Assembly (NCBI RefSeq): GCF_000613805.1 | Contig: NZ_BAJR01000015.1 | Location: 1-64,000, forward strand | Source: Phocaeicola paurosaccharolyticus JCM 15092 | Lineage (GTDB): Bacteria; Bacteroidota; Bacteroidia; Bacteroidales; Bacteroidaceae | DNA length: 64,000 nt | Direction of reading: 5' to 3' | In this document: one piece after another, positions 1 to 64,000 of the stretch | How the letters are laid out: the number at the start of each line of letters is the position of its first letter | Position numbering within the stretch: the stretch's first letter is position 1 | Translations under genes and position numbers: made by a program | The notes under the pieces: model-generated | Databases searched by the model: none | The model's input: only the letters and a program-made list of their open reading frames with translations | What the model was told of the DNA's origin: nothing

Positions 1-1
1 C

Positions 2-142
2 CTTTTTGAATTTATTTTCTCGATGGAATCAGCCTTTTCGAGCAACAGTAACGTTATAAGTGTATTGCTCAGCATGTTAGATGGGACAAAAAAAAATGCA
101 TTCCTGGATTTCTTTTATGGGGATTTTGCTGCAATAATATAA
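2..142 (+). CDS. possible C-terminal end of an unidentified protein, cut by the window edge
   Basis: Frame 2 of the plus strand is open from the window edge to a TAA at 140-142 and gives 46 residues ending in FFYGDFAAII. The fragment is rich in Phe, Ser and Leu. I do not recognise a family. It would converge on the response regulator gene, with the stem-loop at 284-332 between them. A chance open frame of this length is possible in AT-rich DNA, so confidence is low. Confidence 0.3.
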   Translation, partial: LFEFIFSMESAFSSNSNVISVLLSMLDGTKKNAFLDFFYGDFAAII

Positions 143-283
143 AGCAGCAGAACTTATGCTGAAATATAGTTCAGTATATTTCCCATAGTTTATCAGGAAA
201 TAATAAGATAAATCTATAGTAAGTTTATGTTTTAAATCTATATAAAAAGGAATGGCTATAAGTGATGGCTATAAAGGGAAGAC

Positions 284-332
284 AATAATAGTACTATATT
301 TTAGTCTTTATAAAAAACATAGTACTATTATT
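284..332 (-). terminator. long-stem hairpin between convergent genes
   Basis: A perfect 14-bp inverted repeat, AATAATAGTACTAT and its complement, is separated by a 21-nt loop. It starts 20 nt beyond the stop of the response regulator gene. There is no clear T tract on the minus side, so it may be a 3'-end stabilising stem rather than an intrinsic terminator. The rest of 143-351 shows nothing else. Confidence 0.5.
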
Positions 333-351
333 CTTAATCATTCTACAAATA

Positions 352-1071
352 TTATTTGCAGATAAATTTTCTATTCACATACTCATAGAATTTATCTTTA
401 TAATTATCGCCTATCGGAAGATAAGTATCCTTGTCCAATATAACTCTGAGCTTATTTATCTCTTTGATCCTATTTAAATTTACAATATACGATCTATGAA
501 TACGCATAAAAGTATCATCAGGAAGGTAACTCTCAATCTTTCGCATACTAAGGAGAGTAATTATAGGTTTCTTATCACCAGTGACAAAAATCTTCAGATA
601 TTCACTCATGCTCTCTATATATTCTATATCCATAATCTCAATTTTCAATATCTTATAATCCGATTTGACGAAAATTGAATCAGACGAAAGCTTTTCGGTC
701 GTAGTTATATTTCTCATCTCTATCTGTTTCATCACCTTGCAGACAGCTCGGTTAAAATCCTCGAAACTGAAAGGTTTGAGAAGATAATCAACAGCATCTA
801 CCTTATATGCATCAACAGCATACTTAGAATAAGCTGTAGTAAAGACAACTAATGGAGCATCAATAAGGGAGCGAACAAAATCCATTCCACTTAAGTCGGG
901 CATATTTATATCCACAAAAATCACATCAATTTTTTCATGGGCTATAATACTCATTGCCTCAAAAGCATCATTGCACGCTCCAGAAAGTTCGAGAAAAGGA
1001 ACCATGGAAATATATTTCTTCAACTGTTCCAAAGCCAAAGGCTCATCATCTATTGCCAAACATCTAATCAT
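352..1071 (-). CDS. LytTR-family response regulator
   Basis: This is a 239-residue cytoplasmic two-component response regulator. Residues 1-120 form a receiver domain with the acidic pair D8-D9, the phospho-acceptor D54 in VDINMPD, T79 and the conserved K99 in LLKPF. Residues from about 130 to 235 form a LytTR DNA-binding domain (SMSEYLKIF, MRKIESYLP, RIHRSYIVNL). It overlaps its partner histidine kinase by 4 nt (ATGA), so the two are translationally coupled. The targets cannot be read from sequence. The polyphosphate-polymerase-like run just upstream on the same strand is an obvious candidate, but that is inference. Confidence 0.93.
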   Translation of the reverse strand: MIRCLAIDDEPLALEQLKKYISMVPFLELSGACNDAFEAMSIIAHEKIDVIFVDINMPDLSGMDFVRSLIDAPLVVFTTAYSKYAVDAYKVDAVDYLLKPFSFEDFNRAVCKVMKQIEMRNITTTEKLSSDSIFVKSDYKILKIEIMDIEYIESMSEYLKIFVTGDKKPIITLLSMRKIESYLPDDTFMRIHRSYIVNLNRIKEINKLRVILDKDTYLPIGDNYKDKFYEYVNRKFICK

Positions 1072-2318
1072 ATTGTTATAGGTATTACTAATAGCACTTT
1101 AAAAACATCATCTTTATCCTCTATATTTAGAAGGTAGTTACTTCCAAAGAGCAAATGCAAACGCTTCTTCACATTCTCAAGACCTATTCCACTGGTAGAG
1201 TCAGTATTTGTTGCATGTTTGCTATTTACACAGGAGAAAAACATCTCATTACCATCCAACTTAATTGATACTTTTATGAAAGAGTCATGTTGATAACTTA
1301 TGCCATGTTTGAAGGCATTTTCTATAAAAGAGACCATCAAGAGAGGTGGAACAGAGATTTCTCCTACATTCTCAGGAAAATCAACCTCTATCTTAACCTT
1401 CTCATTATAGCGTAATCGCATAAGAGCAATATAATGTCTAAAGAAATCAATCTCTTTTTCAAGCAATATATTTCCATGAGAACTTTCATAAAGTACATAT
1501 CTCATAAGTTTTGACAGTTCAATCACCGTCGATTTTGCCTTTTCTCCATCAATATCAATAAGAGCATGAATATTATTGAGAGTATTCATAAAGAAATGAG
1601 GATTTATCTGATACTTAAGATACTCAAGTTCCTGAACCAGGTTTTGTCGTTCCAAATCTTTCATCTTTTCTTCATCACGCATTGACTTAAAGAGAAATTT
1701 AATACCTAAGTTAAGCCCCAGCATAAGTATTGCTAGGATCATACTTAATAAATATGGTGGGAAAGGAAACGGTCTATCTTTGAACTCATGTTGCTTGTCT
1801 CCGAACTTCGGCCTCTTATTATAAGGCTTGTGCACCTTTTCAGAGTTCATATCCTTTACATCTGTATACTCTCCATCATTATAAGGTCCAAACATCTCAT
1901 CCTCAGTAGGGATTCTATCATCAAACATATCATTCCTAGGATTAGGAGCAGGCATCATCCCATTTATTTTATCTATCTGAGGGAACTCTTTCAGGTAAGA
2001 AGTACGAATAAGTTGATTGGCCACAGAAAAGAATCCGAGGCATAATATTGTAAGTAGTATATAAATAATATATCTCTTTTTAACTAGGAATTGCGGAATA
2101 AGCAATAATTCATGGACTAGAAAAAGAATAAAAAATGGTAATATGCCAATCCATACCTTAAATATTCCACTCCATTGCCACTCAGTGAATTGTCCGCTCG
2201 ATAATTTTGTGTAATAATCGAGAAGTGGGGCCAAAATAACTATAAGCCATAGGGCTGAATAGATAAGGACTTCATGTATCTTTAATCTTGAGAAATATCT
2301 CATAATAGTTCCTTTCAT
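1068..2318 (-). CDS. LytS/YehU-type sensor histidine kinase
   Basis: This is a 416-residue membrane histidine kinase paired with the downstream LytTR regulator. Hydrophobic segments near residues 15-35, 55-75, 83-103 and 189-210 surround a charged, Pro/Asn-rich loop (about 110-185) that is probably periplasmic. The His_kinase motif YQINPHFFMNTLNNI carries the phospho-acceptor H241. The C-terminus is an HATPase_c domain with N-box ENAFKHGI and G-box GIGLENVKKR. A second ATG at 2303 has AGGA upstream and may be the true start. The gene lies 82 nt after the beta-helix lipoprotein gene on the same strand, so cotranscription is possible. Confidence 0.92.
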   Translation of the reverse strand: MKGTIMRYFSRLKIHEVLIYSALWLIVILAPLLDYYTKLSSGQFTEWQWSGIFKVWIGILPFFILFLVHELLLIPQFLVKKRYIIYILLTILCLGFFSVANQLIRTSYLKEFPQIDKINGMMPAPNPRNDMFDDRIPTEDEMFGPYNDGEYTDVKDMNSEKVHKPYNKRPKFGDKQHEFKDRPFPFPPYLLSMILAILMLGLNLGIKFLFKSMRDEEKMKDLERQNLVQELEYLKYQINPHFFMNTLNNIHALIDIDGEKAKSTVIELSKLMRYVLYESSHGNILLEKEIDFFRHYIALMRLRYNEKVKIEVDFPENVGEISVPPLLMVSFIENAFKHGISYQHDSFIKVSIKLDGNEMFFSCVNSKHATNTDSTSGIGLENVKKRLHLLFGSNYLLNIEDKDDVFKVLLVIPITI

Positions 2319-2400
2319 AATATGAACAAAAATAGATTTTCATGCCTTCATTTAAAAATAAAATCGACAGAAAACCTATTTTCACCTACTACATACGAAT

Positions 2401-4242
2401 TTATCTACCCCAGCCTGGCATTCCTCCACCTCCCGGCATTCCTCCTCCTTGCTGGGTATTGCCTGCTGTTGTAACTATACTATTTAAAGAGATATTTACT
2501 AAAGAAGTTCCTCCAGAATATGTAGACCCAATATATAAGCCATGATATCCTGTTCCACCTGACAATGTACCCCCAGAAGAGAGCGTATAAGATGAGTTTT
2601 GCGAAAGTGAAGGAGATGAAATAAGTATTGTCATCTGACTATAATTTCTTGGGATCTTATAAGCAAGGACATTATTACCTTTAGAATCTGAAAGAGATAA
2701 ATATGTACCCGAAGTACCAGTTCCACCATATATTATTACAGGTTGCTTACACTGACTTGATGTAGGAGTACTTGAAGCACCACCTACTCCAATTATTGTT
2801 CCACCAGTAATAGTAAATGCATTTTGGTCACAATCTATTCCTTCTTCCGGAGTAGCAGTACCAGATGATACAATTATACCACCACTAATATTAATTGTTC
2901 CGTTAGAATCAATCCCATCATTACCAGAACCGTAAGCGTAGACATTTCCTCCAGTAATCGTTATATTCTTTGAAGCATTAAAAGCATCGTCATATGCCGA
3001 CACACCAATGGTGCCACCATTGATAGTCATTATATTCTTGCTCTCTATACCCTCACTACCTTCACCACCTGTTGTTTTTACAAATATATTACCACCATTA
3101 ATAGTGATATTGCCATCACTCTTTATACCTTTTGCAGATGTATCATAATTACCATAGACATACTGTTTTCCTGTTGTTATTATTTCTATAGTTCCATTAT
3201 TTACTGTTATATCCATGTCACTACTAATACCTTTTCCACCCGAACCGGTACTCTTTACACCAAGAGTTCCACCATTCATTACAAATATGCTATCACTCTT
3301 CACGCCGGCACATCCTGTTACATCATCATCCTCAAACTTAGTAGCCCCACTGGTCAGAATCATTGTACGTCCTCCATTTATCTGAACATATCCATCTGAT
3401 GAAATACCTTTAGAAGTATCACCTTTGATATCTATATTTAATACGCCACCATCTATTGCCATATAGTCGTTGGCTTTGAAGCCATTGCCTAAATTGGAAG
3501 TGATATATATATTTGTTCCCTTTCTAACTCTTATATAGTCGTCACTGCAAATGCCATGTTTATAGTTTGCTGTGACATTAATTGATCCACTACCGGAGAA
3601 AATCATCTGTCCTTCTGCAAATATACATCCCTTCATATCCTCTCCATCAGTCGTAATATACGCTGTTCCATCAGTAAAGCTATTGGTTGTTCCAGTCTGA
3701 CTGACCACAAATACTCTTTTCTTTGACTGAATGTTTATTGCTGCTCCTGTTGGATTAGTAAGGCTTATACCATCGAATAGTAGTTTGAACTTGTTATCAC
3801 TATAAATTTTCAAAGAACCATCGGAAGAAGTTCCTTTAATCTGATACTCCATTTCTTTAGCAGTAGACTTCACAACTACATGTCCTCCACTCTTAGTAAC
3901 AGTAACCAAACTTACATCACCACTTAACGTTGCATCGCCATCTGTATAAGTTATCATGATTTTGGATGTAAACGAAGAGTTCTCAACATAATCATCGTAA
4001 GTTTCAGCACTCTTATCAGTAGGAATAATATCTTGCCCTTCTTCCAAAGATGATTTATCAAGAATGACATCAAACGTTTCAAGGTTGTCCCCAGATGTGT
4101 CACTGGTAGCTTGCCCCCCGCCTTGAGTATTATCTGTCCCCCCATTTTGTATTTGGTCATCAATTTCTAGTTCATTTGTAGTGCAACACGAAATCAACAT
4201 TGCAATAAAAAAGATATTGCAGAATTTAGTAATGTCTTTCAT
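2401..4242 (-). CDS. Cthe_2159-type beta-helix lipoprotein (carbohydrate-binding domain protein)
   Basis: This is a 613-residue surface-type lipoprotein. The first 20 residues are a signal peptide with lipobox LISC, so the mature N-terminus would be the Cys near residue 19. The body holds many short repeats of the form I-x-GG-x-I/V (TINGGTIGV, TITGGNVYA, NISGGIIVS), as expected for a right-handed parallel beta-helix of the Cthe_2159 family. That family binds acidic polysaccharide and calcium. The tail is Gly/Met/Pro-rich (GGGMPGGGGMPGWGR). It is last in a run of VTC-domain, DUF4956 and DUF2490 genes, which suggests a role at the cell surface in the same process. Substrate unknown. Confidence 0.8.
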   Translation of the reverse strand: MKDITKFCNIFFIAMLISCCTTNELEIDDQIQNGGTDNTQGGGQATSDTSGDNLETFDVILDKSSLEEGQDIIPTDKSAETYDDYVENSSFTSKIMITYTDGDATLSGDVSLVTVTKSGGHVVVKSTAKEMEYQIKGTSSDGSLKIYSDNKFKLLFDGISLTNPTGAAINIQSKKRVFVVSQTGTTNSFTDGTAYITTDGEDMKGCIFAEGQMIFSGSGSINVTANYKHGICSDDYIRVRKGTNIYITSNLGNGFKANDYMAIDGGVLNIDIKGDTSKGISSDGYVQINGGRTMILTSGATKFEDDDVTGCAGVKSDSIFVMNGGTLGVKSTGSGGKGISSDMDITVNNGTIEIITTGKQYVYGNYDTSAKGIKSDGNITINGGNIFVKTTGGEGSEGIESKNIMTINGGTIGVSAYDDAFNASKNITITGGNVYAYGSGNDGIDSNGTINISGGIIVSSGTATPEEGIDCDQNAFTITGGTIIGVGGASSTPTSSQCKQPVIIYGGTGTSGTYLSLSDSKGNNVLAYKIPRNYSQMTILISSPSLSQNSSYTLSSGGTLSGGTGYHGLYIGSTYSGGTSLVNISLNSIVTTAGNTQQGGGMPGGGGMPGWGR

Positions 4243-4253
4243 CTATTTTAGTA

Positions 4254-4973
4254 TTAAAATTTATATTTATACCCAAGTCCCAGAACATGCCCACTAGCCT
4301 CATCATCAGCTGCCTTATCCTGATATCTGTAGAACAGATCGAATTCATTTCTCTTATCCGCCTTTATCGATGTTCCGATAGTATATCTTGTCTTCTCAAG
4401 TCCCTTTTTGTCGTGATACATCTCTATTGAAGCATAAGGATTTATAAGGTTTTTGAATACGTCATAATCCAATTGAATTCTTGAGCGAAACATATTCTCT
4501 CCCTTACCTTTTACCTATTCGTCACTTTTAGGCGTCTGTCCGTCATCATCAAATTTTGCTACAAACTTCTCAGGACGATAAGTATATTGCCACTTTTCAC
4601 GGAGGGATATAGTCAACTTATCTATCTTATATTTACCTGTAGCATATAAGCTGAAACGATGGCGTGAATACCAATATTCTGGAATTATATTCCCCTTCGT
4701 CGTTAGCTCTTTCTCCTTTTGTGAATAGAGGTATGAATAACTTCCACCAACCTTTATGAATTTATACAGGTTATATGACATATCAACTGTTCCCGACCAA
4801 CGGTCGACTGATTTGATATTATCTCTGGTACGCATCTCAAGATCAGCATCTAGAGATAGCTTCTTGTTTATTTTCTTTTCAGCTCCAATTGTTGTCCATA
4901 CACCGAAATTGCTATTCTGGGAATACGAACAAACGGCAAGAGATAAATAGAAAAGCAAAAATATTTTTCTCAT
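4254..4973 (-). pseudogene. DUF2490 outer-membrane protein, interrupted by an in-frame TAG
   Basis: A 239-codon frame encodes a DUF2490 protein, predicted as a small outer-membrane beta-barrel with signal peptide MRKIFLLFYLSLAVCSYSQ. The frame is interrupted by a single TAG at 4515-4517 (codon 153). After the TAG the same frame continues without a shift (VKGKGENMFRSRIQLDYD) and ends in the typical barrel strand GLGYKYKF. A single substitution from AAG, CAG or GAG would explain the stop. A restart at the ATG at 4493 would make only the last 79 residues. The gene overlaps DUF4956 by 4 nt (ATGA). It may be a pseudogene, a readthrough site or a sequence error. Confidence 0.8.
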
Positions 4974-5629
4974 TCTTCCTTAGACATTTTATTGATTGAA
5001 TCAACACTATTTATCTCTTCACATTTTGGCTCATAATAAGCCTTTATAACTGCTGTATCTCTTAGAAAATCTATACCTCCTACCTCAATTTTAATAATAT
5101 CAAGCCCGGTCCTTCTGTGCAGGTCAGCTATCAAATCCTTTTCACATTCCGGCTTGATAAGTTCTATCTTGTCATATTGAATTAGTTTATAGGAGACATG
5201 AGTAAGCCATCTGTTGCTTTCGCAAACCCATATACTGACAATAAATAATAGATTGGTTGAAATAAGCTCAACATAACTTATTGTAACCGAGAGGGCATTA
5301 ATAACAGAAACTGCTATGATTACAAAAAGGTAAGTCATTTCACGTACAGGCATTGACTCTGTCCTATATCTTATAATTCCGAATATAGCAAACAGACCTA
5401 AAGCAAATCCAATCTTGAGTTTTACGCTTCCCAAGAGGAATATCAGGAAAAAGATACTTATACTTATCAGGAAAAAGGTAAAATAGTAATCCCTGCGTTT
5501 GCTCTTCTTGTAATATAAAAAGTGAATAATAAACAAGACCATTACCAAATTGAAGAAGAAGCGTAGCATAAGCTGCATAAAATCTCCACCATTGTATATC
5601 TGTGTCTCCATCAGTTCCAGTTCTTCCAT
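4970..5629 (-). CDS. DUF4956 integral membrane protein
   Basis: This 219-residue inner-membrane protein matches DUF4956. It has about four hydrophobic segments in the first 135 residues (FFFNLVMVLFIIHFLYY, YFTFFLISISIFFLIFLLG, FALGLFAIFGIIRYR, TYLFVIIAVSVINAL). The motif GIIRYRTE between segments 3 and 4 is characteristic. A cytoplasmic C-terminal domain of about 85 residues follows. Its start lies 13 nt after the VTC-domain gene and its end overlaps the DUF2490 gene. DUF4956 proteins are known to accompany VTC-domain polyphosphate polymerases. The molecular role is not established. Confidence 0.85.
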   Translation of the reverse strand: MEELELMETQIYNGGDFMQLMLRFFFNLVMVLFIIHFLYYKKSKRRDYYFTFFLISISIFFLIFLLGSVKLKIGFALGLFAIFGIIRYRTESMPVREMTYLFVIIAVSVINALSVTISYVELISTNLLFIVSIWVCESNRWLTHVSYKLIQYDKIELIKPECEKDLIADLHRRTGLDIIKIEVGGIDFLRDTAVIKAYYEPKCEEINSVDSINKMSKEE

Positions 5630-5642
5630 AGTCTTTGAAATA

Positions 5643-6398
5643 TTAATTTGTCGTTATTTTTTCTATATAATGTTGTTTCATCTTGAATCTATTCTGCTTC
5701 AATAAAGGGTCAGTAAGTGAGGCACCTATACAATATTTGCTGAATCCAGAGGGATGCACCATTAATTCCTTAAGGATAGATTTTATTGGTGATTCGGTAT
5801 TTCCGTTGCGTTTTAGTTCTATAACAACCAGATTTCCAGTGTCGAGCTTAGCCTGAGTAGATATATTATGAAAAGTTATAGATATATCAATAGTAAGTCT
5901 CTCGCTCTTATTCATATTCACCATTGTTATTCTTCTAAATCTATTCTCGAGACGAGGAATTAAAGAATAAGGATTATACGAAATGTTATCACTTAAAAAA
6001 GATATCTGTTCGCTATTCATTCTCAAAGGATCCGAAATCTGGATACGGCGTTTATCTGTCCTTCCTTTATTATTCCTCCTTTTTACTTCAAGAAACATGA
6101 TATCAGAATCAATATATCTTCTTACCCTAACCTTAGTTCGATTATTCATACCTCGTTGATGTTGCAGATACATATCATAATCTTCCGTATCAAAATAACA
6201 TGTTACATAGTCGGAAAGTATACATCCGTTGACCTCCTGCACCATATATTCTCCATATGAAGAAGATATTATACGCTTAAGAGTTTCAATATCAGTAAGG
6301 TATTTTGTGTCTATACGATTCATCAACCTTACCGAATTCATCTCCTTAAGAGAGATGGTTGGAAATTCTTCTAACAGTTTGACTAAATCTGTTTGCAT
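5643..6398 (-). CDS. VTC-domain polyphosphate polymerase family protein
   Basis: About 251 residues match the VTC domain, a triphosphate-tunnel fold that in yeast Vtc4 makes polyphosphate from ATP. Basic tunnel strands are visible: MNRIDTKYL, TKVRVRRYID, FLEVKRRNNKGRTDKRR and VVIELKRNG. The frame is open to an ATG at 6452, but the MQTDLVKLLEEF start at 6398 fits the domain boundary, and a -7-like TACTTTTA lies between the two ATGs. It is the first gene of a run with DUF4956, DUF2490 and the beta-helix lipoprotein. Polyphosphate synthesis is inferred from the family only. Confidence 0.82.
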   Translation of the reverse strand: MQTDLVKLLEEFPTISLKEMNSVRLMNRIDTKYLTDIETLKRIISSSYGEYMVQEVNGCILSDYVTCYFDTEDYDMYLQHQRGMNNRTKVRVRRYIDSDIMFLEVKRRNNKGRTDKRRIQISDPLRMNSEQISFLSDNISYNPYSLIPRLENRFRRITMVNMNKSERLTIDISITFHNISTQAKLDTGNLVVIELKRNGNTESPIKSILKELMVHPSGFSKYCIGASLTDPLLKQNRFKMKQHYIEKITTN

Positions 6399-6452
6399 AA
6401 TATTGTCTCGTTTTTCTGAAGTAAAAGTATTTATTGCCATATTACAATTCAA

Positions 6453-7010
6453 TTAAATTCAACCAACACCCTTTTTTATTATGCGAAACTTGAATTATTC
6501 ATCATTTTAGATTTTTACTGTGCTTATTATAATCCTTTTATGAATAATAATAGGCATTATACAAAGACTGATGGGAACAAACTTTTTTATGAAAGATGTA
6601 TAGCTTACAAGCTATATTCCATTTCAAAAAGATGAGATACTTTTCAGTCTATTGATATAGAATGAACAAAGTACCTGTTATGAACTTGGTAAGACGTAAA
6701 GAGAAAGATATGTACTGATTTGAGGAACAAAGAAGAGAATTTAGACTATTGTTGTTACCATAACAGACAACAAAATTAGATTATAGGCTATGTAAATGAA
6801 CAGAAACTAAATATGCTTCTATGATTGTATGAAGAGCAAAGTTGTAAGGGATTAATATTGAAAGATTAAATATTGGATGCAAATATCAATTGCTGATACA
6901 GAGAAAGTATAATAAGAGTATAAAGAATAAAAGTATGAATCTAAAGAGTATGAAGAATATGAGGAAAAGAGGAATAATAATTTTGGGGATGATAAGTGAT
7001 AAAAGTAATA
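6453..7010. other. gene-free AT-rich intergenic stretch
   Basis: No convincing open frame, tRNA or repeat was seen in roughly 560 bp. The only structure noted is a short stem GTTGT/ACAAC near 6750-6770. A purine-rich patch of GAA/AAG words runs from about 6900 to 6980. Confidence 0.5.
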
Positions 7011-7048
7011 CCTGGAAGGAATTTCTTAGATAAAAAATCCGTTCCAGG
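7011..7048 (-). terminator. probable terminator of the Smr-domain gene
   Basis: The inverted repeat CCTGGAA ... TTCCAGG extends through a bulge (ggaatttc / aaatcc). It is followed on the minus strand by TATTACTTTT. It lies about 115 nt past the stop of the Smr gene, with nothing between. Confidence 0.5.
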
Positions 7049-7161
7049 TTATTATTTATGGCACTGTCCGTAATATTGTGTTTAAGCTATAAAACCTAAT
7101 CCTATTACCTGTAAGTTTTAACGTTTACACAAAATATGGGATAGTCCCAATTTATAGGATT

Positions 7162-8205
7162 CTATTTAATAGTTACCATTGTAGCTCCATATCCATATTC
7201 ACGGAATGAAGCATCCTGACTCTGGTAGTTCTTGTATTTATATTTCAACTCATTAAGCAAGGCTTTACGAAGTATACCATCACCTTTACCATGAATAAAG
7301 ACTATCTTCTCTCCCTTCTTATTTTTATATTGCTCGAGTATTTTATGAAAATAGTCTATCTGATAGTCAAGAATATCTTTTGCCGACATTCCAGCTGTTG
7401 TCTCAAGAATTTCATCTGAATGTAGATCTATCTCCACAATATCCATTCTCTTTCTTGCAGGTTCTGTTCTAGGCTTTTCAATGTCCTCTTTCTTAATAAT
7501 AATAGCCTCCTTTATTTCATCGGGTGATACATATACCTGTTTTAGAGGAATATCATTCTTTACAATATCATATATCAGTGATGGAGAATCAAAATATATA
7601 GAATCAGTAAATGAGTGAACCTTATAGAATTTCACAGTATCTATTCTATGAGTTACACTTACTGCAGGCTTCATAAGAAAAGTTTTATTATCCTTGAATG
7701 CTATGAGCTGTATTGAAAGCCTTTCCATATCGTTCAGATCACTATGATAGAACTCTTCGATATACTCTTTTGTATTAGGAGAAATGAGTCCGTGACTTCT
7801 CATCTTCTGACTATTTCCTTCAGCAGAAAGATATGTATAATATATTAAGTAGTTGCTATCATTGATAATATATGAATCAAAAGCAGTACTAGATATCATC
7901 TTTATATCTTGAGGCACAAAAGCCAGTTTTACATTTAATGAATCACCACCTTTCATCTCAGGTACACGATAAGTAACAGGCTTATCTATAGTGTCACTCT
8001 CTTTTTGCACACTCGGAGCTGGTGTAGACGAAGTTTTACGTTTAATATTATAGTCGTCTGCTTCAATAACTACACACTCACGTATGAGCACAGGGACTTC
8101 GAAGCCATCTTCATCCTCAACAAGCGCTGTGTTTTTATCTTTAAATCCGCTTACAACTCCTCCCCCCACTTCACTTAGGAAGCGAACTTTATCTCCTATT
8201 TTCAT
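7162..8205 (-). CDS. DUF2027/Smr-domain protein (MutS2-like C-terminus)
   Basis: This cytoplasmic protein has about 347 residues. The N-terminus ([20 protein letters not shown], then [12 protein letters not shown]) is a small beta-barrel of the kind found in DUF2027 proteins. The middle is a beta-rich DUF2027 body. The last 85 residues are an Smr domain with DLHSDEI and HGKGDGILR, the motifs of MutS2-type nucleases. The frame is open to an ATG at 8247, but a TATATTTG -7 box at 8226-8233 would start transcription downstream of that codon, so the MKIGDKV start at 8205 is preferred. Role in nucleic-acid or ribosome quality control is inferred from Smr only. Confidence 0.85.
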
Positions 8206-8225
8206 ATTTTCTTTTTTTGGTATGA

Positions 8226-8233
8226 CAAATATA
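8226..8233 (-). promoter_or_regulatory. -7 box for the Smr gene
   Basis: The minus strand reads TATATTTG, a perfect TAnnTTTG box, about 20 nt before the ATG at 8205. It decides between two possible starts of the gene. Confidence 0.6.
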
Positions 8234-8264
8234 TCGTAATTTTGCAAGAATAACGAAAGAAATT

Positions 8265-9485
8265 GTGATGGAAGATACTAAACATATAAAAATAAGCGAA
8301 TACGATTATCCACTCCCTGACGATAGAATTGCCAAGTTTCCACTTCAGATACGCGATCAATCAAAATTGCTTGTTTACAACAAGGGGAATATAAGTGATA
8401 CTCATTTTACATCTCTCCCTGACTATCTTGAGAAAGGTGAACTTATGATTTTCAATAACACAAAAGTTATCCAAGCGCGCCTTCATTTTCATAAACAGAC
8501 AGGTGCTCTCATTGAAATATTCTGCCTTGAGCCGGCTAGTCCTTCCGATTATGCTCTATCATTCCAACAGAGAGGAAAATGCTCATGGCTATGTATGATA
8601 GGTAACCTTAAGAAATGGAAAGATGGACAACTCACACGACAGGTTGATATTAGTGGTAAAAATATAGAGTTTACTGCTAAGAGAGGTGATATTCATGGTA
8701 CAAGCCATTGGATTGACTTCGAATGGAATGATGATACAATAACATTTGCTGATGTCTTGGAAGCTGTAGGTGAACTTCCAATACCTCCATACCTCAACCG
8801 TGATACAGAAGAGAGTGATAAAGAGACATATCAAACTGTTTACTCAAAGATAAAAGGTTCTGTTGCAGCACCAACTGCAGGTCTACATTTTACAGAGCGT
8901 GTACTGAAAGCTATTGATGATAAAGGCGTTGACAGAGAAGAACTCACACTACATGTCGGAGCAGGCACATTCAAGCCTGTTAAGAGCGAAGAGATAAAGG
9001 GACACGAGATGCATACAGAATATATTTCAGTAAGTCGTCAAACAATAGATAAGCTCATAAAACATAATGCAAAGGCAGTTGCTGTTGGCACAACATCAGT
9101 AAGAACCCTTGAAAGCCTTTACTATATAGGTTTGATTATAGAAAAAAATCCTGAAGCAAATCAAGATGAACTTCATGTAAGTCAGTGGATACCATACGAG
9201 AAAGAGTATGATATCACACCTCTTCAGGCAATTCAAAACATAGCAGATTATATGGAGCGTAACAAGATGGAGGCTCTTCATACAAGTACACAGATTATAA
9301 TAGCTCCTGGATATAGTTACAACATAGTGAAAAAGATAGTAACAAACTTCCATCAACCCAAAAGTACATTGCTCTTACTTGTATCTGCATTTCTAAAAGG
9401 TGATTGGAAACCTATTTATGAATATGCCCTGTCACATGACTTCCGCTTCTTAAGTTACGGTGACAGTTCAATACTTATTCCATAA
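8265..9485 (+). CDS. queA: S-adenosylmethionine:tRNA ribosyltransferase-isomerase
   Basis: A 406-residue QueA, which transfers the ribosyl group of AdoMet to preQ1 in tRNA to make epoxyqueuosine. Visible family motifs are [26 protein letters not shown] near the N-terminus, [47 protein letters not shown] and, near the end, [29 protein letters not shown]. The length is typical for Bacteroidetes. The start is MM at 8265/8268. It is divergent from the Smr gene and followed 7 nt later by the Nudix gene, probably in one transcript. Confidence 0.95.
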
Positions 9486-9492
9486 TAAAATC

Positions 9493-9993
9493 ATGAACAA
9501 AGATAATAAAGATGAGATGCTCCCGCTCGTTGACGAAAATGGAGTAATAATAGGAGCTGCTACAAGAGGTGAATGTCATAACGGCAGCAAGATACTTCAT
9601 CCAGTTGTTCACCTTCATGTATTCAACAGCAATGGAGAACTCTATCTTCAAAAGCGACCGGAATGGAAAGATATCCAACCGGGAAAGTGGGATACATCTG
9701 TCGGTGGTCATATCGATCTTGGAGAGAATGTAGAGATGGCTCTTAAAAGAGAAGTAAATGAGGAGTTGGGAATAACAGAGTTCACACCTCAGATTATTGA
9801 ATCGTATGTCTTTGAATCAAAAGTTGAGAAAGAGTTGGTATATGTTCACAAAACCGTATATGATGGTGAAGTAAAACCAAGTGATGAACTTAATGGTGGA
9901 AAGTTTTGGACTCTCGATGAGATAAGAGAAAGTATTGGGAAAGATATTCTCACTCCTAACTTTGAACAAGAATTTATAAGACTAAAATTCTGA
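9493..9993 (+). CDS. Nudix hydrolase (YfcD/IPP-isomerase-like)
   Basis: A 166-residue Nudix protein. The Nudix box GHIDLGENVEMALKREVNEELG fits G-x5-E-x7-RE-U-x-EE-x-G exactly. The N-terminus LVDENGVIIGAATRGECH and HPVVHLHVFNSNGELYLQKRP resemble the YfcD/IPP-isomerase-like branch, so a nucleoside-diphosphate-linked substrate is likely but unknown. The frame is open to 9460, inside queA, but the ATG at 9493, 8 nt after the queA stop, fits the family start. The bidirectional terminator at 10012-10054 follows. Confidence 0.88.
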   Translation: MNKDNKDEMLPLVDENGVIIGAATRGECHNGSKILHPVVHLHVFNSNGELYLQKRPEWKDIQPGKWDTSVGGHIDLGENVEMALKREVNEELGITEFTPQIIESYVFESKVEKELVYVHKTVYDGEVKPSDELNGGKFWTLDEIRESIGKDILTPNFEQEFIRLKF

Positions 9994-10011
9994 TTCATAG
10001 TTTAGAATGCT

Positions 10012-10054
10012 AAATAAAATCTGTCGGATGAAAATCATCCGACAGATTTTATTT
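10012..10054. terminator. bidirectional terminator between convergent genes
   Basis: A perfect 19-bp stem (AAATAAAATCTGTCGGATG and its complement) with loop AAAAT. It has T-rich flanks on both sides, so it can end the queA-Nudix transcript and the small membrane gene on the other strand. The stop codon of the latter (10049-10051) lies inside the stem. Confidence 0.9.
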
Positions 10055-10309
10055 TATACCGGCTCTCTTACAAGAAGTCAGAGCACATATAAACCATACC
10101 AAGAATATTACAGAATAGATTGCATGACCATATGAAAAGACAAGAAATGTAAATGATATAACTGCATTTGTTATTCTAAAAGCATCTCCTCTGCTGATAT
10201 TCTCTTCCATCATGAGAGATAGTAATCTTGCATAGTTATCACCAAGGTTTCTTACCTTCAAAATAAAAGTCTGTGACAACGATAATTTCATAATAAGTTC
10301 CTTTTTCAT
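10049..10309 (-). CDS. small membrane protein of unknown function
   Basis: An 86-residue frame I do not recognise. The first half is polar and basic. The second half has one or two hydrophobic segments (ITNAVISFTFLVFSYGHAIYSVIFLVWFIC). An alternative start is the Met at residue 7. It has its own shared terminator and sits downstream of the WYL regulator on the same strand, 84 nt away. Being a real gene is supported by the terminator placement and membrane-like composition, not by a family match. Confidence 0.5.
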   Translation of the reverse strand: MKKELIMKLSLSQTFILKVRNLGDNYARLLSLMMEENISRGDAFRITNAVISFTFLVFSYGHAIYSVIFLVWFICALTSCKRAGIK

Positions 10310-10393
10310 AATACTTTATCTTTTAATTATGATACAAAGAAACCTTCACAATTTGACAGGATACGTCAAATAATTATTTTTTTAGAAATATTT

Positions 10394-11275
10394 CTAACTT
10401 TTTTTCTGAAGAAACAGTTTAAACTCATCCGAACCTAATATTTCAATATCATCTAGCAGACCTATAACGAATCGGCCTACACCTTCAAACCTACAAACCT
10501 CAGTCTCTAAAATCCAATGATTATCATCAGACTGTGTTATATATTTTTCAGCAAGTGGAAACTCTTCAATAAGAAGATTAACAGAGTTGAGTCCCATTTT
10601 CAATTTAATAGGCAAGCGTTCATTACTACTTATATGAAAAATATCTGTATAACCCTCTTTATGTTCATGTTCAAACATCCAATCCACTTCAGTGAGCTCT
10701 ACAGAAGATATTCTTGAGACCTTAAATATTTTATTCTTTCCAGATTTTGGTTCGAAGCACCACACCTCATTATTATTTGCAGTAAAAGCAAAAGGCTCCT
10801 CTATTCTATCATCGATAACATTACTATGAGATGACTTATATTTAATGAATTTTACCTGTCGTTTATTCTTTATAGCCTCATATATATTATGAACATTATC
10901 TGCTATACCATGGCGCACCACTATCTCCGAGAGAATATTATAGTCATAAACTTTATAAAGTTTTTCTTTCAGATTCTCTTTTAATGAAGATGTACCATCA
11001 ATACTCTCGATAGCTCTTTTTAGAATATATGCCTCCTCTTCTGTGAAGTGTACCAGACTAGATATATCTTTGAAATAGGGAGATGATTTATCAAGGAAAT
11101 AACATTTCCCCTCCTTTCTAACTATAAATCCAGCCATCTTGAAAGCCTCTATATATCTATAGACATTTCTGGAACTCATATCCAACCTTTCCGCTATTTC
11201 CTCTAATGTATATCGGCGATTCTGAGTAAGAAGCATCATAAGCCTCAACTGTCGTTCAAATTTATATAATTCCAT
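10394..11275 (-). CDS. WYL-domain transcriptional regulator
   Basis: A 293-residue regulator. Residues about 8-60 form a winged HTH (YTLEEIAERLDMSSRNVYRYIEAFKMAGFIV). The middle carries the WYL ligand-sensing domain (residues about 130-215: IYEAIKNKRQVKFIKY, EPFAFTANNNEVWCFEP, FKVSRISSVEL). The C-terminus is a WCX-like dimerisation part. WYL proteins sense nucleic-acid or other ligands and are frequent near stress or defence genes, but the neighbours here do not define a regulon. A perfect 26-nt palindrome 16 nt upstream of the ATG could be its own operator. Confidence 0.88.
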   Translation of the reverse strand: MELYKFERQLRLMMLLTQNRRYTLEEIAERLDMSSRNVYRYIEAFKMAGFIVRKEGKCYFLDKSSPYFKDISSLVHFTEEEAYILKRAIESIDGTSSLKENLKEKLYKVYDYNILSEIVVRHGIADNVHNIYEAIKNKRQVKFIKYKSSHSNVIDDRIEEPFAFTANNNEVWCFEPKSGKNKIFKVSRISSVELTEVDWMFEHEHKEGYTDIFHISSNERLPIKLKMGLNSVNLLIEEFPLAEKYITQSDDNHWILETEVCRFEGVGRFVIGLLDDIEILGSDEFKLFLQKKS

Positions 11276-11290
11276 AGAATATATTTTAAC

Positions 11291-11316
11291 AGGATTAATG
11301 AGTACTCATTAATCCT
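11291..11316. promoter_or_regulatory. perfect 26-nt palindrome upstream of the WYL gene
   Basis: AGGATTAATGAGT is followed at once by its exact complement. The centre is 28 nt from the regulator ATG at 11275 and 9 nt past the end of the fucosidase remnant. It could be an operator of the WYL regulator or the leftover terminator of the dead gene. The lack of a loop favours an operator. Confidence 0.45.
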
Positions 11317-11324
11317 GATTTAGT

Positions 11325-11617
11325 TTATGCACCATGTTTAAGAACTTCATTGCTTGAATCTGACTGCAGATTTTCTCCTATCATTTTATCGAATGCAATT
11401 TTAAATACAAAAGCATAATCGCATGGTTTCTCTTTCGGGAATGTAAGAACCAACCCCTCTTTACTCTGTTTCCAAATAATAGGTTAATTAGAGCCAAGCA
11501 TGGTTACTGACTTGCAACTGAATTAATGTTATAGCTAATCTGTTTATTACTACAGGATACAAGCAAAAGCCCCATAAACAATAGTAGGACATACTTTTTT
11601 CGAATGGCATGTTTCAT
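11325..11617 (-). pseudogene. remnant of a GH29 alpha-L-fucosidase lipoprotein
   Basis: Two pieces of one former gene remain. From the ATG at 11617 a 37-residue frame encodes a lipoprotein signal (MKHAIRKKYVLLLFMGLLLV then SC) and stops at 11504. In a shifted frame that overlaps its end, VTMLGSN, an in-frame TAA, then PIIWKQSKEGLVLTFPKEK and PCDYAFVFKI follow. The latter is the usual C-terminal end of GH29 fucosidases. The catalytic centre (about 1.2 kb) is absent, so an internal deletion, a frameshift and a stop have all accumulated. GH29 assignment rests on a short segment and is moderate. Confidence 0.6.
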
Positions 11618-11746
11618 TTTAATAGATTTCAATGGTTATATATGCAAAGTTATCTTTTTTTTAAGCTTAACAAAATCTCATAACTATATATTCTATTCCC
11701 ATTATTAATCTATAATAAAATGCTTATATAACAGCGAACATAAAAA

Positions 11747-11774
11747 AAGGAACCGACCTTATGGCCGGTTCCTT
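11747..11774 (-). terminator. intrinsic terminator of groES-groEL
   Basis: The minus strand reads AAGGAACCGGCC, a 4-nt loop, then GGTCGGTTCCTT followed by TTTTTA. This is a strong GC stem with a T tract, 35 nt after the groEL stop. Confidence 0.93.
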
Positions 11775-11808
11775 CAAAATATATTTCTTGTAAGAACTAA
11801 CTAGCGAC

Positions 11809-13467
<1,659 letters not shown>

Positions 13468-13477
13468 TTATTATCTA

Positions 13478-13750
13478 TTATCCCAATTTTGCAAGTACAT
13501 CGCTTTGACGCATGATGAGGTATTTAACTCCATCAAATTCCAACTCAGTACCAGAGTATTTTCCATATAATACTGTATCACCTACTTTAAGTATCATATC
13601 TTCATCTTTAGTACCGTTGCCTACTGCTACAACTTCACCTTGTAATGGTTTTTCTTTTGCTGTATCAGGAATAATAATTCCACTAACTGTTTTCTCTTCT
13701 GCAGGAGCAGGGAGAATGAGCACTCTGTCTGCTAATGGTTTAATGTTCAT
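13478..13750 (-). CDS. groS: co-chaperonin GroES
   Basis: A 90-residue GroES. The N-terminal strand [11 protein letters not shown] and the mobile loop region ([18 protein letters not shown]) that contacts GroEL are present, followed by [14 protein letters not shown] and [15 protein letters not shown]. It is the first gene of the operon. Upstream there are inverted repeats and a match to a -24/-12 promoter, described separately. Confidence 0.98.
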
Positions 13751-13792
13751 AATAGTAATTTTTTATTTATATATTAACGTTTCTATTTATAT

Positions 13793-13811
13793 AAGTCATA
13801 TAAAATGACTT
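13793..13811. promoter_or_regulatory. inverted repeat in the groES leader
   Basis: AAGTCAT-ATAAA-ATGACTT lies where transcription from the -24/-12-like element would start, 43 nt before the groES ATG. It is not a CIRCE element. It could be an operator or a leader hairpin. Confidence 0.4.
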
Positions 13812-13825
13812 TCACTTATTTTATA

Positions 13826-13842
13826 TGCCAAAACTGTGCCAA
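13826..13842 (-). promoter_or_regulatory. sigma-54-like -24/-12 promoter for groES
   Basis: The minus strand reads TTGGCACAGTTTTGGCA. It has GG and GC at the required spacing and differs from the consensus YTGGCACGNNNNTTGCW at two positions only. The GC lies about 77 nt before the groES ATG. A second copy of TTGGCAC lies on the plus strand at 13872-13878, making an inverted pair. No sigma-54 activator gene is in the window. Confidence 0.4.
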
Positions 13843-13916
13843 AAGAATTATATATATGCTATTATGACAAATTGGCACTTTTCTTTTTACCACTTAACAG
13901 TATAATACAAAAAAAA

Positions 13917-13947
13917 GACAATTATGTTTATAGGAAACATAATTGTC
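13917..13947 (-). terminator. intrinsic terminator of hisS
   Basis: A perfect 13-bp stem GACAATTATGTTT with its complement and a 5-nt loop. On the minus strand it is followed by a run of T (13910-13916), 30 nt after the hisS stop. Confidence 0.92.
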
Positions 13948-13976
13948 ACTAAATATTATTATTCAAAAAAGCATAT

Positions 13977-15338
13977 CTATTTAACAGCAGAATATAGCTC
14001 CTCAGCTGTCACCAAACTTTGCTCTCCTGTAATCATATTCTTAAGAGTAAACTTATTTTCATTCATCTCATTTTCACCAGCGAGAGCGACAAAAGGAATA
14101 TGTTTGTCATTAGCATAGTTCATCTGTTTCTTCATCTTTGCTGAATCAGGATAAATCTCTGCATTAATACCTTTTGTACGAATATCAGCCAATACAGGTA
14201 GTACATATTCAGTCTCTCTATCTCCGAAGTTAACGAACATAACTTTTGTTGAATTTACAGCCTCTTTAGGGTATAGTTCCAACTGATTAAGAACATCGAA
14301 AATTCTGTCTGCGCCAAAAGATATACCTACACCAGATACTCCGTCCATGCCGAATACTCCTGTAAGATTGTCATAACGGCCACCTCCACTGATACTTCCA
14401 ATCTGCACATCAAGAGCTTTAACCTCGAATATTGCACCTGTGTAATAGTTCAGTCCACGAGCAAGAGTAAGGTCAAGCTCAATTTCATTTTTAATACCAA
14501 TTCTTGATACACTCTTCAAAATGAATTCGCACTCTTCAACGCCTTTAATTCCTATTTCACTCTCTGCAAGTACACTCTTTAGAGTAGTAAGTTTCTCCTC
14601 ATTGCTTCCGCTTAGCATGATTATTGGCTGAAGTTTCTCTATAGCATCCTGAGGAATTCCTTTAGAGGCAAGTTCAGCATTAACATTGTCAAGACCTATC
14701 TTGTCAAGTTTATCTATTGCCACAGTTATATCTACTATCTTATCTGACTGACCTATGATTTCAGCAATTCCTGAAAGAATCTTACGGTTATTAATTTTTA
14801 TAGATACTCTTACTCCAAATTTCAAGAATACATTATCGATCATCTGAACAAGTTCAACCTCATTCAATAGTGAGTTACTGCCAACAACGTCAGCGTCACA
14901 TTGATAGAACTCACGGTAACGTCCTTTCTGAGGGCGGTCTGCACGCCATACTGGTTGTATCTGGTAACGTTTGAATGGGAAAGAAATCTCATCACGGTGC
15001 ATAACAACAAATCTAGCAAAAGGGACAGTTAAGTCATATCTTAGTCCTTTCTCACAGAACTTTGATGCAAGTTTGGCTGCATTTCTCCCAAGTAACTCTT
15101 CATCAGTAATACCATTGAAATAGTCTCCTGAGTTCTGGATTTTGAAGAGTAGTTTATCTCCCTCATCACCATATTTACCCATGAGTGTAGAGAGATTCTC
15201 CATAGATGGGGTCTCAATCTGCTGGAAACCAAATAGATGGAATACATCACGAATTGTATTGAATATATAGTTACGTTTAGCCATCTCTACTGGCGAAAAG
15301 TCTCTAGTTCCTTTTGGTATTGTTGGTTTTGCTGCCAT
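13977..15338 (-). CDS. hisS: histidine--tRNA ligase
   Basis: A 453-residue class II synthetase that charges tRNA-His. Motifs include [12 protein letters not shown] at the N-terminus, [12 protein letters not shown], motif 2 with [24 protein letters not shown], the histidine A motif [25 protein letters not shown] and motif 3 [11 protein letters not shown]. The C-terminal 95 residues are the anticodon-binding domain. The length matches Bacteroidetes HisRS. It is monocistronic with its own terminator. Confidence 0.98.
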
Positions 15339-15416
15339 ATCGTTATAAAATATTTATTCAGAGCTGCAAAATTACTATAATTCTTTTTAAAAACGAACGA
15401 AAAAAGATAATACTAC

Positions 15417-15462
15417 AAAAAGAGAATCCCCATTACATATTCTGTAATAGGGATGCTCTTTT
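15417..15462 (-). terminator. terminator of the zinc metallopeptidase gene
   Basis: AAAAGAG-ATCCC-ATTAC pairs with GTAAT-GGGAT-CTCTTTT across a 7-nt loop, with single-base bulges. A T-run follows on the minus strand. It lies 19 nt after the stop at 15481. Confidence 0.85.
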
Positions 15463-15480
15463 GTATTTTATAGTATAATC

Positions 15481-16155
15481 TTAATCTCGACGTCCTAAAT
15501 AGATCATAATGTAATATATCAATGTTGCCAAAGAACCTAAAGCAGCAACTACATATGTATATGCAGCCGATTTCAAAGCATCTTGCGCAGCAGATTGATT
15601 ATATGAGTTTGTAATACCTGCACTGCTCAACCATGCAAGTGCTCTCTGACTTGCATTGATCTCCACTGGTAATGTTATAAAGCTGAATAATGTTGTCACA
15701 GCAAAAAGACATATACCGAAAAGAAGTAACTGAGGAAAAGAATTAACCATAAGTATACCACCAAGAAGCACCCATGTCATGATACTTGAAGAGAACTGAA
15801 CCACAGGAACAAGTGCAGAACGCATCTTAAGAGGAGCATAAGCACGTGCATGTTGTACAGCGTGACCACACTCATGAGCTGCTACAGCTGCGGCTGCCAC
15901 ACTATTGCTGCCATAAACGCCTTCACTTAAGTTTACAGTCTTATTTACCGGATTATAATGGTCTGTCAACATTCCAGGAGTACTTGTCACTGTTACATCA
16001 TAGATGCCATTATCATTAAGCATCTTCATAGCAACATCTCTTCCGGTCATACCATTCGAGAGAGGTATCTTAGAATATTTTTCGAATTTGCTCTTTAAAC
16101 TTGAACTAACTATATAACTTATTAAAGCTATGCCTATAAATAATATCCAATACAT
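15481..16155 (-). CDS. YugP-type membrane zinc metallopeptidase
   Basis: About 224 residues of the neutral zinc metallopeptidase (Zn_peptidase_2, YugP) family. An N-terminal membrane segment (YWILFIGIALISYIVSS) is followed by the catalytic HECGH (H94, E95, H98 from this start) in AAAAVAAHECGHAVQHA. Two or three more hydrophobic segments follow. The frame is open to 16218, but the MYWILF start at 16155 places the first membrane segment as in the family. Substrate unknown; a role in membrane protein turnover is inferred. It is divergent from the AraC regulator. Confidence 0.88.
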   Translation of the reverse strand: MYWILFIGIALISYIVSSSLKSKFEKYSKIPLSNGMTGRDVAMKMLNDNGIYDVTVTSTPGMLTDHYNPVNKTVNLSEGVYGSNSVAAAAVAAHECGHAVQHARAYAPLKMRSALVPVVQFSSSIMTWVLLGGILMVNSFPQLLLFGICLFAVTTLFSFITLPVEINASQRALAWLSSAGITNSYNQSAAQDALKSAAYTYVVAALGSLATLIYYIMIYLGRRD

Positions 16156-16282
16156 AATTTCTACAGATTTTATTTTGTTGTTAAATATACAAGATTTTAT
16201 ATACAAACAGCTTGCCAAACTTTTTGTTTTAAATAGAATTAAGAATTAATGCCACAAAAAAGGTTAGTATCCATTTAATTCA

Positions 16283-16290
16283 TATTTTTG
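16283..16290 (+). promoter_or_regulatory. -7 box for the AraC regulator
   Basis: TATTTTTG fits TAnnTTTG and lies 37 nt before the ATG at 16327. Confidence 0.5.
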
Positions 16291-16326
16291 CACAAATAGA
16301 ATTTGAGAAGTTTATAAAACAAATCT

Positions 16327-17229
16327 ATGGAAAAAGAAATAGGGAATATATCTATATCAAGTATCAGAAAAAGGATACCTACACTTATTGGACTTGGTAA
16401 TGATCTTATTATTGACAATTCGGAATACTACTCAAACAAGTATAACAGTTATATTATACAATTTCCGATAAGAGTTGACGGAATTATCATCTCACTACGC
16501 CTAATAGGAGACGCAAAAGTAGACATCAATCTGCGCAGTTATAATACGGGAAAGAACGACCTCTTAATATGTGTTCCTAATGATCTTTTTCAAGCCTCAT
16601 TGCAGCCTGGCAACCATCAGTCGCTAACTTGCATCATTTCGTCTGATTTTATGAAGAGTCTTTTCATAAATATCAACACTCTAATGCCATTCTTCATATC
16701 TCTAAAGGACAATCCGGTATTCCATATTAATGATGAAGATACGTCTCAGCTAAGATCCCTATTTAATACAATAGAAAATGCCATTCTTTCTGAAGACTCA
16801 TTTAAAGTAGACATAGTTCGTCATCTTCTTGGTGCTTATCTATATAAGTTAGGTTCAATACTTAACACAATGCAGCCAGATGCCTTCCTTGAGAAGAGGA
16901 AACCGGTCAAGAGAGAAGAAACACTTTTCAACCAATTCATAAGCTTGGTAACAGAGCACCACTGCAAAGAGAGACGAGTTGATTTCTATGCAGAACAGCT
17001 ATTCTTAAGTCCAAAACATTTCTCTACTGTTGTAAAAAAAGTTAGTGGAAAGACTGCCGGTGAATGGATTGATGAATATGTGATACTTGAAGCAAAGGCT
17101 CTGCTAAAGTATTCAAGCATGACTATTCAGGAAGTAGCATACTACCTTAACTTCCCAAATCCATCATTCTTCGGTAAGTATTTCAAGCATCACACAGGAA
17201 TGTCACCATCCGAATATAAAGTTAACTGA
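16327..17229 (+). CDS. AraC-family transcriptional regulator
   Basis: A 300-residue regulator. The N-terminal two thirds resemble the cupin-like sensing half of AraC proteins. Residues about 200-298 form the double HTH (VDFYAEQLFLSPKHFSTVVKKVSGKTAGEWIDEYV, then TIQEVAYYLNFPNPSFFGKYFKHHTGMSPSEYK), the AraC/XylS signature. It ends 4 nt before the stop of the truncated hybrid-sensor gene on the other strand. The regulated genes and effector cannot be inferred from context. Confidence 0.92.
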   Translation: MEKEIGNISISSIRKRIPTLIGLGNDLIIDNSEYYSNKYNSYIIQFPIRVDGIIISLRLIGDAKVDINLRSYNTGKNDLLICVPNDLFQASLQPGNHQSLTCIISSDFMKSLFININTLMPFFISLKDNPVFHINDEDTSQLRSLFNTIENAILSEDSFKVDIVRHLLGAYLYKLGSILNTMQPDAFLEKRKPVKREETLFNQFISLVTEHHCKERRVDFYAEQLFLSPKHFSTVVKKVSGKTAGEWIDEYVILEAKALLKYSSMTIQEVAYYLNFPNPSFFGKYFKHHTGMSPSEYKVN

Positions 17230-17233
17230 TTTA

Positions 17234-17797
17234 TCATCGTCTATATTCTGTCGGAGCCACTCCGAAATGTTTCTTGAAGCTCTTTGAAAAATGAGATAGA
17301 GTACTGAATCCTGTAATATCAGAAATCTCTGATATTGTATATTTACCCTCACTTATTAGCTCAGCAGCGCGGTTGAGTTTATATGTCTTGAAGAAAGAAC
17401 TTGGGTTCTCTCCTACTAATCCTTTCACCTTATAGTAGAATTTCGTTCTTGATATTTTTAGTATCTCTGTCATACGAGAGACATCAAGATCAGTATTCGA
17501 AAGCTCATTCTCCATAAGCTGATAAAGTTCAGTCATAAATTCATTATCTTGTGGAGATAGTACATTCTCATCTATCTTATCTGTCTGTGTAGCTTTTGAC
17601 AAAATATTACGTACATTTTCCCTGTTCTTCAGCTGAGAATGTATCAGTGCCAATAGATAATTTGGCTCAAAAGGTTTGGTAACATAAGCATCGGCGCCCG
17701 AATTAAGGCCTTCAACCTGATTCTCTACAGTTGACTTGGCTGTTATTAATATTACAGGAATATGGCAAAGAAGTGCACCCCAAAGTTTTTTGTCCAA
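17234..17797 (-). pseudogene. C-terminal remnant of a hybrid two-component system regulator
   Basis: The remaining 187 codons hold the second half of a receiver domain (HIPVILITAKST, GADAYVTKPFEP with the conserved Lys) and a complete AraC-type HTH (ISEISDITGFSTLSHFSKSFKKHFG). This is the C-terminal architecture of Bacteroidetes HTCS sensors, which are normally about 1300 residues. The first half of the receiver with its phospho-Asp, the kinase and the periplasmic sensor are missing. Similarity ends at HIPVI; the preceding ten residues are encoded by the inverted repeat at 17770-17815. It was cut by an insertion or rearrangement and is unlikely to be regulated as a HTCS. Confidence 0.82.
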
Positions 17798-17815
17798 ACT
17801 TTGGGATGCACTTCA
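17770..17815. mobile_element. abutted pair of IS3/IS150-like terminal repeats
   Basis: Two 19-nt arms, GAAGTGCACCCCAAAGTTT and its near-complement (one mismatch), face each other across 7 nt. On the minus strand the sequence begins TGAAGTGCATCCC and AAAGTTTGGACA, which resembles IS150-type ends (TGnACTGCACCC...GTTGGAC). No transposase remains between them. The element lies exactly at the point where the HTCS gene is cut. Family assignment is from remembered end sequences. Confidence 0.5.
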
Positions 17816-18001
17816 AATTTCCGGCCATCATTAAAGAAATAAAGATATGATTATTATTCCTGCTATTAGATAAAACATTGGTAAATAAATACATATAAAA
17901 GCAATGCTTATATTTGTATTAGAGTTATATACAAACAATAAAGATCACTATTCCTTAAGCTTTATTAAAATACAATTAAAGTGAACTAAGCATAGAAAGC
18001 A
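17816..18001. other. non-coding junction sequence
   Basis: AT-rich sequence between the IS-like ends and the small gene. No frame, hairpin or repeat is convincing. It is probably insertion debris. Confidence 0.4.
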
Positions 18002-18291
18002 TTAATCCCTATATTTATCGATAGCATCTTTATAAGTATTCTCGCTCATATCTTTAAACTGAGCTTTGTTTTGCTCCAGTTCTTTAAACTTACGATAAAG
18101 ATTCGAATATATTATCTGATGAGCCTTATTCTGAATATTCTCTTCGAAATATTCATCCATCTCACATTCACTATTTACAAATACATCTATCATATTTAGT
18201 AAATCATCCTTATTTATGGTGTCAACTGAACTATAATTAATGCCGTCAAGCTAAATTCGCCTTTACTATTGCTAATTCTTAATATTTTCAT
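18002..18291 (-). CDS. small protein overlapping trlF, frameshifted, unknown function
   Basis: An ATG at 18291, inside the last 20 nt of trlF, starts MKILRISNSKGEFSL. After about 15 codons the frame is lost, and it resumes one base away as DGINYSSVDTINKDDLLNMI and continues to IDKYRD at 18002. Adding one G (TTGGAC instead of TTGAC near 18247) joins them into about 96 residues, acidic and helical at the end. Without the repair only a 63-residue frame from 18193 is visible. The overlap suggests translational coupling and a shared function with TrlF. No family recognised. Confidence 0.55.
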
Positions 18292-20307
18292 AAGTTTTAT
18301 TCCTTTCTATATATGCTGTTTGGCCAGCCTCTAAACTATCAAGCTGTATTGCATAATTTTTTACTTCCTCTCCAGTCTTTGACTTAAGCGTTTTGTCTGT
18401 AGGATAACCATAATAAATTCTGAACACTGGTTTCTTATCTACAATAGTCTTTTCAGTATATATGACATAATTTGGACGAATAGAACCACCAATTGTATTG
18501 TTGTGGGTTACAACTACCACAGGCATCTCTTCTGCTAAATCTTTTAAAAGAGTATTTACATCGTCTTTAAGGAAGATATTATCAAACGAGGACTCAGGCT
18601 CATCGATAAGTAGCATATCATAATTCCTTGCATCCTGAATAGAATTCAGCAAGTTATATTCAGACTGTTCTCCACCAGACACTTCCAACCCATATTCATT
18701 AAGTATCTTATAATCCACCGTTATGAAGAACTTATAGATTTCAGCATTGTTGATGCATTCTATCTCTTTTAATTCTTTGATAAAAGAAATAGGATTACTA
18801 TATTGAGTATAAGCATCCACCAAACTTACCTTACGTCCCAAGACAGATTTCATATCAGTGGCATTCTCAAACTTCTCGTTTTAGCCTGAATTTTGAACTT
18901 TGCTACATCCCTCGAAGCAATCTCCCTTTCACGCATAATATAAGAGCAAAGCAACTTAAACTTTGTACGTTTATGTCTGTTAGTTGCAATTGTATAGAAA
19001 CTTACGTCTGGTAAAGCCGGTGCAGATGAATGATATTGAAGACGTTTGTTAATTTCAGTCATCAAGGAGTTAGCCCACTTCTTCTTGTTATATTGCTCTA
19101 AGGCTTTTTCATATTGGCTTTCCAAGTCAAAAAGTAATGCTTTTAAAGCATTTATATCAATATATCGATTTATAGTTTCTCTATATTCTACATTACTCAT
19201 AATTGCAAGTACATGACCAATTAATTGTTTAAGTGTGTCGGGTTCAGCAATATCAAACCTATAGTCGTTGAACAATGTACATTTAGAGAAAACATCCTTT
19301 AAACCTTCATCCTTAGCTATGTTTTTAAGAGTTTCTATATAGTCCTTTATAGCATTCTCGTCTATTTGCTCATCGTTGATACATACCGCATCATCCACCG
19401 CACTTCTAAACAAATCAAAATAATCCTCAAATAAGCTGTTTTTCTTTTCGGCAAGAAGATTATCATACATATTTTTGTCTTGGTTTTCACTGCCATTAAC
19501 CAGTGAAAATTGCTTAATGTATTTAACATTTTTCTCGCCATACTTACTGTTAATTATACTGAGCGTATATGATTTTCCTGATGATCTACGACCAATAACT
19601 ACGCTCAGTCCTGAAGAAATCTTTAATTCGCCAGTGTTGATGTCTATTAGGTTCTTATCCGAACCATCCAATGCGACTTTTTGTTTATCTTTCAATGCTT
19701 CTTTTAGTGCATGAATGGATAAGTCGCCGACCTCTATAAAGGTTTGTCTTGGCTGGAAATCATGTACTGCTGCCGTAAACCGACTATCACTAAAATACAC
19801 TGGCACTAAACTATTCCTGTCCTTTCGACAATAGATGAACTTCTTAGGACTGTTAACCTCTCCAGCTGTGATATATTCTCTCAAATCTATAATAACAGCC
19901 TTTGGAATAAGAGGCTTTTTATCGTAGTGAGGTATTAATAAGTATTTTGAGAGGTCTGTAAATATAGACTTGAAGGCAGGCAAATCTAACGAATCTGTTG
20001 CCGTATGAATATTTGACGTTACCTGATTTGTTTTTTCATTAAAGTCATCTATGTCCAACTCATCAGTAATAACCAATATGTGTCCGTTACATAAGTCAAC
20101 CTCGATACCTGGAAATACTGTTATATCTCCCAGCGTAGCTTTTATTGAAAGATATTGATTCTTATCAAATACATTATGGTTAGTAATAGCAATGCCGTCT
20201 ATTCCCATAGTTGAAACGTACTCTTCTAACTTCGAAATGTCAAAATCAAAGTGGCTGTCGTTAAAAGGACTTGGAATTGTATGTATATGTAGATCTATTT
20301 TTCTCAT
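18272..20307 (-). CDS. trlF: TrlF-type PHP-domain/AAA-like ATPase, frameshifted
   Basis: Two frames, 18850-20307 and 18272-18853, belong to one protein. The first has an N-terminal PHP metal-dependent hydrolase domain (DLHIHT residues 5-10, AITNHN near 40-45) and Walker A GRRSSGKSYT at 239-248. The second has the ABC signature VSGGEQSEY, Walker B DMLLIDEPESSFDN and the switch VVVTHNN. One A added to the run at 18879-18882 gives a continuous QAKNEKFENATDMKSVLG and a protein of about 677 residues. The architecture is that of the TrlF family. It starts 17 nt after oadB, so it may be transcribed from the decarboxylase promoter. A role in phage or plasmid defence is inference. Confidence 0.75.
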
Positions 20308-20324
20308 ATTTTAAAACTGTTATA

Positions 20325-21560
20325 TCAGCTTAAGAATGATATCAAAACACCTGCAGCAACAGCAGAACCGATAACACCTGAAATATTACTTGCCATACAG
20401 TACTGGAGAACATGGTTCTTCTGGTCATACTTAAGAGCTATCTCATTTGCCACACGGCTGGCCATAGGCACGGCACTAAGTCCTGTTGCACCGATAAGTG
20501 GATTGATTTTCTTCTTTGAGAATAGGTTAACAACTTTCACAAAAAGAATACCACCTGATATAGAGAGTGCGAATGCAAGGAAACCACCTACAACAATACC
20601 TATTGTAGTCCAGTTAAGGAAAGCATCTGTAGTCATTGTTGCTCCCACAGATAGACCAAGGAATATTGTAGCAGTGTTCATTATTGAGTTAGATGCCGCA
20701 TCAAACAGACGTGATGTATCACTACCAATCTCCTTGACAAGGTTACCGAACATAAGCATACCAATCAATGGAACTGCACTTGGTACAAATATTGCAACTA
20801 CAGTAGTAACTACAATAGGGAACACAATCTTCAGAACACGGATATTCTTTATCTCAAGTTTAGAAGGGTAAAGTTTCTCCTGCTCCTTCATATTTATGCT
20901 CAACTCTTTCTTTGTACATAGTAGGTTTACAACAAGAGGGATGATAACAGGAACAAGAGCCATATAAGAATATGCAGCAATTGCTATCGGTCCTAAAAGA
21001 TGTGGAGCAAGCTTGATTGTCGTAAAAATAGCTGTAGGTCCATCTGCACCGCCTATAATACTAAGTGATGCTGCTTCTTGAGGTGTGAATCCCATAAGAA
21101 TAGCAACAATTAGCACAGTAAAAATACCTAGTTGTGCTGCTGCACCAAATATAGAGAGACGAAGGTTCCTAAGCATAGGACCAAAGTCTGTCAATGCACC
21201 TACACCCATGAAGATAATCGGAGGAAGGAATCCTGTCTTTATCAACAGGTAGTATAGAAAGTTCATAATCCCAAGTTGATGAGCAATCTCAGGCAATGAC
21301 ATATCCCATATATTCTGTAAAGTACCATTTATCATTATCATACCATTCTCATCAGCTTGAGTAACTCCCATTTCACCTCCTGGGAAGTTTGCAAGAAGTA
21401 CACCAAAAGCAATAGGTACTAACAACAATGGTTCATAGCGTTTCTTAATACCTAGATAGAGAAGAATGAATGCAATGGCATACATTATTAGAAACTGCGG
21501 ATCAGCAATAATATTACTGAATGCAGTCATTTCATATAGTTTACCGAATATATCTTCCAT
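20325..21560 (-). CDS. oadB: sodium-translocating decarboxylase beta subunit
   Basis: A 411-residue inner-membrane protein with about ten hydrophobic segments. It is the beta subunit (OadB/MmdB/GcdB) that decarboxylates carboxybiotin and pumps sodium ions. The diagnostic motif IIGGADGPTAIFTTIKLAP and the later ATIFLGLSVGATMTTDAFL and GLSAVPMASRVAN are present. Its start codon overlaps the stop of the biotin carrier frame, so translation is coupled to OadA. It is followed 17 nt later by trlF with no terminator between. Confidence 0.96.
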   Translation of the reverse strand: MEDIFGKLYEMTAFSNIIADPQFLIMYAIAFILLYLGIKKRYEPLLLVPIAFGVLLANFPGGEMGVTQADENGMIMINGTLQNIWDMSLPEIAHQLGIMNFLYYLLIKTGFLPPIIFMGVGALTDFGPMLRNLRLSIFGAAAQLGIFTVLIVAILMGFTPQEAASLSIIGGADGPTAIFTTIKLAPHLLGPIAIAAYSYMALVPVIIPLVVNLLCTKKELSINMKEQEKLYPSKLEIKNIRVLKIVFPIVVTTVVAIFVPSAVPLIGMLMFGNLVKEIGSDTSRLFDAASNSIMNTATIFLGLSVGATMTTDAFLNWTTIGIVVGGFLAFALSISGGILFVKVVNLFSKKKINPLIGATGLSAVPMASRVANEIALKYDQKNHVLQYCMASNISGVIGSAVAAGVLISFLS

Positions 21561-23415
21561 TATAATACCTTCATTAAAATGTCATCCTCAGAAACAGAGT
21601 CACCCTGATTGACACAAATTGCAGAAATAGTTCCTGTATAATCAGAACGGACAGCATTGTATGTCTTCATTGCTTCAATATAGCAAAGAATATCTCCCTT
21701 ATTAACTTTGTCACCTACCTTCTTAGGAGTATCTTGGGCATTCTTTCCAAGAAAGAACTTACCCTCCAAAGGTGATAGTACATCTTTGCCCTCACCTACC
21801 AGTCCTCATCTTGAGAAGCTTCAGAAGGGCTGACATCATTAAGAGTAGCAGGATTTACATCACCAAAAGCTACAGTGACACGATATGGTTGTCCATTTAC
21901 ATCAACTGTAAGGATTCTAGTCTTATTATCTTCTGCTGGTGCATGAGCATTAGCCTTCTCTTCACGGCGTGTCTTGAGATCTTCCAAAAAGTCGTCTTTA
22001 GCCTTACCACTCTTGTATGCCTCATACTGAGCCGGGTGCATAGCATATTCAAACAACTCTTCATCATCATCACCAAGTTCCCACTTCTTTTCCCACATCA
22101 TCTTCTGGTATTTCTCCAACTGATCAGGGTAATTATCTTGAGGGTTGCCTGTAAAGAACTGACGCCCTTCACGCTCTGCTTTCTCTTTAAGTTCTGGAGC
22201 AAGTTCACCTGGCAGTTTACCAGCCTTACCTAGAAGCATATCCCAGATATCATCTGCAATCATACCCCAGCGTTCCTTCCCCTTTTCAATTGCCATCACA
22301 TTCATCATTGACAAGTTCTTTACATACTGACTGAATGGAGTTACCAAAGGAGGGTAACCTACACGAGGCCATACATAAGCTACTTCATTGAACAGCTTTA
22401 TAAGCAGTTCATCCTGTGTCATAAATTGAAGGTTATGTTTTGCCTTATATTTATTGATTGAATCAAGATTATTTTCCAAGTCAGCCATAAGGCTACCCAT
22501 CATTCCTCCAGGAAGTCCAGGTCCTATTAGAAGTGAACTCATAAGTCTGTTCTTAGGACTTATGTAGAGCCCGAGGAAGTCGTCCATGAATTCCTGAATC
22601 ATTGAACGAACCTTCATGTATGCCTCCATATTTATTTCTGCAACCTTGAAGCCTGCATCTTTAAGCATAGCCTGAACACTTATAATATCAGCATGTCCTG
22701 TTCCCCAAGAAAGAGGTTCCATACCTACATCCACATAATCACAACCGGCTTTACATACCTCAAGAATAGAGGCCATATTGAAACCTGGTCCTGCATGAGA
22801 GTGGTATTGAACTGGTATGTTCTTTATCTTCTTGATACCCTCTACAACCTTGCCCAGGAACACTGGTCGCCCGATTCCTGCCATATCTTTTATACATATC
22901 TCATCAGCTCCAGCTTCAATAAGCTGTTTTGCCATATTTACATAGTACTCTACAGTGTGAACAGGAGAGAATGTGATACATAGTGAGCATTGAGAGATCA
23001 TTCCCGCATCGTGTGCATAAGTGATAGAAGGAATGATATTTCGAACATCATTAAGTCCGCAGAATGTGCGGGTTATATCTGTACCTTGAGCCTTTTTTAC
23101 TTTATAGAATAATTTACGTACATCTGCCGGTACAGGACTCATTCTTATTCCATTAAGTGCTCTGTCAAGCATATGAGTCTGAATTCCGGCATCATTAAAT
23201 GGTTTTGTCCACTCTCTTACAGCCTTATTAGGATTTTCTCCAAATAGGAGGTTAACTTGTTCAAAGCCGCCACCATTTGTTTCAACTCTGTCAAAACAGC
23301 CCATTTCGATGATTACAGGTGCTACCTTAACCAATTGATCTACACGAGGGACATATTTTCCGGCACTTTGCCACATGTCACGGAAGACCAAACTAAATTT
23401 TACTTCTCTTTCCAT
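21560..23415 (-). CDS. oadA: decarboxylase alpha subunit with biotin carrier domain, frameshifted
   Basis: The main frame, 21796-23415 (539 aa), is a carboxyltransferase of the OadA/PycB type (LVFRDMWQSAGKYVPRVDQL, GCDYVDVGMEPLSWGTGHAD, IKDMAGIGRP). It breaks off in the biotin-domain linker after LTVDVNGQPYRVTVAFGDVN. The missing end is in the next frame, 21560-21769 and a few codons upstream: GEGKDVLSPLEGKFFL, then the biotinyl motif IEAMKTYNAV with the modified Lys. One C added in GACTGG near 21802 gives one protein of about 618 residues, the normal family length. With OadG and OadB it would couple oxaloacetate (or a related acid) decarboxylation to sodium export; the substrate is inferred. 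Confidence 0.88.
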
Positions 23416-23438
23416 TTTAATTACTCGTTTTCATTGGG

Positions 23439-23690
23439 TTATAACTTTTCTACCTTAATCACTTGGCCTTTACCGGCAGTCAAAATATCTACAGCTGATT
23501 TGATAGCATCAACAGCACCAGTATCCTTAGTAGGATTTACTGAAGGAACTTTTTGGACAAATTCCTCAGGCGCATACTTATTAACAAGGATTATCAAATA
23601 TTTGCCAAGATAGATGACGATAAGAAGAATTAAAAATACAGTAGCCATACCGACTACCATAAGCAACAACCCCAATACTATGTTCTCCAT
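23439..23690 (-). CDS. oadG: OadG-type decarboxylase gamma subunit
   Basis: An 83-residue protein with one N-terminal membrane helix (VLGLLLMVVGMATVFLILLIVIYLGKYLI) and a polar tail rich in Val and Lys. This is typical of OadG, the small subunit that anchors and assembles the sodium-pump decarboxylase. It is the first gene of oadG-oadA-oadB, 23 nt before oadA. The family is weakly conserved, so context supports the call more than motifs. Confidence 0.88.
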   Translation of the reverse strand: MENIVLGLLLMVVGMATVFLILLIVIYLGKYLIILVNKYAPEEFVQKVPSVNPTKDTGAVDAIKSAVDILTAGKGQVIKVEKL

Positions 23691-23821
23691 TTTTATATAT
23701 TTAATTAACTGTTATAGTTATAATTTTTTCAGCTAACAAACACCATATAAATCCAAATTTATAAAATTATGTTCTCTAATAATTATATTATCGTATAAAT
23801 ATATAAAAAAATAACATAAAA

Positions 23822-24322
23822 CTATAGAGTAATCTCATCAATACTCTTCCTCTTCTTTTCTGAAGCTTCATCTTCAGCATAACCAATCGGAACAAGCACA
23901 ACTGGTTCAACCTCTGAAGGAAGAGAAAGCACTTCACGACAAAGAGTTACATCAAAATTGCATACCCAACATGAAGCAAGCCCCTGCTCAGTAGCTGCTA
24001 GACAGAGATGCTCAACAGCAATAGCCACATCAATATCTGAATGGTCTTTGTCATCACTTTTTCTGTGCCATGACTCCTCATGGTTTGCACATGCCACAAT
24101 TATACAAGGAGCACTCTTTATCCACTCTCTTTTATAGCAAGAATGAAGAGATTCAAGCTCTTTTTTATCCGTAATTATTTTAAAAAGCCATGGCTGAAAG
24201 TTGACAGCAGAAGGGGCGTATCTTACACACTCCATTATATAATGAAGCTTCTCCTTTTCAGGAATCTTATCTGAGTATTTGCGAGAGGAGTAGCGTGACT
24301 TAACTAATTCTAAAAAGTTCAT
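23822..24322 (-). CDS. nitroreductase-family flavoprotein
   Basis: A 166-residue FMN-dependent nitroreductase-like protein. The FMN-binding N-terminus SRYSSRKYSDKIPEKEKL, the YAPSAVNFQPWLFKIITD segment, the core DIDVAIAVEHLCLAATEQGLASCWVCNFD and the end VVLVPIGYAEDE are all typical. At this length it belongs to the short branch found across Bacteroidetes. Substrate unknown. It is divergent from the HAD phosphatase gene. Confidence 0.92.
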   Translation of the reverse strand: MNFLELVKSRYSSRKYSDKIPEKEKLHYIMECVRYAPSAVNFQPWLFKIITDKKELESLHSCYKREWIKSAPCIIVACANHEESWHRKSDDKDHSDIDVAIAVEHLCLAATEQGLASCWVCNFDVTLCREVLSLPSEVEPVVLVPIGYAEDEASEKKRKSIDEITL

Positions 24323-24333
24323 ATTCTTTTAAA

Positions 24334-24362
24334 TTTGTTTGAGAACAAAAATAGTAACTTTG
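24334..24362 (+). promoter_or_regulatory. promoter of the HAD phosphatase gene
   Basis: A TTTG element at 24334-24337 and the -7 box TAACTTTG at 24355-24362 are 17 nt apart, near the Bacteroidetes pattern. The ATG follows 20 nt later. Confidence 0.55.
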
Positions 24363-24382
24363 TGATGTAAATATATATTTGA

Positions 24383-25030
24383 ATGAAGAAACTTGTAATA
24401 TTCGACCTTGACGGAACACTACTAAATACAATAGGAGATTTAGCGCAATCAACTAACTATGCATTAAAACAGTGTGGTTTTCCTACTCATAATACAGATA
24501 GTTATAGAACTTTTGTAGGTAATGGTATCAACAAACTCTTTGAGAGAGCTTTACCTGAAGAGGAACGCAACGAAGAGAATATTATGAAGGTACGTTCTTT
24601 TTTCCTTCCATATTACAATCTTCACAAATCAGATCTCACCCAACCATACAAAGGTGTAACAGAATTATTGACTGCACTCCAAGAAAGAGGTTGTATGATA
24701 GCCGTTGCATCGAATAAATATCAAGCAGCTACAGAAAAGCTCGCAAGAAGCTATTTTCCAGGTATAAATTTCATAAAAGTACTAGGGCAAAGAGAAGGCA
24801 TCCCAACAAAACCTGATCCACATATTATAAATGAAATTATTCAGGCAGCAGGTGTAAGCAAGGAGGAGACAATTTATGTTGGAGATTCGAATGTTGACAT
24901 TATTACCGGCCACAATGCAGGAGTGGATGTTGTTGGTGTATCATGGGGATTCAGATCAAGAAGAGAACTTCAAGAGAATAACCCTCTTACTATAATAGAA
25001 GAAGCAGAAGAAATTCTCCTGCTTCTATAA
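24383..25030 (+). CDS. HAD-family phosphatase, phosphoglycolate phosphatase-like
   Basis: A 215-residue HAD hydrolase. Motif I FDLDGTLLNT (nucleophile and acid Asp), motif II VASNKY, the Lys in TKPDPHI and motif IV YVGDSNVDIITGHNAG are all present. A helical cap lies between motif I and II. The set resembles Gph/PGP phosphoglycolate phosphatases, but substrate assignment in this family is uncertain. It converges on pfkA with 23 nt between the stops. Confidence 0.9.
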   Translation: MKKLVIFDLDGTLLNTIGDLAQSTNYALKQCGFPTHNTDSYRTFVGNGINKLFERALPEEERNEENIMKVRSFFLPYYNLHKSDLTQPYKGVTELLTALQERGCMIAVASNKYQAATEKLARSYFPGINFIKVLGQREGIPTKPDPHIINEIIQAAGVSKEETIYVGDSNVDIITGHNAGVDVVGVSWGFRSRRELQENNPLTIIEEAEEILLLL

Positions 25031-25053
25031 ATAATCTGTTCAAAAAATATCAT

Positions 25054-26034
25054 TTAAATTGATAACTCATCGAGAACACGGATAAGATCCTTATCCATTG
25101 GCTTATCTTTTTTAATGGCATCTATGAATGGTACGTAAACCACTTCATCATTACGTATACCTACCATTACATTTCTCTGTCCCTCAAGGATAGCATCAAT
25201 AGCTCCTACCCCAAGACGGCTTGCAAGAATTCTGTCTCCTGCACTCGGAGAGCCACCTCTCTGCAGATGTCCTAATATAGTAACTCTAACATCATACTCA
25301 GGATACTCTTTCTTTACTCGCTCTGCATAATACATCGCTCCTCCATTTTTAGGGCTCTCGGATACAATTACTATACTACTATTCTTAGATTTTCGGAATC
25401 CACGTCCTATAAATTGCTCAAGTTGGTCTACATCTGTTCTGTCCTCCGGAATAATCGCCGCCTCAGCACCCGATGCTACTGCACTGTTCTGAGCCAGGAA
25501 ACCGGCATCACGTCCCATCACCTCAACAAAGAAAATCCTATCATGCGATGTTGCTGTATCACGTATCTTATCCACACACTCTACTATAGTATTTAGAGCT
25601 GTATTATATCCTATTGTGACATCAGTGCCATATAGATCATTATCTATAGTTCCAGGAAGTCCTATACAGGTGAAGTCGTACTCATCTGCAAGAGCCTTTG
25701 CTCCTGCCAACGAGCCATTGCCACCTATAACAATCAAAGCGTCAATGCCCTCTTTCTGAAGGTTATCATAAGCTTTCTTCCTTCCCTCTGGAGTCGTAAA
25801 TTCTTCCGACCTAGCCGTTTTAAGTATAGTTCCACCTCTTTGGATTATACTACTCACATCTTGAGAAGTCAGCTCCTTTATCTCACCATTAATCAGCCCC
25901 TCATATCCACGGTATATACCTTTTACTTTAAATCCGTTGAATATAGCACTCCTAGTAACTGCTCGTATAGCAGCATTCATTCCCGAAGCATCGCCACCAG
26001 ATGTCAAGAGGCCTATACACTCAATTTTCTTCAT
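25054..26034 (-). CDS. pfkA: ATP-dependent 6-phosphofructokinase
   Basis: A 326-residue PfkA that phosphorylates fructose 6-phosphate in glycolysis. It shows [16 protein letters not shown] (ATP site), [30 protein letters not shown] with the catalytic Asp, [11 protein letters not shown] and [15 protein letters not shown]. The GGDASGMN glycine pattern and TIDND indicate an ATP-type, not PPi-type, enzyme. The start is the Met before KKIECIGLL. Confidence 0.97.
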
Positions 26035-26107
26035 AGTTTAATATATTATGCAAGATATCATTGAAACATATTTATAACTTACTAAAGTTGTAAATAGTTC
26101 ATTCATC

Positions 26108-27532
26108 TTACCAATTATCTGTTCTAAACGGTACAGTAGGCAACTGGTACAAGTTTGTAAGGTTGCCTATTTGGAAATTCTTGAAACAATAGCGTACAGC
26201 TACAGGTTCCTGAACCTCTTGTGCAGAAACTACAAGGTTTTTTCCATCATTAGAAGCCTGAGCCGGATAAAATTTCTTATCTGCTCCTGCAATCTCAAAA
26301 CCCTCGAATCCGCTCCAACGGTTGAATCCATTTTCTGCATTATTAAAATAGATTATAGCCTTATTGCCCTTAATCTCCATACTTTTATATTCAGGACCTC
26401 TACAACCTATTTTTTTCAATCCATATGTTTCATTCAGCGCCATGAATGCCAAACGTTCTCCAACTTTCTGTTTCTCTTTTGGATGTATCTGATGAATTTC
26501 AAAAGGTTCGACAAGATCGTTTGTAGAAATCATACCACATTTATTAATAAGCGATTGAGCCTTAAATTGTTCTTCACGAAGTAATGCACCTACAATATTA
26601 TTACCATAGTCAAAAGGAGCAATCTCAACTTGATAGAAAGGAAGATCTCCCTGTTTCCACATCTCTCTCCAAAGATTTACCATAGTTGAAAGACGTTTTG
26701 CATAATCCGGATGACCAACGTTAGACTCACCTTGATACCATAAAAAGCCTTTAATACTATACTTATATGAACCATTAAGCATACCATTGAACATGATCCA
26801 AGGTTTCATGTATTCAGGAGTCTTTTCATCATTTTTCACGTCCTTATATCCTGCAACAATCTCTTTTGGTAACCATCCCTCTACAGTAGAACCTCCCCAG
26901 CTACAGTTTATGATACCTACTGGCACATTCAGAGTCTGAGAAAGTAATGTTGCAAAATAGTATGCAGTAGCACCGAACTCAGGTGTATTTTCAGGATTGC
27001 TCTCTTTCCATCCATCACTGTTTGAATATTCTTGTGGAATTTCAGAGCCAATATTCTTTACAGTTGCATAGCGCACTAGTTTATTATTTCCTGATATAGC
27101 GATGTCTCTATTGGTACCCTCTAGAGGACAAAAATCAAAACCACGCATAGGCATCTGCATATTCGACTGGCCAGAACCAAACCATACTTCACCAATAAGT
27201 ATGTTACTTAGCTTAATGCTCTTGCCATTACTCTTTATTGTAAGCACCTGAGGATTGGTTGTTGCAGCAGGAGTAGCAACTTTCATCTGCCATTTTCCAT
27301 CAGTAGAACTCTTTGCTGTATATGTATTCTTGTTCCATGAAGTTGTCAAAGTTACATTTGCTCCAGGAGCAGCCTCACCCCAAATATTAACATCCGAAGA
27401 TTGTTGTAACACCATATTGTCACTAAGTAATGATGGAACTTTCAGCTCCCCATTCACTTTTGAAAAGTGTTGTGCATTGATATTCATTGATAAGCACAAC
27501 AGAAATAATAAAGTAAAAAAATGTGTTTTCAT
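26108..27532 (-). CDS. sialate O-acetylesterase family protein
   Basis: A 474-residue exported SGNH-type esterase with signal peptide ending at MNINAQ. Block I SGQSNMQMP carries the nucleophile Ser. The motif LWYQGESNVG is diagnostic for the sialate O-acetylesterase (DUF303) family, and IHPKEKQKVGERLAF carries the catalytic His. An N-terminal jelly-roll (VNIWGEAAPGANVTLTTSW) precedes the catalytic part. It probably removes acetyl groups from host sialic acid or plant glycans in the periplasm. No sialidase is nearby. Confidence 0.92.
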   Translation of the reverse strand: MKTHFFTLLFLLCLSMNINAQHFSKVNGELKVPSLLSDNMVLQQSSDVNIWGEAAPGANVTLTTSWNKNTYTAKSSTDGKWQMKVATPAATTNPQVLTIKSNGKSIKLSNILIGEVWFGSGQSNMQMPMRGFDFCPLEGTNRDIAISGNNKLVRYATVKNIGSEIPQEYSNSDGWKESNPENTPEFGATAYYFATLLSQTLNVPVGIINCSWGGSTVEGWLPKEIVAGYKDVKNDEKTPEYMKPWIMFNGMLNGSYKYSIKGFLWYQGESNVGHPDYAKRLSTMVNLWREMWKQGDLPFYQVEIAPFDYGNNIVGALLREEQFKAQSLINKCGMISTNDLVEPFEIHQIHPKEKQKVGERLAFMALNETYGLKKIGCRGPEYKSMEIKGNKAIIYFNNAENGFNRWSGFEGFEIAGADKKFYPAQASNDGKNLVVSAQEVQEPVAVRYCFKNFQIGNLTNLYQLPTVPFRTDNW

Positions 27533-27559
27533 TATTCTATTTTTTTCGGTATATAAAAG

Positions 27560-28558
27560 TCAATTGAGATCTTTAAGGAAGTTCTCCACATCTCGCTCAA
27601 TCCTCTTGTAAAGTTCACAGCTTTTGTATGTGGTATGTTTCTTAAGTATAATATCAACATCCGACTGACTGCGTTGATAACTTGTCAGTTCATTATTCAT
27701 TTGCATCTGATGTTCAGCCAATCGCATAATCTCCTGCTCACGTTCATTCCTTAGAATGTTGCACACAGGCACAAGGAGTCTCATTATAACATTGTCCATT
27801 ATATGATGCCCCTGAATGAATAGATAAGTATTCTCGGGATATACTCCAAGAGTTCTAAACTCCTTCTTCATATCATCAATCTCTTGCAATGCTTCCGGAT
27901 GGTGATATTCCAACTCACGCAGCTTGTTAATAACTTTCTTGCTCATAACGTTTAATGCATGTTCAGGATGATGTATGCTTACAGTGTCAATCCGTACAAA
28001 TGAGCAAAAGGTCATCATAGAAAACTCATTGAGAATATGATTTCTGTAAAACCATACCGACCAAATAAAGAGAGGATATGCAATCTTGGAATACTCTTCC
28101 ATAAATGCAGAGAAATCTATTACATGTCTGTCATTGAGTGTAGCCATGACACATACCTCCTGAAGTCCTTCTGCATAGCACTGGTAGTTCTCTATGGCAT
28201 AAACATAGGTGTGAAAGACATATCTGTTTTCGATTATATTCGTTGATGTCTGTGTAGCCCCTTGCAAAAGGTAATCGTAGTCGCTATCAACACAAGCAAT
28301 CATATTCTCTCCTAACTTTGAGCCGAGGTCATTCATCAATACAGTCTTCTTCCCTTTTGCCAAAGTTGTTTGCGATGGCAGCATAACCTCAAAGTATCGT
28401 GTCTTATCTTCATATTTTGCGAAGAGTGTGCGCCAGAAGGATATATCATCATAGCTCTCTACGTAAGCAATAATTTTCTTGCGACTGTTTTTGGGCTTTA
28501 ATGAGTTGGCAGCAGCAAAGTATAATGAAGATAGATTGTCGGATAATCTCTTCCCCAT
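27560..28558 (-). CDS. DUF4435 (toprim-like) protein, AriB-like
   Basis: A 332-residue DUF4435 protein. A Toprim-type acidic core is visible: AYVESYDDISFWRTLF with E34, and ACVDSDYDYLL with D91, D93 and D95. The C-terminal half is helical with a predicted coiled coil near 275-330. It starts 2 nt after the AAA ATPase gene and is surely cotranscribed. The AAA-plus-DUF4435 pair is the composition of the PARIS anti-phage system (AriA/AriB), where AriB is the tRNA-cleaving effector. Here the pair may be a PARIS relative or a conserved Bacteroidales pair with another role. Confidence 0.8.
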   Translation of the reverse strand: MGKRLSDNLSSLYFAAANSLKPKNSRKKIIAYVESYDDISFWRTLFAKYEDKTRYFEVMLPSQTTLAKGKKTVLMNDLGSKLGENMIACVDSDYDYLLQGATQTSTNIIENRYVFHTYVYAIENYQCYAEGLQEVCVMATLNDRHVIDFSAFMEEYSKIAYPLFIWSVWFYRNHILNEFSMMTFCSFVRIDTVSIHHPEHALNVMSKKVINKLRELEYHHPEALQEIDDMKKEFRTLGVYPENTYLFIQGHHIMDNVIMRLLVPVCNILRNEREQEIMRLAEHQMQMNNELTSYQRSQSDVDIILKKHTTYKSCELYKRIERDVENFLKDLN

Positions 28559-28560
28559 AT

Positions 28561-29388
28561 CTATTTCTCTGTTATATCGCTGACTTCTGTTACTGCATCC
28601 ATCCAGCCGTTCATAATGACAGCAGGTGAGTGTGTTGTAAGAATAATCTGGACATTAGGATTAAGTTCTCGTATCAATCTTATTAGTTTCTCCTGCCACT
28701 CCACATGAAGAGAAATCTCTGGTTCATCCATAAATAGCACTCCGGAATCATTGTCTTGTACAAGTACAGTAAGTAGAATTACGAGTATCTGTTTTTCACC
28801 AGATGATAGTTGATAAGGACAAAGCACATCGCCTTCTTGCTCAAACATAATCTCGTTTTTGCTACGTATTATCTTTTTGCATGTCTCCCCAAATAGTTCA
28901 TCCATATGATCTTGAAATTTTATCTTAGGAGCCGACAGCTCTTTGGCTTTTATAGCATCTTCCGGATTTCCAGAAGTTAGACATTCAATTATACGATTAC
29001 CTATGTTTACCTGATAATCAAGGTAACGACGTTGAAGCTGATATAGTTGCCAATCCAACTCAGTCTTGACATTCTTATCAGCCATCTTCTCCAAAAGATC
29101 AGAATGGAGAAGCGGTCTGTCAAAACTTCTTATTGCATCAAAATGTATATATGTAGCATCTTCTGGGTAGAAGGTGAACTTCACATTAGTCAACCCGTAA
29201 TCATTCGACAGCGAACCTCCTTGAAGTACAGTCAGAGTGCTTACTGACTTATTGAGTATAGTACTCTTACCTATTCCATTTACTCCGCTGAGGATGTTTA
29301 CATCCGGGCGCAAACTCCAAGATATATTTTTACGTCCCCAAAGACCCTCTATATCTATTTTTTTTATGTAACAAGCCTGTTTTTTCAT
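28561..29388 (-). CDS. AAA/ABC-type ATPase, AriA-like partner of DUF4435
   Basis: About 275 residues of an SMC/ABC-fold ATPase. Counting from the upstream ATG at 29412, Walker A is GVNGIGKST at 43-51; the signature YQLSSGEKQILVILL, Walker B GVLFMDEPEISLH and switch IILTTHSPAVI follow. A perfect -7 box TATCTTTG at 29412-29419 (minus strand) would start transcription near 29405, so MKKQACYIKK at 29388 is preferred as start. It is shorter than described AriA proteins, so it may lack part of the accessory domain. It is divergent from the EamA transporter. Confidence 0.82.
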   Translation of the reverse strand: MKKQACYIKKIDIEGLWGRKNISWSLRPDVNILSGVNGIGKSTILNKSVSTLTVLQGGSLSNDYGLTNVKFTFYPEDATYIHFDAIRSFDRPLLHSDLLEKMADKNVKTELDWQLYQLQRRYLDYQVNIGNRIIECLTSGNPEDAIKAKELSAPKIKFQDHMDELFGETCKKIIRSKNEIMFEQEGDVLCPYQLSSGEKQILVILLTVLVQDNDSGVLFMDEPEISLHVEWQEKLIRLIRELNPNVQIILTTHSPAVIMNGWMDAVTEVSDITEK

Positions 29389-29411
29389 ATCACATAATAT
29401 TTGCTTCATCA

Positions 29412-29419
29412 CAAAGATA
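29412..29419 (-). promoter_or_regulatory. -7 box for the AAA-DUF4435 pair
   Basis: The minus strand reads TATCTTTG. With 24 nt to the ATG at 29388 it defines the start of the ATPase gene. Confidence 0.6.
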
Positions 29420-29440
29420 TTAAATCCTAAAAGAAAGAAG

Positions 29441-29448
29441 TATCTTTG
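29441..29448 (+). promoter_or_regulatory. -7 box for the EamA transporter
   Basis: TATCTTTG on the plus strand lies 14 nt before the ATG at 29463. It is a mirror image of the box at 29412-29419, giving two back-to-back promoters. Confidence 0.6.
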
Positions 29449-29462
29449 TTGAGTAAATTTAT

Positions 29463-30398
29463 ATGATATTTATGACATTCCAAAAATACAAGGCACATCT
29501 TGCTCTTTTTGGCGCAGCTGTTATGTGGGGCCTTATGTCTCCAATGGGGAAGACTGCACTAGAAAATGGGCTTGATGGTATATCTCTAGCCACATTCCGT
29601 ATGACAGGAGGAGCTATATGCTTCTGGCTGGCATCTCTGTTTGCACCAAAAGAGGATGTTAAATCATCGGACATGCTACTTCTTTTCTTTGCAGCTCTTC
29701 TTGGTATTGTTATGAACCAAGGGTGTTTTACTTTAGGTTTGTCACTCACCTCTCCTATTGATGCAAGCATTGTTACAACAACAGCGCCTATAGCTACAAT
29801 GGTGATAGCTGCCATTTTTATTAAAGAGCCGGTAACAAGTAAAAAAGTTTTTGGCGTTTTCCTTGGATCCATAGGAGCTCTTACACTGATAATGAGTCAC
29901 AGCTCAACTTCAGCACAATCAGGAAGTATCATTGGAGATTTGCTTTGTCTGGCAGCGCAGATAAGTTACGCATTTTATCTTGTTCTATTTAAAGGCTTGA
30001 TATCACGATACAACATATTTACTCTTATGAAATGGATGTTCACATATTCTGCAATGTGTTTCATCCCTTTATCATATAACTATGTATCAAAAATTGATTA
30101 CGCTGCCATTTCATCTGTTACATGGTGGTGCACAGCATATGTTATTTTGTGTGGAACATTCCTTTCCAATATGCTTGTCATGGTAGGTCAAAAGAATCTT
30201 CGTCCTACAGTTATAAGTATGTATAACTATATACAGCCTATTGTGGGAACCACAGTATCAATAATTCTCGGCATGGGTACTTTCGGACCGGCAAAAGGAG
30301 TTGCAGTAACTTTGGTTTTCTTAGGAGTATATTTGGTAACGCAGAGTAAAAGCAGGGCTCAGATGCTTGCCGAAAAAGAGAATGAACTTCATAGTTAA
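29463..30398 (+). CDS. EamA/DMT-family transporter
   Basis: A 311-residue inner-membrane protein with about ten hydrophobic helices in two EamA repeats (LALFGAAVMWGLMSPMGKTALE in the first; IIGDLLCLAAQISYAFYLVLFKGL in the second). The motif near RPTVISMYNYIQPIVGTTVSIILG is typical of drug/metabolite transporters. Substrate unknown. It is followed after 20 nt by the SF1 helicase gene and may share its transcript. Confidence 0.93.
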   Translation: MIFMTFQKYKAHLALFGAAVMWGLMSPMGKTALENGLDGISLATFRMTGGAICFWLASLFAPKEDVKSSDMLLLFFAALLGIVMNQGCFTLGLSLTSPIDASIVTTTAPIATMVIAAIFIKEPVTSKKVFGVFLGSIGALTLIMSHSSTSAQSGSIIGDLLCLAAQISYAFYLVLFKGLISRYNIFTLMKWMFTYSAMCFIPLSYNYVSKIDYAAISSVTWWCTAYVILCGTFLSNMLVMVGQKNLRPTVISMYNYIQPIVGTTVSIILGMGTFGPAKGVAVTLVFLGVYLVTQSKSRAQMLAEKENELHS

Positions 30399-30418
30399 GA
30401 CTTTTGAATAGATATACA

Positions 30419-32311
30419 GTGAAAAATAATATATCAGATAATATATCACCTATCAGACACCTGCAAAAGCATGAGATTCTTCTTAGGATGGAGTATGAAT
30501 ACGAAAAAGAGAATTTTAAGCAACATACTCAGTCATGTGGAATTATTAGAAAAATAAATAATGGTATTTGTTGGTATCCTCTTTCGGTTGGAAAGAGCTA
30601 TTACAACTCGCTCAATCAGTTTGTTATTGAGATAGAGAGAAAAGAAGATAGAGGATTGGAGCATCAATTTGAGTTTGGTAAACCTGTCTGCTTCTTCACT
30701 CAGTCGGCTGATGGAAAGATAAACTATTTTAAATTTACCGGAACAGTAAACTTCACTGACGAGGATATGATGGTGGTTATCATTCCTGATAATGATGCCG
30801 CAATTGCTCTACAGAATGCAAACAATCCTGGAGTACAGCTATACTTTGATGAGACAAGCTATAGACTGATGTTCGATGCATTAAGTTTAATGATTAATGC
30901 TAAAGAAGGACGCCTGGCACAGTTACGAGATATCTTTTACGGGAAAAACAAACTATCTGAGTTCACCTTCCAACCTGTAAGATTTCCATGGCTGAACAGT
31001 TCTCAAGAAGAGGCTGTCAACAAAGTTCTGCATGCTAAGGATGTTGCCATTGTTCATGGTCCTCCAGGAACTGGAAAGACTACAACTCTTGTGGAAGCGA
31101 TATACGAGACACTTAATCGTGAAAATCAGGTGTTGGTATGTGCTCAGAGTAATATGGCTGTCGACTGGATAAGTGAGAAATTGGTTGACAGAGGAGTTCC
31201 GGTACTTAGAATAGGCAACCCATCAAGAGTAAACGATAAGATGCTCTCATTCACATATGAAAGACGTTTTGAAGCTCATACAGACTACCCTCAACTATGG
31301 GGAATTCGTAAAGCTATACGCGAGTTGTACGCTAAGATCAAACAACGTTCAAATGACAGAGAGAAGATAAGAGTTAAGATAAACTCACTTAAGGACAGAG
31401 CCGTTGAGCTTGAAATAAAGATAAACAATGATATCTTCTCACAAGCAAGGGTTATTGCCTCAACTCTTACAGGTAGTGCTAATAGAGTTCTGAGTGGTCA
31501 GAAGTTTGGTACACTCTTTATTGATGAAGCAGCACAATCATTAGAAGCTGCATGTTGGATAGCAATAGAGAAAGCCGACAGGGTAATATTGGCTGGTGAC
31601 CATTGCCAGCTTCCACCTACCATTAAGTGCTATGAAGCAGCTAAGGAGGGACTCGATATTACCATGATGCAAAATATTGCGGCAAACAAACCTGAAGCTG
31701 TTTCTATTTTGAAGACACAATACAGAATGAATGAAGAGATTATGCACTTCTCTTCGCAATGGTTCTACAAAGGCATGTTACAGGCTGCTAAAGAAGTTAA
31801 ATACAGAGGTATACTCGATTTTGACACTCCAATAGAGTGGATAGATACATCAGATGAGAACTATAAAGAGTCTATATCAGGAGAAAACAGCAAGATAAAC
31901 AAGGAGGAGGCTGAATTTACAATTTCCAATTTGATAAACTATCTAGAGAAGATTGGCAAGGAAAGAATATTGGAAGAGAAAATAGATATAGGAGTAATTT
32001 CTCCATACAAGGCTCAAGTACATTATCTTAGACTTCTATTAATGAAGAACATTTTACTAAAGCCTTATAAGAAACTTATAACTATTAATACTGTAGATGG
32101 CTTTCAGGGACAAGAGAGAGATGTTATATTCATAAGCCTTGTACGATCAAATGAAGATGGTCAGATTGGTTTTCTAGGAGATCTGCGAAGGATGAATGTT
32201 GCAATGACAAGAGCAAGAATGAAACTCATAATACTCGGCAACAGAGAGACTATGTCACATCATACATTCTACAAAAAACTTATTGAATATATAGACTCTC
32301 TATCTGCATAG
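30419..32311 (+). CDS. superfamily 1 helicase, IGHMBP2/UPF1-like
   Basis: A 630-residue SF1B helicase. Motif I VHGPPGTGKTTTLVEA, motif Ia VCAQSNMAVDWI, motif II TLFIDEAAQSLEA, motif III ILAGDHCQLPPT, motif IV region IGVISPYKAQVHYLR, motif V VDGFQGQERDVIFISLVRSN and motif VI NVAMTRARMKLII are all visible. An N-terminal RNA/DNA-binding beta domain precedes motif I. The frame has no early ATG; the GTG at 30419 (an upstream TTG is at 30404) is the best start, since the NISPIRHLQKHEILLRMEY segment looks native. The end overlaps a terminator stem. Confidence 0.92.
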   Translation: MKNNISDNISPIRHLQKHEILLRMEYEYEKENFKQHTQSCGIIRKINNGICWYPLSVGKSYYNSLNQFVIEIERKEDRGLEHQFEFGKPVCFFTQSADGKINYFKFTGTVNFTDEDMMVVIIPDNDAAIALQNANNPGVQLYFDETSYRLMFDALSLMINAKEGRLAQLRDIFYGKNKLSEFTFQPVRFPWLNSSQEEAVNKVLHAKDVAIVHGPPGTGKTTTLVEAIYETLNRENQVLVCAQSNMAVDWISEKLVDRGVPVLRIGNPSRVNDKMLSFTYERRFEAHTDYPQLWGIRKAIRELYAKIKQRSNDREKIRVKINSLKDRAVELEIKINNDIFSQARVIASTLTGSANRVLSGQKFGTLFIDEAAQSLEAACWIAIEKADRVILAGDHCQLPPTIKCYEAAKEGLDITMMQNIAANKPEAVSILKTQYRMNEEIMHFSSQWFYKGMLQAAKEVKYRGILDFDTPIEWIDTSDENYKESISGENSKINKEEAEFTISNLINYLEKIGKERILEEKIDIGVISPYKAQVHYLRLLLMKNILLKPYKKLITINTVDGFQGQERDVIFISLVRSNEDGQIGFLGDLRRMNVAMTRARMKLIILGNRETMSHHTFYKKLIEYIDSLSA

Positions 32312-32318
32312 AGAGTCT
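32293..32318 (+). terminator. terminator overlapping the helicase stop codon
   Basis: A perfect 11-bp stem AGACTCTCTAT and its complement with loop CTGC. The TAG stop at 32309-32311 lies inside the second arm. The sequence after it is T-rich. Confidence 0.75.
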
Positions 32319-32350
32319 TAAAAGTTATATTTTGGTGTTCATGAGAGTTA

Positions 32351-32719
32351 TTAGAGCTTGCTCATGAATTTTTCTATATTGACAATATATCTTACGTGAG
32401 TGCACTCACCTATTATACCTTTGCTGTCACGTGCTACAATCTTGAAAGTAAGCTTTCTTCCTTCAACAGCCTCAAGAGTAGCTGTTGCCTTTACAATATC
32501 ATCCAAAGGGGTTGGTCTCAGATGTGTAGCCTCAACACTCGCTCCTACAGTTGTTGATTCATCATCAAGTTCATCTATCACAGCATACATTGCAGCATTT
32601 TCCATCAACGCAATCATTATAGGTGTTGCCAATACCGGCAAATCTCCTGAACCTACATGCGCTGCAGTAAGTTCTTCTGTAACTTTTAGTTCATTGGTAT
32701 AAGTAAGTCCTATCTCCAT
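32351..32719 (-). CDS. hotdog-fold thioesterase, FlK-like
   Basis: A 122-residue hotdog protein of the thioesterase branch related to fluoroacetyl-CoA thioesterase. The segment VGSGDLPVLATPIMIALMENAAM and GASVEATHLRPTPLDD, VKATATLEAVEGRKLTFKIVA are typical. The acyl-CoA substrate is unknown. It is a single gene with its own promoter and converges on the helicase gene. Confidence 0.9.
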   Translation of the reverse strand: MEIGLTYTNELKVTEELTAAHVGSGDLPVLATPIMIALMENAAMYAVIDELDDESTTVGASVEATHLRPTPLDDIVKATATLEAVEGRKLTFKIVARDSKGIIGECTHVRYIVNIEKFMSKL

Positions 32720-32736
32720 AATTATAATTTTAATTG

Positions 32737-32744
32737 CAAATATA
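32737..32744 (-). promoter_or_regulatory. -7 box for the thioesterase gene
   Basis: The minus strand reads TATATTTG, 18 nt before the ATG at 32719. Confidence 0.6.
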
Positions 32745-32814
32745 TTGAGTTAATTCAAACAAACGAAGAATCGGCATAACCGTTTTGCCTCTTGTCTGTG
32801 ATTATTTTTATCTC

Positions 32815-32911
32815 AACAGCTGCAAACTTTTTCACTTCACAGCTGTAGATCTTTCACTTCACAATTGTGGAGTATATAGACTTCACTGATGTCTGAATAC
32901 TCCACAGCTGT
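32815..32911. repeat. four related CAGCTGTGAAGT-like repeats
   Basis: On the minus strand the words CAGCTGTGGAGT, CAATTGTGAAGT, CAGCTGTGAAGT and CAGCTGTTGAG occur at roughly 20-40 nt spacing. Copies 2 and 3 extend to TGTGAAGTGAAA. GTGGAGTAT near 32900 also pairs with ATACTCCAC near 32875, so part can fold. The array lies between the thioesterase promoter and the susD terminator. Confidence 0.55.
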
Positions 32912-32948
32912 AAAAAAGAGAAGGACACGCTCATCACTGAGAATGTCC
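32912..32948 (-). terminator. terminator of the orphan susCD pair
   Basis: The minus strand reads GGACA-TT-CTCA-GTGA-TGAG-CG-TGTCC, a two-level stem, followed by TTCTCTTTTTT. It is 56 nt after the susD stop. Confidence 0.85.
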
Positions 32949-33003
32949 CCCAAAATAGATAATCTTTAAGAGAGAATTTATCTATGATTTATAATAAATT
33001 AAA

Positions 33004-34476
33004 TTATTTTCCTTTATTAATCCATGTCTTATCAGTGTAGATATAAGTACCATCACCGTAAGCAACTTTGATTTCAGGATTTCCTAAAACACTACTATTA
33101 CCATAAGGTAAGCGTTCAGGATAACGATTTATACCACTTTGAGTATTATTTGGATTTTTTAAAGCAACGTAGTTCTCACCCATAGCTTTCAAACGGCGAA
33201 GATCATTGTATGTCTCAACCTGCTCATCGTAAGATTGTGCTATATACTTCTGTTCAAACAATTTCTTTAGTGTAGGTGCACCTAAAGATGCAGCATAGGC
33301 AGCAGCATCAGTCTTATCACCAAACAGATCCATAATCTCACTTACAGATGATTCAACAGCAGTTTGAAAAGCAGCTGTAGCATCTTCGGAAGAGCGAAGT
33401 TGTGTTTCAGCAAGTATAAAATATAATTCAGCTTTGCTAAACAGATGCAATGGCTGGCTTCCTAGATCATACCAAGCTGGGAAAGCTAAAGAACCATCAG
33501 CAACCTGAGCAGTTGCAAGTACGCCTGGAGCATAAGCTTTATTTCCTTCACCAGCCTTAGGATTTCTGCCATCATATTTGTAATATGGAAGTCTTGGGTC
33601 ACCATAAGCCTCCATTATGTCAGCAACTGTTGTAGACGAAGCAGTATAGCTACGACTCCAAATAAATGCACTCCAAGGATTATCACAGTTCACACCATTA
33701 AATTCAGTTATTGAAGCACCATCAAAGCCTAGTTCAACAGCCTTTAGTGCTGCTGCTTTAGCCTTACTCAATACACTTGAATCAACAGCTAGTTGATGCA
33801 ACAGATAACGAGCCTTCAAAGCGTATGCCAATGACTTCCATTTTTTTGCATCACCACCATAAAGAATATCTTGTTTTGAAGCTGTTTTAAGAGCAACACC
33901 TTTATCCAAATTAGCAATAGCCTCATCAAGTGTTGTCAAGATACCAGTATATATATCTTTTTGAAGATCTAATTTTGGTTGTGGTATCTCCTGACCTTTT
34001 AAAGCCTCAGAATAAGGAATATCTCCATGTAAATCAGTAAGTACACCAAAGTTCAAAGCCTTAAGAACTTGTGCCATTCCTAGAATATCAAATTGTCCAA
34101 CATTTCCTGGAACTTCAGTCTCCACTTTTCTAATCATTTCCTGAATATTAAGAAGATTAGAATATGTAGAATTCCAAGTGTTATTGAAAGTAGTTGAAGA
34201 AGCCAATTCACTAGCATTTCTCATTTCTGCTTTCATGAGCTGATTATTTCCAACGCCAATCTCTTGTTCATTCAAAGAGCCGAGATAGAAAGCATAGTCA
34301 CCAGAAACAGTATTAAATCCGGTAGACATAACAGCATCAGTCAATTGCAATACGGCAGTAACCATATCTGGAGAAGGATGACGATTATCCTTGTTTATTT
34401 CGTCGAGTGTATCTTCGGAACAAGAAGTAAATCCCAAAACCACAGTCGACATAACCATTAATATATATTTTTTCAT
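33004..34476 (-). CDS. SusD/RagB-family outer-membrane lipoprotein
   Basis: A 490-residue lipoprotein with signal MKKYILMVMSTVVLGFTSC, the Cys being lipidated. It belongs to the SusD-like group whose members carry a TPR-rich body (LDLQKDIYTGILTTLDEAIANLD, KSLAYALKARYLLHQLA, ELYFILAETQLRS and FEQKYIAQSYDEQVETYNDLRR). It would sit over the SusC channel encoded 25 nt upstream and bind the incoming ligand. No glycosidase is linked to this pair, so the ligand could be a peptide or glycan. Confidence 0.93.
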   Translation of the reverse strand: MKKYILMVMSTVVLGFTSCSEDTLDEINKDNRHPSPDMVTAVLQLTDAVMSTGFNTVSGDYAFYLGSLNEQEIGVGNNQLMKAEMRNASELASSTTFNNTWNSTYSNLLNIQEMIRKVETEVPGNVGQFDILGMAQVLKALNFGVLTDLHGDIPYSEALKGQEIPQPKLDLQKDIYTGILTTLDEAIANLDKGVALKTASKQDILYGGDAKKWKSLAYALKARYLLHQLAVDSSVLSKAKAAALKAVELGFDGASITEFNGVNCDNPWSAFIWSRSYTASSTTVADIMEAYGDPRLPYYKYDGRNPKAGEGNKAYAPGVLATAQVADGSLAFPAWYDLGSQPLHLFSKAELYFILAETQLRSSEDATAAFQTAVESSVSEIMDLFGDKTDAAAYAASLGAPTLKKLFEQKYIAQSYDEQVETYNDLRRLKAMGENYVALKNPNNTQSGINRYPERLPYGNSSVLGNPEIKVAYGDGTYIYTDKTWINKGK

Positions 34477-34501
34477 ATTTGTATCTTTTTAATCTTATGA
34501 A

Positions 34502-37500
34502 TTAGAATTTAATAGTAAGTCCACCACCAAAGCTAGAAGTATTAGGAACAGAGAAACGCTCGAAATAACCACTCATATTGTTATTACCCTGAGAAGATTC
34601 TGGATCGAAGTTAGGCAACTTAGACCAAACTAGTACATTACGAGCAAATCCATATAAATTGATATCAAATATTCCAATTTTTGGCAACTGATAGCTTAAA
34701 GTCAAATCACGTAACTTAATAAAGCTTGTATCGTAGATACCTGATTCTGTTACATCATAATAATACATGTAGTAGTCCTGCTTAGAAACTTCTACTGTAT
34801 TTGCTAACCCTGTAGCTTCATCAATACCTTCAACAACCATATTACCTTCATGATATGGTAATGATTCTTTTGTTACTCCAAAGTAATTCATTGTCATATT
34901 TGTTCCATGATACATTTTGCCACCTTGTTGCCAGCTCCATGTAGTTGATAAAGATAAACGTTTGTAACGTCCACCGAAAGTGATACCAGTAGTGAAATCT
35001 GGAGAACAGCTACCTAAATCCTGGCTATCACCAGTTCCTTGAGGTAAACCTTCAAGAAGTAGTAAATTGCCTGCTTCATCACGTTTGAATGCTGTACCAT
35101 AAATATTTGGATATGTACGTCCAGCCTGAGCACGAACCTGAGGTTCAACAAAACCACCTAACATAATTGATTCAACACCTGGTGCCAACTCTACAACCTT
35201 ATTCTTAATCTTAGTGAAGTTTACTCCAAGATTTAAGTCTACATCTTTTGTACTTATTAAAGCAGCATTAATAGAGAACTCGTGAGAATCTGTACGCATT
35301 TTACCAGCATTAGTCAACACTTCCTGATAACCTGTAGTACCATCCATTGGCACTGAGAAAATCTGATCTTTAACATTCTGAAGAGAATAAGTATATTCAA
35401 ATTTCAAACGGTTATTAAAGAAATATAAGTCAGTTCCAAACTCATAGTTTGTTGTATTCTGAGGCTTAAGACCCTCATCATATGTAACATAGTTAGGAAT
35501 GAATGTTGAAACGCCACTAGGCAATGGATATGAGACAGGAGTATATGAATAGAATCCACTACCATAACTAGCACTAGCATAGTAATTATTATAATATACT
35601 CCAGCCTGTCCTACTTGAGCAAATGAAGCACGTAACTTACCATAAGTCAATATTTTATTTCCTTCAAGAGCATTTAGTTTTGTAAATTCCCATCCAAGAG
35701 ATACTGATGGATAGAAGAAGCTACGGCTACCACGTGGCATTGTAGAAACATAGTCATTACGACCTGTTACAGTTAAGTATAGCTGATCTTTCCAAGAAAG
35801 AGAAGCACTACCAAAGAATCCCACAGTACGTTCTTTACGCTTATATTCACTTGAAGTATAAGTTGTTGCATTACCAATATTTATAAAACCTGGGAAGTTG
35901 AAATTTGATCCATAATAATCCCAAGAACGAACATTCTCGTCATTGAACTCATTACCTAAAACAACATTCAAACCATATTCCTGATCATTTCCAAATCTTC
36001 CATCGAAGTTTACAGTAAACAAGTTATTGAATACATTATGCTGTGAACCATAATTCTCAATATCACCATTCTTCAATGCAGTTGTAGTACCCATTTCTCT
36101 TGAGTCTGTATAATCAGAAGTCCAAACATCAAGACCAGCCTGCTCACGGAACTTCAAAGAGAAGTTTTCTCCCCAATTCAATTTTGGCTTAAATTCTAAA
36201 TATGCATTTCCGAATGTACGGTTAGTATGCTGAAGATATTCATTATTTTCAGCCCACCAATAAGGGTTTACGAAACTCTTAGAACGGAACAGAACCTGTT
36301 TTGTTATATCACCAGGTACATGATTTGGAATACCCTTAAGGTCATACTCTGCAGGAGCTGAATATACAACATTCATTATACCATCATTTGCACCTGGAGC
36401 AGAAGTAATCTTACTAGAAGAATAGTTTACAGAAAAACCTGAATTCCATTGGTCATTAATCTTCCAGTCTACCAATCCTCTTGCACCCCATCTATCCATA
36501 CCAGTTGAAGGTATGATACCTTTCTGATGAGAATTATTAACTCCGAAAGAGTAATTAAGGCCGTTTATGTTCTGAGAAATATTAACATTGGTATTTTCAG
36601 TAAAGCCAGTGCCAAAGAAATCAGAAACATTATCGTAAATCTGAGGTGTAGTCCATCCATCAAGTCCTGCTGAAACACGGTTTGGATTATAGTACTGACC
36701 TGGATGTGCTCCTGATGCAGTATATTTATTTGTTGTATCACCACCATATGCAGGGTCTTTTGAAAGATCAGTAATCTTTGGTCCCCATGACATTGATGAA
36801 GTAGGATTGTATGCAGAATAACCATTACCTTGAGCATAAACATTTTGGCGTTCAAATTTACGTGAAACTTGTTGTGCACTAATGTTTGAAGATATTGTAA
36901 CAGAAGGTTTACTCATATTACCTGCAGAACCACGTTTTGTTGTGATTACGATTACACCATTAGATGCACGTATACCATAAAGTGCAGAAGCTGCCTGACC
37001 TTTTAATACATTTATAGATTCAATATCCTCAGGATTAATATCTATGCTACGGTCAGCATAATTTGCACCTGTGACTGAATTACCTGTAGAGAAATCGGCA
37101 GATGTATTGATAGGCATACCATCTATTACATATAATGGTTGGTTATTGCCATCAAATGAACGTGCACCACGTATAACAATCTGTGAAGATGCACCAGGGG
37201 CACCTGAAGACTGACGAATATCGACACCAGTAAGTTTACCCTGAATAGCACTAGCCAAAGAGGTAGTACCGCTTTTATTCAATTGATCCGATTTTAAATC
37301 TTGAGCAGCATAACCTAACGCTTTACGGTCACGCTTAATACCCATAGCTGTTACAACAACCTCATCTAAAGCCTTTGAATCAGACTTTAAGGCTACTTTC
37401 ATAGTTCCAGGTTTAATATCAACCTCTTGAGATATCATTCCAACATAAGAAACGACCAAAGTCTTTGCAGACTCAGGAACATTTGGAATTACAAAATCTC

Positions 37501-37675
37501 CATCAATACCTGTAATTGCACCAATAGTTTGTCCTTTAACCAAGACTGAAGCACCGATTACAGGCTCACCATCTTCGGCAGAAGTTACTATACCAGTAAC
37601 TCTCTTTGTTTGAGCTGTCATTATTCCAACACTCAAGACAAAGCACGCTAATAACGTAAACAATCTTTCTTTCAT
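34502..37675 (-). CDS. SusC/RagA TonB-linked outer-membrane transporter
   Basis: A 1057-residue SusC protein: signal peptide ending near VGIMTAQ, a carboxypeptidase-like N-terminal domain (VTGIVTSAEDGEPVIGASVLVKG), the TonB box region (ALDEVVVTAMGIKRDRKALG), a plug domain with the SusC signature (VIDGMPINTS, VLKGQAASALYGIRASNGVIVITTK) and a 22-strand barrel ending in F. It imports large ligands with SusD, using proton-motive force through TonB. A TATATTTG box lies upstream at 37725-37732. There is no anti-sigma or HTCS gene next to it. Confidence 0.96.
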   Translation of the reverse strand: MKERLFTLLACFVLSVGIMTAQTKRVTGIVTSAEDGEPVIGASVLVKGQTIGAITGIDGDFVIPNVPESAKTLVVSYVGMISQEVDIKPGTMKVALKSDSKALDEVVVTAMGIKRDRKALGYAAQDLKSDQLNKSGTTSLASAIQGKLTGVDIRQSSGAPGASSQIVIRGARSFDGNNQPLYVIDGMPINTSADFSTGNSVTGANYADRSIDINPEDIESINVLKGQAASALYGIRASNGVIVITTKRGSAGNMSKPSVTISSNISAQQVSRKFERQNVYAQGNGYSAYNPTSSMSWGPKITDLSKDPAYGGDTTNKYTASGAHPGQYYNPNRVSAGLDGWTTPQIYDNVSDFFGTGFTENTNVNISQNINGLNYSFGVNNSHQKGIIPSTGMDRWGARGLVDWKINDQWNSGFSVNYSSSKITSAPGANDGIMNVVYSAPAEYDLKGIPNHVPGDITKQVLFRSKSFVNPYWWAENNEYLQHTNRTFGNAYLEFKPKLNWGENFSLKFREQAGLDVWTSDYTDSREMGTTTALKNGDIENYGSQHNVFNNLFTVNFDGRFGNDQEYGLNVVLGNEFNDENVRSWDYYGSNFNFPGFINIGNATTYTSSEYKRKERTVGFFGSASLSWKDQLYLTVTGRNDYVSTMPRGSRSFFYPSVSLGWEFTKLNALEGNKILTYGKLRASFAQVGQAGVYYNNYYASASYGSGFYSYTPVSYPLPSGVSTFIPNYVTYDEGLKPQNTTNYEFGTDLYFFNNRLKFEYTYSLQNVKDQIFSVPMDGTTGYQEVLTNAGKMRTDSHEFSINAALISTKDVDLNLGVNFTKIKNKVVELAPGVESIMLGGFVEPQVRAQAGRTYPNIYGTAFKRDEAGNLLLLEGLPQGTGDSQDLGSCSPDFTTGITFGGRYKRLSLSTTWSWQQGGKMYHGTNMTMNYFGVTKESLPYHEGNMVVEGIDEATGLANTVEVSKQDYYMYYYDVTESGIYDTSFIKLRDLTLSYQLPKIGIFDINLYGFARNVLVWSKLPNFDPESSQGNNNMSGYFERFSVPNTSSFGGGLTIKF

Positions 37676-37724
37676 AAATCTCTCTTTTTAATTTAATTAT
37701 TAGTAGGTCTAATTAAAATTTGCA

Positions 37725-37732
37725 CAAATATA
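37725..37732 (-). promoter_or_regulatory. -7 box for the orphan susC
   Basis: The minus strand reads TATATTTG, 50 nt before the ATG at 37675. The remainder of the 37676-38010 gap is AT-rich and shows nothing else. Confidence 0.55.
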
Positions 37733-38010
37733 CGAAATAACACTAAAACCCTGACAATTTGATGCGTTTTTTTTAATTTTATCTACTTTTTGTCAAACGC
37801 CTGTCAATAATAATTATCAATAAAGTTGTCATTTATTATCATTTTTTTCATAATAAATACTTATTATTGCATAAACAAGTACCGAATTAAAAAGATTGCT
37901 AATTTATTTTTTAAAATGTTGGGAATTAAGCTTTTGACATTTTGGTAACTATACCAAAACACATTTTTTAGTAAGTAATAATATATAACATGATATACTA
38001 AAAAATAAAA

Positions 38011-38041
38011 AAAGGTTGTAAAGCTATGCTCTACAACCTTT
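38011..38041 (-). terminator. terminator of fur-purA
   Basis: The minus strand reads AAAGGTTGTA, an 11-nt loop, then TACAACCTTT followed by TTTTATTTTTT. It is 21 nt past the purA stop. Confidence 0.92.
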
Positions 38042-38062
38042 AATGTATAAAAAATATTAAAA

Positions 38063-39334
38063 TTAATCTTCTTTATATCTTTCTATTGTCTGATCACGAT
38101 CCGGACCTACAGAAATAATCTTAATTGGAGTTTCAAGTTGCTCCTCCAAGAAAGAGACATAAGCATTAAATTCCTCTGGAAATTCATCCTCACTTGTCAT
38201 CTTTGTCATATCACAATTCCATCCAGGAAGTTCAGTATATATTGGTTCTACACCATCATTTATATCAAATGGGAAATAATCAATCTCTTCACCATCAACT
38301 TTATATGCTACACAAGCCTTTATTATAGGGAAAGTATCTAGAACGTCACTCTTCATCATAATGAGTTGAGTAACTCCATTAACCATGATTGAATATTTTA
38401 ATGCTACAAGATCAATCCAGCCACAACGACGCTCACGACCAGTAACAGCTCCATATTCATGCCCTAAGTCACGCATCTTCTTTCCTGTTTCATCAAAAAG
38501 TTCTGTTGGGAAAGGACCACTTCCTACTCTTGTACAATATGCTTTCATTATACCATATACTTCACCAATTTTGTTTGGACCTATACCAAGTCCGGTACAA
38601 GCACCGGCACATACAGTATTTGAAGATGTTACGAAAGGATATGACCCGAAGTCTACGTCAAGCATTGTACCCTGAGCTCCTTCACATAACACACTCTTAT
38701 TATCTCTGAGAAGATTGTTTATTTCATGCTCACTGTCAACAAGATTGAACTCCTTTAAATATTCAATAGCCTCCATCCACTGTCTTTCAAGTTCAGTGAT
38801 ATCATACTCAAAGTGCAAGTCCTTCAATGTTTTCTCATGACGGGCTTTTGCTGCTGCATACTTCTTATCGAAATTATGAAGAATATCTCCCACTCTAAGA
38901 CCATTTCTACTAACCTTGTCAGTATAAGTAGGGCCTATACCTTTGCCGGTTGTTCCAACTTTAGCATCTCCCTTTGCAGCTTCATATGCTGCATCAAGTA
39001 TACGATGAGTAGGCAAAATAAGATGAGCTTTCTTAGAAATGTGAAGTCTCTCTTTCAAAGGATGTCCACTTGCTTCCAAAGCCTCAGCCTCGGCTTTAAA
39101 CAAAGAGGGATCTAGGACAACTCCGTTACCAATTATATTAACTTTATCACCTTGGAAAATGCCTGAAGGGATTGAGCGCAATACATATTTCTGGCCATCA
39201 AATTCAAGTGTATGTCCAGCATTCGGACCACCCTGAAATCTTGCTACAACATCATAACGTGGAGTGAGGACATCGACAACTTTTCCCTTGCCTTCATCGC
39301 CCCACTGCAAACCTAACAACACATCTACTTTCAT
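38063..39334 (-). CDS. purA: adenylosuccinate synthase
   Basis: A 423-residue PurA, the GTP-dependent enzyme joining IMP and aspartate toward AMP. The start VLLGLQWGDEGKGKVVDVL carries the GTP-binding glycine loop. GPNAGHT, GTTGKGIGPTYTDKVSRNG, EGAQGTMLDVDFGSYPFVTSSNT and CGWIDLVALKYS follow. The length is typical. The start overlaps the stop of the fur-like gene by 4 nt, an unusual coupling of purine synthesis to a metal-type regulator. Confidence 0.97.
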   Translation of the reverse strand: MKVDVLLGLQWGDEGKGKVVDVLTPRYDVVARFQGGPNAGHTLEFDGQKYVLRSIPSGIFQGDKVNIIGNGVVLDPSLFKAEAEALEASGHPLKERLHISKKAHLILPTHRILDAAYEAAKGDAKVGTTGKGIGPTYTDKVSRNGLRVGDILHNFDKKYAAAKARHEKTLKDLHFEYDITELERQWMEAIEYLKEFNLVDSEHEINNLLRDNKSVLCEGAQGTMLDVDFGSYPFVTSSNTVCAGACTGLGIGPNKIGEVYGIMKAYCTRVGSGPFPTELFDETGKKMRDLGHEYGAVTGRERRCGWIDLVALKYSIMVNGVTQLIMMKSDVLDTFPIIKACVAYKVDGEEIDYFPFDINDGVEPIYTELPGWNCDMTKMTSEDEFPEEFNAYVSFLEEQLETPIKIISVGPDRDQTIERYKED

Positions 39335-39813
39335 TTTTCTCGATAATTTATTTGTTTGTTTTTTCTTCGTTTAGCCAAGCTACACTTATTACATATACCA
39401 TATATATATAAGGAGTAGTGATATGGATGGAATTTATTGAGTTTGGAATCGTTTATAGCTTTTAGAAGTTCATCATTTTGAAGCTCAGTAACCTTTCCGC
39501 ATTGCATGCAAATCATGTGATGATGGTTTTCATTGTTGTATGCTCTCTCAAACTGAGAAGAATTCCCAAACTGGTGCTTTATAACCAAATTCGCATCTAT
39601 CAACAAGATAATAGTATTATAAAGGGTAGCACGGCTAACTCTGAACTGGCCTTTATCTTCCATGATGTGATATAGGGCTTCTATATCAAAATGACCATTA
39701 ATAGAATAGATTGTATCGAGTATAGCATAGCGTTCAGGCGTCTTTCGATGCTTGTTAGCTTGCAGATAGTCTGTAAGAATCTGCTTTACTGTATCTTTCA
39801 CATTCTCTTCCAT
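39331..39813 (-). CDS. Fur-family transcriptional regulator
   Basis: A 160-residue Fur-family regulator. The N-terminal winged helix (RKTPERYAILDTIYSINGHFDIEALY, VSRATLYNTIILLIDANLV) is followed by a dimerisation/metal domain with HHHMICMQCGKVTEL and YIYGICNKC, whose four Cys make a structural zinc site. It could be Fur, Zur or PerR; sequence alone does not decide. It overlaps purA by 4 nt and has its own promoter at 39834-39841. Confidence 0.9.
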   Translation of the reverse strand: MEENVKDTVKQILTDYLQANKHRKTPERYAILDTIYSINGHFDIEALYHIMEDKGQFRVSRATLYNTIILLIDANLVIKHQFGNSSQFERAYNNENHHHMICMQCGKVTELQNDELLKAINDSKLNKFHPYHYSLYIYGICNKCSLAKRRKNKQINYREK

Positions 39814-39833
39814 TCCAGACTTGATTCCGTGTT

Positions 39834-39841
39834 CAAAGGTA
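39834..39841 (-). promoter_or_regulatory. -7 box for fur-purA
   Basis: The minus strand reads TACCTTTG, 20 nt before the ATG at 39813, giving a very short leader. Confidence 0.6.
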
Positions 39842-39872
39842 AATCTTTTTATTATAAGTTAAAAGTATATGC

Positions 39873-40535
39873 TTAATATTCTACATCCATTTTTATATCA
39901 GATGCTAATAAAACAATTTCTTCCTTGGAAGATTTTAATAGTGGTGAAAGCAACTTTGACAATTTCTTTGCATTATCCTTATTCTGATGCCCATACTTTT
40001 TAAGTGCCGTAGCAGCGGCTTTGCAAATCAATACATGCTGATATTCCAATGCAGTAAAAGTCTGGTCCAAAAATTCAGCTTCAGCACGTTCATTTAATGT
40101 AGCTTTCTTCATAAATAGACGTGATAGTAACATGTAGCCACATAATTGATGATACTCCTCATCGGAAGCAATCCATTCAAATGCTTTCTCAGATGCATAT
40201 GGAAGATGCTGAAAAAGATTCATACATGATATTTCTACAAGTTCCGGGTTTTTCATATCATCTACCCAAATGTCAGCTATTTCCGGAAGAAAGCTATCTA
40301 AAGGCTGCAGAAAAGTGGCAAGAATTTTACACTCACGTATATTCTCTTTCCAGAGTGCTTGAGCCAGTTGATGATCTTTCTCATATTTTTCTGCTATCTC
40401 CTTTAATCTAGGAAGTTCAATACCAAAATTAATCTTGTACACCAGACCTTTCTCACGCATACTTTGAGACACAACTCCGTTCATAAAGAGACGGAATTGT
40501 GCCTTGATATCTTTTACCTTTTCGTTTACATCCAT
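39873..40535 (-). CDS. AlkD-like DNA alkylation repair family protein
   Basis: A 220-residue all-helical protein of the HEAT-like AlkC/AlkD superfamily. The segments NFGIELPRLKEIAEKYEKDHQLAQALWKENIRECKILATFLQP, LVEISCMNLFQHLPYASEKAFEWIASDEEYHQLCGYMLL and LICKAAATALKKYG are repeating HEAT helices. Whether it has glycosylase activity is unclear, as the family includes non-enzymatic members. It starts 3 nt after the M49 peptidase gene stop and is probably cotranscribed with it. Confidence 0.75.
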   Translation of the reverse strand: MDVNEKVKDIKAQFRLFMNGVVSQSMREKGLVYKINFGIELPRLKEIAEKYEKDHQLAQALWKENIRECKILATFLQPLDSFLPEIADIWVDDMKNPELVEISCMNLFQHLPYASEKAFEWIASDEEYHQLCGYMLLSRLFMKKATLNERAEAEFLDQTFTALEYQHVLICKAAATALKKYGHQNKDNAKKLSKLLSPLLKSSKEEIVLLASDIKMDVEY

Positions 40536-40538
40536 ATT

Positions 40539-42587
40539 TTACTCATTTATATAAGGAAGATTTGCGTGATCTTTACTATAACGTAACATCTGCTCACTAT
40601 AACCTTCTGAATATGAAACTTTCACATCAGTTATCTTACCATCACTATCTTTCTCTAAAGTATATACTGGATTTACAAATCCTTTATATGGAGCAAGATG
40701 CAACTTCTCATATCTCTGAAGTATCTCTTTATGTAAAACAGGGTCAACTTTTACTGCATATGTCTCAACAATATTACGTGCTCCATTTAAATCGCCTTCG
40801 CTCTTTATTCTTTGTATTTCAGCTAGTAAATCACCAAATAGCACACGGAGTTTCTGATAATCATTAATCTTTACATAACTCTTGCCGTTTTTCTTGACAA
40901 TCTCAACTACATTATCAGCTTTACCCTTCTCATAAACCCATTTTGCAATAAGCTGTCTGTTACGCATATGTGACTCTTCAACATTATTACCCAACTCTAT
41001 ACGAACAAGTTGAGTCATAAGTCCATTCATCATATATGAATAGTACTGAGCTTTGTAAGCTTCTTCATTTGGAGTAAGCTTAAGATCTACCAACTTCTTA
41101 TCGGCAAGATAATATAGACCGAATAGGTCAGCTCTTGTCTCCTCTATTGTAGAACCATAAGCCTTAAGTGCATCAGGATCGACTCCTGGAAGCAATTGTC
41201 CAGATCCATGTCCTAGACATTCATGAAGGTCTGTATGAAGATCATCTGTTATATCAGAATAATTATTTATTAGATCCAGTTCTTCCTTGCCATATACAAA
41301 CTCTTCTGCAAATCCATTTCCATGGGCAGCCTTATTGTAAGCATCAGTTATATTACCTATAGTAACTGACTTAGATCCATGTGAACTACGAATCCAGTTT
41401 GAATTTGGAAGGTTTATACCAATAGCTGTAGAAGGATAAAGATCACCTCCCAATATTGCGGCAGTAATCACCTTCGCTGTAACACCTTTTACAGTCTCCT
41501 TCTTGAATTTCTTATCAACAGGTGAATTATCCTCAAACCACTGAGCATTAGAACTGATTGTTTCAGTACGTTTAGTTGCTTCAATATCCTTGAAGTTTAC
41601 TATTGATTCCCAGCTTGATTTAAGTCCTAGAGGATCTCCATAGCTCTCTGTAAATCCATTTACAAAATCTATTCTTGAATCTAGATCTTTAACCCACAAG
41701 ATAGCATACTCATCGAATGTTTTCAAGTCTCCATCTCTATAGAATTGGATAAGCTTTTTAATCACATCTCTCTGTTTTGCGTTTTCAGCAACTTTTTCTG
41801 CTTTATCAAGCCAGAAAATAATTTTATCTATTGCTGCACCATATAGAGATCCTGATTTCCAGACTTTCTCATATATTTTGCCGTTCTCCTTAACTAAACG
41901 ACTGTTCATACCGAACATAACAGGCATAGTATCATTTGGATTCTTCATAGCTCCATAGAAGTCTTCAGCCTCTTGCTGAGTTACTCCTTCATAGTAATTT
42001 GAAGCAGAAGTTTCAACAAGATCCTGACCATCAGCCTGATTTACTCTCTTTGGCATTATTCTCGGGTCGAACATGACAGGGAAAATCTCATTACATAATT
42101 GGTCAAGAGTCTCACCCTTTTTCAAAGGTAACTTAGCCGGATCAAGCTTTGCAAGTTTACTACGGAAAAATTCCTGAGAAAAAGCTGGCAAGAACTTATC
42201 TGAAGAGTAATGATGGTGAATACCATTTGAGAACCACACTCTCTTTAGATAAACTTCCATATTGATATAGTTGGTATCCTTCTTATCACCTTTATAATTG
42301 GTATATACCTCCTCAAGCATCTTACGGATAGTAAGATTATATTTTCCATTCTGATCAAAAAGTATATCTCTTCCCTCAAGAGCTGCTTGAGTTAAATAAT
42401 ATATTAGCTCCTTCTGTTTAAGGTTGAGTTCTTCGAACCCAGGAACCTTATAACGTAACACCTGAAGGTCAGCAAACTGTTCTACTGTATATTTGAAGTC
42501 TCCATCTCCTTCTGAAATTTTCTTTGCACTATTGCAACTCATTAGCATACTTCCTCCTATTAATGTAAGCAAAATCGTTTTTTTCAT
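40539..42587 (-). CDS. dipeptidyl peptidase III family (M49) lipoprotein
   Basis: A 682-residue zinc peptidase of family M49. The zinc motif HECLGH is at 455-460 (HExxxH with the inserted residue typical of M49) and the second ligand motif EETRAD at 482-487. The N-terminus MKKTILLTLIGGSMLMSCNS is a lipoprotein signal, so the enzyme is anchored outside the cytoplasm, probably in the periplasm. It would release dipeptides from oligopeptides for uptake. Confidence 0.93.
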   Translation of the reverse strand: MKKTILLTLIGGSMLMSCNSAKKISEGDGDFKYTVEQFADLQVLRYKVPGFEELNLKQKELIYYLTQAALEGRDILFDQNGKYNLTIRKMLEEVYTNYKGDKKDTNYINMEVYLKRVWFSNGIHHHYSSDKFLPAFSQEFFRSKLAKLDPAKLPLKKGETLDQLCNEIFPVMFDPRIMPKRVNQADGQDLVETSASNYYEGVTQQEAEDFYGAMKNPNDTMPVMFGMNSRLVKENGKIYEKVWKSGSLYGAAIDKIIFWLDKAEKVAENAKQRDVIKKLIQFYRDGDLKTFDEYAILWVKDLDSRIDFVNGFTESYGDPLGLKSSWESIVNFKDIEATKRTETISSNAQWFEDNSPVDKKFKKETVKGVTAKVITAAILGGDLYPSTAIGINLPNSNWIRSSHGSKSVTIGNITDAYNKAAHGNGFAEEFVYGKEELDLINNYSDITDDLHTDLHECLGHGSGQLLPGVDPDALKAYGSTIEETRADLFGLYYLADKKLVDLKLTPNEEAYKAQYYSYMMNGLMTQLVRIELGNNVEESHMRNRQLIAKWVYEKGKADNVVEIVKKNGKSYVKINDYQKLRVLFGDLLAEIQRIKSEGDLNGARNIVETYAVKVDPVLHKEILQRYEKLHLAPYKGFVNPVYTLEKDSDGKITDVKVSYSEGYSEQMLRYSKDHANLPYINE

Positions 42588-42620
42588 AATTATGCCTTGT
42601 TTGTATTTATTTGAATAAAA

Positions 42621-42642
42621 AAGGAAAACGTAAGTTTCCCTT
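42621..42642 (-). terminator. terminator of the HTH gene
   Basis: The minus strand reads AAGGGAAAC-TTAC-GTTTTCCTT with one G-T pair, followed by TTTT. It is 26 nt past the stop at 42668 and 34 nt before the M49 gene. Confidence 0.8.
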
Positions 42643-42667
42643 TTTTATTTTAACTTATTAATAACTC

Positions 42668-43126
42668 TTATCGTTCGAAAAATTTCTTCCTGTAAGCATT
42701 TGGGGTTAATCCGATATTTTTGTAAAAAGCAGCATAGAAAGATTGACGGTTAGCGAAACCAACCATTGCGCTAATATCTTCTACATTTTTATCAAAGTAT
42801 CGTCTGTCTACAAGAAGATGTAAAGCATCTTTTATACGATATTCATTCAATAAGCATGAATAATTCATGCCGAAACGTGAATTAACAACAGCAGAAAGAT
42901 AGCGTGTATTAGTTTTCAACTCTTTAGCTAAATCTTTTGCTGAATAGTTAGGATCTCTGTACTTCTTCTGAACCACGACTATATTTAATATTTGGTCGTA
43001 TAATTCATCAGCAAGTTCAGCTCTAATAAGAGATCTATAAGCTGCCTTTTTCTTTGTCTTCTCTCGAAGATTGTACGGCATCTTCTTCTCTTCTTGGTTT
43101 GTTTTTTGATTTTCAGCGTCGCTCAT
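42668..43126 (-). CDS. AraC-type helix-turn-helix regulator without sensor domain
   Basis: A 152-residue protein consisting of a charged N-terminus and an AraC-type double HTH (AKDLAKELKTNTRYLSAVVNSRFGMNYSCLLNEYRIKDAL, VEDISAMVGFANRQSFYAAFYKNIGLTPNAYRKKF). It has no ligand-binding or receiver domain. Small stand-alone HTH_18 proteins like this are common in Bacteroidales and their targets are largely unknown. It has its own promoter and terminator. Confidence 0.88.
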   Translation of the reverse strand: MSDAENQKTNQEEKKMPYNLREKTKKKAAYRSLIRAELADELYDQILNIVVVQKKYRDPNYSAKDLAKELKTNTRYLSAVVNSRFGMNYSCLLNEYRIKDALHLLVDRRYFDKNVEDISAMVGFANRQSFYAAFYKNIGLTPNAYRKKFFER

Positions 43127-43173
43127 AAGTTCGTCAGTTTAGTTAAAATTCATATAGCAGTCAATGTCATATG

Positions 43174-43181
43174 CAAATATA
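43174..43181 (-). promoter_or_regulatory. -7 box for the HTH gene
   Basis: The minus strand reads TATATTTG, 48 nt before the ATG at 43126. The rest of the divergent 43127-43432 gap is AT-rich with poly-A and poly-T runs near 43315-43340. Confidence 0.55.
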
Positions 43182-43392
43182 AAATTCTTTTTCTTTAAAA
43201 CAAACATTTCGACTTAAATTTTATCTTAAATTATCACAACAAATGGTGACAATAATAATCAATTATCTAACAAAAAGAGTCACTCAATAGTTTCTAAATC
43301 ATCTGAAATCATAAAAAAAAAGAAAAAGAACTTTTTTTTAATTCATTACGATTAGTTACATAATTATACATTTATATTGATGAATAATTTAT

Positions 43393-43400
43393 TATATTTG
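43393..43400 (+). promoter_or_regulatory. -7 box for recQ
   Basis: TATATTTG on the plus strand lies 32 nt before the ATG at 43433. Confidence 0.6.
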
Positions 43401-43432
43401 GTTGAAATTAAATATCGCCTCCATAAACGAAT

Positions 43433-45247
43433 ATGTTACAAAAATTAAAGAAATATTTCGGCTTCACAGAATTCAGGGAACAACAAAAAGAGATAATTGA
43501 AAAGATAATAGACAAAAAGGATACTCTGGTCTTGATGCCAACAGGTGGAGGTAAATCTTTATGCTATCAGCTCCCAGCAATTCTTATGGAAGGAACTACT
43601 ATTGTAGTTTCACCGCTAATATCTCTTATGAAAGATCAAGTAGAAACATTGATCGAGAATGGTATTCCAGCAAGAGCGCTGAACAGTACCAACAGTGAAG
43701 AAGAGAATTATATACTTAAACGAGATTGCCTTCAAGGCAAGGTTAAACTTCTCTATATATCTCCGGAGAGATTATTACTTGAGATGAATTTTCTCCTAAA
43801 GGACATCAACATAGCTCTCTTCGCTATTGACGAAGCCCACTGTATATCGCAATGGGGACATGATTTCAGACCAGAATATACTCAACTGAAGTGCATACGT
43901 TCACAATTTCCAGAAATTCCTATCGTTGCATTAACTGCAACAGCAGACAAGATTACTAGAAGTGATATTATTGAACAGTTGGACATGAGGAATCCTGAAG
44001 TATTCATATCATCGTTCGACCGTCCCAACTTAAGTCTTGAGGTTAAAAGAGGATTTCAACAAAAAGAAAAAAACAAGTATATTATTGATTTTATTCGGAG
44101 GCATAAGAATGAGAGCGGAATAATATACTGCATGAGCAGGAACAAAACGGAATCAGTTGCCCAAATGCTTATGAAGAGTGGTATAAATGCAACAATTTAC
44201 CACGCCGGACTTAGTGCCGCTAAGAGAGATGAAGCACAAGAAGATTTCATAAATGACAGGGCCCAAATAGTCTGTGCTACAGTAGCATTTGGTATGGGAA
44301 TTGACAAATCTAACGTGCGATGGGTTATTCATTATAACATGCCAAAAAGTATAGAGAGTTTCTATCAGGAGATAGGGCGAGCCGGAAGAGATGGGCTTGC
44401 TAGCGAAACACTCCTATTCTACTCATTATCAGATATGATACTTATGAACAAATTTGCAGCAGAGAGTAAACAACAGGAAATTAATCTGGAGAAACTACAC
44501 AGAATGCAGCAGTATGCAGATAGCAACATATGCAGAAGGAGAATCCTACTAAACTATTTCGGAGAGAGTATGGACCACGACTGCGGGCATTGTGATGTAT
44601 GCAAAAATCCACCTCAGAGGTTCGATGGGACAATAACTGTGCAGAAGGCTCTCAGTGCTGTTGCTCGTGCCAATCAGAATATTTCTATTGGAGTTCTTAT
44701 TGATATACTAAGAGGTAATTATTCTACAGAGGTAAAATCCAAAGAATACGATAGACTAAAGACATTCGGAGCAGGAAGAGATATATCTGCTAGAGACTGG
44801 CAAGACTATCTATTGCAGATGTTAAATCTAGGATATTTTGAAATTGCCTACAACGAGAACAATCACATTAAGATAACAGAAAGTGGGAAGAAAGTGTTAT
44901 TCTCATCTGAAAAGGCAGAACTTGTTATAATCAACCGTGACGATACGAAAGTGAATATAAATAAAAAGAGCCCAACTAAAGAAAAGCAACTATTTATTTT
45001 TGCCGGAGAAGGAGGAATAGAAGAGAATAATCTTTTTGATGAGTTAAGAGCACTTAGAAGGAAATTAGCTGATCAACAGGCTATACCACCATATATCGTA
45101 TTTTCAGACAAGGCACTTCATCTCATGGTCCATTATAAACCTATGACAATAGAAGAGTTAGGCAACATAAGTGGAATAAGTGAATATAAAAGAGATAAAT
45201 ACGGTAAAGAGTTTGTAACACTTATAAAAAGAGTCATAGGGAAATAA
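43433..45247 (+). CDS. recQ: ATP-dependent DNA helicase RecQ
   Basis: A 604-residue RecQ. Motif 0 FGFTEFREQQKEII, Walker A MPTGGGKSLCYQLPA, DEAHCISQWGHDFRPEY, the HELICc part (YCMSRNKTESVAQML, VAFGMGIDKSNVRWVIHYNMPKS, QEIGRAGRDG), the RQC zinc site (Cys residues in NICRRRILLNYFGE and DCGHCDVC) and a C-terminal HRDC domain (LFDELRALRRKLADQQAIPPYIVFSDKAL) are all present in order. It unwinds recombination and repair intermediates. The length is standard. Confidence 0.97.
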   Translation: MLQKLKKYFGFTEFREQQKEIIEKIIDKKDTLVLMPTGGGKSLCYQLPAILMEGTTIVVSPLISLMKDQVETLIENGIPARALNSTNSEEENYILKRDCLQGKVKLLYISPERLLLEMNFLLKDINIALFAIDEAHCISQWGHDFRPEYTQLKCIRSQFPEIPIVALTATADKITRSDIIEQLDMRNPEVFISSFDRPNLSLEVKRGFQQKEKNKYIIDFIRRHKNESGIIYCMSRNKTESVAQMLMKSGINATIYHAGLSAAKRDEAQEDFINDRAQIVCATVAFGMGIDKSNVRWVIHYNMPKSIESFYQEIGRAGRDGLASETLLFYSLSDMILMNKFAAESKQQEINLEKLHRMQQYADSNICRRRILLNYFGESMDHDCGHCDVCKNPPQRFDGTITVQKALSAVARANQNISIGVLIDILRGNYSTEVKSKEYDRLKTFGAGRDISARDWQDYLLQMLNLGYFEIAYNENNHIKITESGKKVLFSSEKAELVIINRDDTKVNINKKSPTKEKQLFIFAGEGGIEENNLFDELRALRRKLADQQAIPPYIVFSDKALHLMVHYKPMTIEELGNISGISEYKRDKYGKEFVTLIKRVIGK

Positions 45248-45274
45248 CCCAGAAGAACAGATTCCTTAAATATT

Positions 45275-46096
45275 TTACTTTGAAGCCTTTAGTTTGTCAC
45301 GAAGTTCTGATCGAGGAGTCCCAAGTGATACAGCTTTCTCATAAGCTACATAAGCCTCTCTGTTCTTCTTTTGCGCCATATATATGTCACCACAGGTAAC
45401 ATATATCTCAGGATCATTAGGAGAAAGTTTTGCAGCAGACTCCAGGTCAATTAGAGCTAGATCGAGAGTATTCATCTCTATCTCTATATTAGCCTTAATC
45501 TTAAGTAGTGAAACATCCTTAGGATTGTCAACTATCATCCTGTCAACTGATTCAATAGCTTCTCTATATTTTTGCTCCTTCTGATTCAATATAATAAGAC
45601 CAATAAGTGCTGTTCTGTTCTTATTGTCCTCCGACAATAGAGCATTATAGTCTATTCTAGCCTCTTTATACTCTCTCCTGTTCATATTGATATAAGCCCT
45701 GAAGAGAAGAGCCTCTTTATTAAATCTATCTATATCAAGTACGTTACAATAATCAATATATGCTTTATCAAAATTATTTCTCTCCAGATATAAAGATGCT
45801 CTATTTAGAAGAGTAACAACAGAATATGGAGTAATATTCAGAGAAAGAGAATACGACTTAAGAGCTTCATCACTTTTACCCATTCTCCTCTGTACAGTAC
45901 CAAGATTTGTAAAGAGCAAAGCATTTCGAATATTCGAAGGATCCGATTTAAGAGCTTGTTGGAAGAGTTTCTCAGCCTGCACAAGACTATCTTTCTTGGC
46001 TGAATTCAATGCCTTTTCTACTATATCACTATATTCCTGAGCATTAACACTCAGAGCTGCAAATAAAAAAAGTATGTATAGAAGAATACGTTTCAT
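45275..46096 (-). CDS. exported tetratricopeptide-repeat protein
   Basis: A 273-residue protein with signal peptide MKRILLYILFLFAALSVNAQ and about six TPR units (for example ALKSYSLSLNITPYSVVTLLNRASLYLERNNFDKAYIDY; ALIDLESAAKLSPNDPEIYVTCGDIYMAQKKNREAYVAYEKA). It acts in the periplasm as a scaffold or adaptor; the partner is unknown. It converges on recQ with 27 nt between stops and no clear terminator. Confidence 0.9.
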   Translation of the reverse strand: MKRILLYILFLFAALSVNAQEYSDIVEKALNSAKKDSLVQAEKLFQQALKSDPSNIRNALLFTNLGTVQRRMGKSDEALKSYSLSLNITPYSVVTLLNRASLYLERNNFDKAYIDYCNVLDIDRFNKEALLFRAYINMNRREYKEARIDYNALLSEDNKNRTALIGLIILNQKEQKYREAIESVDRMIVDNPKDVSLLKIKANIEIEMNTLDLALIDLESAAKLSPNDPEIYVTCGDIYMAQKKNREAYVAYEKAVSLGTPRSELRDKLKASK

Positions 46097-46118
46097 TTTA
46101 AATTTATATTGTTCAGTG

Positions 46119-46126
46119 CAAAAGTA
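46119..46126 (-). promoter_or_regulatory. -7 box for the TPR gene
   Basis: The minus strand reads TACTTTTG, 22 nt before the ATG at 46096. Confidence 0.55.
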
Positions 46127-46234
46127 TTTGATTATTCACTCTATTCGACTACTATTTAACTAAAAAAACATAACAAAAGTATAATGTCAGCTATAATAAA
46201 AATGAATACACTCAATTTATGGCTATAAAAAAGA

Positions 46235-46272
46235 AGTGAACATGTAGATAATATAAATACCCCATGTTCACT
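46235..46272 (-). terminator. terminator of the leu operon
   Basis: A perfect 10-bp stem AGTGAACATG and its complement with an 18-nt loop, followed on the minus strand by TTCTTTTTTATAG. It is 63 nt past the leuB stop. Confidence 0.9.
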
Positions 46273-46335
46273 ACTATTTGTAATTTCTATAAGAACATTA
46301 TATCACATATAGCGATATCATGTATCAATATTAAA

Positions 46336-47397
46336 CTATTGTTTGTTTATATAGTCAGCAATCCATTCACCAACCTCTTTTGTTCCATATTTCTTTCCAC
46401 CTTCAACCTGAATATCCGGAGTACGTACATTCTCATCAAGAGAGGCATTAACAGCTTTTCTAATAATAGTACCCTCTTCTTTTAAGTTGAAATATTCGAA
46501 AAGCATCGCAACAGATAATATCTGCGCTAAAGGATTAGCTATATTAAGCCCTTTTGCTTGTGGCCATGATCCATGAATAGGTTCAAAAACCGGAGTACCC
46601 TCACCTGTTGAAGCTGAAGGAAGCAATCCCATAGAACCACTTATTACCGAACCCTCATCAGTAAGTATATCACCAAAAGTATTCTCTGTAACCATAACAT
46701 CAAAGAAAGCAGGTTCCTGAATCATTCGCATTGCAGCATTGTCAACATACATATAGTCAGTTGTCACTTCAGGATATGAAGGAGCCATCTCTTGAGCTAT
46801 CTGTCTCCACAAACGTGATGAAGCCAAAACATTTGCTTTATCGACAACAGTAAGATGCTTACGACGTTTCATCGCATATTCGAACCCTACTTTAAGAATT
46901 CTTTCTATCTCAGGACGCGTGTACATATTTGTATCGTATGCCTTATCATTATCCTGATACTTTTCACCGAAATACATTCCACCAGTCAGCTCTCGTATAC
47001 AGATAAAATCAGCATCTTTTACAATTTCCTCTTTTAATGGAGATTTATACAGTAGAGACTTAAATGTCTCAACAGGACGTATATTTGCAAAAAGCCCAAG
47101 TTTCTTTCTCATAGCTAATAATCCCTGCTCAGGTCTTACCTTTGCTGTTGGATTATTATCAAATTTCGGATCTCCTACTGCTGAGAATAGAACAGCATCA
47201 GCCTCATTACATATCTCGAAAGTCTCCTCAGGGAAAGGATCGCCAACCTTATCAATTGCATCTGCTCCACAGATTGCATATTTATAGTTTACAGAATGTG
47301 AGAATTTATTGCAAACCGCATTCATCACATTTACTCCTTGTACAGATATCTCTGGTCCTATACCATCTCCCGGTAAAACTGCTATATTAAAATTCAT
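46336..47397 (-). CDS. leuB: 3-isopropylmalate dehydrogenase
   Basis: A 353-residue NAD-dependent dehydrogenase, third step of leucine synthesis. It has [53 protein letters not shown] (substrate loop), [31 protein letters not shown] and [28 protein letters not shown] with the catalytic Asp residues. It is the last gene of the operon and, in a citramalate route, would also act on methylmalate. 11 nt separate it from the preceding gene. Confidence 0.97.
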
Positions 47398-47408
47398 ATT
47401 ATTATCTT

Positions 47409-48953
47409 TTATTTATTGGTATTGTATTTGCTTTCAATGATATTCAACATCTTGATAGTTGCCTTTATCGCTGCTTCTGTCTGGTCGGCATCAAGTCCTC
47501 TGGTTCTGAATATTTTGTCTTCGAAACTCCATGTTATTACAGTTTGCACAAAAGCATCTGTTCTTCCACCTGGAGGAATAGTTACAGCATAATTTGTAAG
47601 CATAGGGAAACTACGGTGAAGTGTAGTCTTATATATTTTTCTCAATGCCCTTACAAAAGCATCATACTGACCATCACCACTTGAGTTCTCCTCATATTCT
47701 ATCCCATTTATCTCTATCTTAACATTAGCCAGAGGCTTAAGTCCTTGTGCAAGAGTGACTATATAGTTCTTTAGCCTCACTGATTCATCCATAACACCAT
47801 GTTTCAGTACATCCGAAACAATGTATGGAAGGTCTTCCTGTGTAACGAGCTCTTTCTTATCACCAAGTTCTATAATTCTTTCAGTAACCTTACGCATTGA
47901 ATCTTCATCAAGTTTAAGTCCAATGTCCTGAAGGTTTTTAAGAATATTTGCTTTACCACTGGTCTTTCCAAGTGCATATTCACGCTTTCGTCCGAATCTC
48001 TCAGGAAGGAGCGAGTTGCAATAGAGATTGTTTTTATTGTCACCATCAGCATGCACTCCGGCAACCTGTGTAAACACATTCTCACCTACTATAGGCTGGT
48101 TGGGTGGTATTGTAATACCTGAATAAGACTCAACTACTTTACTTACATCATTCAGTTTGCTCTCATCAATGTTTGTAACAGCATCAAAATGATCACTCAG
48201 GATAGCCTGAACACTTGCAAGAGGTGCATTACCAGCTCTCTCACCAAGTCCGTTTATAGTAGTGTGCAACCCCTTCACTCCACTCAATACTGCGGCAAGC
48301 ACATTACTTACAGCCAGATCATAGTCATTATGAGCATGGAAATCAAAATGAAGTTTCGGAAAACGTTTCTTCATCTTGCGCATGTATTCTATAACCTGAA
48401 GAGGATTTAGAATACCAAGAGTATCAGGAAGCATAAACCTCTTTACACTTGTTTTAGACAAAGCTTCAACAAGATTGAAGACATATTCAGGAGACTCTTT
48501 TATACCATTACTCCAATCTTCAAGATAAACGTTTACTGATATATCATTGTCATCAGCATATGCAATAACATTAAGAATATCCTTGATATGTTCCTCTGGC
48601 GACTTAGCTAGTTGCTGTGTGCAATGTTTGCATGAACCTTTACAAAGCAGGTTCAACACTTTACATCCGCATCTGTTAATCCAATCAACTGAAGAATGAC
48701 CATCAACAAAACCAAGTACCTCTACCCTATGTAACATGTTTCTTCTAGCAGCCCAATCGCAAATCATTTCCACAGCTTCATATTCGCCATCGGAAACCCT
48801 TGCGGAGCCGACCTCAACTCTGTCTACCTTAAGTTCTTCAAGAAGTAGCCGGGCAATCATCAACTTTTCGTGAGGGACAAAAGAGACACCGCTGGTCTGC
48901 TCGCCATCCCGAAGAGTTGTATCCATTATCTCTATTTGGACACTTTTTCCCAT
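47409..48953 (-). CDS. (R)-citramalate synthase-like / alpha-isopropylmalate synthase family protein
   Basis: A 514-residue HMGL-like aldol enzyme: [21 protein letters not shown] at the N-terminus with the metal Asp, [43 protein letters not shown], and a C-terminal LeuA-type dimer/regulatory domain ([32 protein letters not shown]). It is clearly different from the leuA at the start of the operon. Such second copies in Bacteroidales are taken to be citramalate synthases feeding isoleucine. The start overlaps leuD by 22 nt; the Met at residue 10 (48926) is the alternative. Confidence 0.85.
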
Positions 48954-49528
48954 TCTTCTATTTTATTCTTATTGCTTAAAAGAAAATCTATATCGTCAAG
49001 TCCATTCATCAGGCAATGTTTCTTGTATGCATTGATCTCAAATGACTCACTTCTTCCTGTATCCATGTTTGTAACCTTTTGAGCAGGAAGATCTACCTCA
49101 ACTTTCATATCAGGATTCTTATTAATAGAATCGAATAGTTCTTGTAAAAAACTTTCGCTAACGACCACCGGTAATACAAAGTTATTAAGCTCGTTATTAC
49201 GATGTATATCAGCAAAGAAGCTGGATATAACCACTCTAAATCCATAACCGGCAATAGCCCACGCTGCATGCTCACGACTAGATCCAGAGCCGAAGTTTTT
49301 ACCTGCTACCAGGATTTCACCTTTATATTTAGGATTATTCAGGACAAAATCTTTATTCAATGTTCCATCTGCATTATATCTCCAATCACGGAAAAGGTTA
49401 TCTCCGAAATATTTCTCTTCTTTAGTAGTTGCCTTAAGGAAACGAGCAGGTATAATCTGGTCTGTATCAACATTCTCAAGAGGAAGAGGGATGCAAGTGC
49501 TATTTATTATATTAAATTTCTGTTTCAT
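48932..49528 (-). CDS. leuD: 3-isopropylmalate dehydratase small subunit
   Basis: A 198-residue small subunit of the aconitase-like isomerase. It has STCIPLPLENVDTDQIIPARFL at the start and VAGKNFGSGSSREHAAWAIAGYGFRVVISSFFADI, the swivelling-domain signature. It works with LeuC to isomerise 2- to 3-isopropylmalate and, in the citramalate route, citramalate to methylmalate. It lies 69 nt downstream of leuC. Confidence 0.97.
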   Translation of the reverse strand: MKQKFNIINSTCIPLPLENVDTDQIIPARFLKATTKEEKYFGDNLFRDWRYNADGTLNKDFVLNNPKYKGEILVAGKNFGSGSSREHAAWAIAGYGFRVVISSFFADIHRNNELNNFVLPVVVSESFLQELFDSINKNPDMKVEVDLPAQKVTNMDTGRSESFEINAYKKHCLMNGLDDIDFLLSNKNKIEEWEKVSK

Positions 49529-49597
49529 TGTACTATTATTTATATTACAGTATCATAAATCTACTGTTGCTTTAATCTATATTTATAAAAGTTTCAG

Positions 49598-50980
49598 TTA
49601 GTTTATCAATTCTCTTGGGTCTGTAATAACACCTGTGATAGCTGCAGCTGCTGCAACAAGAGGACTTGCAAGTAGAGTACGGGCACCAGGACCTTGTCTA
49701 CCTTCAAAGTTTCGGTTACTTGTTGACACAGAATATTTTCCTGCTGGGATCTTATCATCATTCATTGCCAGACAAGCAGAACATCCCGGTTGACGTATCT
49801 TGAAATCAGCATCTGTCAAGATCTTATCTATTCCTTCACTCTTTATCTGCTCAAGTACCATCCAAGAACCAGGAACAAGCCATGCTGTTACATTCTCCGC
49901 TCTCTTCTTTCCTTTTACTATAGATGCAAAAGCTCTGAAATCTTCAATTCTTCCATTTGTACAAGCACCAAGGAATACATAGTCTATTTTCTTACCCAAT
50001 AGTTGTTCGCCAGAGTTGAAACCCATATAGTTCATAGATTTCTTGAATGAGTCGCTATCATCGTAAGGTATTGTATCATTAATAGCCATTCCCATGCCTG
50101 GGTTTGTACCATATGTTATCATTGGCTGAATATCAGCAGCATCAAACTTAACTTCTTTGTCAAATTGTGCATCATCATCACTCCTCAAAGTCTTCCAATA
50201 TTCAACCGCCTTATCCCACTCTTCTCCCTTAGGAGCATATTCTCTTCCTTTCAGATATTCGATAGTCTTCTCATCAGGTGCAATCATACCTCCTCTTGCT
50301 CCCATCTCAATACTAAGATTACATAATGTAAGCCTTCCTTCCATAGAAAGTTCCTTTACTACCTCTCCTGCGTACTCAACAAAATATCCTGTTGCGCCAC
50401 TGGTAGTCATCTTCGACATCATATAGAGAGCAACATCCTTAGAGGTGACTCCTTTACCTAACTTACCATCAACAGTAATCCTCATTGTCTTTGGACGTGA
50501 CTGAAGTATGCATTGAGAAGCCATTACCATCTCAACTTCACTTGTACCGATACCAAAAGCGACTGCTCCCATAGCCCCATGAGTAGATGTATGCGAGTCG
50601 CCACATACAATTGTCATTCCTGGTAGAGTAAGTCCTCTTTCCGGACCTACTACATGGATGATACCATTCTTAGGATGCATCATTCCAAAATATGATAAGC
50701 CGAAATCCTTTGCATTCTTTTCCAGAGCATCTACCTGATTCCTTGATACAGAATCCTCAATAAGCTTATCCTGATCATGAGTTGGTGTATTGTGATCGGG
50801 TATACACACTATCTTATCAGGACGGAAACATTTCAGGTTCCTATTCTTCATGCCTTCAAAAGCTTGTGGGCTTGTCACCTCATGACAGTATAGTCTGTCA
50901 ATATATAACTGGTTGGGACCATCATCAACAACTTGAACTACATGTGAATCCCATATTTTATCAAATAAAGTATTTGCCAT
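49598..50980 (-). CDS. leuC: 3-isopropylmalate dehydratase large subunit
   Basis: A 460-residue aconitase-family subunit with the 4Fe-4S cluster. The cluster cysteines lie in [15 protein letters not shown] and [63 protein letters not shown] are typical. The length is normal. It starts 4 nt after the leuA stop, so translation is probably coupled. Confidence 0.98.
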
Positions 50981-50984
50981 AATA

Positions 50985-52481
50985 TTATTTTCTGAACTTA
51001 TTTATACAATCAATATATGCCTCTACAGATGCAGCTATGATATCTGTGTTTGCACCAAATCCATAATACATCTGACCATCAAATTCAACTTGCATATGAA
51101 CTTTTCCCATATCATCACTTCCCTTGCTTATTGCCTGAATTGTGAACTCCTTGAGAACCATCTGTCGGTCAATAATCTTCTTCAATGCCTTTATTGCAGC
51201 ATCAACAGGTCCATTACCAGATGCAGCTGCTTCAAAATGTTCACCAGAGATAGAAATTCCTATGCTTGCAACAGATCTGACACCTACTCCACTTGTAACC
51301 TGAAGATAGTCAAGTTTGATATGGTGATTCATGCTGCGATCAGCACCTGCAAGAACTAGTATATCATCATCTGTGATATCCTTCTTTTTATCAGCTAACT
51401 TTAGGAAATCTTCGTAAACCTTATCAAGCTTATCCTGATCCATATCAACACCAAGAACTGTAAGTCTATGCTTTAAAGCCGCTCTACCACTCCTAGCTGT
51501 CAATACAATAGCATTATCATCTATACCAACATCTTTAGGGTCTATAATCTCGTAGGTCTGAACATTTTTCAAGACTCCATCTTGATGGATCCCTGAAGAG
51601 TGAGCAAAAGCGTTTCTACCAACAATAGCTTTATTAGGTTGAACAGGCATATTCATTAAACTCGATACCATCCTACTTATAGGATATATCTTCTGTGTAT
51701 TGATATTAGTCTGAACATCTATGTTATTATGACATTTTACAATCATTGCAACCTCTTCTAATGAGGTATTACCGGCACGCTCTCCAATACCATTGATTGT
51801 AACCTCAACCTGACGTGCTCCATTGATAACTCCACTCATAGTATTAGCTGTTGCCATTCCTAGATCATTATGACAATGGGTAGATATTATTGCTTTATCA
51901 ATATTACCTACATTCTCCATAAGATATTTAATTTTAGCGCCATACTCATCAGGCAAGCAATAACCGGTAGTGTCAGGGATATTGACTACAGTAGCACCAG
52001 CTTTAATTACCGCCTCTACGACTCTAGCAAGATATTCGTTATCAGTTCTACCTGCATCCTCAGCATAGAACTCTACATCTTCTACATATCTCTTTGCGTA
52101 TTTCACTGCTGCTACGGCACGCTCTATAATCTCATCTTTAGAAGAGTTGAACTTATATTTAATATGAGATTCTGAAGTTCCAATACCTGTATGAATTCTT
52201 TTTCGCTTTGCATATTTCAGCGCCTCAGCAGCGACATCTATATCTTTTTCAACAGCTCTTGTAAGAGCACAAATTGTTGGCCATGTAACTGCCTTTGAAA
52301 TCTCAATAACTGAATTGAAATCACCTGGACTTGAAATAGGAAAACCTGCTTCAATAATGTCAACGCCCAATAGCTCAAGCTGTCTGGCTACCTGAATTTT
52401 CTCTACTGTGTTCAGCTGACAACCTGGGACTTGTTCACCATCTCTAAGAGTGGTATCAAAAATAAACAATCTTTCACTCAT
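50985..52481 (-). CDS. leuA: 2-isopropylmalate synthase
   Basis: A 498-residue LeuA, first committed step of leucine synthesis (acetyl-CoA plus 2-ketoisovalerate). It has [63 protein letters not shown], and a C-terminal LeuA dimer domain ([37 protein letters not shown]) where leucine feedback acts. The frame is open upstream to 52586, but that extension runs through the attenuator terminator, so the MSERLFIFD start at 52481 is correct. It is controlled by the leader at 52521-52654. Confidence 0.98.
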
Positions 52482-52520
52482 ATACTTTCGAATCAATTTA
52501 TTACTAATCACAAATAAAAA

Positions 52521-52550
52521 AGCCTCTCTCACTGGGAAGTGAGAAAGGCT
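52521..52550 (-). terminator. leuA attenuator terminator
   Basis: The minus strand reads AGCCTTTCTCACT-TCCC-AGTGAGAGAGGCT followed by TTTTTT. This is a 13-bp stem (one G-U pair) with a T tract, 40 nt before the leuA ATG. Its 5' arm and loop contain CTCACTTCCC (52534-52543), which is exactly complementary to GGGAAGTGAG in the leader (52586-52595). Confidence 0.93.
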
Positions 52551-52573
52551 CAATATATCTTCTTTGTATACAT

Positions 52574-52654
52574 TTATGCACAACACTCACTTCCCGCTGA
52601 CCTGGCCAGTAGAATAATAATACCGCATAGCAAAATATGTATAGAAATAATCAT
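52574..52654 (-). CDS. leu operon leader peptide (attenuator)
   Basis: An ATG at 52654 opens a 26-codon frame ending in TAA at 52574. It begins [20 protein letters not shown] and continues GSECCA: 7 Ile and 4 Leu, including a run of III-LL at codons 12-16. Codons 20-23 contain GGGAAGTGAG, the antiterminator arm. Starvation for Ile or Leu would stall ribosomes about 11 nt upstream of this arm, leaving it free to pair with 52534-52543 and block the terminator; complete translation would cover it and allow termination. The peptide itself needs no function. It is too short for usual gene finders. Confidence 0.88.
52586..52595 (-). promoter_or_regulatory. antiterminator arm of the leu attenuator
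   Basis: GGGAAGTGAG on the minus strand lies at the end of the leader peptide frame. It pairs perfectly over 10 bp with the 5' side of the terminator stem, the mutually exclusive structure needed for attenuation. Confidence 0.85.
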
Positions 52655-52674
52655 AATCTTCTTCTTTATGGCTG

Positions 52675-52705
52675 CAAAGTTATAGCTTTTTTCTAACACG
52701 CAAAA
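52675..52705 (-). promoter_or_regulatory. promoter of the leu operon
   Basis: The minus strand has TTTTG (52701-52705), 18 nt, then TAACTTTG (52675-52682), matching the Bacteroidetes TTTG / TAnnTTTG pattern. The leader ATG is 20 nt downstream. Confidence 0.8.
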
Positions 52706-52814
52706 TAAATTGTATCTTTTTTATCGAAAAAATTTACGATTTCTCACTATTACGTTGATTATTGTATCATTTTCTCGTTAAAACTAAAAATTAATGAATT
52801 GCCATATTTAAAAT

Positions 52815-52846
52815 ATATGGCTGAAAACTAATAGAAACAGCCATAT
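52815..52846 (-). terminator. hairpin after the GH125 gene
   Basis: ATATGGCTG pairs with CAGCCATAT across a 14-nt loop. A third copy of GCCATAT at 52801-52807 can pair in place of one arm. It lies 14 nt past the GH125 stop, with T-rich sequence downstream. Confidence 0.7.
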
Positions 52847-52859
52847 AAACAATGTAAAG

Positions 52860-54317
52860 TTACTTAATACTATTCAATAAATCTAATTTACCTTCATCAA
52901 TAAGTTTCAAAATAAGTTCTCCAAACAATGTATTCTGCCATGCAAACCAGGCTCTGGTAAACTTTGAAGCATCATCCTTGTTAAATGATTCATGAATAAA
53001 TCCAGTTCCAGCATCTGTATCCATCAACATCTTGATACATTGTTTTATCTCTGTATCATCTTTACTGGTGAAAGCCCTCATCATTATACTCATTGGCCAA
53101 ATCATATCATAGCCCACATGAGGTCCACCAATACCTTCACCTGCATTACCTTTAAAGAAATATGGATTATCATTACTCCAGACAAACTTTCTTGTATTTT
53201 TATATATCTGATCATTTAAATCTACATCACCAAGATATGGCATAGCCAAAAGACTTGGTACATTTGCATCATCCATAAGCATCTGATTCCCGAATCCATC
53301 AACTTCGAATGCATATATCTTGCCATATTTAGGATGGTTATATACTGCATATTTCTTCAATGCATTTTCTACCTCATTAGCAAGTTGGGTACACTCATTT
53401 GAGAGTTCATTATTCTTATTTACATCCTTAAGTATCTCTGCAGCCTTTTTCAATGAAGATACTGCAAAGAAATTTGATGGTACTAAGAACTGAAATGTAG
53501 TAGCATCATCCGAAGGGCGGAATGATGAAGCAATAAGTCCGACAGGATTTACAGGAGTCCCCAGGCCATCATTGCATAAAGTATCAAGCGCTCTTTCTGT
53601 AACACGTTGGAATTTATATTTCCCTCTGTCATTCTTTCTCTGCTGGTCTTTAAATGTAATTAAGATATTCTTTATTGCATTTATCCATGCATCATCGAAA
53701 ATAGAAGTATCACCGGTGACTTTCCAATAGTGATAGGCAAGACGAAGAGGATAACATAATGAATCTATCTCCCATTTACGTTCATGAAGTTCTGGTTTCA
53801 TATCAGTCTTATCACTCATCCAATGGCCATCAGGTATTGCCCCATTATTAAAAGCATTAGCATAGGGATCAATATTAATACACTTAAATTGCCTACGGAT
53901 AACTCCTTCTAGCATACTTTTTAATTCAGGATCTGAATTTGCCAATTGTACATAAGGCCATACCTGTGCTCCCGAATCTCTGAGCCACATAGCATGAATA
54001 TCACCTGTATAGACAAAAGTATCAGGTTTGCCATTATCCGATTTTGAGTAATGTACTGTTGTATCCAAAGTATTTGGAAAACAGTTTGCAAACATCCACG
54101 ATAACTTTGCATTACTGATTAGTTTGCATACCCGTTCAATCTTCTCATCTACAGCTTTAGAGCGAAAAAGACGCTCGTTCACCTTAGGTCTGTTATTCTT
54201 TACTATAGCATCATTGACTACTGTAAATTCTATTTTCTGAACTACGTTAGAATAGGTAGATTCACCATATGCAAACAAAACAGTAAATACAAAAGGGCAC
54301 AAATATCTTCTCTTCAT
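52860..54317 (-). CDS. GH125 exo-alpha-1,6-mannosidase
   Basis: A 485-residue exported enzyme (signal near MKRRYLCPFVFTVLFAYGES). Family GH125 features are visible: TFVYTGDIHAMWLRDSGAQVWPY, KCINIDPYANAFNNGAIPDGHWMSDKTDMKPELHERKWEIDSLCYPLRLAYHYW and GGPHVGYDMIWPMSIMMRAFTS. GH125 enzymes invert at alpha-1,6-linked mannose. It follows GH92 by 4 nt, and the two would remove alpha-mannose side chains and backbone residues in sequence in the periplasm. It is the last gene of the locus. Confidence 0.94.
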   Translation of the reverse strand: MKRRYLCPFVFTVLFAYGESTYSNVVQKIEFTVVNDAIVKNNRPKVNERLFRSKAVDEKIERVCKLISNAKLSWMFANCFPNTLDTTVHYSKSDNGKPDTFVYTGDIHAMWLRDSGAQVWPYVQLANSDPELKSMLEGVIRRQFKCINIDPYANAFNNGAIPDGHWMSDKTDMKPELHERKWEIDSLCYPLRLAYHYWKVTGDTSIFDDAWINAIKNILITFKDQQRKNDRGKYKFQRVTERALDTLCNDGLGTPVNPVGLIASSFRPSDDATTFQFLVPSNFFAVSSLKKAAEILKDVNKNNELSNECTQLANEVENALKKYAVYNHPKYGKIYAFEVDGFGNQMLMDDANVPSLLAMPYLGDVDLNDQIYKNTRKFVWSNDNPYFFKGNAGEGIGGPHVGYDMIWPMSIMMRAFTSKDDTEIKQCIKMLMDTDAGTGFIHESFNKDDASKFTRAWFAWQNTLFGELILKLIDEGKLDLLNSIK

Positions 54318-54321
54318 AAAA

Positions 54322-56612
54322 TCATTTTTTTAGTTCATTACTAAATGAGTATGGGAAATCAGATTCCTTAATACCACGCGATTTATTTGGTTTATCACTC
54401 ATCTTGAAATTAATCTTAATGCCACCTAGAAGTTGTTCATGAGTAATATAGTTTCTAGAATAATCATTACCATTGACCTTCATTGCAAATATATATTTAT
54501 TTTCCTGACTATTATCCTCTGCACTGATCTCAACACTTTTTCCGTTCTCAAGATGCAATTTCACATTATTAAAATAAGGTGTACCTAGGACATATTGATT
54601 TGAACCGGGACAAACTGGATAAAAGCCTAAAGAAGAGAATACATACCAGGCTGATGTCTGACCATTGTCCTCATCTCCACAATATCCATCAGGAGCTGAT
54701 GAATATAACTGATCCATGACTCTTCTTATCCAGTATTGCGTTTTCCATGGCTCACCAGAATAATTATACAAATAGATTAGATGTTGTATTGGCTGATTAC
54801 CGTGAGCATAGTTCCCAAAATTCATTATCTGCATCTCACGAATCTCATGAATTACTCCATGATAATAACTACTATCAAAAATAGGAGGAAGAATAAAAAC
54901 AGAATCAAGCATCATATTAAAGTTCTTGTCTCCACCCATCAGATCGATCAGACCTTTTGGATCATGAAATACTGACCATGTATAATGCAGACTATTGCCC
55001 TCTGTAAAAGAGCCACCCCATTTGAAAGGATTGAAATTTTCTTCAAAAGAGCCATCAGCCTTACGACCTGCCATAAGTTTAAACTCCTTATAGTAAAGAT
55101 TCTTATAGTTCATCGCACGTTTGGCATAGACTTCAATCTCCTTCTTTGGTTTCTTCAAAGCCTTTCCAAGCTGATAAATGCTCCAATCATCAAAAGCATA
55201 TTCTAAAGTGCGTGCTGCACTCTCATTGATGCCAATATTACATGGAACATAACCTAGCTTGTTGTATTCCTTATATCCTAATCTACCGGTAGACTGTACT
55301 TGAGGATGAACATTATTCGCTCCGTGGTTAACAGCTTTCCAAAGAGACTGAATATCATATCCGCGTATTCCTTTTAAATAAGCATCTGCAACAACAGAAG
55401 CTGAGTTGTTTCCAACCATGCATCCTCTATGTCCAGGACTCGCCCACTCTTGTAAGAATCCACTCTCCTTATATGTATTAACAAGACCTTCCTGAATCTT
55501 TTCACTCATATTTGGATACATCAAATTTAAGAATGGGAAAAGGCAGCGGAAAGTATCCCAGAATCCTGTATCTGTAAACATATAGCCAGGAAGAACCTTC
55601 CCATTGTAAGGACTATAGTGTACCACTTTGCCATCCTTATTATATTCATACAACCCCCTTGGAAAAAGTAATGATCTATATAGACACGAATAAAACGTTC
55701 TCTTATTATCTATATCGTCGTCATTGACTTCAATGCGGCCCAATACTTCATTCCATCTTTCTCTTCCGTTTTTTGCTACTTCATCAAAGTTCTTACCATC
55801 CAACTCTTTCAGATTGAGTTCAGCCTGTTCGTGACTAATAAAAGATGAAGCAACTTTAGCATTTACTTTCTCTCCCTTACTTGTCTTAAATCCAATAATA
55901 CCACCAGCATGCGAATCAACTGCCTCAAGGGAATTATCATCAATTATACCACTCTTCACTACAGAACTAAAGTCAAATGGTTTATCAAAAACCATCACAA
56001 AATAATTCTTAAAATTATCTGGTACACCACCGCTATTTTTTGTGGTGTAACCAATTATTTTTCTCTCTGATGGAATAATTTTAACATACGAACCGTTGTC
56101 GAAAGCATCAATAACGACATAAGAGTTATCACTTTGCGGGAAAGTGAATCTGAACGCTGCAGCTCTCTCTGTTGGTGCAATTTCAGTGGTTACATCAAAA
56201 TCAGCAAGATAAACACTATAATAATATGGCTTTGCAACCTCTGCCTTGTGAGAAAACCAACTTGCTCTTTGATCCTGATCAAAACCGGTTTCCCTGTGAT
56301 TGGCATTATTGAAAACTGTCCATAATCATTTATCCAAGGACTTGGTTGATGTGTCTGTTTGAAACCTCGTATCTTATCAGCACTATACACATAAGCCCAT
56401 CCATCTCCCATCACTCCTGTCTGTGGAGTCCAGAAGTTCATTCCCCAAGGCATCGCTATAGCAGGATATGTATTTCCCGTTGACAATGCATGTTTTGATT
56501 CGCTTCCTACTAATGTACTTACGTAATCAACAGGATCAGTAACTATCTTTGCATCTATCTTACCTAGAACAAACAAAAATATTACCAGTATTGAAACACC
56601 TCTCTTTATCAT
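54322..56612 (-). CDS. GH92 alpha-mannosidase-type enzyme, frameshifted, atypical catalytic Gln
   Basis: Two frames form one protein: 56190-56612 (signal peptide and TLVGSESKHALSTGNTYPAI, GMNFWTPQTG) and the 54322-55998 frame, whose reading extends up to 56281. One T added to the run at 56281-56284 restores GKPVFDQDQRASWFSHKAEV and a protein of about 763 residues. GH92 hallmarks are TFYSCLYRSLLFPR, FTDTGFWDTFRCLFPFLNLMYP, GCMVGNNSASVVADAY and APDGYCGDEDNGQTSAWYVFSSLG with the base-side Asp. The usual GNEP motif with the acid Glu reads HGNQPIQH (Gln codon 54793-54795). It overlaps the preceding gene by 4 nt. Confidence 0.88.
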
Positions 56613-59086
56613 CTTTTATTTATTTTGTTATCAAGCATTTTAATAAAATATCCTCCAACTACCGAACGAGCCTGAAATCCTCTCTGTCTTGGTTCTATTG
56701 TATATACCCAGTCGGACATAGGAATACGGTCCGGAGTAGCCCCTACATACTTATATATAGGAGATATGAATTTCTGGAATGTCTCTTTATCTTTTGCCAG
56801 AGTAGCTGTCCATATTATCCAGTCTGTCTTGGTATATGTCTCACGGCTATCAAGAGGAAGGCCATATTCGTTCTGTTTAGTAAGATAGAATGGTATCTCT
56901 TTCTCAGCAATGGCTGGAGAGAATATCCCCAAGTTCAATATTTTATCCCAAACAAGGTTATATTTCTGGCTCCATGTACCCGGTTTGTCAAATGTCAATC
57001 GATAATGATCTCCGTCATTAGCCATCTTCTCCCATTTGCTAGCCATATCCTTTGCTATAGATGTATATTTCTCACCCAGTTCTCTCTTGCCAAGCATATC
57101 GGCCAGATAACCATAAGAGGCTATACCTAGAATAGCTTTTACAGACAAGTTTGCATTATGAGCAAAATGTCCTGCGAAGTCATCAGTACATAACTGATTT
57201 TCAGGGTCAAGTCCATTCCCGACAAGATAGTCAGTCCATATGGTAAGTACATCCCAATGTTTCCTTGCATATTCGGCATTGCCGTCCATAGCTGCTATTG
57301 CAGCTGTCACTATCAGCATGTTTCCACTCTCTTCAACAGGCATATCACCACCGTAAGTCTGTCCGTTGGCTAAAGGGTAAGTTCCCACATCATGAGCTGC
57401 AAAAGGTTTATTCCATCTACCACTCTCGCTATAATAGAATATATGGTTAAGAAGTCCCTTTGCTAATTCGGTATTATATAATAGGAACATTGGAGAAGAT
57501 GGATAGGTTATATCCACAGTACCTATTGACCCATTGCTTAAATTTTCCTTCGACAAGAAAAGCAGATCACCATTAGGGGCCTGAACTAACTTATGAGCTG
57601 CAATGGCTTGTCTATATGCTAAAGCACAAAGCTGTGCATATTCATCTCCTCCTATTCTTGATGCATCCTCCATCATTTTTTTATCAAAGGAGTTGCATCT
57701 GTTTATAATAGATGTGTATTCTTTTGAAGCATTTACAAACTCTTTCTTAATATTCTTATTACCATTTCTGTTCCAATATGGTCGGAGGTTCTCATTGAAA
57801 TACTGTATTGAGAATATATCATCATATCCCAACATAATATATCCCTTAGAAGAGCTTACCTTACCTAGTTCTTTGATAATGGCAAAGTTATTCTGTGTTT
57901 CAGATATTACTTTTACACTCTTTCCTAAAAGGAAAGACCTCCTGATGAGTTTGGTGTCACCTACAGAATATCTGCTGTTATCCTTATCGGCAACCATATA
58001 AAAATATCCCCAATCAATTCTTACATCATCACCTTTCTTTTTAAGTATATTTTGAGCTTTGCTTCCAGTTCTCAAGTAAACCATATTGTTCTCAACAGAT
58101 TCTTCAGTGACAGATTCTTGATAAGGTACATCCAGTGCCCATCGTGGAGAAGCTTCAAAATAGATATCTACATCATGCTTTTTTCCATCTCTTGATTCAA
58201 CAGAATAAGAGATATAGTTTATTGGACGGCTCATCAAGTCAATGTCATCCATAAGTAATGGTGCTGTAAATGTAAGATCTAAGTTGATAGGACCACATTC
58301 GAATTTATAAAGAGTTTGCAATGGCTTTACCTGCGCAGATAACTGTTTTGCCTGTGAATTAAAAAACTTATAGTTTTCCTTCTCGAGCATAAGTCCGAAG
58401 TCAAGCAACGCACCTCCAACACGATTGTAACAATACGCAGAAATTATATTACGGCCTTTCTTTAGAGTACTTACAACTCCAGGAGCAAGTTTCTGTAATA
58501 CATTTTTCTTGCAACTATTACCTGTGTCTACTACTTTAATTCCATTTACATATATTATAACGTCATCATCATGAGAATATTCAAGGAATATACTTTTTCC
58601 CTTCAAATCATCATTTAACTCAAACTCTCTTCTTACCCAAATATATTTCTCATTCCACTGAGTCTTAGCTGTTATCTCTTCTTTTGTTCCAAATGCAGCT
58701 CTTCCAGATTTCCAACTGCTGTCATCAAAATTCTTTGTTTCCCATCCTGATGCAGGTTGATCAGTTGTATATTTCGCAGTCCATTCCCCTTGTTCACTTG
58801 TCTTTACCAAAGGAAGCAATTCCACATCCTCAGCTCCCATAAACCTATATAATTTCCCATCTACCTTAGCTACACCTATCATTGGAAAATCTTTTCCTGT
58901 CCAATGTTTCACTGGGCCATCGTAAAGATTATCTCCAAAAGACCATCCAGATGTGTAAGGGTCAATTGTTATGAGCGGATAAGCTGATGCACGTAAATTA
59001 CCATCATCGTTTTGTCGTATCTCACCTTTGCATATACCTGCAATACTTAGTAAGAAAGCAATTAAAATAAAGTTTGTTTTCATCAC
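56609..59086 (-). CDS. DUF4965/DUF5127/DUF1793 (GtaA glutaminase-like) protein
   Basis: An 825-residue exported protein with signal MMKTNFILIAFLLSIAGICKG. The N-terminal part has a sugar-binding-like jelly roll (SWKSGRAAFGTKEEI, IWVRREFEL, VIIYVNGIKVVDTG). The body matches the DUF5127-DUF4965-DUF1793 arrangement of the GtaA-like family (RIGGDEYAQLCALAYRQAIAAHKLVQ, DVGTYPLANGQTYGGDMPVEESGNMLIV, GLPLDSRETYTKTDWIIWTATL). Members are often in glycan loci and are probably glycosidase-like. Function here is inferred from the mannosidase neighbours. It starts 242 nt after the serine hydrolase. Confidence 0.85.
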   Translation of the reverse strand: MMKTNFILIAFLLSIAGICKGEIRQNDDGNLRASAYPLITIDPYTSGWSFGDNLYDGPVKHWTGKDFPMIGVAKVDGKLYRFMGAEDVELLPLVKTSEQGEWTAKYTTDQPASGWETKNFDDSSWKSGRAAFGTKEEITAKTQWNEKYIWVRREFELNDDLKGKSIFLEYSHDDDVIIYVNGIKVVDTGNSCKKNVLQKLAPGVVSTLKKGRNIISAYCYNRVGGALLDFGLMLEKENYKFFNSQAKQLSAQVKPLQTLYKFECGPINLDLTFTAPLLMDDIDLMSRPINYISYSVESRDGKKHDVDIYFEASPRWALDVPYQESVTEESVENNMVYLRTGSKAQNILKKKGDDVRIDWGYFYMVADKDNSRYSVGDTKLIRRSFLLGKSVKVISETQNNFAIIKELGKVSSSKGYIMLGYDDIFSIQYFNENLRPYWNRNGNKNIKKEFVNASKEYTSIINRCNSFDKKMMEDASRIGGDEYAQLCALAYRQAIAAHKLVQAPNGDLLFLSKENLSNGSIGTVDITYPSSPMFLLYNTELAKGLLNHIFYYSESGRWNKPFAAHDVGTYPLANGQTYGGDMPVEESGNMLIVTAAIAAMDGNAEYARKHWDVLTIWTDYLVGNGLDPENQLCTDDFAGHFAHNANLSVKAILGIASYGYLADMLGKRELGEKYTSIAKDMASKWEKMANDGDHYRLTFDKPGTWSQKYNLVWDKILNLGIFSPAIAEKEIPFYLTKQNEYGLPLDSRETYTKTDWIIWTATLAKDKETFQKFISPIYKYVGATPDRIPMSDWVYTIEPRQRGFQARSVVGGYFIKMLDNKINKR

Positions 59087-59328
59087 TATTTAATTTATTA
59101 TTTCCAATTAATTTATTATTTGCACCTTCTGGGTTAATGTTTTTATTAAAAATATTGCCCTCGGTTTCTCATTTCAACCGACCCTTTTCATTAGTTAATA
59201 TATTATTTATAAGCCGTTAATCAAGAAAAAACACTCAACATACTTGTACTATTATCCATCTACACAATCAGACGAAAAGGCCTTGTCATAATAGTTGTTT
59301 TATCTTATAATGATTCATATATTGATAT
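59087..59328. other. intergenic stretch between serine hydrolase and DUF4965 gene
   Basis: AT-rich DNA with a short tandem duplication of AATTTATTATTT (59090-59120). No promoter box or terminator was convincing. Confidence 0.4.
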
Positions 59329-60668
59329 TTACAAATTAGCATTTCTGTCCAATGAATCATATATTGCTTTTTGAATATTCCCCCAAACACCTATCTCATT
59401 CAGGACATTATTCCAAGGATATGGAGAAACTCTGTTGCATAAGAAAATATATACAAGTTTATTCACAGGATCTACCCATACATTTGGACCGGTAAAACCA
59501 GAATGTCCATAACACTGTGCTGGTGCTTGAGCAATACATGGACCCTCATTCGGTCTTTTCAAATTAGGCCTGTCGAAGCCTAAGCCTCTATGGCTTATAG
59601 ATGATCGCATTGTTGTAAAAAGTTTCACTGTTGATGCTTTAAAATATCTCTTACCTTCAAGTTCTCCCCCATTTAAGAGCATCTGATATATTCTGAAAAG
59701 ATCAGATGCTGATGAAAAGAGACCTGCCTCGCCAGCAACCCCTCCCATAAATGCAGCAACTTCATCTTGAGTGTATCCACAAATCTCCTTAGCTCCTCTT
59801 AAACAATCATCAGTTACAGTTGGTATTATTTCATTCTCACTATACTTCCTAATTGGGGTAAACATTGTTCTGTAAGCCTTCATAGGTTTATAGAACTCTT
59901 CCTCTACATATTTATCTAGTCCTCTAGATGTAATAGATTCAACAACCCATTGCAATGTAATATATCCCAAATCACTATATTGATAATGTTTTGGTGTATA
60001 TTGGCATTTTATAATATAATTTTTAAGAATATCTACATACTTTTTATCCAGCCACATATCCTTATATACTAATAACGTATGAGTAGTATCTTTATGTTGA
60101 GAAAATGCTCCTTTTATATATCTAAAGTTGGATATAAAAAGATCATTATCTATTTTCCCTTGATGCGTACTATCTTTAAAGTTTTGCAACAATGGCTTAC
60201 TGATAAAATTTGTATCAATAATAGAATAATAGAAAGGGTAACTACTTGGTAACCCGGATTCATGAAATAACAGATCTGTTATTGTTATATTTTCTTTATT
60301 TGTATTCTTTAAGAAAGGAAGATAAGATGACACTTTTTCATTTAAATCAATTTTACCCTGTTCATAAAGTCTCATTACAGCTAATAATGTAGCTGTAGAT
60401 TTAGTCACTGAAGCCAAATCATACATATCATTCGGCTTTACAGGCAATGGAGTGAGCCTAGAATGTACCCCGTAACATTTACTATAAATTATTTTCCCAT
60501 TTTGGGCGAGTAAAAATTGTGCTCCTGGATATGCTTGTGCTTCTATTCCATTAATAATTGCTGTATCTACAGAATTAGACAATTTCTGTTTGTCAATTTT
60601 ATAATTCTGTGCAATTATATCACATATCATAAAGGAGAAACATATAATAAAAAAACTGTTTTTTTCAT
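59329..60668 (-). CDS. beta-lactamase-family serine hydrolase, 5' frameshift
   Basis: The long frame (59329-60630) encodes a PF00144-type serine hydrolase: SVTKSTATLL has the SxxK nucleophile, YQYSDLGY the Tyr motif, and YGHSGFTGPNVWVDP the HxG motif. The catalogued Met at 60630 lies in the middle of a signal peptide. An ATG at 60668 followed by eight A would give MKKNSFFIICFSFM and ICDIIAQ, a perfect signal peptide, but only seven A are present (60659-60665). The protein is exported, and its substrate (ester or amide) is unknown. It lies within the mannan locus between DUF3823 and the DUF4965 gene. Confidence 0.85.
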
Positions 60669-60685
60669 TGCGATAGATATTAAAG

Positions 60686-60731
60686 AGGGTGTGCCTAATC
60701 CCTAAAAAATAATAGTATTATGGCACACCCT
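60686..60731 (-). terminator. long-loop hairpin inside the mannan locus
   Basis: AGGGTGTGCC and its perfect 10-bp complement are separated by 26 nt. It lies 12 nt past the DUF3823 stop and 18 nt before the serine hydrolase ATG. There is no strong T tract, so it may protect the upstream susCD mRNA from 3' decay and lower expression of the enzymes. Confidence 0.55.
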
Positions 60732-60742
60732 AAATTAATCAA

Positions 60743-61573
60743 TTATGGAATAATTACTTCCATTGGTTCGCTATAGTTCCATCTACGAGTACCACTTCCT
60801 GCAGGAGTATCATAATTGATACGAGCTGCAGCGCGAACAAATACATGTTTTCCTGAAGGAATTGTCTGACCTTTAATAGACTTTATTGTAATCTCTTTAC
60901 CTAATAAATTTTCAAATTCACTTCCAACATATTCGATTTTGTTAGACCATCTTTCATCGCGGGCTCTATAACCCACACTTGATGAATAACTTACGAATAG
61001 CTGAATATCTGTTACATTAGTAAAGCTACTGTTATAATTACCCATTGGCTCGATCTTTTCACGGAATTCATCATTACTAATACCGCGGGTTACTTTAACC
61101 CTTGCTGTAATCTGACCGTTGCTTACTGTTGGATAGTCAACGAATTCAACTTTCAAAAATGGTTGTACTTCAAATTTCACATTTATAGTACCTTCTATAT
61201 CTAGAGTCTTTGTGTCGTTTGCTATAGGTACCCCTCGTTCATCCTCACGAACAATAGGCACAAACGGCCCATCTATTCTAATATTATAAGTACCTTTAAA
61301 TATTTTAGTATTTTGGAATGATCCATCTGACTTGCAATAAAAATCAGGGTTATGTTCCACATTATCTCCCCAACTTAATTCTGTCATACGGACTCTGATT
61401 CCTTCACTTCCTTGATCAGTAAGTATTCTTTCACCTGTTTTTGAATCCACAACTTCACCGATAATTGTCTCTTTTGGTTCTTCATAATTGTCAAGTTCAA
61501 AAACATCACAAGAAGTAAAAAGAAGACACGAAAATAGCATTGTTCCAAATATTGTTTTTTTCATATTCTGCAT
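60743..61573 (-). CDS. DUF3823 SusE-like surface lipoprotein
   Basis: A 276-residue lipoprotein with lipobox LFTSC near residue 22. It has two beta-sandwich parts: a DUF3823 N-terminal domain (TIIGEVVDSKTGERILTDQGSEGIRVRMTELSW, FKGTYNIRIDGPFVPIV) and a C-terminal domain with a fibronectin-like strand pattern. DUF3823 proteins follow susC-susD and act as surface glycan-binding partners. It lies 18 nt after susD. Confidence 0.92.
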   Translation of the reverse strand: MQNMKKTIFGTMLFSCLLFTSCDVFELDNYEEPKETIIGEVVDSKTGERILTDQGSEGIRVRMTELSWGDNVEHNPDFYCKSDGSFQNTKIFKGTYNIRIDGPFVPIVREDERGVPIANDTKTLDIEGTINVKFEVQPFLKVEFVDYPTVSNGQITARVKVTRGISNDEFREKIEPMGNYNSSFTNVTDIQLFVSYSSSVGYRARDERWSNKIEYVGSEFENLLGKEITIKSIKGQTIPSGKHVFVRAAARINYDTPAGSGTRRWNYSEPMEVIIP

Positions 61574-61591
61574 CTTTAGATTTGTTACTAA

Positions 61592-63646
61592 TTAACGATT
61601 TGGTTGCTGATCAATTACTTTACTCTTTGAAACTTCGTTTCCAGGTATAGCAAAATAATAATCAACAATAGTATATTCAAACGTTTTCAAACTAATCCAT
61701 TGATAATGTGCATCAAAGAAATATTTATTAGCTTTTGTTGAGAAGAATGGATAGAGTCCACGGAAACGATAACGAGTATTATTACTATACATATCTTTAT
61801 TCTTTTCTTCTCCCCAAAGTCCATTTCTACCTTCATAATGCTGCACCCTCCAACGGCGTAAGTCCCATTTAGTCTTTTGTTCGAAAGCAAGTTCTTTACG
61901 ACGTTCCTTTCTTACTACATCTCTTCCAACATTTGTTGAAGAAAGTGTATTAGTTAGAAGTTTTGCACCTGCTCTTTCTCTTATTTCATTAACGGCTTCT
62001 GTTGCCTCGTCAAGCAAATTGCTACCATCAATTGATGTTTCTCCTGCAAGTGATAATTCTACTGCAGCCTCAGCCATATTAAGTAAAACTTCTCCATAAC
62101 GCATCAGAATAAATGGTTGATCCGATTTACCTTCACCTATTTCAGCTGCCGGATCAGGATTTAGCCATTTACGTAAATACAATCCTGTAAGGCAACTTTC
62201 TCCATTATCATAGAAAGGACCATTTTCACCTGCGGCATTCATGCTGAAGCCATCAGCTTCTACACGTTCTTGACTTGAGCCTTCACGAGGACTTAAATAA
62301 AGAGTCTTTGGCTTCTTGGTATATGAATCAAGTTTTTGATAAGTATTATCTGCTGAAGCATATGAATAGTCATTGAAGAAAGGTTTAATAGGTGTAGAAC
62401 CTGTATATACACCTGCACGAATTTCGATCTCTTTTCCTTTAAACTGATCTCCCGGAAATATTACATAAGCACGTAAACGTGGTTCTGCATTTTTAAATAA
62501 GTCCATTGGAGAATCATAAAGGATATAATCACCTTGAGTATTTGTAGCTCCGGTAGTAACTTTCAATGTACCATCTGCATAATGATTGAATCCGTCAAAT
62601 TGTTCAAGGAAATCCAGAGTAGGACACATACCTGATGACAATGGAGAGCGGAAGATAAATGGTGAATTATAAGCATCAAATCCGTGAGTAAGTGTAGGAT
62701 AAGTATACTGCTTAACATAGATGTTCTCAGGGCTTGATATATCACTGAACATATCAATCATATTCTGATACTGAGCTTCCGGATCATTAGCTTTCCATTT
62801 TTTCTTATAAAGCGAATACAAATTTGAGTTAATTACCTCTTTTGCTGCTTTATAAGCCTCTGTAAAATATTTCTTTGAAGCTTCTTGCCACTCGTTTGGC
62901 GCAAAACCTATTACTCTGACACCAGTCTTTTGTCCAGTACCTGTAAGACGCCCAGTCACAGTCTCATTATATTTTGCGACAGAGCCGGCATAAAGCATAG
63001 CCTCTGACTTGAATGCTAAAGCAACATACTTATTTGAGTATCCAGATTTAGGGCTTGAAGGTAGCATAAGTTCTATTGCCTTATCGTAGTCAGCAGCAAC
63101 CTGATCCCAAGTATCCTTTTCTGAAGAACGAGGTATCTCAAGGTCATCTTGGTTTGCAGGATAGTTAATGACCTTAGTCACTAAAGGTACACCACCAAAG
63201 CGGCGTGCCATTGCATAAAATACTGTAGCCCTAACATAATATGCCTCACCAAGATAGTGATTATACATAGGCTCAGGATATGATCCCTTATATGCAGGCA
63301 AGTTCTCAATCAAGAAATTGGCATCACGAATAAGAGTAAATGCCATGGACCAATATGGTGTATCCTCATTAGTAAAAGTTGTACATATTCCATCACGATC
63401 AAGAGCTTCTCCAGTACCCTCTATTCCAAAAGAGTTCAACCAACCATTAAAGTTAAATCCCCATTGAGCTAAATATTTAAAATCTTCAAATGGCATATTA
63501 CTGTACATACGTGCCATATAAATATCAATACCGGATTCATTCGAAAGCAAGTCTTCAGAAGTAACTATATTCTTTGGAGGAATAGATAAATCAACGCACG
63601 AAACTGAAATAAATGCTAACGCTATATATGCTAATATCTTTTTCAT
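61592..63646 (-). CDS. SusD/RagB outer-membrane glycan-binding lipoprotein
   Basis: A 684-residue lipoprotein with signal MKKILAYIALAFISVSC. It has the SusD TPR body (YLGEAYYVRATVFYAMARRFGGVPLV, DQVAADYDKAIELM, KYVALAFKSEAMLYAGSVA) and the C-terminal motifs FILMRYGEVLLNMAEA and RKERRKELAFEQKTKWDLRRWR. It is larger than average because of loop insertions. It caps the SusC channel encoded immediately upstream and would bind mannose-containing glycan, inferred from the enzymes of the locus. Confidence 0.95.
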   Translation of the reverse strand: MKKILAYIALAFISVSCVDLSIPPKNIVTSEDLLSNESGIDIYMARMYSNMPFEDFKYLAQWGFNFNGWLNSFGIEGTGEALDRDGICTTFTNEDTPYWSMAFTLIRDANFLIENLPAYKGSYPEPMYNHYLGEAYYVRATVFYAMARRFGGVPLVTKVINYPANQDDLEIPRSSEKDTWDQVAADYDKAIELMLPSSPKSGYSNKYVALAFKSEAMLYAGSVAKYNETVTGRLTGTGQKTGVRVIGFAPNEWQEASKKYFTEAYKAAKEVINSNLYSLYKKKWKANDPEAQYQNMIDMFSDISSPENIYVKQYTYPTLTHGFDAYNSPFIFRSPLSSGMCPTLDFLEQFDGFNHYADGTLKVTTGATNTQGDYILYDSPMDLFKNAEPRLRAYVIFPGDQFKGKEIEIRAGVYTGSTPIKPFFNDYSYASADNTYQKLDSYTKKPKTLYLSPREGSSQERVEADGFSMNAAGENGPFYDNGESCLTGLYLRKWLNPDPAAEIGEGKSDQPFILMRYGEVLLNMAEAAVELSLAGETSIDGSNLLDEATEAVNEIRERAGAKLLTNTLSSTNVGRDVVRKERRKELAFEQKTKWDLRRWRVQHYEGRNGLWGEEKNKDMYSNNTRYRFRGLYPFFSTKANKYFFDAHYQWISLKTFEYTIVDYYFAIPGNEVSKSKVIDQQPNR

Positions 63647-63675
63647 ATATCTTATTTTTTATTTTATCCTTTATC

Positions 63676-64000
63676 TTAGAATGATAATTGTAATCCTAAA
63701 GTATAGGTTTTATTAAGAGGGTACAAACGGCCTAAATCATCTTCAGGATGCTCTGGGTCAACAAATTTCACCTTTGTTATGGTAAATATATTATATGCAT
63801 TTGCATAAATTCTTAGATTCATGCCTGCCAGACTCTTTATTTTGGGTAATGTGTAGCCTAGTTCCACACTCTTAAGACGAAGATAAGCTGTACTTACTCT
63901 ATTGAACTCAGAATTTCCTATAGGAGAATGTCCTGTATAAGCATAATATCCTGAAGTCCATACTGTAGACGGATCATAAGGATCAGCAGTCGCATCAACA
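63676..64000 (-). CDS. SusC/RagA transporter, C-terminal part (runs off the window)
   Basis: The minus-strand frame is open from the window edge to the stop at 63676. It gives about 107 residues: DPYDPSTVWTSGYYAYTG, RVSTAYLRLKSVELGYTLPK, LRIYANAYNIFTITKVKFVDPEHP and the final barrel strand TYTLGLQLSF ending in Phe. This is the classic end of a SusC TonB-dependent transporter. It is 30 nt upstream of susD. The rest of the gene, and any regulator, lies beyond 64000. Confidence 0.95.
   Translation of the reverse strand, partial: VDATADPYDPSTVWTSGYYAYTGHSPIGNSEFNRVSTAYLRLKSVELGYTLPKIKSLAGMNLRIYANAYNIFTITKVKFVDPEHPEDDLGRLYPLNKTYTLGLQLSF

Follow-up and report, generated by a model that had tools for sequence, protein, structure and literature searches.

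A candidate ribosome-mediated attenuator with isoleucine and leucine codons precedes the leu operon of Phocaeicola paurosaccharolyticus and of many other Bacteroidales

The leuL leader of Escherichia coli acts by attenuation, and the ilv, his, phe and trp attenuators of the same species have leader codon runs that are cognate to the product of the operon. Within the Bacteroidota, a trp counterpart is represented in Rfam by RF01692 (Bacteroid-trp, the Bacteroidete tryptophan peptide leader RNA), which is listed by Weinberg et al. 2010 (PMC2864571). The transcriptome of Flavobacterium psychrophilum, from the same phylum, provided "strong clues" for leader-peptide attenuation before amino-acid operons, and the available parts of that article name no leu leader (PMC9723704). 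sORFs are mentioned by Ryan et al. 2020 (PMC7366714), and further inputs to such leaders were proposed with the DnaA-dependent his attenuator of E. coli (PMC10989985). In the open-licence literature searched, to the extent of the text available, we found no description of a leu leader in Bacteroidota, and no Rfam family matches one. The mechanism discussed here is of a known kind, and the leu leader itself is, within these sources, without an earlier description in the phylum. A first, sequence-only reading of this DNA had called attenuation of this type little described in the phylum, a statement that must be tempered by RF01692 and the Flavobacterium clues.

The DNA analysed (the window) is a stretch of 64,000 nucleotides from Phocaeicola paurosaccharolyticus JCM 15092 (GCF_000613805.1, NZ_BAJR01000015.1, positions 1 to 64,000). 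The leader region lies on the minus strand, as do all features located below, and is flanked by a GH125 gene and leuA. It begins with a predicted promoter (52675..52705) consisting of TTTTG at -33, an 18-nt spacer and TAACTTTG at -7; we take the TTTTG-N18-TAACTTTG type to be the promoter motif of Bacteroidota. An ORF of 26 codons from ATG to TAA follows (52574..52654), which includes seven Ile and four Leu codons. Codons 12-16 (52607..52621) read ATT ATT ATT CTA CTG, or Ile-Ile-Ile-Leu-Leu, and are the proposed sensor. To our knowledge, Shine-Dalgarno signals are hardly used in Bacteroidota.

Leader codons 20-23 contain GGGAAGTGAG, the antiterminator arm or region 2 (52586..52595), whose exact complement CTCACTTCCC, region 3 (52534..52543), has two possible partners, one being region 2 and the other lying in the terminator hairpin. 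When the leader was shuffled 5000 times, an exact 10-nt complement to the 5' side of the terminator arose by chance in 8 cases. The predicted intrinsic terminator, the 3:4 hairpin (52520..52551), has 14 pairs and a 4-nt loop, is followed by a T run (52516..52521), and lies ~38 nucleotides ahead of the leuA ATG (52481). The sequence-only reading had described this promoter, leader, arm and terminator, and its letters, counts and coordinates are all right. Absent from it was a further stem, 1:2, in which region 1 (52605..52614), overlapping the sensor codons, pairs with 52592..52601, overlapping the antiterminator arm; pairing and covariation in the alignment described below support both sides of this putative protector stem. 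A longer leuA ORF, starting from GTG at 52586, crosses the terminator and was taken as fortuitous.

Three marks of an attenuator are thus present on the evidence of sequence and covariation, namely a run of cognate codons in a short leader ORF, an intrinsic terminator before the first gene, and an antiterminator that excludes the terminator. The spacing of the stall site and the stop codon also fits, under an assumed 13-nt footprint. We consider it very probable, from sequence comparison, that this element belongs to the classic trp/leu type of ribosome-mediated transcription attenuators, and that it controls a joint leucine and isoleucine operon, leuA-leuC-leuD-cimA-leuB. In the proposed mechanism, RNA polymerase would start just downstream of 52675 to make the leader RNA, and a ribosome would begin the 26-codon leader. 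If Ile-tRNA or Leu-tRNA were scarce, the ribosome would stall on codons 12-16 and cover region 1, so that region 2 would pair with newly made region 3, no terminator would form, and transcription would reach leuA. If both tRNAs were plentiful, the ribosome would reach the stop codon and cover region 2, the 3:4 hairpin would form, and transcription would end. When the leader is not translated, region 1 could pair with region 2, favouring termination. We infer that the leader is translated, that transcription does terminate at the hairpin, and that the element responds to Ile and Leu.

E. coli leuL likewise encodes a cognate-codon leader peptide ahead of leuA, and both leaders favour CTA, leuL having CTA CTA CTA CTA. 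However, the Phocaeicola run is Ile-Ile-Ile-Leu-Leu, its promoter is of the Bacteroidota type, and its operon has a citramalate-synthase-like gene. That gene was not mentioned in the sequence-only reading. The first structural gene is leuA (50985..52481), encoding 2-isopropylmalate synthase (NCBIfam NF002086, 746 bits, cut-off 532), and it is followed by leuC (49598..50980; TIGR00170, 640 bits, cut-off 560), leuD (48932..49528; NF002458, 240 bits, cut-off 167), the cimA-like gene (47409..48953), and leuB (46336..47397; TIGR00169, 437 bits, cut-off 353). The cimA-like gene, placed between leuD and leuB, encodes a probable (R)-citramalate synthase: it scores 649 bits with the Leptospira CimA model NF042433, under that model's cut-off of 950, and 348 bits with the best 2-isopropylmalate synthase model (cut-off 517). 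It misses the threshold of the citramalate synthase model TIGR00977 (188 bits, cut-off 450), and the closest solved structure to its product is the citramalate synthase of L. interrogans (3ble, 400 bits). Citramalate synthase, together with LeuB and LeuCD, leads from pyruvate to isoleucine. On the assumption that the gene product has CimA activity, the operon most likely contributes to the synthesis of leucine and of isoleucine, and the inclusion of a CimA-like enzyme would account for the Ile codons in the leader.

The leader might instead sense leucine only, with incidental Ile codons, as would suit an operon whose first gene is leuA and as in E. coli leuL, whose run is of Leu alone. We regard this as improbable, since the six-codon sensor stretches of related leaders hold Ile and Leu in equal measure (293 versus 290 of 774 residues, with 2 Val) and since the operon has a CimA-like gene. 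In those counts, which cover the six codons ending at the last Ile or Leu, the richness in Ile and Leu is partly by construction, because the leaders were selected for it; the scarcity of Val is not. The position of the CimA-like gene also argues against a sensor of leucine alone. Among the matches listed, a looser test for the leader, defined below, was passed by 29 of 42 order genomes in which a CimA-like gene adjoins leuA, and by 0 of 7 in which it lies on a separate contig (Fisher p 0.0009). These 49 order genomes were hand-sorted among the matches listed, a second hit being required, and fragmentary cases and one contig-end case were omitted. Two of the seven genomes with the CimA-like gene on another contig still have an Ile/Leu-rich leader peptide, and we treat the association of cimA with the leader as supportive only.

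Several features of the neighbourhood are recorded here in their own right. Directly upstream of the leu operon, genes for GH125, GH92 and a glutaminase-A-like protein stand in a row (52860-59086), perhaps a mannan-degrading cluster. The GH92 gene (54322-56612) is split into an N-terminal piece of 140 amino acids and a catalytic piece of 558 amino acids in different frames. The same genome has a split trpB and a short thrA frame, which together with the split GH92 gene points to assembly indel errors or real decay. An rRNA operon, its 5S end ~0.5-1.3 kb upstream of the leu leader, occurs on the same strand in Phocaeicola vulgatus (L005:1-1857), Bacteroides fragilis (L015:1-1699) and Parabacteroides faecalis (L022:1-74); the Rfam scan found no rRNA operon upstream of the leu leader in the window.

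For comparison, we collected leuA loci from the 80 nearest records and from samples of the family, order and phylum, giving 247 loci, of which two were skipped and duplicates were merged. The 80 nearest records and the family sample, a few of the 80 being labelled as other families, are called the near loci. A strict test, applied mechanically, called for a terminator, a complementary arm and an Ile/Leu-rich ORF in register. It was passed by 65 of 97 distinct leuA upstream regions. Only 1 of 970 dinucleotide shuffles passed it, as did 9 of 3434 pieces taken from elsewhere in those loci. By eye, 12 of the 32 regions that failed have the element and ~20 seem truly to be without it. In the looser test, the terminator was found by folding; 103 of 133 near loci passed and 30 failed, and 34 of 67 loci from other Bacteroidales families passed. 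Among the controls, 20 of 1145 shuffles passed, as did 96 of 3000 other pieces (2-3%). Carriers include Phocaeicola vulgatus (L005), Bacteroides fragilis (L015), B. xylanisolvens (L054) and several Prevotella records. Elsewhere in the phylum, 2 of 29 leuA loci passed the looser test, which is near the control level and is no evidence for the leader there; in those bacteria the operon may begin with a gene other than leuA.

The promoter motif is also retained. Of 127 related leaders, 120 have TAnnTTTG in the 60 nucleotides that precede the leader start, where 7% would be expected from shuffles, and only 7 have it between the leader start and leuA. The motif therefore does not favour a transcription start downstream of 52574, which the sequence-only reading had named as incompatible with its proposal. 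Among the ~20 near loci that seem to be without the leader, L012, L026 and L095 have TAnnTTTG shortly before leuA, as if the attenuator had been lost.

Eight doubtful regions that had passed (L032, L065, L109, L175, L203, L208, L210 and L222) were removed by eye, and ribosome positions were analysed in 129 leaders. The distance from the last Ile or Leu codon, placed in the A-site, to the arm has a median of 14 nucleotides (interquartile range 13-15), at which a stalled ribosome would leave the arm just clear. The stop codon lies a median of 19 nucleotides past the start of the arm, so a ribosome on the stop codon would cover the arm. In a footprint model that assumes a leading edge 13 nucleotides beyond the first A-site base, and that folds the RNA as it stands when region 3 has just been made, the predicted probability of the 2:3 stem in the P. 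paurosaccharolyticus leader is 1.00 through A-site Leu16, dropping to 0.80, 0.49 and 0.00 over the three codons that follow. Averaged over the leaders, it declines from 0.92 to 0.06 across a similar stretch of codons. The earlier proposal that stalling at codons 12-16 frees the arm, and that a finished peptide covers it, agrees with this model.

Folding at the moment when region 3 is complete replaced an equilibrium fold of the whole leader, which was dropped as a test of the switch because it does not discriminate: the terminator is favoured at nearly every ribosome position. With region 4 present, the equilibrium probability of the terminator in the P. paurosaccharolyticus leader is at least 0.76 at all ribosome positions except codons 11 and 12 (0.08 and 0.01), and its mean over the 129 leaders is never below 0.73. 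If the attenuator works as proposed, the switch must therefore depend on the order in which the stems form. This leader has a weak 1:2 stem, and the equilibrium fold gives it a 2:3 probability of 1.00 when no ribosome is present, compared with a mean of 0.35 for the 129 leaders. Untranslated RNA from this locus may therefore read through more than that of its relatives.

The choice of Leu codons in the sensor is unusual. CTA constitutes 35% of sensor Leu codons, versus 2.2% in 342 mechanically called ORFs from 96 of the loci, and it makes up 1.6% of the Leu codons in LeuA genes. The CTA share is higher than in ORFs of the leader's own locus in 88 of 95 leaders and lower in 4. This preference is not explained by the 1:2 stem, since CTA is equally enriched outside it (114 of 292 upstream of the stem). 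In P. paurosaccharolyticus itself, CTA is only moderately rare, at 12.3% of Leu codons in 34 window ORFs. In Prevotella-type leaders (for example L037, L048 and L080), the first Leu codon CTA is replaced by CGA (Arg) with the A kept, a hint that this base is constrained at the RNA level.

Many Bacteroides and Phocaeicola records share a strongly conserved stretch of 12 leader residues, which holds the non-cognate residues His, Cys and Gly. Such conservation would be expected if the nascent peptide arrested the ribosome, with the peptide sequence, and not the supply of tRNA, as the sensor. However, leaders in other Bacteroidales families keep the Ile/Leu run amid very different neighbours, a peptide sensor leaves the preference for rare CTA unexplained, and the leaders of other operons have other cognate runs. 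An arrest peptide is accordingly very unlikely in our estimation, and codon-dependent stalling remains the preferred explanation.

The competing stems were examined in an alignment of 73 sequences (67 near and 6 order loci), picked among 138 passing segments because their arms were similar enough to align; leaders whose arms differ clearly were omitted. Paired cells make up 89.9% of the 2:3 stem, with 41 cells changed on both sides; the figures are 87.5% and 27 cells for 3:4, and 80.5% and 89 cells for 1:2. For each of the three stems, none of 500 shuffles reaches the observed percentage paired, number of both-side cells or covariation score. Sliding the partners reduces all three measures in every stem (the 1:2 covariation score is 0.383, versus at most 0.134 when slid), in a control that is biased toward the observed structure because that structure was read off the window's own sequence. 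When pairs with a both-side change are counted instead, 2:3 is weakly above shuffles (26 of 500 reach it) and 1:2 is not above them (236 of 500 reach it), with 5 pairs also found for 1:2 at one slide. The sequence-only reading had looked to relatives for conserved leader codons and for compensatory changes in the 2:3 and 3:4 stems; the aligned leuA upstream regions have both, which supports its proposal of an attenuator.

Distant Bacteroidales retain the same layout with other paired arm letters, for example GAGAATGGT with GCCATTCTC and AGGGGGTT with AGCCCCCT. Where the arm has an exact GGAAGTG, 64 leaders read it in frame 0, while 8 read it in a different frame and have their stop codon within the arm. 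Because the arm is read in two frames, its conservation is that of RNA and not of peptide.

In folding calculations, a 36-nt piece containing the terminator has an energy of -20.2 kcal/mol (z -6.7), matched by 0 of 200 shuffles, and a 76-nt piece in the 2:3 form has -23.1 kcal/mol (z -3.45), with 1 of 200 shuffles as good. A hairpin of this strength could give a short RNA by itself, and it might be nothing more than a terminator, constitutive or partial, or mark where a small RNA ends, with a fortuitous ORF beside it. There is little chance of this, given that the leader frame, the spacing and the three stems are conserved and covary, and that codon runs match the product in five operons.

In other phyla, operons of this kind are commonly under T-box or riboswitch control, and the leader RNA is structured and conserved, as it would be if a riboswitch, T-box or protein-binding leader sensed the amino acid or tRNA directly, without translation. 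At the gathering score, no Rfam family matches anywhere in the 64-kb window, RF01692 (cut-off 49 bits) matches neither the window nor any of six leu loci scanned, and none of the 17 weak matches obtained with E up to 10 is to a T-box or riboswitch. Those weak matches do include two that might suit a protein-binding leader, PyrR at 20.2 bits (cut-off 54) and L10_leader at 12.7 bits (cut-off 44). Against sensing without translation stand the absence of even a weak T-box or riboswitch match in the window, the codon run as the most conserved feature, the arm read in two frames, and the occurrence of wholly different arm letters. Direct sensing is hence extremely improbable.

If codons are the sensors, leaders of other operons should differ in their runs, and they do. 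The P. paurosaccharolyticus genome has leaders before ilvD (MIVSIYSNLSIINIINLVVVCRGNEKGL; L266, G000:C74), hisG (MVIITTHHHHYPND; L287, C77), trpB (MNKNMQNMYWWRYLQLIKS; L312, C83) and pheA (MKSLYNTYFFFYYFYFSNKVKREFVCVR; L346, C53), each with a terminator-like hairpin by eye, and these carry cognate runs as do the E. coli ilv, his, phe and trp attenuators. In this genome and its relatives, we read 20 of 20 ilvD loci, 20 of 21 hisG loci (all but L288, which begins at a contig end), 20 of 25 trpB loci (the other five being partial or under the family cut-off) and 19 of 21 pheA loci (L352 and L355 are partial). Runs of Val precede ilvD in 19 of 20 loci, His precedes hisG in 19 of 20, Trp precedes trpB in 18 of 20, and Phe/Tyr precedes pheA in 19 of 19, and each of these runs is found in 0 or 1 of 19-20 loci of the other three operons. 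Within the 133 leuA regions, there are 13 Val, 2 His, 4 Trp and 1 Phe/Tyr runs. A strict Ile/Leu run (5 of 6) is present in only 68 of those 133 regions, versus 2 ilvD, 1 hisG, 0 trpB and 0 pheA loci. No other single observation argues as strongly as this diagonal pattern for the codons as the sensors.

The trpB leader of P. paurosaccharolyticus belongs to RF01692 (61.2 bits, cut-off 49), no other of these four loci matching an Rfam leader family, and its layout by eye is a cognate ORF, an arm and a terminator. RF01692 is from the same phylum as the leu leader, but concerns the trp operon and Trp codons. Unlike the E. coli ilv, his and phe attenuators, the Bacteroidales loci scanned with Rfam (two ilv, two his and two phe) reached no leader family. 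The arm and terminator letters of the ilv and leu leaders are alike by eye, which suggests that these leaders share an origin.

An uncontrolled count across the phylum, taken from the best 30 of 128 genomes with hisG, gave 21 of 30 loci with a His run ahead of the gene. Of 30 ilvD loci elsewhere in the phylum, 15 were read, and 12 of these have at least five Ile, Leu or Val residues in six, which is likewise uncontrolled and a lead only. Upstream of thrA, inside which a homoserine dehydrogenase domain falls, six relatives were read, and L357, L358 and L360 have Thr-rich leader peptides, such as MTIYYLHTTTTLGMGHMTTTMSTSTTMTPRG, that are possible thr leaders. Five of the six (L357, L358, L359, L361 and L362) share the ending MTPRG, the letters of which contain an inverted repeat CCCC/GGGG just ahead of the stop codon.

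Taken more broadly, we think it likely that Bacteroidales run an amino-acid regulon (leu/ile, ilv, his, trp, phe and perhaps thr) by attenuation that is largely absent from Rfam. In that regulon, the leu leader would be a two-input sensor of Ile and Leu, fitted to a merged operon for leucine and citramalate-derived isoleucine, whose use of CTA would have arisen independently of E. coli leuL.

The mixed Ile and Leu codons ahead of an operon that combines leuA with a CimA-like gene would be a simple example of a leader reading out its pathway, and the proposed attenuator offers a specific, testable point at which common gut bacteria may control the synthesis of branched-chain amino acids. Along with the leu leader, the ilv, his, trp and phe leaders suggest attenuation as a main mode of amino-acid control in Bacteroidales, and the hisG leaders extend this suggestion to other parts of the phylum. 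If such a regulon is indeed run by attenuation, transcription and translation must be coupled at Bacteroidales leaders. These leaders could then serve as ready-made reporters of whether ribosomes follow RNA polymerase closely in Bacteroidota.
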